Origin: an uncultured bacterium
Lineage (GTDB): Bacteria; Patescibacteriota; Minisyncoccia; Phycocordibacterales; CAIZLB01
DNA: 33,309 nucleotides
NCBI GenBank assembly: GCA_903864515.1
Contig: CAIPFZ010000006.1
Span: 1-33,309, forward strand
Reading direction: 5' to 3'
Of the stretch, positions 1-33,309 are shown one piece after another; within the stretch, counting starts at the first letter, position 1, and each line of letters begins with the position of its first letter. The notes under the pieces are model-generated. The model worked only from the letters and a program-made list of their open reading frames with translations. It was not told the origin of the DNA and did no database searches. Both the position numbers and the translations under genes were made by a program.

Positions 1-137
1 GCTTTTGCATCTAAGGGTTCCGGAAGTTTAACGAGATTCTCGGGCACTCGGTTACGCACATAAAAAATCCAGTCATGTGTCAAAGCATGTCATCCCCATA
101 TTTATTGTTGTCAAAATTCTAAACGAAAGAGGGGAGA

Positions 138-593
138 CTATCTTCCACCCTTTAGAGCTCTGTTTATCTCCTTATCACTCTCTCTTTTTTTGATATTCTG
201 ACGCTTGTCAAATTTCTTCTTTCCCTTTGCAATACCAAGCTCTAGCTTGATCCTGCGACCGTTATTATACAATGCTATTGGTACAATAGTCAACCCTTTC
301 TCTTTCTCCTTTTCGGCAAGTAAGATAAGCTCTTTTTTGTTCAATAACAGTCTTCTATTCCTCTTTGAATCATATTCCGTGGGAGTGTTCTTCTGCTGAT
401 AGGGTGGAAGATCTAATCCTATCAAAAACGCCTCACCACCTCTTATGACGATGTATGACCCCTCCATATTACCAAGACCACTTTGAATTGCTTTTACCTC
501 ATACCCAAAAAGCTCAACACCGGCATTGTATTTGTCCGTTATTTCATAATTGAAGAAAACTTTTTGATTTTTTACGAGTGTCTTTGTGGCCAT
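138..593 (-). CDS. smpB: SsrA-binding protein SmpB
   Basis: 151 aa ORF with SmpB-like sequence (NYEITDKYNAGVELFGYEVKAIQSG...GSYIVIRGGEAFLIGLDLPPYQ...RRLLLNKKEL...Lys-rich C-terminus). Confidence 0.95.
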   Translation of the reverse strand: MATKTLVKNQKVFFNYEITDKYNAGVELFGYEVKAIQSGLGNMEGSYIVIRGGEAFLIGLDLPPYQQKNTPTEYDSKRNRRLLLNKKELILLAEKEKEKGLTIVPIALYNNGRRIKLELGIAKGKKKFDKRQNIKKRESDKEINRALKGGR

Positions 594-736
594 TTTATTC
601 TTGTATTAGACCGGTAATGGTCCAAATTTATTTTTATAAGTATATATCTTTTTTGATAATAATGGAATTCTTGAGAAGAGAAGGGGAGACTGTGCTTGTG
701 CTATTTATAAGTGATCAGAAAAATGAGAAAAAAAAC

Positions 737-765
737 AGGCCACCCGCGCATTTTGCGGGTGGCCT
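737..765 (-). terminator. Rho-independent terminator, minus strand
   Basis: Perfect 11-bp stem AGGCCACCCGC(737-747)/GCGGGTGGCCT(755-765). Read on the minus strand it is followed by a T8 tract (plus-strand A run at 728-735). Confidence 0.85.
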
Positions 766-1175
766 AGAAGCGTGGTCTTCCGACCATTAATACAACGTTG
801 ATAGTGCAGGGCACAGAAACAAGCCATTATGCCTATCATACTTAATTGTTGTACAGTCCCCCCATTCCCTTTTATATACGACTTGTTAGCGTATACCGGC
901 GGACTTATGTGTTAGGCGTCTGATATATGGATCAGAATCACACATCACTCTTCTATTGTGATTTATCCAGGTGATCTCTTAGTCACCCCTATCTTGAGTT
1001 AACTTGTTGATGTTATCAAATTCAAGTGCGCGGCTGGGCGGCTCAATTATAGTTGGATAATCTATTTAGATCAGGAATGTTTTGGCGTATCCTCCTTGAC
1101 AATGCTGGCTACATTGCTCTAAATACCCACCTAAGGGAGTAATAGTTTCGCACGTTTTTTCTATTTCGTCAATGT
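766..1175 (-). ncRNA. Candidate structured non-coding RNA, class unknown, upstream of smpB
   Basis: About 450 bp without any ORF of 60 aa or more in an otherwise compact region. Ends at a strong minus-strand terminator. Contains several inverted repeats: 774-785, 791-796/848-853, 799-804/833-838, 936-942/957-963, 970-974/983-987. Boundaries approximate. Confidence 0.45.
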
Positions 1176-1296
1176 TTTAAACATAAATCTAGTCTTTTTC
1201 AAAATATAGGGCTTTTATGTCTATAATGCATCTATATTTGAAGAAATGGCTATAAAAACTTTTATTTTACCCATTATTTGTGTATACTTTCCCCAC

Positions 1297-3423
1297 ATGA
1301 CAAAAGACAACAATATTTCAAATAATCATCAAAATGAGGCTGAAAAGGGGATAGAAAATAAGCCTGAAATTAACACAAAAGGGTCAAAGGATTTGAAGGG
1401 TTCAAAGATGCCAAAACCTCCAAAGAAACAACAGGGTGTTGGTGCTTTAATCTTGAATAACTTTTTTGCTACTTTCTTAATATTTGTAGCTATTATAAGT
1501 ATGTATGTTTTGTTCTATACAAGTCCCGAACAAATAAAGGAGATAAGTCTTTCTGAGCTAGCAACTGATATTAATGCTGGTAGGGTAGCAAAGGTTGAAG
1601 TTTCAGGAGATAAGGTTGATATAGAATATCTTGAATCAGCATTCGCATCTTCAACAAATGTTTTGAATGGAACATCTTCATCTTCAAATCTAAATCCAAT
1701 AACAGGAACTACCTCCTCTGAATTGTCTCCCAGTTCATCTTCTGCGTCATCTTCAACCACAACAGCTGGTGTTTTGAAAAAGACTACACAAAAAGAAGCA
1801 CAGAGCTCTCTTTCTGATTCATTAAAAAATCTTGGAGTTGATCCAGTAAAATTATCTCAAGTTAAAATTGAAAATAAGGATGATAGGGGTGCTTGGTTTT
1901 GGGTTAATAACATTCTTCCTTTTGCACTACCAATTCTATTTTTGATTTTTATAATTTGGTTTTTATCAAGACAAGCGAGAAGCGCAAATGTGCAAGCGAT
2001 GAGTTTTGGTCAAACTAGAGCTCGTATGATTTCTCCAGATGATACAAAGACAAAAGTTACATTTAAAGATGTTGCTGGAGCAAAAGAAGCAAAGCAAGAG
2101 CTCGCTGAGATTGTGGATTTCCTAAAAAATCCTGAGAAGTTTATAAATATCGGTGCAAGAATTCCAAAGGGAATATTGTTAACTGGTTCACCTGGAACTG
2201 GAAAAACTCTTTTGGCACGTGCTGTAGCAGGGGAGGCCGGTGTTGCGTTCTTCTCAGTATCTGGTGCTGAGTTTGTTGAAATGTTTGTTGGTGTTGGGGC
2301 ATCTCGTGTTAGAGACCTATTTAAGCTGGCAAAGGCATCTGCGCCCGCAATTATTTTTATCGATGAAATTGACGCCGTTGGACGCGTTAGAGGAACTGGT
2401 TTTGGTGGAGGAAATGATGAGCGTGAACAAACATTGAATCAAATCCTTGTTGAGATGGACGGATTTGAGCCAAATGAAAAAGTTATCATGATGGCTGCAA
2501 CAAACAGACCGGATGTGTTAGACCCCGCACTTCTTCGTCCTGGAAGATTTGATAGAAGAGTTGTAATTGATCTACCTGATAGAAAGGATAGGTTTGCAAT
2601 TCTTGAGGTGCATACAAAAAACAAGCCACTAGCAGAGGATGTTAATTTGGATGTAATTGCATCTCGTACTCCAGGGCTATCTGGTGCTGATCTTCATTCA
2701 TTGGTTAATGAAGCTGCTATTCTTGCAGCAAGAGAAGATAGAAAGAAGGTTGCTCAATATGATTTGATTAGATCAATTGAGAAAGTATTGTTGGGCCCTG
2801 AGAGAAAGAGTCACTTGCTTGGAAAGAAAGAAAAGGAATTAACTGCATATCACGAAGCGGGGCACGCTTTACTTGCATCTGTTCTTCCTCATGCTGATCC
2901 AGTTCACAAGGTTTCAATTATTTCTCGTGGGCGTGCAGCGGGTTACACCATGAAGCTTCCAATTGAAGACAAGAAGTTGCAATCCAAAAAGGAATTCTTA
3001 GATGACATTGTTGTGTCTCTTGGTGGTTATGTAGTTGAGAAACATATCTTTGATGAATTAACTACTGGATCATCAAATGATTTGCAAGTTGCTTCAGCTT
3101 TAGCTCGCGACATGGTTACTAAATATGGTATGTCAGATAAGATTGGTCCTATTGCACTTGAAGGAAATGGACGCGCAATGTCAGGGAGAGGTGTGGGGGA
3201 ACAAGAGTATTCTGCTTCAACTGGCGCCGTGATTGATCAAGAGATTTCAAAAATAATGAACGATTCATACAAGATTGCACTTGATGTTATTACAGAAAAG
3301 CGCAAAGTCTTGGATGCAATTTCAATTGCCTTGATTGATAAAGAAACATTGGAGCAAGCAGAGTTTGACGCAATATTGGTTGCTAACGGGATTGTGCCAA
3401 AGAAGAAGTCGGAGGTTATCTAA
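1297..3423 (+). CDS. ftsH: ATP-dependent zinc metalloprotease FtsH
   Basis: AAA ATPase with GSPGTGKT Walker [12 protein letters not shown] Walker B, second region of homology, HEAGH M41 zinc site. ORF opens at 1246; the ATG at 1297 (MTKDNN...) is a plausible true start. Confidence 0.95.
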
Positions 3424-3498
3424 GGTTAATATTGTAAATTATTTGTTCCATATTAGACCCTTTTCTAAAAAACAAAACTGGTGTAATATGGGACACAT

Positions 3499-3571
3499 GC
3501 GAGCATAGCTCAGTTGGTAGAGCAGTCGTCTTATACACGACCGGTCCTAGGTTCGAATCCTAGTGCTCGCA
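3499..3571 (+). tRNA. tRNA-Ile(TAT)
   Basis: Manual cloverleaf: GCGAGCA/TGCTCGC acceptor, GCTC/GAGC D stem, GTCGT-CTTATAC-ACGAC anticodon arm (TAT at 34-36), CTAGG-TTCGAAT-CCTAG T arm, discriminator A. CCA not encoded. Confidence 0.92.
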
Positions 3572-3618
3572 CAGATAGAATCTTTTTGAGTGGGAGGTAC
3601 AACTATAGTTAGGTTCAA

Positions 3619-3650
3619 CGCAAGACATTTCACTGTCTTGCGTTTTGTGA
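3619..3650 (+). terminator. Probable rho-independent terminator downstream of tRNA-Ile
   Basis: CGCAAGACA-TTTCAC-TGTCTTGCG hairpin followed by TTTTGT. Confidence 0.6.
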
Positions 3651-3735
3651 TAAAGTGTTTTATAGTATTGATGGAGCAAAATTCAGTGGTGTTCACTAAT
3701 TTTGTATGTTCTAAACTTCAACCCTATAAAATTCC

Positions 3736-4149
3736 ATGAATCCATGTTGTTTATCTGGCAAACTCTTTGGACATAATGAAATCGTACGTCATTTTGTTCG
3801 AAGCGATGAAGGGGAAATCTTCCCTGTACATCACGATACATATGCAGTACTTCAAGACTCCTCAATGAGGTTAGCTCTTGATGACGAGGATGCTGTCGTT
3901 ATTGTTTCCAGTGCTTCTACTGATGTAATTGACATGATTGTAAGTGCAAGATTCATTAGGCAGCGATGGTCTAAGTCAGTTGAGCTGATGAATCGCCTTC
4001 AATCCTGTCGTGCTGCGACTGCAGAATTACAAAATCAATTGGAAAGTAAGATGCGCTTAGAAGCCCTGCGCGAGGCTATGGAAAGAGCTAGGCGGCACAC
4101 CGATAAGCCACGAGTAGAAGATTATTGGGTGCACATAAATGATGATTAG
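3736..4149 (+). CDS. Hypothetical protein
   Basis: 137 aa ORF with a predicted helical/coiled C-terminal half; no recognised family. Followed by strong hairpins. Confidence 0.5.
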   Translation: MNPCCLSGKLFGHNEIVRHFVRSDEGEIFPVHHDTYAVLQDSSMRLALDDEDAVVIVSSASTDVIDMIVSARFIRQRWSKSVELMNRLQSCRAATAELQNQLESKMRLEALREAMERARRHTDKPRVEDYWVHINDD

Positions 4150-4183
4150 TCACCCCCCCCGACACATATCATGTGTGTCACGT

Positions 4184-4213
4184 CCGCCGGTTCCCGAAAG
4201 GGGCCGGCGGTTT
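4184..4213 (+). terminator. GC-rich hairpin, possible terminator between convergent genes
   Basis: CCGCCGG-tt-CCC-gaaa-GGG-g-CCGGCGG-TTT. Preceded by a second hairpin GACACA..TGTGTGTC. Confidence 0.5.
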
Positions 4214-4253
4214 GAACGTCTGTAAAATTGTTTTTATGCACCCAAGAAAAAAT

Positions 4254-6473
4254 TTATTCAAAATGTATCTCTCTCTTTGTATCCATCATCTCTTTCAAAA
4301 TAGGGAAGGAGCTTAGGGTTTGATCTTCTTTGACCAATATCTGTGCTTCATTTCTTGCGGCCTCCACCATTTTTATATTTTTAATTGCTTCCATGCCAAT
4401 GTCAGTAATACCCCATTGCTTGCCACCGTACAGTTCTCCTGCACCCCTCAGTTTCAAATCCATTTCAGATAATTCAAAACCGTTCTTTGCGGTATTCAAT
4501 GCCTTAAGTCTCTCCACCGTCTTGCTACTTTTGCTATCGCTAAGGACATAACAATATGCTTGATGATTACCTCTAATAACACGTCCGCGTAATTGATGAA
4601 GTTGCGATAGTCCAAATCGCTCAGCTCCTTCAATTAAAATTATTGTTGCATTTGGAACATTCACTCCAACCTCAACAACACTTGTTGCAACAAGAATATC
4701 GATTTCTTTCTTTTCAAATTGCATCATAATCTCATCCTTCTCCTTTGGTTTCATTTTGCTATGTAATATATCAATATTCCAATCTTGAAAAACACTTTCT
4801 TTTAATCTTTTTGCTTCCTCTACAACTGACTTGACGTTGAGTGCTTGTTCCTTGTCAGGATCCGCTTCTTCAATTCTTGGACATATTACATAAACCTGTC
4901 TGCCGTCTTTTAATTCCTTTCTAATTTTCTCATATACAGCTTCTCTTTTTGGCTCCGTAATAATTTCTGTGATGATAGGTTTTCTTCCTGTTGGCATCTG
5001 ATCAATTAGTGATAGATCTAAGTCACCATATAGAGTGAGCGCCAAGGTTCTTGGAATTGGTGTTGCAGTCATGGATAGGAGATGGGGGACAATGTCATGT
5101 TTGCGCGCGAGTTTTTGTCTTTGTGCTGTACCAAAACGGTGTTGCTCGTCAATGATGACATACGCTAGGTCTTTGAATTTTACGGATTTTTGAATCAGGG
5201 CGTGTGTTCCAATTAAGATTGCAATCTCACCACTTTCTACCCATTTTAATAATTGTGATCTGGAAATATCGGTCCAACCACTATTACCATCCACTCCGCG
5301 ATTCTGTACCTTTGATGGAAACTTTCTGCACCCCGTTCCGCTTATAAAGCCAATAGAAATTGGCATGTGTTTGAAATATTGAATAAATGATTCAAAGTGT
5401 TGCTTTGCAAGAATTTCAGTTGGTGCCATATATGCGACTTGCAAATTGCCATAGTCTTGTACCTTTGAATTTTTGTTCTTTGGTCTTGTTGTTACAACGC
5501 CATATGCAGTTGTTGCAGCAACTGCAGTTTTTCCCGATCCTACATCTCCTTCAAGAAGGCGAGACATTGGTGTACCTTTCTTGAAATCATTCAAAATGTC
5601 TTCAGTTGATTTTTGTTGCGACGAAGTCATTGAAAAAGGGAATCTATCTGTAAATTCTTTTAAAGTCTTTGACGATGGTTCAATTACATACGCCTTCTCC
5701 TTTTGCGCAGAAGCTCTTACTTGTTGATTTTTAATTTGAATATAAAACACTTCTTCAAATGAAAACCTTTTTCTTGCTACTTGCGCATCGGTTTCCTTTT
5801 GTGGAGTATGAATCCAAATTAATGCACTCTTAAGAGATGGTAGATTATATTTCTTTAAGATATCTACTGGAATTGGATCTTCAATTGTTTCAAATAGAGG
5901 ATTCTTAAAGATTCTTTGAAGTGTGTGATAAATCCATTTTGAAGTTACTCCCTTTGTCTCAGGATAGACAGGCGAGAAATGCTCAATTGGTGCTTCTGTT
6001 CCCGCAAAAAGATTATTGCCAATTTGATTTGGTAAAACTCCAACGGATTCAATTTCTGGATTGAGCATTCCAAGATAGTCCCCACGCTTGGTTACTTTAC
6101 CTGTCGCCTTTACCAGACTGCCTTCTTGAATTAATTTTGCGATATACGGTTGATGAAGCCAAACGACTTTTAGATTTCCTGTATCGTCCGTTATAACTCC
6201 CTCAGCCATAGCGGTTTTGCTTTTGAAACTTTTTCCTGTTTTTAATTTTCCGATTCTTCCATAGACTGTAGCATTTTGTCCTACTGTTAATTGATTGATA
6301 TATTGAGCTTCCGATCCACCCCCATATCTTATGGGGTAGTGTCTTAATATGTCCCCAATTGTGAAGAGATTTAATTTTTTGAGATGCGAAACCTGATCAG
6401 GATGAATTCTAATCACCGATGAAAGGGGGTGTTCTGTAAATTTAAGATTGTTTGAATTTGGTTTTTCAGGCAT
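4254..6473 (-). CDS. recG: ATP-dependent DNA helicase RecG
   Basis: 739 aa; GDVGSGKTAVA Walker A, VIIDEQHRFG, SMTATPIPRTLALTLYGDLD, and RecG-like C-terminus (ERFGLSQLHQLRGRV...LRGAGELYGGKQWG). Confidence 0.95.
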   Translation of the reverse strand: MPEKPNSNNLKFTEHPLSSVIRIHPDQVSHLKKLNLFTIGDILRHYPIRYGGGSEAQYINQLTVGQNATVYGRIGKLKTGKSFKSKTAMAEGVITDDTGNLKVVWLHQPYIAKLIQEGSLVKATGKVTKRGDYLGMLNPEIESVGVLPNQIGNNLFAGTEAPIEHFSPVYPETKGVTSKWIYHTLQRIFKNPLFETIEDPIPVDILKKYNLPSLKSALIWIHTPQKETDAQVARKRFSFEEVFYIQIKNQQVRASAQKEKAYVIEPSSKTLKEFTDRFPFSMTSSQQKSTEDILNDFKKGTPMSRLLEGDVGSGKTAVAATTAYGVVTTRPKNKNSKVQDYGNLQVAYMAPTEILAKQHFESFIQYFKHMPISIGFISGTGCRKFPSKVQNRGVDGNSGWTDISRSQLLKWVESGEIAILIGTHALIQKSVKFKDLAYVIIDEQHRFGTAQRQKLARKHDIVPHLLSMTATPIPRTLALTLYGDLDLSLIDQMPTGRKPIITEIITEPKREAVYEKIRKELKDGRQVYVICPRIEEADPDKEQALNVKSVVEEAKRLKESVFQDWNIDILHSKMKPKEKDEIMMQFEKKEIDILVATSVVEVGVNVPNATIILIEGAERFGLSQLHQLRGRVIRGNHQAYCYVLSDSKSSKTVERLKALNTAKNGFELSEMDLKLRGAGELYGGKQWGITDIGMEAIKNIKMVEAARNEAQILVKEDQTLSSFPILKEMMDTKREIHFE

Positions 6474-6609
6474 ATGCTTTGATACTATAAGTTTAGCATA
6501 TCAAAGGGGAGTGTGGTTTTATGAAGAAAAAGTGAAGAGAATAAGGAAAATATATGGAGTATGTTAAAAGATTCTTCTTAAGGAAGGTCGAATACCTGTA
6601 GGGTGGGTG

Positions 6610-7122
6610 TTAAAACTTCCTACTATCATATGCCCAGTGAAGCACAGCTTGTCTTTGTCTGGTGTGACAACTAAAGTCACCTGCACGGCAATTGTTTTGA
6701 ATTTGGGAGATATGGCGTCTCATTGCAATCCATCGCTTAATTTGTCTTCTGTCTTCATCAGGAATTCTTCGCCCCATGTAATACCTGCAGTACCATTGAA
6801 ACCAACCTCTTGGGTCTTCTTTATAAATCCATCCATTTTTTCTCCAGACAGAAAGTGGTTGACTGGCATTAACTTTATAATAATTAATTTTTGCATCTCG
6901 CTTGGTGGGGGAAAGCTTTGCATTTTTATACCAATCTTTTGGAAACTCGTCCTGACAATCGGTCATATATTTTCCGCCAAAGACTCCCATCTCAAGCATT
7001 TCCTTTGGAGTTAGCTGTGGTCTAAAATCTTGGTCAAAGTTTTTTCCAGCAGATTCCGTTAGAGTGTATTGATAATGCTTTTGCATACTATCATTTACGG
7101 TGACTGTAAGTTGGTTTTTTCT
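6610..7122 (-). CDS. Conserved hypothetical protein (GWI-x4-DPRGWFQWYCRYYMGRR family)
   Basis: ORF 6610-7149; internal Met (MRKNQ...) preferred as start. Strongly patterned Trp/Tyr/Arg-rich sequence typical of a constrained family. Confidence 0.7.
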   Translation of the reverse strand, partial: RKNQLTVTVNDSMQKHYQYTLTESAGKNFDQDFRPQLTPKEMLEMGVFGGKYMTDCQDEFPKDWYKNAKLSPTKRDAKINYYKVNASQPLSVWRKNGWIYKEDPRGWFQWYCRYYMGRRIPDEDRRQIKRWIAMRRHISQIQNNCRAGDFSCHTRQRQAVLHWAYDSRKF

Positions 7123-7289
7123 CATGGTTGGTTTATTTAAGTTTAGCACATCACTGTATTCTAGTATAAGTTAGGCTCTTGAGACTATATTGATCCATCT
7201 TTACATTTTAAGGCTTTATAGTAGAGTCTCAGTAGACATGTACGTGTCAAAACTTTGATTTTAAACCATAACCACCAAGGAGGTGAATC

Positions 7290-8192
7290 ATGATTACAAT
7301 TGATGAAGAACGTTTCAAGGAGGTCTTTGGACAAATTTTTTCTGCGTATAAAGCTAGGTCACATGGCTTCGCTGATACTCACGCTGATAATCTTGGCCCC
7401 CAAAGAATCTACTACCCAAAGTGTGTCAAAGTCGGTAACAGGGACCATTTGTACTGGCTTACGCTGGTAGCTCTCTCTGATAGGAGGACTAACAGCACAA
7501 TGTTATACAGGAATTTTGCAAGAATGTTTAATCGAAATAAGAAGCTTTTTATTCAAGGCTACTACCCATCTCATCGTAAGATGGAAAGACTTTTCCGAAC
7601 TTACAAGATTGCTGTACCTGTTGGAGATATCGCTCTATTTCTGGAGAAGAAGAGGCATCTTGACGAACTGTTTAATGGCGATCCATTCGCTATTTATAAT
7701 GGTGTCGGTAATATTGATGATCTTTTGATTAAGGCGAGAAGGATTGCTAAGTTGCGGGGAATTGACCTTCCGTTTCCAGGCGCGAAGGAAAAGATTTTCA
7801 CGCTACTTGCAATGTTTCTCTCTGAACTCACAGACCTTCAGTTTGATGACCTGATTCCAATTGATGTATGGGTCCAGTCTATCGCAACTTCTACTGGAGT
7901 ATTAAAGGGTGAGGGGATAATAAAGTTTAGAGTCCTTGAACGATTACTCCGTCCAAATATGAGGAAGCTTTTTTCTGGGTTCAAAGACGTCCCTGGTGCA
8001 GCGAACGCCACTTGGATTTTAGGTAAATCCATGTGTACACACTGTGCCGGGAGAGATATGAAAGATATTTGTCCAATTTATGACATGTGTAAAGGTCCAT
8101 TTCGGAGGCATCGCACTCCGGAGTCGGACAAACATTCTGGCTACATTGAGGTTCCATCTGACTTCATTCCAAAAGGTTCCAATCCTTACTAG
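7290..8192 (+). CDS. Putative HhH-GPD/endonuclease III-like protein with a C-terminal Cys cluster (possible Fe-S)
   Basis: Strong Shine-Dalgarno (AAGGAGGTGAATCATG). FPGAKEKIFTLLAMFL...IPIDVWV resembles the HhH-GPD core; CTHCAGRDMKDICPIYDMC resembles the terminal Fe-S loop. Confidence 0.55.
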   Translation: MITIDEERFKEVFGQIFSAYKARSHGFADTHADNLGPQRIYYPKCVKVGNRDHLYWLTLVALSDRRTNSTMLYRNFARMFNRNKKLFIQGYYPSHRKMERLFRTYKIAVPVGDIALFLEKKRHLDELFNGDPFAIYNGVGNIDDLLIKARRIAKLRGIDLPFPGAKEKIFTLLAMFLSELTDLQFDDLIPIDVWVQSIATSTGVLKGEGIIKFRVLERLLRPNMRKLFSGFKDVPGAANATWILGKSMCTHCAGRDMKDICPIYDMCKGPFRRHRTPESDKHSGYIEVPSDFIPKGSNPY

Positions 8193-8193
8193 G

Positions 8194-8224
8194 CTCTGCG
8201 CTTGCAACGCAGGGTCTTTTTTTT
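8194..8224 (+). terminator. Rho-independent terminator
   Basis: CTGCG-cttgcaa-CGCAG style hairpin followed by a T8 tract. Confidence 0.75.
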
Positions 8225-8233
8225 GTACAGGCA

Positions 8234-8262
8234 TTGACTATACCCCCTAGGGGGTATACAAT
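8234..8262 (+). promoter_or_regulatory. Promoter with embedded CsoR-type operator
   Basis: -35 TTGACT (8234-8239), exact 17-nt spacer, -10 TACAAT (8257-8262). Perfect 18-bp palindrome ATACCCCCTAGGGGGTAT at 8240-8257 fills the spacer. Confidence 0.85.
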
Positions 8263-8269
8263 AATAATT

Positions 8270-8611
8270 ATGAAAAACGCAAAAAAGGAGATAAAAGATT
8301 GTCATGGAAAACCTATTGTTAATAATAGTGGAGCGGGAGTGAAGGTTAAGGATGAAAAAAAGTATCAGATCCTCCGTCGTCTTAAATTAATTGAAGGACA
8401 AATCAGAGGTCTTCATCAGATGATTGAGAAGGATACATATTGTATTGATGTCATTACTCAAACCTCCGCTGTTAAACAAGGCCTATCTAATGTGGAAGAT
8501 TTATTACTTGAACATCATCTTGGTCACTGTGTGTTGAAGCAGGTTGCAGAAGGTCAAACTGAAAAAGCAAAAGCAGAAATATTAAAGGTTTATAAATTAA
8601 AACGTAAATAA
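8270..8611 (+). CDS. csoR: Copper-sensing transcriptional repressor CsoR (DUF156)
   Basis: LKLIEGQIRGLHQMIEKDTYCIDVITQ...LLEHHLGHCV; Cys...His-x3-Cys copper-ligand pattern. Start ATG at 8270, just downstream of the promoter; the track start at 8234 lies in the -35. Confidence 0.92.
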   Translation: MKNAKKEIKDCHGKPIVNNSGAGVKVKDEKKYQILRRLKLIEGQIRGLHQMIEKDTYCIDVITQTSAVKQGLSNVEDLLLEHHLGHCVLKQVAEGQTEKAKAEILKVYKLKRK

Positions 8612-8629
8612 AAATTAAAAAATATTCCC

Positions 8630-9193
8630 ATGTCAAAAATATCATTACCACTCTCCGTATCTTTAATTATCGTCTCCGGCGTATTAGGTTTGAGTATTGG
8701 ATATTCATTAACTCCAGATTATAGAAGTAGTATGTTTGATAAGGCTACTATGGATCTTGGTAGGGCAGATAGGAATCTTGATCTAAGGTATATAAACGCC
8801 ATGATTTCTCACCATAGGGGAGCAATGCTTCTGGCACAGCAGGCAGATCAAAAGACTACAAGACAGGATATGAAGGACTTATCTCTAAAGATATTAAATG
8901 ATGAGCCTAAGGCAATAGAGGAGCTTTATACTTGGAAGAAGAATTGGTATGGAGATACAAAACAAGTTAAAGATCCTATTGTTTCAAATCTTGGGAGTTA
9001 CGATGATAAGTTTGACCTTCGTTTTCTAAATGCATTAATCGCTCATCATGATGCAGGGTTATTGATGACAAAAGAGGTAAAGACAAAATCAAGTAGGACG
9101 GAGATTCTAAATAATGCAGATGATGTGGAAACTTTTTTGACTACTACATTAAAAATATTTAAAGACTGGAGGAGTCAGTGGTATAACATTTAA
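8630..9193 (+). CDS. DUF305 family protein
   Basis: Two DUF305-style motifs: [19 protein letters not shown]-like and [22 protein letters not shown]-terminal hydrophobic segment. Confidence 0.85.
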
Positions 9194-9201
9194 TATCTAT
9201 A

Positions 9202-11436
9202 ATGATAAAACAAACATTAAAAATTAAGGGGATGCACTGTGTGAGTTGTGCAAGTATCATAGAAAAGAAGATTTCAAAGCTTGAGGGAATTGAAAGTGTT
9301 AATGTTAATTTTGCAACTGAAAAAGCGGGGGTGGAGTTTGATGATAAAAGGATTTCAATTAAGGATATGAATGAAGAAATTCAGAAGCTTGGATATTCTT
9401 TTGTTGATCAGGTAGAGGCTCGGTCTTTGGGTGGAAAGAATGATGAATTGATGGAAATGAAAGCAAAAACTCAGTTTGTTTTACCTATCGCACTCATGGT
9501 CTTTGTGTTGATGATGTGGGATATATCGTCAAAAATATTTATTTCAATTCCAAATCTACCCATACCAATGTCCATCTTGAACACCATTTCAATGATACTT
9601 GCAACAGTTGTTCTTTTTTGGATTGGCCAACCATTTTTGCAAGGAGTTGTTAGGTTTATTAAACACAGGACTGCTAACATGGATACATTGATTGGAATTG
9701 GAACGCTGACCGCATACATATATAGTGTGTTTGTAACATTATTTCCATCGACAGCTCTGGCCTTGAATTTGCCTGACTATACATATTTTGATGTGACAAT
9801 AGTTGTGATTGGCTTCGTGATTTTTGGAAAATACTTGGAAGCTCGTTCTAAATCACAAACTGGTTTAGCAATTGAAAAACTCCTTGGACTCCAAGCAAAG
9901 ACTGCGCTTGTTATAAGAGACGGACATGAAATTGAGATTTCAATAAGTGAGGTAAGGGTGGGGGAAGTTATAATTGTTAAACCCGGCGCAAAGATTCCAG
10001 TTGATGGAGTAATTATTGAGGGGTCAACTTCTATTGATGAGTCAATGATTACAGGAGAATCAATTCCGGTTGATAAGACAGTGGGGGAGATGGTTGTTGG
10101 AGCAACTATTAATAAGCAGGGAAATTTTAGATTCACTGCAACTAAGGTTGGATCAGACACGCTTCTTTCTCAGATTATAAAAATGGTAGAAGAGGCGCAA
10201 GGTTCAAAAGCTCCAATTCAAGCATTGGCTGATAAAATTTCTAGCTTTTTTGTTCCGATAGTTTTAGCAATTGCAGTTCTAACTATTATATTATGGCTCA
10301 CTGTCGGCACAGCCTTTCTTGGATTTTCTCTTGCATTGTCTTATGGAATCTTATCTTTCGTTGGAATTCTAGTTATTGCATGTCCATGTGCTCTTGGACT
10401 TGCGACTCCCACTGCAATCATTGTTGGGGTTGGAAAGGGGGCGGAGTATGGAATATTGGTTAAGAATGCTGAGGCGCTGGATAAATTAAGTAAGGTGGAT
10501 ACTGTTGTTCTTGATAAGACAGGGACGATTACAAAAGGTAAGCCTGAAGTGACGGACGTAATTGTTTTAAATAAAGAATATACCGATAAACAAATTCTGC
10601 AGTTTGCAGGAAGTGTTGAAAAACTTTCTGAACATCCGCTTGCTGAGGCTGTAGTTAATCATACTGAAAATTCTGGCGTTGTTCTTTTGAAAGTTGAAAA
10701 CTTCTCTGCGCTTGAAGGAGTTGGGGTTAGGGGAGAAATTGATAGGAAAATAATTTATGTTCATAAACCAGACGCTGCTGCTGATGAAGATAATCAAATA
10801 AAAGAATTGCAGGGACAAGGTAAGACGGTTGTAATTGTTGAAGTTGATTCAAAAAAGATAGGAATCATTGCACTTAGCGATACACTAAAAGATGGAGCAA
10901 AAGAGGCGGTTGCTAAACTTCACAAAAGTGGAATAAAAGTTGTAATGCTAACAGGAGATAATCATCTGGCGGCACACTATATTGCAAAGCAGGCTGACAT
11001 TGATGATGTAATTTCAGAAGTGATGCCTGCGGAGAAATCGGAAAAAATTAAAGAACTTCAAAATGCAGGCGCAAAGGTTGCCATGGTTGGCGATGGAATA
11101 AATGATGCTCCTGCGCTTGTAATGGCTGATGTTGGAATTGCAATGGCAACTGGAACTGATATTGCAATTGAGTCAGCTGGAATAACACTACTTCATGGTG
11201 ACTTAAATAAATTATCTCAAGCTTTTGATTTATCTCGTTCAACTATGAGAACAATAAAACAAAATCTTTTCTGGGCATTTATTTATAATATTATTGGAAT
11301 TCCTATCGCTGCGGGATTACTCTATCCAATCTGGGGAATAATTCTTAATCCTGTTTTTGCAGGACTTGCGATGGCAGGAAGTAGTGTATCAGTTGTTACA
11401 AATTCTCTTCGATTAAAAACCAAGAAATTAAAATAA
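9202..11436 (+). CDS. copA: Copper-translocating P1B-type ATPase
   Basis: N-terminal [16 protein letters not shown] ([13 protein letters not shown]), phosphorylation site [28 protein letters not shown]. Confidence 0.95.
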
Positions 11437-11437
11437 T

Positions 11438-12484
11438 ATGAATAATCAATTAAAAAAATACAAATTTTATGTTCAAGGTATGCACTGTAAGTCCTGTGTA
11501 CTTTTAATAGAGTCTGAACTAAATGATCACTCTCTGGTTGAGCGCACTATTGTGGATTTGAGTGGGGGTTGTATTGAGGTTGTTGGTGATTTTAAAGATA
11601 AGAGCGAAGAGTATATTGCGAGGGAGTTATCTTTGCTTGTTGAGAAACATGGGTACAAGATTTCTACAGAAAGGGGGGTGGTTGTTGGAGATTCAAAATT
11701 AAATAAATGGTCTGATTTTAAAATTGCTGTTCCAATTACTTTGGTTTTTTTGGTCTTATTCTTGCTACTTCAAAAAGCAGGTCTTGTAAATCTTGTTGGG
11801 TCAGACGGTACAACGTATGGAACTGCGTTTGCAATTGGAATCATTGCGTCACTTTCATCTTGTATGGCTGTCGTTGGAGGACTACTTCTTTCAATGTCTG
11901 CTACCTTTGCCAGAGAGGGGGATAGAATTAAACCACAATTAATGTTCCACGGAGGAAGACTGGTTTCATTCTTTGTTTTAGGTGGAGTTATTGGAATGTT
12001 AGGTAGTGCGTTTACCTTGAGTGTTTCAGCTACATTTATACTAGGTATAATTATTGCTCTTGTGATGTTGGTGTTGGGAATAAATTTGCTAGATGTCTTT
12101 CCTTGGGCTAAAAGAATGCAAATTGGAATGCCTAGATTTATTTCAAAGCACGCGCAAGGTGTAACAAAGTTGAATCACACACTAACTCCACTTCTTGTTG
12201 GTATTGCAACTTTTTTCCTGCCTTGTGGATTCACTCAGTCAATGCAATTATATTCATTAACTACAGGAGGTTTTATTGGGGGAGGTTTAACGATGCTCTC
12301 ATTTGCATTAGGTACGCTTCCAGTCCTTGCGCTTATTAGTTTTAGTTCATTTAGTGTCGTAAAAAGTGCAAAGAAAGGAGTGTTCTTCAAAACCGCAGGG
12401 CTTATTGTGATTATGTTTGCGGTTTTGAATTTAATAAACAGTTTGGTTGCGGTTGGTATTATTCCACCAGTTTTTAATTTTTAA
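11438..12484 (+). CDS. HMA-domain fusion to a TauE/SafE- or DsbD-like multi-TM protein
   Basis: N-terminal GMHCKSC HMA motif followed by multiple TM helices (ASLSSCMAVVGGLLLSMSA..., FFLPCGFTQSMQLYSLTTGGF). Confidence 0.75.
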   Translation: MNNQLKKYKFYVQGMHCKSCVLLIESELNDHSLVERTIVDLSGGCIEVVGDFKDKSEEYIARELSLLVEKHGYKISTERGVVVGDSKLNKWSDFKIAVPITLVFLVLFLLLQKAGLVNLVGSDGTTYGTAFAIGIIASLSSCMAVVGGLLLSMSATFAREGDRIKPQLMFHGGRLVSFFVLGGVIGMLGSAFTLSVSATFILGIIIALVMLVLGINLLDVFPWAKRMQIGMPRFISKHAQGVTKLNHTLTPLLVGIATFFLPCGFTQSMQLYSLTTGGFIGGGLTMLSFALGTLPVLALISFSSFSVVKSAKKGVFFKTAGLIVIMFAVLNLINSLVAVGIIPPVFNF

Positions 12485-12493
12485 TAAATATTT

Positions 12494-12904
12494 ATGAAAC
12501 AAACTTATATAGCAATTACGGTCGCGGTAGTGCTTGTATTAGTAGCACTCATTCTCTCTATGCAAGGGAATGGTGAAGTAAATACTCAAGATGGTGTTTT
12601 GGCTGGAGGGATTTCATCTAACGTTGTAATTGTTGATGGAAAGCAGATTGTTGAAATTACCGCAAAGGGAGGATATAAGCCGGGGAAGAGTATAGCTAAG
12701 GCGGGAATACCTACCGTAGTAAGAGTTAAAACGAATGGGACTTTTGACTGTTCATCGTTTATAAGAATACCAAGCTTGAATGTTAGCCAGTCCCTACCTC
12801 AAACTGGGGTCACAGATTTTGACGCTGGCACATCAACAGCTGGTGTACTTCAAGGAACATGTGGAATGGGGATGTATAGTTTTGATATAGAGTTTAGATC
12901 TTAA
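12494..12904 (+). CDS. Cupredoxin-like membrane-anchored protein
   Basis: Signal anchor, then cupredoxin-like domain ending GVLQGTCGMGMYSFDIEF; terminal gene of the copper operon. Confidence 0.75.
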   Translation: MKQTYIAITVAVVLVLVALILSMQGNGEVNTQDGVLAGGISSNVVIVDGKQIVEITAKGGYKPGKSIAKAGIPTVVRVKTNGTFDCSSFIRIPSLNVSQSLPQTGVTDFDAGTSTAGVLQGTCGMGMYSFDIEFRS

Positions 12905-12961
12905 TTTAAAGGTCGGTGGTATAATAGACATTAAGTTATTAAAATATAAATATAATCAAAT

Positions 12962-13366
12962 ATGTTAAAAGGATTTAAACAATTTATCTTGAGAGGAAAT
13001 GTGGTGGACTTGGCTGTTGGAGTTGTGATTGGAGCGGCCTTTGGAAAGATTGTGGAGGCGTTAGTTAAGGATATCTTAACTCCATTAATTGGTGCAATTG
13101 CAAAGGTGCCAGATTTCTCAGGACTTTTCTTTACAATAAATGATAGTAAGTTTATGATTGGCGATTTTATAAATGCTCTTGTTTCATTTTTGATAATTGC
13201 TTTTGCTATATATTTCTTTGTGGTAGTTCCAATAAATTCACTTGTTACAAGATCAAAGAGGGATAAGGTTCCAGCTGATCCTACAACCAAGAAGTGTCCG
13301 GAGTGTTTTAGCGAGATTCCACTTGAAGCCACAAGGTGCGCGCATTGTACTACGAAGTTGGTTTAG
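12962..13366 (+). CDS. mscL: Large-conductance mechanosensitive channel MscL with C-terminal zinc ribbon
   Basis: [40 protein letters not shown] plus tail [18 protein letters not shown]. Confidence 0.93.
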
Positions 13367-13392
13367 GAACATGCCTTAAACACGAAAGGGGT

Positions 13393-13417
13393 AGTTGTAC
13401 GAGAAAATCGTACAACT
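13393..13417. repeat. Perfect 10-bp inverted repeat
   Basis: AGTTGTACGA-GAAAA-TCGTACAACT between mscL and its terminator; no T tract directly after it. Confidence 0.8.
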
Positions 13418-13452
13418 GAAGTTGGTACTCAAAAATAATAAGTATTGGTTAA

Positions 13453-13489
13453 GGGTGGGGACAAACTGTCACCCCCCCCTTTTTTTTTA
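13453..13489 (+). terminator. Rho-independent terminator after mscL
   Basis: G-rich/C-rich imperfect hairpin around GACA-aac-TGTC followed by a long T tract. Confidence 0.65.
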
Positions 13490-13524
13490 TATAAACAATA
13501 AACGTTTTTGATTGAACAAATTCA

Positions 13525-13779
13525 TCAATATAATTCTGAATGAGTGCCGATATCTATAAAGATGATCAAGTTTGGTTCCTCTTTAAATATAGCTCGATAA
13601 TCTCCAGTCACATTAATACTCCTACATTCATTAAATGCTTTATCTACAGAATGATTATTTAATTGTATATGATCCTTATCCTTTATTAATAAATCTAATC
13701 TACTGTAAAAATGATCCTTTATTTTCTTAGGCAATTTATCAAATCTTTTTTTGAATTGTTTATGAAAGGTAATTTGCAT
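13525..13779 (-). CDS. Type II toxin, RelE/YafQ-like
   Basis: 84 aa; FKKRFDKLPKKIK...CRSINVTGDYRAIFKEEPNLIIFIDIGTHSELY. Immediately downstream of a RHH-type antitoxin. Confidence 0.87.
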   Translation of the reverse strand: MQITFHKQFKKRFDKLPKKIKDHFYSRLDLLIKDKDHIQLNNHSVDKAFNECRSINVTGDYRAIFKEEPNLIIFIDIGTHSELY

Positions 13780-13786
13780 TCAAGAT

Positions 13787-14062
13787 TTAGTTCTTGAGAT
13801 ATGCAACGGCTTCTTTTGTAGATGAAAAACGAGGGGATAGGTTCTTCTTTTCCTTTATGTCTTTCACCGCACCCTCAATGCGTTTTCTTGAATTGGTGTT
13901 AAATTCTTCTTTTGAAAATAATCCAACGCAAAGTGATCCATCTACGAAAGCTTGTGTTGCGAGTTTAAGAATCACACCAAAAGGAAGCCCTTGCATCTGA
14001 GCTTTCTTCATAGCTTGATCCTTAAGCCTTTTATCTATGTTAAATATTACTTGTGTGTTCAT
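13787..14062 (-). CDS. Type II antitoxin, RelB/DinJ-like
   Basis: 91 aa; MNTQVIFNIDKRLKDQAMKKAQMQGLPFGVILKLATQAFVDG resembles RelB/DinJ RHH N-termini. Confidence 0.85.
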   Translation of the reverse strand: MNTQVIFNIDKRLKDQAMKKAQMQGLPFGVILKLATQAFVDGSLCVGLFSKEEFNTNSRKRIEGAVKDIKEKKNLSPRFSSTKEAVAYLKN

Positions 14063-14069
14063 GTTTGTA

Positions 14070-14103
14070 TATATATCTTATATATATATGGTATATATGT
14101 CAA
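14070..14103 (-). promoter_or_regulatory. Promoter of toxin-antitoxin operon
   Basis: Minus strand: -35 TTGACA (14103-14098), 17-nt spacer, -10 TAAGAT (14080-14075), in an alternating TA-rich, palindrome-prone segment. Confidence 0.7.
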
Positions 14104-14121
14104 GTATACCTAGAACTCTGG

Positions 14122-14343
14122 TCATTTACCTTGCATTTCCATCAATAACTTCTTTGCTTCTTCTGCTTTTTCTTCATCTACAAAAATTACATAAGTTACA
14201 TTTGGTCCTTTTGAGACATTAAGACTTAAGGAAAAGTTGTTATTATCTGGAGCAATGGTTGCAGGTATTCCGGCACCATCTAGATATCCTTTGATAATTG
14301 AAGCGTCTATTTCGCTTGGAGCTGAAGATATTTGAATTTTCAT
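14122..14343 (-). CDS. DUF2007-like small protein (putative signal-transducing)
   Basis: MKIQISSAPSEIDASIIKGYLDGAGIPATIAPDNN...YVIFVDEEKAEEAKKLL. Internal Met at 14343 preferred over the track start. Confidence 0.65.
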   Translation of the reverse strand: MKIQISSAPSEIDASIIKGYLDGAGIPATIAPDNNNFSLSLNVSKGPNVTYVIFVDEEKAEEAKKLLMEMQGK

Positions 14344-14391
14344 TTTGTAAGTATAGACTTGAAGAGAGTCTTTGTATAGGCAGGGGTAAAA

Positions 14392-14422
14392 GTGCACGCA
14401 TTGTACTACAAAGTTGGTTTAG
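14392..14422 (+). pseudogene. Relic copy of the mscL 3' end
   Basis: gtgcacgcattgtactacaaagttggtttag matches 13336-13366 at 29/31 positions and would encode CTHCTTKLV*, against CAHCTTKLV* in mscL. An in-frame TAA lies just upstream. Confidence 0.75.
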
Positions 14423-14489
14423 AAAAACTTTGGCAAATCTTTAGAAAATATTTATGAAAAATTTGGGGTTGGTTTGTTAGATTGTTTGG

Positions 14490-14906
14490 ATGGAGAAAGA
14501 ATTTGAAAAATGGTCGATCAAGAAAGAAATCCTAGATAAAAGGATCGGACTTCCCCTAACCAGAGAGAGGGATGTTTTTTGGTGTTCCATTGGAATAAAC
14601 ATTGGAGATGAAGAAAATGGTAAAAACGATTTGTTTTCTAGGCCTGTATTAATATTTAAAAAGTTTAGTTCAAACTTGTTCCGGGGAATTCCGATGACTA
14701 GTAAAAATAAGAATAATGATTATTATATTCAAGTTGAATTTAAGGGTCTTGTTAATTCAGTTATGATTTCACACCTAAGACTCTATGACATAAAGAGATT
14801 GGGTCTAAGAATGGGTAGAATCGGCAATACTGAATATGACAAAATTATAAAAAGTATTACAAATTTAATCCCCAAGCTCCTTGAGGAAGATTGGGGTTGC
14901 GACTAA
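14490..14906 (+). CDS. PemK/MazF-like toxin family protein
   Basis: RDVFWCSIGINIGDEENGKNDLFSRPVLIFKKFSSNLFRGIPMTSKNKNNDYYIQV...SVMISHLRLYDIKRL. No antitoxin ORF adjacent in the track. Confidence 0.75.
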   Translation: MEKEFEKWSIKKEILDKRIGLPLTRERDVFWCSIGINIGDEENGKNDLFSRPVLIFKKFSSNLFRGIPMTSKNKNNDYYIQVEFKGLVNSVMISHLRLYDIKRLGLRMGRIGNTEYDKIIKSITNLIPKLLEEDWGCD

Positions 14907-14947
14907 TGTCGATTTGTATTCATAGTTTAGCAAAAACTTTAGGGATG

Positions 14948-15412
14948 TCAACAGTTGCGGGCTCCGTGTATGTACTTATTTTCAATGATTAGTTGATTCA
15001 CCAAAATATAAATCTTTTCATAAGTATCTTTTGCTATTTTTTCATCGACAAAGGTTGGGTTATCAATATTCCACCGAATCACTTTCTCGTCATTTTTAAG
15101 AAAATCAGGAATATATGGTTCTTCTGCCATTGATATTACAAAATCGTATTCATTAAGCATTTGTGGTTGGAGACGTTTTGTGGAATTTTTACGTACATTC
15201 ATACTGTTCTGTTCCATTATTTCAAAGAAGTGGGGTGTCTTGAATAGATTTTCAAGAATTTGTCCTTCTGGCTCATCGGGTGCACCAGTGTAGGTTCCAA
15301 CAGAATCTGCATTGTTTGAATTGGTTAGTTTATTATAAATAGCAGCGGCCATCTGGCTTCTGAACCAATTACCTTTGCAGATGAACAGTACTTTTTTGAG
15401 TTTGTAAATCAT
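14948..15412 (-). CDS. Low-molecular-weight protein tyrosine phosphatase / ArsC-like protein
   Basis: VLFICKGNWFRSQMA (C-x5-R P-loop) at the N-terminus; DFVISMAEEPYIPDFL. Confidence 0.75.
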   Translation of the reverse strand: MIYKLKKVLFICKGNWFRSQMAAAIYNKLTNSNNADSVGTYTGAPDEPEGQILENLFKTPHFFEIMEQNSMNVRKNSTKRLQPQMLNEYDFVISMAEEPYIPDFLKNDEKVIRWNIDNPTFVDEKIAKDTYEKIYILVNQLIIENKYIHGARNC

Positions 15413-15420
15413 GGATTGTT

Positions 15421-16407
15421 TTAATGTTTACCTATTCTTAAAACTTTTTCTTTATCAGAAATAATTAATTCCACATCTCCACCAATAGGGAATGTAATCA
15501 TAGGGTCTGTGTGTCCGAAGTCTACATTTGCCAATATGGGAATATTAGATAATTCTTTTTTTGTTTTGACTATTTTTATCAATTGGTCAATTTTTATTAC
15601 ACTTGCGTTTTGAAAACGTCCTATAACAATACCTTTTACTTCATTAAAATTTGGAAGATGAATAATGGATTGTAGATCACGTTCAAAATTAACTACCTTG
15701 GAGTCGCTATCATCTTCTAAAAACAAAATGGCACCAGATATATCTGGAAAGAATTCTGTTCCCTGAAGAAGATTGAAGGTACAAAGGTTCGCTCCGAGAA
15801 TTTTTCCTGTTGCTGAACCTTTGTTTATTACCCACCATCCATCATTTGTAAATAGTTTTCGCTTTTCTTGTTCAGGAAACCAGCCATCGTCACTCCATGA
15901 CTCACTTGGTACAACAGTAAATTCTTCTTTATTTAATATACATTTTTTAAAATATTCTAGTGTATAGTCAAAATACAGTTTCTGTCCAAAGGTTGAATAG
16001 TCTGGTCCGGAATATGTAACTAACCCAGTTTTTGCATAGATGGCATTTTGCAATGCTGTTATGTCTGAATAGCCCACAAATATCTTTGGATTATTTCTTA
16101 CAATATCCCAATCTATATAACGAAGTAGTTGATTAGAATTAAATCCTCCAAAAGCTGTAAATATCCCTTTGATATTTTTATCCAAAAAAGCATCGTGCAA
16201 ATCATTAATTCTTGACTCTATACTTGAAGAATCAAATTCATTCACCTCATTGGCATTTTTACCAAAAGAAACTTCTAAGCCCATTTCAGTAAATCTCTCA
16301 CGTGCAATAATCTTTACATTTTCAGATATAAAGTTCATTGAATCAGATGGTGCTATCACCACAATTTTATCACCCCTCTTTAATTTTTCTGGGAAGATTG
16401 ATTCCAT
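15421..16407 (-). CDS. S66 family peptidase (LD-carboxypeptidase / MccF-like)
   Basis: LKRGDKIVVIAPSDS, IKGIFTAFGGFNSNQLLRYIDWDIVRNNPKIFVGYSDITAL (nucleophile Ser), ILFLEDDSD, NVDFGHTDPMITFPIG. Confidence 0.87.
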   Translation of the reverse strand: MESIFPEKLKRGDKIVVIAPSDSMNFISENVKIIARERFTEMGLEVSFGKNANEVNEFDSSSIESRINDLHDAFLDKNIKGIFTAFGGFNSNQLLRYIDWDIVRNNPKIFVGYSDITALQNAIYAKTGLVTYSGPDYSTFGQKLYFDYTLEYFKKCILNKEEFTVVPSESWSDDGWFPEQEKRKLFTNDGWWVINKGSATGKILGANLCTFNLLQGTEFFPDISGAILFLEDDSDSKVVNFERDLQSIIHLPNFNEVKGIVIGRFQNASVIKIDQLIKIVKTKKELSNIPILANVDFGHTDPMITFPIGGDVELIISDKEKVLRIGKH

Positions 16408-16418
16408 ATTAGACTTGT

Positions 16419-16498
16419 TTTTGCGGAGGCAGAATCGCGATTGCTTCGAAATCTATTCTGCACTCTCGCAAAATATAGTCGCTGCGCTCCTTATTTTG
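16419..16498 (-). repeat. Hairpin-rich tail downstream of tRNA-Ser(ACT), ending in a copy of the tRNA 3' end
   Basis: Direct repeat TTTTGCGGAGG at 16419-16429 and 16494-16504 (the latter is the tRNA 3' end). Hairpins GCAGAAT(16429-16435)/ATTCTGC(16455-16461) and CGCAAAATA(16467-16475)/TATTTTGCG(16492-16500). Confidence 0.7.
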
Positions 16499-16585
16499 CG
16501 GAGGATGTGAGATTCGAACTCACGGGCCTGTTTCCAAGCCGACAGTTTAGTAAACTGTTGATTTAAGCCACTCATCCAATCCTCC
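16499..16585 (-). tRNA. tRNA-Ser(ACT)
   Basis: Minus-strand cloverleaf: GGAGGAT/ATCCTCC acceptor, TG, GAT/ATC D stem, ACAGT-TTACTAA-ACTGT anticodon arm (anticodon ACT), long variable arm GGCTTG-GAAA-CAGGCC, GTGAG-TTCGAAT-CTCAC T arm, discriminator G. CCA not encoded. Confidence 0.88.
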
Positions 16586-16654
16586 GTACAAAGGGCAGTA
16601 TATCGTATATTTTGAATATTTCAAAATTTTTCATTTACCCCTATAATACGGGGA

Positions 16655-17341
16655 ATGGAGCAAAAGAATGTAAAAATTGAGGAATCTTGGAAGGCGGTAC
16701 TTAACAATGAGTTTTCCAGGTCCTATTTCAAAGACTTGTCTAATTTTGTTAAGGAAGAATATAAGACCGGGGTTGTTTATCCAAAACCTCAAAACGTTTT
16801 CAGGGCATTTGAGCTCTGTCCATTTCAAGATACTAAGGTGGTGATTATTGGACAGGATCCATATCATGGTCAGGGTCAAGCGAACGGCCTTTGCTTTGCG
16901 GTTGGGGGAGAGGGGCAACCAGAAATTACCATACCTCCATCTCTGCAAAACATCTTTAAAGAAATTGAAAGCGATTTAGGTTTTGCGCCAGATAGGAATG
17001 GTGATCTTTCACGATGGGCAAAACAAGGTATTTTACTTTTAAATGCTACATTAACCGTACGTGCAAACACACCTGGTTCTCATCAGAAAAAGGGGTGGGA
17101 GGAATTTACAGATTCAGTGATTGAGAAGCTGTCACATGAGAAGGAGAATATAGTATTTATCCTATGGGGAAATTATGCAAAGAAAAAAGGCGAGAAGATT
17201 GATAGAGCTAGACACTTGGTTCTTGAAGCTCAACATCCTTCGCCATTTTCTGCTTATAATGGATTCTTTGGTTCCAAGCATTTTAGTAAGACCAATAAGT
17301 ATTTGAGAGATAAGGGATTAGGGGAGATAGATTGGAAATAG
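16655..17341 (+). CDS. ung: Uracil-DNA glycosylase (family 1)
   Basis: VVIIGQDPYHGQGQANGLCFAV, LLLNATLTVRANTPGSH, ILWGNYAKKK, LEAQHPSPFSA. Confidence 0.96.
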   Translation: MEQKNVKIEESWKAVLNNEFSRSYFKDLSNFVKEEYKTGVVYPKPQNVFRAFELCPFQDTKVVIIGQDPYHGQGQANGLCFAVGGEGQPEITIPPSLQNIFKEIESDLGFAPDRNGDLSRWAKQGILLLNATLTVRANTPGSHQKKGWEEFTDSVIEKLSHEKENIVFILWGNYAKKKGEKIDRARHLVLEAQHPSPFSAYNGFFGSKHFSKTNKYLRDKGLGEIDWK

Positions 17342-17389
17342 ATTTACAATATTTAAAGCCCCACTTCACTTACCACTACCACTTATGTC

Positions 17390-17641
17390 CTACGCTTCTT
17401 TCTGTAATAGTTCCTCAAATACCTCTGGTTGAAATCCTATAACGATATCACTACCTATTTCAATTACAGGTACACCCATTTGTCCACTTTTCTCTACCAT
17501 TTCTTTTGCTTTAGCTTGGTCCTTTGTCACATCTATATCCTCAAAAGGAACATTATTTTGTTTAAAATAATCTTTTGCGTAGACGCAGAATGGACATGTT
17601 GGTGTTGAGTATACGGTAACTTTCTTATTGTTTGTATTCAT
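17390..17641 (-). CDS. Glutaredoxin-like protein
   Basis: VTVYSTPTCPFCVYAKDYFKQNNVPFEDIDVTKD...GQMGVPVIEIGSDIVIGF; CPFC active site. Confidence 0.9.
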   Translation of the reverse strand: MNTNNKKVTVYSTPTCPFCVYAKDYFKQNNVPFEDIDVTKDQAKAKEMVEKSGQMGVPVIEIGSDIVIGFQPEVFEELLQKEA

Positions 17642-17678
17642 ATTTTTTGATTATTATTTAATTATATTAAATTGACAG

Positions 17679-17951
17679 CTATTTATGTTTGCAAATGAAG
17701 TTCTTAAGATCTTTAACGAAAGGGTCTTTTGGTATTTCATACCAAATTCTTTTTCCTTCACGTGTGGCAATCACAAGTTTTTCTTTTGACATAACTTGAA
17801 GATGGTGTGACACAATGGCGATACTCATTTTTAACTCTTCCGCCATTTCTCCAACGCATACTTTCTTTTTATTGAAAATAATACATAGGATTTTTAATCT
17901 ACTTTCATCTCCGGCTGTACGCATTAATTTTGCTAATTCATTCAAATGCAT
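17679..17951 (-). CDS. ArsR-family HTH transcriptional regulator
   Basis: MHLNELAKLMRTAGDESRLKILCIIFNKKKVCVGEMAEELKMSIAIVSHHLQVMSKEKLVIATREGKRIWYEI. Internal Met at 17951 preferred. Confidence 0.85.
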   Translation of the reverse strand: MHLNELAKLMRTAGDESRLKILCIIFNKKKVCVGEMAEELKMSIAIVSHHLQVMSKEKLVIATREGKRIWYEIPKDPFVKDLKNFICKHK

Positions 17952-18030
17952 GTTTGAATGATATACGATGCAAAACATACTGTCAAGTCTCATGGCGAAA
18001 GCTATAAAATTATGCTATCTTGATAGTACT

Positions 18031-18119
18031 GGAGACGTGTCGGAGTGGTCTAACGTGCCTCTTTGCTAAAGAGGTGTGCCCTTTAAACGGCACCGAGGGT
18101 TCGAATCCCTCCGTCTCCG
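18031..18119 (+). tRNA. tRNA-Ser(GCT)
   Basis: GGAGACG/CGTCTCC acceptor, CCTCT-TTGCTAA-AGAGG anticodon arm (GCT), GTGCC-ctttaaac-GGCAC variable arm, GAGGG-TTCGAAT-CCCTC T arm, discriminator G. Confidence 0.94.
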
Positions 18120-18282
18120 CAGTGAACGAATGAAGTGAGCGAACGGAGGAGACGAGGAAACTGCTTGAGCAGTTCCGTGAGGGATGAGAAAAGTCTGAGT
18201 ATATCGTGCGAAGCCACTGAAGGTGGCGAGTGCGATACGAAGACTGTACAGGTCCTGTAAGGACCGAATCCTTCCGTCTCCG
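18120..18282 (+). repeat. tRNA-Ser-derived structured satellite downstream of tRNA-Ser(GCT)
   Basis: CGAATCCTTCCGTCTCCG (18265-18282) repeats the tRNA 3' end CGAATCCCTCCGTCTCCG (18102-18119) at 17/18 positions. GGAGACG (18148-18154) repeats the tRNA 5' acceptor strand. Internal hairpins at 18156-18176, 18213-18227 and 18251-18265. Confidence 0.75.
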
Positions 18283-18319
18283 TCAAGATAATTTAGTATC
18301 GGTGTGAATTCCAATTAAA

Positions 18320-18850
18320 ATGGAAAATGAAAAAACAACAATCATATTATTTAGAGGACGTCCCGGAGTTGGGAAGAGTGCTGTTTCTGGTGCCTTTGCA
18401 AAAGAATATAGATTAGCGGTACTTAAAAAAGATGATATATATGATTCAGCTGCCACATACATTGAGGATCATGGGGTTAGAAGTAAGATAAGTTATGATT
18501 CTTTGTTTAAGATACTAGAATCTAATATGTCCTCTGGAGTATCATTGGTCCTTGATTATCCTTTTCAAAAAGACGAAGAAGTATTAAAACTTCAAGACTG
18601 GTGTAAAAAGAGGAATGTACATCTTGTTTCTGTGCTAGTCACATGTTCTGATCGGGAGCTTTGGAAAAAAAGATTTAACTTACGCTCGCAAAATCCCTTA
18701 CCAAATCAGCTGATTGTTGATTTTGATGAATTAGAGAGATATTATGGTGAACTATCTTTGAAACCGCTGGAGGATGAAATTGTTATTGATACGGTTGAAT
18801 CTATAGATACTATACTAAAACAACTTAAAATGGTTGAATATAATATATGA
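18320..18850 (+). CDS. P-loop kinase-like protein (AAA_33 / zeta-toxin-like)
   Basis: IILFRGRPGVGKSAVSGAFAKEY Walker A, then VLKKDDIYDSAA, SLVLDYPF, VLVTCSDRELWKKRF. Confidence 0.7.
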   Translation: MENEKTTIILFRGRPGVGKSAVSGAFAKEYRLAVLKKDDIYDSAATYIEDHGVRSKISYDSLFKILESNMSSGVSLVLDYPFQKDEEVLKLQDWCKKRNVHLVSVLVTCSDRELWKKRFNLRSQNPLPNQLIVDFDELERYYGELSLKPLEDEIVIDTVESIDTILKQLKMVEYNI

Positions 18851-18879
18851 GGAATTTATATGTCATAAAACATAATTAA

Positions 18880-19614
18880 ATGCAAAAAATAGAAATAAAA
18901 TTTGAACTTAATAAGGAACTTGATAAGCATGTGATCTGGGATTTTTTAGGACTAGACAAGCCTCCTGTTGGTGGAATAGATTTTGCTGAAAGTATTTTCA
19001 GAGATCATCCGTATTTGATGATACTGAAAGAAAATAACAAATCAGATGAGGAGAATTGGAAAGTGATTTGTGATTATGTTGATGATTTTTATGAAAGAAA
19101 CATTGAAGACTTAAATACATCACTAGAGGCTATACAGAAAGAGTGGAGAAAAGATGAATCTGACTTTTTTGATTATATTAGTTGCATATTCAAGGATCCA
19201 GAAGTTTCAGAAGGGGAATATGCCGGCTATCTGTCAATTATAAATTGTAATCCAAGATTTCTTCACAATAAAACCTTTCAAGTTTTTTATAAACACAAAT
19301 CTGGTACAAATTATGTAATAGCTCATGAAGTTTTGCACTTCTTTTTCTATGATTATGCCAACAAGAGGCATTCTAAGATGTTTGCCGGACTAGATGAAAA
19401 CACAGGTATTTATTGGGATTTAGCGGAATTATTTGATGTAGTAGCTATGTCAGCATCAGATTTCATGTCTAACAGGTATTTTGAAAATATTCATCCATAT
19501 CCAGAGCATGCTAAATATCTTGATGTGGTAAGGAGTATTTGGGATAAGGGACACGATATTGATCGTTGGATTGTTGAATCTTATGAGTATATAAATTCTC
19601 AACCGGTAGCATAA
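18880..19614 (+). CDS. Hypothetical protein with HExxH zincin-like motif
   Basis: NYVIAHEVLHFFFYDYANKRH contains HEVLH; no further family recognised. Confidence 0.55.
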   Translation: MQKIEIKFELNKELDKHVIWDFLGLDKPPVGGIDFAESIFRDHPYLMILKENNKSDEENWKVICDYVDDFYERNIEDLNTSLEAIQKEWRKDESDFFDYISCIFKDPEVSEGEYAGYLSIINCNPRFLHNKTFQVFYKHKSGTNYVIAHEVLHFFFYDYANKRHSKMFAGLDENTGIYWDLAELFDVVAMSASDFMSNRYFENIHPYPEHAKYLDVVRSIWDKGHDIDRWIVESYEYINSQPVA

Positions 19615-19667
19615 AGTTTAAATATGGACTCCTAGAAAAAACACAATCATTATGATAGTGTGTTTAT

Positions 19668-20105
19668 ATGAAAATATTATTTATCTGCAGAGGTAATGTC
19701 GCAAGAAGTCAGATGGCTGAATCTATATTTAACAATATTATGGATCACACCATGATTTCAACTTCCGCTGGAACTTTGGTTGAAAATAAGGATGGAGAGA
19801 GTAGGGATGGTGTTGCGTTAAAAGACACTAAGGGTGCTGAGAATGTTATTGAATCAATTTCATTGATTGGAATTGATATAGCGGATAATGTTAGAACTCA
19901 ATTAACACCAGAAATATTGGAAGATTGTGACAGAGCGGTGGTTATGGCTGAACCTGAAACAATTCCAGATTATCTACAAAAAAGTGACAAAATGATTTTA
20001 TGGCAAGTGGAAGACCCGAAGGGTATGGATTTAGAAGCGACATCGGAAATAAGGGATCAAATAGAGTCACTGATTCATGACTTGATTGCAGAACTTGATC
20101 TATAG
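19668..20105 (+). CDS. Low-molecular-weight phosphatase / arsenate reductase-like protein
   Basis: ILFICRGNVARSQMAESIFNN (C-x5-R); CDRAVVMAEPETIPDYL. Confidence 0.8.
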   Translation: MKILFICRGNVARSQMAESIFNNIMDHTMISTSAGTLVENKDGESRDGVALKDTKGAENVIESISLIGIDIADNVRTQLTPEILEDCDRAVVMAEPETIPDYLQKSDKMILWQVEDPKGMDLEATSEIRDQIESLIHDLIAELDL

Positions 20106-20162
20106 CACAGATTTATTTTTTTATATTACCTAAATATAATATTTGGTATATAATTAAAGTAT

Positions 20163-23100
20163 ATGAAAAAAAACTTTTTGATAAATACTCTGTTCTTAAG
20201 TTTTGTATTATTTAATTTCTGTTTAATTAATACAATTCAATTAAATAAAGCAGAAGCTCTTACTCTAATCCAGGAAGATGTCAGTATGCAATTGTACGTC
20301 CATCAAATTAAATTTGATAACAGTACATACAATGTGGGTAGTGATGTCTCTGGCGTGTTTACTTTGTCAAATACCAGTTCTGTCAGCTTGCAAGACTTCT
20401 ATTATACTGTATCCATTGAGGGTTCAGATGATGGGGTCTTGATTGATGAATCTGTAAAGTCTCCCATCTCTTACATAAAAGAAGATTCAAAGAGAGAGAT
20501 AGGCTTTAGATATGGTCTACCAAAAAGTGTCTCTGGTGACAATAAGCTAATAATCAATGTCTATTTACTGGATGGAACTCTTGTTGCATCGGGTTATCAA
20601 ACAATATACATACAAGGTGAGCCTCAGTTTAAAAACATTAAACCACTTGACGTAGTAATATTGAAAAATGACATTGCATATGAAAAAGACTATGGATTGA
20701 TTCTTGAATCAGGTGACGTCTTATCTACTACTTTTAATTTAAGATCTAATACTTCAATATCTGCATCCGTGGGTGTTTTTCAAAAGGATAGTCCAGATGT
20801 TGTTGATTCAAGGGAAGTGGTATTAAAAGATGGGGATAAAAATGGAAAATATACATTGAATATACCAACAGAAAAACTTTCTCCTGGAAAATATGAGGCA
20901 AGAATTGAATTTAAGGCTAGTTCTAGTGATGTATCAATAAGTCCTATAAAAAAAGATTTCATAATGAATGGTCTGATTTCTAATGTAAAGATGATAACTT
21001 CAGATAAGTTTTCTGTTGCAAAAAATGAAAAATTTAATTTGAATGTAAGTTATGAAGGATATGGCGAAACAGAGGATTCAAGTATTAATGAAAAAATGTA
21101 TGGCTCAACTATTGATATTGTTATAAGAAATGAAAATGACATTGAGATATTTTCAATTTCATCACCAATAGATTTAAGTAAATATGATGGTCAGGTGAGT
21201 GTTCCTGTTAAGGCTGGTGATTCTGCCGAGTACTTAAATATATCAGCGGAAATTAAGGACGGTCTTGGTGCCGTGATTGATTCATACTCAAGTACCTTAC
21301 CTTCTCAAATGGAGGTATCTGAAATGTATCCTGAAAAGGAAAATAACTTATTGTATACAATATTAGGAATTCTATTATTGATAGTAATAATTATTGCGAT
21401 CTATTTAATTAGAAAAGGTGGAAGTAAGGTTAGAAGAAAGATGTCTATAGCCGTAATTGCTTTTGTTGTAATGTTTTTATCCACATTCAATAGTGCCTCA
21501 GCGTTCAGTTCCGTTGACGTGTTGTCTGGAGGTGGTTATAACTTATCCAGCTTCTCTGGTTTAAGCATTGTTTCATCACCTTTACCTGGTTCTGTATCCA
21601 ATTATTCTGCAGGTGATACATTTAGTGTTGGATTCAACTTTAAGAATCCAGGAAGACAACCTATGAATATGTATTATTTATTGCCACCAGATCAAAATAG
21701 TTGGAGCGATTGGAGTTTACCTGATATATCTGTGGAGAAAATGATTCCAAGTAGAACTCTAAGTGTAATCTCTGATAAAAAATATAGAGTTCCAAACACA
21801 TCTGGTGTTTACAATTTTACATTCTATGTTGCTTCAAAAATAAATTCATATGATTGTATGGACATAAGAGGTAACAATAGAAGTGCGTGTGAATCTGCTA
21901 AGAAAACTATTATAGGAAGCTATGTTATCAAAAAGATTGTTCAACCAATTACAGTGGAAGCTTCTTATGCGGTAAATTACAACGGCAGTAGCCAGCCAAT
22001 TACAACTACTCAAGCTGTTAGTTGTAATAATGACCACACAGAAGGGGAAAGGGTTTGCGATGACGGTACTCCAGGTGTTTGGAATTGTGAATCAACGCTT
22101 GGCGCATGTACCTTGGGTTCTGTGCCTGTTGCTGGTGGTGTTATAGTTTCAGGAGGTAAGACTGTTTCTGGAACTAAGATTGGAGTTAAAAGTAGTATTC
22201 CGAGTGTGGTTAAGGGGAATAAATTTTATATAGTAACTGATTTACTAAACTCTGATTGGGTAGACAAAGAATACGCTTATACTGAATTTGTCTATGGAAC
22301 AGCTAAAACAAACACATATCAACCATATAGTCGTAAGAGTAATGTACACACAATTTCTTATGATGGTGTTGATACTGTAGTTGCCACAAGTCAGTATGTT
22401 GGTAAGGAATCAAAATTCACAAATGCTAGGGTTACAATTAAGGAGGTGGGTTCCTTGGTTGCGCCCACGGTCTGCAGAAACATTCCTGAGAGTGAAGTTA
22501 AGAGAATGTTTAATACTCCAAACAATTTGAGTTCTGTTCCTATATGTTCTAGTCCTAGATATACTTTATTTTCAAATGGTTTAAATTCTTACAGCTTATC
22601 AGCTAGAACATCTGGTGGTAATAATAGTAGGGGGTCAACAGCGAGTCTTTCACTTAATGTATGCAGTTATTTAACTTCAAATAACGGTGATTCGTTTTAT
22701 GTTCTAATAGACTCTAATGGTACAAGTTGGGTCAGTACAAGATATGACATGTTTTTATTTACTAAGGGAATACCAAAATCTCTTACCTTCTCTAGTCCGT
22801 CTAAAAAATACAATGTCATATCTGGATCTTATGATGGTGGTTGTACCGTGAAATTTTCAAGCGGGCATGCGGGTAAGAAATCTGATTATACGGTGGCGCA
22901 GATGAAAATAATTGAACTTGGTCCTTGGAATAGTAATATGTGTTATTACAGCGGGTTATCTTACCCGTCTAACTTTAACAGAGGAGCTAAGCTTCCAGCA
23001 CTATCACAATGTCAGGATAGTAATGTAATGACTTGTGCAACAGGTAATGCTGAATGGAGATTGAATCAAGGGGGTGGAGTTTGTTCAAGTTTTCTGAGTT

Positions 23101-23996
23101 GTGTATTTAAGAATAGTAAGAATGAAAATGTATATTCCATATCAGTCGAAGAGAGCTTTAGTTATGACGCAAGTTTTGCCACATCTGGAAATTCATCTAT
23201 ATTGTCATATTTATGGGACTTTAAAAATGGTGATCCATCAGCCTCTTCTGTTAAAAGTGGTAATTTGAAATATGGTACACCAGGAGAAAAGCAAATTGAC
23301 TTGAAGGTTCTTTTGAATGGCACTGTTTTGGAGCAAACTCAGTGTCCTGCGATAAATGTTACTTGCCCATCTGGTGATTGTGGTGGATTTTCCGCTGGTT
23401 GTGGTGTGTCTGAAGTTGAGGACGGTCAAGGTTTGGGTGCGTCTTCTCCTAATTTATGTCTTGCAGGTCAGATTTCATCTGACTTTAGCGAAAAAACCAA
23501 TATTAGAGATGTTTGGGCTTGGAATTGTAAAAGTTCTACTGGTTCAGCATCATGTACAGCTTCTTGTAAGAGTGGGTTGACTTATTGTGAGTCAACAAAA
23601 ACATGTTCTTCTTCTTGCGATGGAGATATATGTCCTGGTGTCAAAGGAATTCAAGGAGAAGATAATCCCATATCCACTGTACTTAATTGTCAGAGGCCTA
23701 AACTTAAGATGAAAGTTACCTTTGATAAGCCTTATGCGGATGAAAATACATCAAAGTGTTCAATGAGTTGGAATCCAATAACCGATCCTGAGAAATCTAG
23801 AAATTATACAAAATGTAAATTGGATGGTGTTGATACTGATAATAGTGTTTTAGGAAAAAAAGTGATTGTTGGTAAGCATAATCTATCTTGTATAACTAAG
23901 GTTGAAGATCCTGAAAATTCATCTGTTTCTCTATCTTCTGATCCATTTAATGTAAGCTTTACTTGCTCAAGAGTCCCTAAGTCAACTGAGAATTAA
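20163..23996 (+). CDS. Large surface/exported protein with internal TM segments and a PKD-like region
   Basis: 1277 aa; N-terminal signal sequence, beta-rich repeats, internal TM (LLYTILGILLLIVIIIAIYLI), a second signal-like segment (MSIAVIAFVVMFLSTFNSASAF), PKD-like SYLWDFKNGDPSASSV, Cys-rich C-terminal third. Confidence 0.8.
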   Translation: MKKNFLINTLFLSFVLFNFCLINTIQLNKAEALTLIQEDVSMQLYVHQIKFDNSTYNVGSDVSGVFTLSNTSSVSLQDFYYTVSIEGSDDGVLIDESVKSPISYIKEDSKREIGFRYGLPKSVSGDNKLIINVYLLDGTLVASGYQTIYIQGEPQFKNIKPLDVVILKNDIAYEKDYGLILESGDVLSTTFNLRSNTSISASVGVFQKDSPDVVDSREVVLKDGDKNGKYTLNIPTEKLSPGKYEARIEFKASSSDVSISPIKKDFIMNGLISNVKMITSDKFSVAKNEKFNLNVSYEGYGETEDSSINEKMYGSTIDIVIRNENDIEIFSISSPIDLSKYDGQVSVPVKAGDSAEYLNISAEIKDGLGAVIDSYSSTLPSQMEVSEMYPEKENNLLYTILGILLLIVIIIAIYLIRKGGSKVRRKMSIAVIAFVVMFLSTFNSASAFSSVDVLSGGGYNLSSFSGLSIVSSPLPGSVSNYSAGDTFSVGFNFKNPGRQPMNMYYLLPPDQNSWSDWSLPDISVEKMIPSRTLSVISDKKYRVPNTSGVYNFTFYVASKINSYDCMDIRGNNRSACESAKKTIIGSYVIKKIVQPITVEASYAVNYNGSSQPITTTQAVSCNNDHTEGERVCDDGTPGVWNCESTLGACTLGSVPVAGGVIVSGGKTVSGTKIGVKSSIPSVVKGNKFYIVTDLLNSDWVDKEYAYTEFVYGTAKTNTYQPYSRKSNVHTISYDGVDTVVATSQYVGKESKFTNARVTIKEVGSLVAPTVCRNIPESEVKRMFNTPNNLSSVPICSSPRYTLFSNGLNSYSLSARTSGGNNSRGSTASLSLNVCSYLTSNNGDSFYVLIDSNGTSWVSTRYDMFLFTKGIPKSLTFSSPSKKYNVISGSYDGGCTVKFSSGHAGKKSDYTVAQMKIIELGPWNSNMCYYSGLSYPSNFNRGAKLPALSQCQDSNVMTCATGNAEWRLNQGGGVCSSFLSCVFKNSKNENVYSISVEESFSYDASFATSGNSSILSYLWDFKNGDPSASSVKSGNLKYGTPGEKQIDLKVLLNGTVLEQTQCPAINVTCPSGDCGGFSAGCGVSEVEDGQGLGASSPNLCLAGQISSDFSEKTNIRDVWAWNCKSSTGSASCTASCKSGLTYCESTKTCSSSCDGDICPGVKGIQGEDNPISTVLNCQRPKLKMKVTFDKPYADENTSKCSMSWNPITDPEKSRNYTKCKLDGVDTDNSVLGKKVIVGKHNLSCITKVEDPENSSVSLSSDPFNVSFTCSRVPKSTEN

Positions 23997-24034
23997 GGTT
24001 TGAAATTTACCGTGTAATTCACATAGATTGCCAA

Positions 24035-24733
24035 TTATGCCTCATAGGCTATAGTCAAACAATCTATACTAAAACACTGAGGGTCTAATAAGGGTATATC
24101 TTCTAGATATGCCCTTATTGTGTTTTCACATTCTATGAGTGTCGAGCCTGTCGTCTTTACATCGTCAATTATTAACAGTCTATAACTTAGTTTGTTGTTT
24201 GTGCTTGTGCTCGTGTTTGTTATCTCTATCTCATCATTAAATGTATTTTGATTAACCCTTCTGATTATTTGTTTTAGATAGTATTTAAAATAATTACTAA
24301 GTTTATATGCGTTCTTGGTTTGCTTCTGCCGTTCTTCTTTATTTAGATTTTTTTGGGAATCCTTATGTAAGCTGGGGATGATCGCATGTGGGATGTAATT
24401 TATTTTGTTGGTAGTTTTGAGTTTATTACCCTCAAAGTCTACTAACTTATTGAATTTGGTTACCTGTTTTGTGAAATACCTAATAAATACATGCATGTGA
24501 TCATAACTTTTTTTGTTCTGCCAAAAGGAAGATGAGGGAGCACATAAAAGTATTGTATTTATTTGGTGATCCTTATTTGCTGTGCCTAAATCTATTTGCT
24601 TATGTAAAATCCTCATCAAATCTAGGCTTTCTGGGGATTTATAGAAATCTTTTTTAGTCTTTAATGACCAGATAATCTTTTTGATATCTGTATTTCCATA
24701 ACAAAACAATGATTTTATAGAATTATTCTTCAT
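24035..24733 (-). CDS. Phosphoribosyltransferase-like protein (ComF-like)
   Basis: PRPP-binding motif YRLLIIDDVKTTGSTLIECENTIRAYL. Confidence 0.6.
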   Translation of the reverse strand: MKNNSIKSLFCYGNTDIKKIIWSLKTKKDFYKSPESLDLMRILHKQIDLGTANKDHQINTILLCAPSSSFWQNKKSYDHMHVFIRYFTKQVTKFNKLVDFEGNKLKTTNKINYIPHAIIPSLHKDSQKNLNKEERQKQTKNAYKLSNYFKYYLKQIIRRVNQNTFNDEIEITNTSTSTNNKLSYRLLIIDDVKTTGSTLIECENTIRAYLEDIPLLDPQCFSIDCLTIAYEA

Positions 24734-24804
24734 ATTTTAATTTTTATAGTGTATACTGTTGATAATAATGTTGCGTTTGTGTAACATCTTTATATAACAC
24801 ACCT

Positions 24805-25926
24805 ATGTCAAATTTTCTCCAAAGAATTTTTAAAGAAAACAATCAGAGCGTAATTGGTGTTGATATTGGGTCTTCTTCTATCAAAGTTGTACAAATAAAA
24901 AAGCATCGTGGCAAGGCCGTTCTTGAAACTTATGGTGAGATTGCTCTTGGTCCGTACGGAGGAGTTGATGTCGGGCAAGTTGTTAATTTGCCTGCAGAGA
25001 AAATTGCAGAGGCTATAAGGGATATCATAAAGGAATCTAATGTCACCAGCTTGGCCTCTGGAGTTTCAATTCCATTTAAATCCAGTCTGGTTTCTTTGGT
25101 GGAATTACCAAAGGCAAGTGATGCTGAATTGAGAGAGATGATTCCAATTGAGGCTCGTAAATATATTCCTGTTCCAATAAGTGAGGTTACTATGGACTGG
25201 TGGGTGATTCCAGACGATCATGGTGATTTAGATTTTCTTGATACAGAGGATGAAGATGGACAAAAAATGTCACCACCTCATAAGGTGCAAGTTCTTGTTG
25301 TATCAATTCACAATGAAGTTCTAAATACATATAGCTCCATTGTTAAGGAATCAGGTCTGGATACTGGCTTTTTTGAAATTGAAATGTTTAGCAGTACAAG
25401 AGCTTTAATATCTGGTGAAATTGATCCAGTCATGATATTTGATATGGGGGCTGCAACTACAAAGATCTATATGTTGGAGAGGGGTGTTATTAAGTCATCC
25501 CATATTATTAATCGTGGCTCCCAAGAGGTTACAAGTAGTATATCTAAGGGTATGAATGTTAGTTTTGATAGAGCAGAACATTTGAAGAGGTCTCTTGGAA
25601 CATTAGGAGAGGTGGATGAGCGTAAGATATATGAAATAATATCAATTACTATGGACTATATCTTTTCAGAGGCAAATAGTGTTTTGTTGAACTATCAAAA
25701 AAGATTTAATAAAACTATTTCAAAAGTAATTTTAACTGGTGGTGGCGTTGCTATGAAAGGCGTTTTGGAGTTGGCGAGAGCTAATTTCCAAACAAATGTT
25801 GAAATGGGGGATCCGTTTAGTAAGATTGAGACTCCCGCTTTCTTGGAGGGAGTACTTCAAACAGCTGGTTTGGAGTTTGCGGTTGCTGTTGGTATTGCAC
25901 TTAGAAAGCTTCAGGAGATTTCATAA
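24805..25926 (+). CDS. pilM: Type IV pilus assembly protein PilM
   Basis: VIGVDIGSSSIKVVQIKK, ELREMIPIEARKYIPVPISEVTMDWWVI, VILTGGGVAMKGV; actin-like ATPase fold motifs. Confidence 0.92.
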   Translation: MSNFLQRIFKENNQSVIGVDIGSSSIKVVQIKKHRGKAVLETYGEIALGPYGGVDVGQVVNLPAEKIAEAIRDIIKESNVTSLASGVSIPFKSSLVSLVELPKASDAELREMIPIEARKYIPVPISEVTMDWWVIPDDHGDLDFLDTEDEDGQKMSPPHKVQVLVVSIHNEVLNTYSSIVKESGLDTGFFEIEMFSSTRALISGEIDPVMIFDMGAATTKIYMLERGVIKSSHIINRGSQEVTSSISKGMNVSFDRAEHLKRSLGTLGEVDERKIYEIISITMDYIFSEANSVLLNYQKRFNKTISKVILTGGGVAMKGVLELARANFQTNVEMGDPFSKIETPAFLEGVLQTAGLEFAVAVGIALRKLQEIS

Positions 25927-26022
25927 TTTAAATAATTTATAAATAAAATTTAATTGTGGAAAACTTTCTAAAATAAGGTGCAATTTAATTTCAATTAATG
26001 ATATACTATATATAAATAATCT

Positions 26023-26694
26023 ATGGATACAAAATTCCAATCATCTTTTATACCTAAGCAACCTGTTAATGAGCCAGTTAGATATCGTTCTGGTTCAAAT
26101 ATATTCTTTCTGATTTCTTTCCTTATATTTATTGTTGGTTGTGTTGGGGTAGGGGGTGTGTATCTTTGGGATAAGCAAATGGATAAGAAAATCACTGATA
26201 TAAACTCTAGTTTGATAAAATTTAGAAATTCATTCGATCAAAACACTATTAGAGAGTTTACATATTTGAATAATAGAATTAATTCAGCGGATGTTTTGTT
26301 GAAACAGCACGTTGCGCCGTCTGTGTTATTTAAGATAATAGGTGACGTGACTCTTAAAAATGTTAGATTCTCAAATTTCAAGTACAGTAATGCTGGATCA
26401 GACAAGGTTTCAATTTCAATGTCAGGTGAAGCTAAAAGTTATGAGGCTGTAGCGCTTCAATCTAGTGCGTTTACTAATCCAAAGCTTAGAAATGTATTCA
26501 GGAATATATTATTCAGTGATCCTGATTTAAATTCAGATGGAACAGCTGTGTTTTCATTTTCAACTGGTATAGACCCATCACTCTTGAATTATTATAAACT
26601 TAAGTCGGATCCAAATAATAGGACGGTGAAGGCGACAACCACTGGATCTACGGTCGATACTGCAAATAGAACAGCGCCAGGTAATAATCCTTAA
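26023..26694 (+). CDS. PilN-like type IV pilus inner-membrane protein
   Basis: Single N-terminal TM then coiled/periplasmic domain; position between pilM and PilO-like gene. Confidence 0.6.
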   Translation: MDTKFQSSFIPKQPVNEPVRYRSGSNIFFLISFLIFIVGCVGVGGVYLWDKQMDKKITDINSSLIKFRNSFDQNTIREFTYLNNRINSADVLLKQHVAPSVLFKIIGDVTLKNVRFSNFKYSNAGSDKVSISMSGEAKSYEAVALQSSAFTNPKLRNVFRNILFSDPDLNSDGTAVFSFSTGIDPSLLNYYKLKSDPNNRTVKATTTGSTVDTANRTAPGNNP

Positions 26695-26702
26695 ATAATA
26701 AT

Positions 26703-27257
26703 ATGAAAATTCTTGCTCAAATATTTTTTATAGCCGTAACGATCGCAGCTTTTGTATTCTATATTAATCCAACTTATGCTTTAATTCAGGAAAAACAAGT
26801 TGAGTTTCAGAGATTGGAGGATGCAAATACTAAAGCTCAAGAGCTTCGTGCTAAAAGAGAAAAACTAACTTCTGATAGAAAGAAGATAGATGATACTCAA
26901 TTGAAAAATCTATCAAAGTTTTTACCTGATGGGGTAGAGAACGTTAGATTGATTATTGATATTCAACATATTGCGAACAAAGTACTTTCTCAAGACATCA
27001 GAGGTGCTAAAGTTATTGGCTCTGCAGGTAAAACTGGTGTAGCAGGGAATGGTGCTACCGTCAGCTCTGATGGTAAGAAATATGGAACAATAGGTCTTAC
27101 CTTTGGTGTTACGACTACTTATGATGAATTTATTGTATTTCTACAAAGCTTAGAGGATAACTTGAGATTGGTGGACGTTACTGACATATCATTCAGTGCG
27201 TCTGACGATGATAAGTATGATTTTAATATTGTATTGCAGACTTATTGGCTAAAATAA
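26703..27257 (+). CDS. PilO-like type IV pilus inner-membrane protein
   Basis: Short N-terminal TM, coiled-coil, LSKFLPDGVENVRLIIDIQHIANK, TTTYDEFIVFLQSLEDNLRLVDVTDISF. Confidence 0.7.
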   Translation: MKILAQIFFIAVTIAAFVFYINPTYALIQEKQVEFQRLEDANTKAQELRAKREKLTSDRKKIDDTQLKNLSKFLPDGVENVRLIIDIQHIANKVLSQDIRGAKVIGSAGKTGVAGNGATVSSDGKKYGTIGLTFGVTTTYDEFIVFLQSLEDNLRLVDVTDISFSASDDDKYDFNIVLQTYWLK

Positions 27258-27261
27258 AAAT

Positions 27262-27846
27262 ATGTTTGAAACACTTAAAAAATTTAAATACCTGATAATA
27301 GTTGTGGTAGTGCTTGTGGCAGCTTTTGTTGGCTATACAATATTCACGGCAGATTCGCCTGATATGGATTCAGCTACCCTTCAAAGAACAACTGTTGATG
27401 GGGCAGGTAATATTGTGGCCGTGCCTAGCTCGGGTTCAAATATTCCAGATAATGATTTGGCCAAGACATTCGTTGATCAATTGCTTGTAATAAGAAATAT
27501 TGAACTCAAGACAAAGTTTTTTGAAGACCCTGTATTTTTAGGTTTAGTTGATAATCACAAGGGAATTAATCCACAATTAATTGGTAGACCAAATCCTTTT
27601 GCCCCGATAGGACAGGATGTTGGCCCTTCTTCTAATAATTATCAAGATATAAATGGTACTGTAATTCCATCAACAACTGGTGTTCCTTTAAATGAAAGTT
27701 CTGATCCTGTATCATCTATAAATTCATCAAATATAGATAATGAGGGTAATAATGAGAATGCTACAACAAAAGCTACTTCAACAAGAGGTACAACTGCAAC
27801 CACTACCGCAGGCACCAGGACTTCAACTTCCACCAGAGCTAGATAA
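27262..27846 (+). CDS. Membrane-anchored PilP-like protein of pilus operon
   Basis: N-terminal TM, IGRPNPFAPIG motif, Thr/Ser-rich low-complexity tail; position in pilus operon. Confidence 0.5.
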   Translation: MFETLKKFKYLIIVVVVLVAAFVGYTIFTADSPDMDSATLQRTTVDGAGNIVAVPSSGSNIPDNDLAKTFVDQLLVIRNIELKTKFFEDPVFLGLVDNHKGINPQLIGRPNPFAPIGQDVGPSSNNYQDINGTVIPSTTGVPLNESSDPVSSINSSNIDNEGNNENATTKATSTRGTTATTTAGTRTSTSTRAR

Positions 27847-27860
27847 TTAAAATTAAAAAA

Positions 27861-29588
27861 ATGAGTTTTTTAGATATATTAGTAAAACAAAATGTAATAT
27901 CCAAAGATGATGTCCCTTACATAATAGATGAGGCTAAGACTTCTAATCAATCAATAGAGGAGGTTTTACGCTCTAAGCAAATTAGCTCAACTGCTATACT
28001 TAAGGCTAAAAGTGATTTCTTAAGAATACCAACAAGGGAGATTGATGAGCAAAAGATTAGCTTTGAGGTTTTAAAATATATTCCGGAAGAATCAGCAACT
28101 CACTATAAAATTATTCCACTAGGAATACAGGATGGAGCGCTTGAAGTTGGAATTGTTGACCCTGAGAATATTGAAGCAAGAGATGCTTTGAATTTTATTT
28201 CGAATAAAACAAACATGCCATTTAAAATATTCCTCATTTCTGAGGATAATTTTACTCAGGCATTAAATGCATATAATGGACTCTCTGGTGAAGTTAATAA
28301 GGCACTTGATGATCTTGAAACTGAGTTTTCTGCGGAGGAGGTTGAGATGATGAAGGATAGGGAGGACTTAGGAAAGGCTCCAACCGTTGGTGGTGCTCCA
28401 AATATCATTGAAGATGCACCTGTTACAAAGATTGTTGCAACAATTTTAAGATATGCCATTGAAGGGGGAGTATCTGACGTTCACATTGAGCCAATGAGAG
28501 AAAGGGTTAGAGTTAGATTCCGTGTTGATGGAGTCCTTTATACAAGTATTGTTTTGCCTGGAAAGGTCCATGATGCTCTTATTGCTCGTATTAAGATTCT
28601 CTCAAATATTAAGCTCGATGAAAAACGTAAGCCGCAAGATAATAGATTTTCTGCAAGAATTGATGGTAGAAAAATTGACTTTCGTGTCTCTACATTCCCA
28701 ACATATTATGGTGAAAAGATCGTTATGCGTATCCTTGATCAACAGAAGGGGGTACAAAAGATCAGTGAATTAGGTTTTCCTGAGAGAAATCTGAGATTAA
28801 TCAAGGAAGCTTTGAATAAGCCATATGGTTTGATATTGATTTCTGGTCCTACTGGATCTGGAAAGACTACAACTCTCTATTCAATGATTAAGGAGTTGAA
28901 TTTGGAAGAAGATAATGTCTTGTCATTGGAAGATCCGGTTGAATATAACATTGAGGGTATGAGTCAATCACAGGTTAGACCAGAAATTGGTTATACTTTT
29001 GCTAATGGACTCCGTACTACTCTTCGTCAAGACCCTGATATTATAATGGTTGGTGAGATTCGTGATAAGGAAACAGCGGAATTGGCTATTCAGGCCGCCC
29101 TTACCGGTCACTTGGTGCTTTCAACTATTCACACCAACTCTGCTGTTGGTATTATTCCACGTCTAGTGGACATGGGAATTGACCCATATCTTATTGCTCC
29201 AACTTTAATTCTTGGAATGGCTCAAAGACTTGTTGGAAAAGCTCAAACTTCTGCTGTTGTTAGTATTCCAGTTGATGGAAGTACAAAGATAATGATGGAG
29301 AAATATTTAGAGGAAATTTCTCCTGAATATAGAAACGTTATTCCTGAAATGAAGGAGGTTTATAAGATAAACCCAACCCCAGATTGTCCAAGAGGTACAA
29401 AGGGAAGAATTGCTGTTACTGAAATGTTCGAGGTTAACAAAGCTATGGAGGAAATAATTCTGAAGGAGCCAACTGAACTTGCTATTACAAAATATGCTAG
29501 AACTCAAGGTATGATAACAATGAAAGAAGATGCTGTTATTAAGGCATTAAATAAGGTTATTCCAATTGAAGAGATTGGTAATGTTTAA
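27861..29588 (+). CDS. pilB: Type IV pilus assembly ATPase PilB/GspE
   Basis: GspE N-terminal domain, LISGPTGSGKTTTLYSMIKEL, DPDIIMVGEIRDKETAELAIQAALTGHLVLSTIHTN. Confidence 0.94.
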   Translation: MSFLDILVKQNVISKDDVPYIIDEAKTSNQSIEEVLRSKQISSTAILKAKSDFLRIPTREIDEQKISFEVLKYIPEESATHYKIIPLGIQDGALEVGIVDPENIEARDALNFISNKTNMPFKIFLISEDNFTQALNAYNGLSGEVNKALDDLETEFSAEEVEMMKDREDLGKAPTVGGAPNIIEDAPVTKIVATILRYAIEGGVSDVHIEPMRERVRVRFRVDGVLYTSIVLPGKVHDALIARIKILSNIKLDEKRKPQDNRFSARIDGRKIDFRVSTFPTYYGEKIVMRILDQQKGVQKISELGFPERNLRLIKEALNKPYGLILISGPTGSGKTTTLYSMIKELNLEEDNVLSLEDPVEYNIEGMSQSQVRPEIGYTFANGLRTTLRQDPDIIMVGEIRDKETAELAIQAALTGHLVLSTIHTNSAVGIIPRLVDMGIDPYLIAPTLILGMAQRLVGKAQTSAVVSIPVDGSTKIMMEKYLEEISPEYRNVIPEMKEVYKINPTPDCPRGTKGRIAVTEMFEVNKAMEEIILKEPTELAITKYARTQGMITMKEDAVIKALNKVIPIEEIGNV

Positions 29589-29674
29589 GTTATTCATGGC
29601 GGTGTTTTTTTTATTTCGTCTTTTATGTTTAATTATTCCTTGATTAATTATTTTTATGATATAATAAAAATATT

Positions 29675-30088
29675 ATGAACGGAGATAAACCATACAAAGT
29701 ACTTATAGTGGATGATGACAAATTTTTGCTGAATATGTATTCAGTAAAATTTGCCAACAATAAATTTGACGTCACTTTAGCTGCTGATGGAAAAGCAGCC
29801 ATTGATAAATTGAAGGAGGGGTATGAACCTGATGTTATACTTATGGACGTTGTAATGCCTGTTATGGATGGAATAGAGGCGCTCTCTGTAATTAGATCAA
29901 GTGGCCTTGCAAAACACTCCGCTATTATGATGTTAAGCAATCAAGGTCAGCCCTCTGATATTGAAAAGGCTAAAGAATATAATGTTGATGGGTATATTGT
30001 TAAGGCAACATCCATTCCTTCAGAGATTGTCACGGAGGTTTTTGCTCTTTTGGAGAGGACAAAAGAAAGAAGACAAAATGCTGTTTAA
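29675..30088 (+). CDS. Response regulator receiver (CheY-like) protein
   Basis: KVLIVDDDKFLLNMYS, DVILMDVVMPVMDGIEAL, MLSNQGQ, GYIVKATS; no output domain. Confidence 0.93.
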   Translation: MNGDKPYKVLIVDDDKFLLNMYSVKFANNKFDVTLAADGKAAIDKLKEGYEPDVILMDVVMPVMDGIEALSVIRSSGLAKHSAIMMLSNQGQPSDIEKAKEYNVDGYIVKATSIPSEIVTEVFALLERTKERRQNAV

Positions 30089-30105
30089 TATTTAATTAAT
30101 CAAAA

Positions 30106-31167
30106 ATGAATTACGAACAAGAATTAACGGATCTATTATCAACAGTTGTACGAGAAGGTGGTTCTGACTTGCATCTCTCAGAGGGGAGATATCCAACAAT
30201 AAGAGTTAATGGTTTATTAATCCCATTAGTTAGGAAGGCCGTCTTGAGTCATGTGGATATTGATTCACTTCTTAATTTAATGATTGATGATGCTTCTCGT
30301 AAGCGTTTTGCTGATACAAAGGAGTTGGATTTTTCATATCAATTTAATCCCGAGGCAAGATTTAGAGGTAATGCCTATATTCAAAGAGGCTGTCATAGTA
30401 TTGCTCTTAGACTTATTCAGAATAAAATCAAATCACTTAAAGAACTTGGTTTGCCAGAGATTCTTGAAAGTTTTACAAGAATGAAACAAGGATTCTTCTT
30501 GGTTGTTGGTCCGGTTGGACAAGGTAAATCAACCACGCTTGCATCAATGGTTGAATTGATAAATCAAGAAAGAGCGGAACATATTATTACTATTGAGGAC
30601 CCTATAGAATATTTATATACACAAAAGAAATCAATTATTGATCAAAGAGAGATTCACGTAGATACGGATACTTTTGAAGCTGCTCTAACTTCTGTTTTGA
30701 GACAAGATGTGAATGTAATACTACTTGGAGAGATGAGAAGTCCAGAGACAATTTCAGCTGCTGTAACTGCAGCAGAGACCGGTCACTTGGTTCTTTCTAC
30801 TCTTCACACAAATAACGCTGCTCAAACAGTAGATAGAATCATAGACTCATTCCCTCCAAATCAACAAGATCAAATAAGGAATCAATTGGCATCATCTCTC
30901 ACTGGTATATTCTCTCAAAGATTGATACCTAGAATTTCTGGCGGAATGGTGCCTACATATGAATTGATGATTTCAAATAATGCTACCTCAAACCTAATTA
31001 GAGAGAAGAGATCTCATGAGATAAATACAGTTATTGAGACGGGGATGGGGGATGGTATGATTGATATGAACAGATCTCTTGCAGAACTTGTTAGAAGAGG
31101 GGAGATAACAATAGAAAGTGCTTATCAACACTCTCTAAATCCAAAAAACCTAGAGAGAATGATATAA
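30106..31167 (+). CDS. pilT: Type IV pilus retraction ATPase PilT
   Basis: GGSDLHLSEG, VVGPVGQGKSTTLASMVE, NVILLGEMRSPETISAAVTAAETGHLVLSTLHTNNAAQTVDRIIDSFPP. Confidence 0.93.
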   Translation: MNYEQELTDLLSTVVREGGSDLHLSEGRYPTIRVNGLLIPLVRKAVLSHVDIDSLLNLMIDDASRKRFADTKELDFSYQFNPEARFRGNAYIQRGCHSIALRLIQNKIKSLKELGLPEILESFTRMKQGFFLVVGPVGQGKSTTLASMVELINQERAEHIITIEDPIEYLYTQKKSIIDQREIHVDTDTFEAALTSVLRQDVNVILLGEMRSPETISAAVTAAETGHLVLSTLHTNNAAQTVDRIIDSFPPNQQDQIRNQLASSLTGIFSQRLIPRISGGMVPTYELMISNNATSNLIREKRSHEINTVIETGMGDGMIDMNRSLAELVRRGEITIESAYQHSLNPKNLERMI

Positions 31168-31231
31168 TACATATAGTTGATTTCCATACGGCTTGAGCAT
31201 TTGGAAATAGCTAATATAAAAAAGAAAAACA

Positions 31232-32443
31232 ATGTTATTTAAATACAAATCTATAAATGAAGGTGGAACAGAAGCTGAGGGTACAATTGAAGCAATAAAT
31301 ATTGATATTGCTATAAACTCTCTGCAAAGAAGAAATTTGATTATTTCTTCAATTAAGCCTGTCGATGATAAAAGTCTTTTAAATAGAGATCTTCAGATTT
31401 TTGGTACTGGTATTTCAAATAAGGATATTGTTATTCTATCAAGGCAGTTGGCAACACTCTTCACAGCTCAGGTTTCAGCACTTAGAATCTTCAGATTACT
31501 TGCTGGTGAGATGGAAAATAAGAGCTTGAGAACAAAGCTTGGGGAGATTGCTGAAGATATTCAGTCTGGTACATCTATTTCTGTTGCACTATCAAAGCAC
31601 CCAAAGGTTTTTTCATCCTTCTATACAAACATGATTAAAGCGGGGGAGGAGTCTGGAAAACTTGATGAGACATTTGAATATTTAGCTGATTATTTGGATA
31701 GAAGTTATGAGGTTACGTCAAAAGTTAAGAATGCATTAATTTATCCAGCCTTTGTTATTTTTACATTCTTCGCTGTTATGATTTTAATGCTTACTGTTGT
31801 TATCCCGAAAATAAGTTCAATCATTTTGGACTCTGGACAAGAGGTCCCTGTTTATACTCAGGTTGTTATTGGACTCAGTCAGTTCATGGTTAGATATGGA
31901 ATATTCTTTGCAATAATATTGGTCCTTGGAATTATACTGCTTATATACTATGCAAGAACTCCAGCTGGAAAAGATTCTCTTGCAAAACTTAAATTACAAC
32001 TTCCATATGTAAATGCACTTTATAAGAAACTATATCTATCTAGAATTGCAGATAACATGAATACACAGCTAGTTTCCGGTGTTCCCATGGTTAAGGCACT
32101 GGAGCTAACAGGAAAGGTTGTGGATAATAAAGTTTATGAAGATTTACTGGAAGACGCGCTGGAGTCTGTCAGAGGTGGTAAGTCATTATCAGATTCCTTT
32201 ATGCCATATCAAAAGGAAATCCCTGGAATCATGGTTCAAATGGTTAAGGTGGGAGAGGAAACTGGAGATTTGGGTGGAATTCTTAAGACTCTTGCTAAAT
32301 TCTATCAAAGAGAGGTTATGCAGGCGGTTGATACTCTGGTTGACTTGATTGAGCCTGTGATGATCGTGATGCTTGGTTTGGGTGTAGGATTCTTGTTGGC
32401 TTCTGTTTTGATTCCAATTTACAATGTTTCTTCTTCGATCTAG
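31232..32443 (+). CDS. pilC: Type IV pilus inner-membrane platform protein PilC/GspF
   Basis: LSRQLATLFTAQVSALRIFRLL, MIKAGEESGKLDETFEYLADYL, MVKVGEETGDLGGILKTLAKFYQREV, three TM regions. Confidence 0.94.
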   Translation: MLFKYKSINEGGTEAEGTIEAINIDIAINSLQRRNLIISSIKPVDDKSLLNRDLQIFGTGISNKDIVILSRQLATLFTAQVSALRIFRLLAGEMENKSLRTKLGEIAEDIQSGTSISVALSKHPKVFSSFYTNMIKAGEESGKLDETFEYLADYLDRSYEVTSKVKNALIYPAFVIFTFFAVMILMLTVVIPKISSIILDSGQEVPVYTQVVIGLSQFMVRYGIFFAIILVLGIILLIYYARTPAGKDSLAKLKLQLPYVNALYKKLYLSRIADNMNTQLVSGVPMVKALELTGKVVDNKVYEDLLEDALESVRGGKSLSDSFMPYQKEIPGIMVQMVKVGEETGDLGGILKTLAKFYQREVMQAVDTLVDLIEPVMIVMLGLGVGFLLASVLIPIYNVSSSI

Positions 32444-32537
32444 TTTTAGATTATCTAAAGACGTTGTTTATTTGGTGATGTTACTTTAGTTATACACAGT
32501 TGACCCACCAAAAAAACATTTTACTCTAGATGTTGTG

Positions 32538-32546
32538 TGATATAAT
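32538..32546 (+). promoter_or_regulatory. Extended -10 promoter for the pilin gene
   Basis: TGATATAAT (TGnTATAAT) upstream of the pilin leader. Confidence 0.6.
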
Positions 32547-32566
32547 AAATGAGTACTAATACTGCT

Positions 32567-32612
32567 TTAGCAAAATAATTCACGCAGTTATTTTGATTAG
32601 ATATTTTGCTAA
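32567..32612 (+). promoter_or_regulatory. Pilin leader with two alternative hairpins
   Basis: TTAGCAAAATA(32567-32577)/TATTTTGCTAA(32602-32612) competes with CAAAATAA(32571-32578)/TTATTTTG(32588-32595). Confidence 0.6.
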
Positions 32613-32654
32613 TGTAAATAAAATTAGATATAAAATTAGATATAAATAAAGTTT

Positions 32655-33173
32655 ATGAAAAGAAATTCAAATAAAGGTTTTACATTGATTGAGCTCTTGG
32701 TGGTTATTGCCATCATCGGTATCCTTTCATCGGTGGTTTTGGCAGCATTAACAACAGCTAGAACAAAGGGGACAGATGCTTCGATTCAGACTGAATTGTC
32801 AAACATGAGATCTCAGGCTGAGTTGTATTATTCAAGTAATGGTAATAATTATGGTCCGGTAGTTACTCGTAAGACGTGTTCTACTACAGCTTCGGATACT
32901 ATATTTAAATCAACAACACTTGTCGGGTCTCTAAAAACATTAATGGATGGTGTACTCAAAAAATCTACAGTAGCTTCAGACAATTGGTGTTCGGTCGGAG
33001 CAAGCTCTGGTGAAACCAATGGTTCATCTTGGGCTGTAGCTATCAGAAGCGTATCTGATTCCACAAAATCTTTTTGTGTAGACAGTTTTGGAACTTCTAA
33101 GGTTGTTACAGGTGATGCTTCTAGTACTACCGCCGTAATGACTCAGACTTCAACGAGCTCTAGGTGTATTTAA
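32655..33173 (+). CDS. Type IV pilin / prepilin-like protein
   Basis: Prepilin peptidase site KGFTLIELLVVIAIIGILSSVVLAAL; Ser/Thr-rich globular domain with paired Cys. Confidence 0.92.
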   Translation: MKRNSNKGFTLIELLVVIAIIGILSSVVLAALTTARTKGTDASIQTELSNMRSQAELYYSSNGNNYGPVVTRKTCSTTASDTIFKSTTLVGSLKTLMDGVLKKSTVASDNWCSVGASSGETNGSSWAVAIRSVSDSTKSFCVDSFGTSKVVTGDASSTTAVMTQTSTSSRCI

Positions 33174-33253
33174 GGATTTACGTAATTTGTAATAAGTACA
33201 TGGATATCCACACCTCGCAATAGCCTATTCCATTCAATAGTATATAATTATAA

Positions 33254-33289
33254 GTACGTGAGAGTCTGTCTCTTGATAATCACGTAATT
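33254..33289. repeat. Inverted repeat downstream of pilin
   Basis: TACGTGAGAG...CTCTTGATAATCACGTA, 7-bp outer arms; possibly a transcript-end or leader structure. Confidence 0.45.
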
Positions 33290-33309
33290 TTGCAATCAAA
33301 ATGGTTTAA

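Follow-up and report, generated by a model that had tools for sequence, protein, structure and literature searches.

A folded repeat behind tRNA-Ser(GCT) in an uncultured Patescibacteria genome belongs to a dispersed, previously uncatalogued family of tRNA-linked elements

The window, i.e., the whole stretch of 33,309 nucleotides that was analyzed, carries an intact tRNA-Ser(GCT) gene followed on the same strand by a folded segment in which the 3' end of the tRNA recurs in both antisense and direct orientation. The features of this locus are as follows.

18031..18120, + strand: host gene tRNA-Ser(GCT), intact (ARAGORN and Rfam RF00005)
18102..18119, + strand: tRNA target segment from T-loop C56 to the discriminator, CGAATCCCTCCGTCTCCG (direct repeat D1)
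18121..18147, + strand: linker, lacking a terminator in the Ser(GCT) copy; many relatives have one here
18148..18154, + strand: acceptor part of the left arm, GGAGACG, antisense of tRNA positions 66-72
18155..18178, + strand: hairpin 1, which splits the left arm where its acceptor and T-stem parts meet (folding; units across the family)
18179..18185, + strand: T-stem part of the left arm, GAGGGAT, antisense of the 3' T-stem strand of the tRNA
18188..18245, + strand: core hairpin P2 with internal loop GAGTA/CGAA (folding and covariation)
18246..18265, + strand: P3, GTAC-A-[GGTCCT GTA AGGACC], a covarying stem with a GTA loop
18265..18282, + strand: right arm, direct copy of the tRNA 3' end, CGAATCCTTCCGTCTCCG, 17/18

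The 3' repeat that the earlier note had described behind this tRNA was confirmed: positions 18102-18119 and 18265-18282 form a 17/18 direct repeat, a score reached in none of 5,000 dinucleotide shuffles of 18121-18300, the best of which attained 14. All of the hairpins claimed there were recovered as well (18156-18176, 18213-18227, and 18251-18265), the second one within a longer stem made of 18192-18196/18241-18245 and 18202-18206/18233-18237, and folding of 18121-18282 gave -63.4 kcal/mol (z = -6.04), equaled by 0 of 200 shuffles. The 7-mer GGAGACG at 18148-18154 proves nothing alone, since it is present in 4.8% of shuffles. Moreover, one locus cannot tell a copy of the 5' acceptor strand, as first proposed, from an antisense 3' end, and it is the comparison across the family that decides. 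The internal loop GAGTA/CGAA of P2 resembles a bulged-G (sarcin-ricin type) motif. Searches with Rfam of the window and of the element loci gave no family for the element, none of the annotation libraries used describes such elements, and a search of a phage collection returned only 21-nt tRNA matches. An 82-codon open reading frame on the minus strand (window 18066-18314), antisense to the tRNA and the element, is almost certainly no gene.

Homologues were found by BLAST in relatives, both as orthologous copies and as paralogous copies located behind other tRNAs within the same bacterial family. Using R1, a covariance model built on the core and the right-hand hairpin whose E-values are rough, we obtained matches in 13 of the 15 genomes of the source's bacterial family and in 79 of the 147 genomes, mostly draft MAGs, sampled over the order, with up to 28 copies per genome; the other 68 were without the element. 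A pattern scan of the whole GTDB returned 86 stretches, and all records naming a group in their title were Patescibacteria (Kaiserbacteria, Nomurabacteria, Taylorbacteria, Zambryskibacteria, Vogelbacteria, and other Parcubacteria), the remaining stretches being titled uncultured bacterium only. No match lay outside the order among 287 genomes sampled over the phylum under stricter filters, and a pattern search of the 2.9 million viral contigs of IMG/VR returned none. Within the open-access literature covered, where an existing description may have been missed, we found none from Patescibacteria. Altogether, 18121-18282 belongs to a family of small folded repeats that is dispersed, had not been catalogued before, and is restricted, within the samples searched, to one order of Patescibacteria.

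The nonredundant units that were compared number 119, on 19 tRNA isotypes, and two tmRNA genes also carry the element downstream. Copies lie mostly 30 to 90 nt downstream of the tRNA on the same strand, a distance spanned by the linker and the left arm. In the near-complete genome G017, where tandem units also occur, 27 of the 28 copies follow a tRNA at a distance of at most 500 nt and share its strand, and 0 lie on the opposite one. This genome, of sub-megabase size, has an element behind over half of its tRNA genes (19 of 33), in a setting where useless DNA is unexpected; in genome G027, 15 of 26 are so occupied.

The units share a constant order: tRNA, linker, antisense of the tRNA 3' end, core hairpin, P3, and a direct copy of the 3' end starting at C56. 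The right arm is 92 to 100% identical to tRNA positions 56-62 over the 119 units. In a comparison that omits units with more than three arm mismatches, the left arm agrees with the complement of the tRNA 3' strand, and not with a copy of the 5' strand, at 472 versus 8 discriminating positions of the T-stem region and at 15 versus 0 in the acceptor arms. The sequence GGAGACG is accordingly read as the reverse complement of the 3' end, contrary to the original description. Both arm junctions fall at about T-loop position 56/57, and 95 of 106 units have the hairpin at the acceptor/T-stem boundary, immediately in front of the T-stem arm. Terminator-like hairpins occupy 44 of 106 linkers, and their arms often continue into the acceptor arm. 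At three loci (L150, L151, and L172), the same kind of arms enclose a second core type (GCCGCAGCGATG...CTTGTGACC), which looks unrelated.

Base pairs covary across the family, which bears out the structured part of the structured-RNA proposal. With both homologues in relatives and covariation present, the earlier note withstood the refutation test that it had set for itself. Over 64 distinct copies, standard pairs make up 88.4% of paired cells, and 17 of 22 pairs have changed on both sides. The covariation score was 0.502, against 0.139 for shuffled alignments and at most 0.113 for slid structures, in an alignment fitted to the model and made of related copies, so that the score leans toward covariation. 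Three positions of P3 exhibit every one of the four Watson-Crick types, and its loop is GTA in 118 of 118 units; as these units were selected by a paired stem and a TGT-type loop, the percentages are partly selection, whereas the variety of pair types is not. Wobble pairs, compared with a view to RNA versus DNA, amount to 4.2% in P2, 7.4% in hairpin 1, and less than 1% in P3, against 4.3% in the tRNA acceptor control. We also considered P3 as a T-loop mimic and rejected this, the loop reading better as a triloop, GUA, with U-A or C-G as the closing pair.

Among 55 core units, one of them a duplicate assigned to a neighboring tRNA, the nearest neighbor of the core was behind another tRNA of the same genome in 30 cases (8.2 expected) and behind the same tRNA of another genome in 0 (1.2 expected). 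The Pro and Gly cores of G017, for instance, are 97% identical with different arms. Sites also differ between sister species: the convergent Val-TAC/Arg-TCT pair is filled on both sides in G003 and empty on both in G001, the Val-GAC site is filled in G002 and empty in G001, and the Met and Trp elements of G007 are absent in G008. In G005, the filled Val-TAC site has the original terminator after the right arm, and hence a copy of the tRNA 3' end stands on either side of the insert. At the Met locus (G007 versus G008), the old 3' flank seems to lie before the element, opposite to the Val locus, so that the two loci do not agree on the exact breakpoints. Some copies, at Leu-TAG and Leu-CAA, were inherited at the same tRNA in G007 and G008. 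The Leu-TAG elements of these two genomes have P3 and the right arm in common, whereas linker, hairpin 1, and core are not the same: modules are exchanged.

Cores are common within a genome, whether moved or converted, while the arms follow the target and the tRNA is spared. Given that cores are alike within a genome and never with the same tRNA elsewhere, and that sister species have empty sites, we consider it probable that a small cassette spreads from one tRNA gene to another, acquiring its arms from the target at each site; shared cores could also arise from gene conversion among old copies within a genome. The segment 18121-18282 itself is, in our judgment and with a similar degree of confidence, a tRNA-linked repeat, i.e., a noncoding cassette of ~160 nt from a multicopy family spreading among tRNA and tmRNA genes. 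Of the three options first offered for this segment, the tiny element bounded by repeats of the tRNA 3' end came closest, but its description as att-like fails as stated, since the tRNA that the arms match changes from locus to locus and the cores are common within a genome.

We propose the following course of insertion. It would be replicative, with the target being copied: a break in the T-loop would duplicate the tRNA 3' end and yield the right arm, and the antisense left arm would result from copying that folds back over this 3' end and the terminator behind it, perhaps at the hairpin of the latter. T-loop duplication and fold-back copying together would leave the entered tRNA undamaged. 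Having no gene of its own, the cassette must rely on an enzyme of the host or of a helper. Selection, or recognition by this enzyme, would maintain the stems and loops, and transcripts may arise by read-through.

The main rival to this spreading cassette is a host function of the RNA, which is possible, although we regard it as rather unlikely: a structured RNA selected by the host, transcribed with or behind the tRNA, would adopt a tRNA-like fold and act on tRNA processing or supply, perhaps via the antisense arm. The tRNA-like shape that this supposes, with an acceptor-like helix, a side hairpin, and a T-stem-like helix, is in our view equally questionable. In its favor, the fold is conserved with covariation, the GTA loop is conserved as well, the core has a bulged-G-like internal loop, and the element is always on the strand of the tRNA. 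The left arm still matches the tRNA at 74 versus 7 positions where the right arm has drifted, a count biased by the arm filter, and covariation suggests constraint on an element of which the Leu-TAG and Leu-CAA copies were inherited in place. These points are met by the terminator-like hairpin that separates tRNA and element in two-fifths of the units, by the many tRNAs, and whole genomes, that do without the element, and by its differing presence in sister species. A satellite of a tyrosine recombinase, in which the tRNA and the right arm would be attL and attR and the cassette would bring its own tRNA 3' end, appears improbable. Integrases that target tRNAs typically place the junction in the T-loop and restore the tRNA, likewise using the T-loop and 3' end and leaving the tRNA intact, and the T-loop junction, the restored tRNA, and the empty Val-TAC site all fit. 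However, such an element carries the end of one tRNA, whereas near-identical cores here bear the arms of different isotypes; instead of one fixed attachment sequence for the family, we found related cores with arms of 19 isotypes. An antisense arm is foreign to that mechanism, and the present elements differ further in having ~160 nt, no gene, and arms that vary with the target. A decayed tRNA copy, chance, or an assembly artifact, two of which the earlier note had entertained, can practically be set aside: nothing beyond the repeat itself speaks for them, homologues occur in many independent assemblies, base pairs covary, and the left arm is antisense of the 3' end and not a copy of the 5' acceptor strand. 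A guide RNA, with the right arm as guide and TTC before the target, was also considered and dropped because most P3 stems themselves end in TTC, which would leave self unspared; no nuclease was linked to the elements.

Mobilization by a known transposition enzyme, be it a Y1/REP-type transposase, a Cas1-type casposase, or a reverse transcriptase that switches template at the T-loop, also seems quite unlikely to us. REP sequences, mobilized by Y1/RAYT enzymes, are short, palindromic, nonautonomous, and dispersed, with a tetranucleotide before the hairpin, and P3 preceded by GTAC recalls them; the present elements differ in their link to tRNAs, in arms copied from the tRNA, and in not requiring Y1. 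Terminator palindromes would moreover suit self-priming. Y1 transposase is weakly associated with the presence of elements (OR 2.3, p 0.018) and was missing in 6 of 20 high-copy genomes, whereas reverse transcriptase is not associated (OR 0.8, p 0.51) and was missing in 12 of these 20. Neither was found in four genomes with 12 to 28 copies (G017, G023, G091, and G155), and Cas1 was detected in just 7 of the 147 genomes, one of these with elements. Hence, none of these three enzymes is needed. Most family 2 casposons do insert in tRNA genes, and the casposase of A. boonei duplicates 14 to 15 bp at the tRNA-Pro 3' end (PMC6614799), but the present elements have no Cas1 gene, polymerase, or fixed terminal inverted repeats, and their antisense arm comes from the target.

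The tRNA-linked repeats (TLRs) of E. coli, known since 1978, number 22 at ten loci, adjoin tRNA or rRNA genes downstream, often in tandem, and terminate in 18 to 19 bp that exactly repeat the 3' end of the RNA gene before them; most, the tRNA-linked ones among them, are without known function, their origin is unexplained, and three rRNA-linked ones are reported as small RNAs binding Hfq and CsrA (PMC8144298). Like the Patescibacteria units, the TLRs, including RtT of tyrT/tyrV (Rfam RF00391), thus combine such a direct copy with a position downstream of tRNA genes and tandem copies. In E. coli K-12, the tyrT/tyrV repeats gave four RtT matches. We observed, as a feature noted in the present analysis and not a published criterion, an inverted arm complementary to the tRNA 3' copy in the tyrT/tyrV and argV repeats (L377 and L378). 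It reads GGGGAAGGAT at tyrT/tyrV, where GAGAA comes next in the tyrV copies, and has 8 nt at argV, while argZ, argQ, and lysV showed no exact inverted arm. The plan therefore appears common to at least part of the E. coli set, a likeness by architecture and not a proven homology. The right arm starts at C56/G57 here and at about A58 in E. coli, the left arm is longer here and split by hairpin 1, core and P3 differ, and relative to genome size the Patescibacteria copies are much more abundant. The covariance models do not cross-match, which lends no support to common descent: RF00391 had no match at E ≤ 1 in five Patescibacteria element loci, and R1 did not recognize the E. coli tyrT locus (best E, 0.8). 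A mobile cassette that copies both arms, direct and antisense, from each new tRNA by means of an enzyme that is none of the usual ones might even underlie tRNA-linked repeats in distant phyla, a more tentative proposal to which we would give less than even weight. With more than 100 units, many genomes, empty sites, and target-matched arms, the nature and origin of TLRs become testable by comparison.

In G027, four loci (L160, L162, L163, and L169) have core and P3 where no tRNA is nearby, between inverted arms that differ in sequence from the usual ones, and L160 sits at the end of a reading frame. A REP-like hairpin of ~27 nt, GTAGGCGATTCTGCTGAATCG on one strand, is nested at different positions in two elements, namely, in the P3 loop of the Val-TAC element of G003 (L070) and in the P2 loop of L004 in G005. 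A tRNA with anticodon CTA, labeled Pyl by ARAGORN, has an element behind it in a Patescibacteria MAG (L201). Finally, L167 of G027 carries a group I intron (Rfam RF00028) beside a tRNA-like 3' end with an element downstream and is apparently a tRNA gene with a group I intron.
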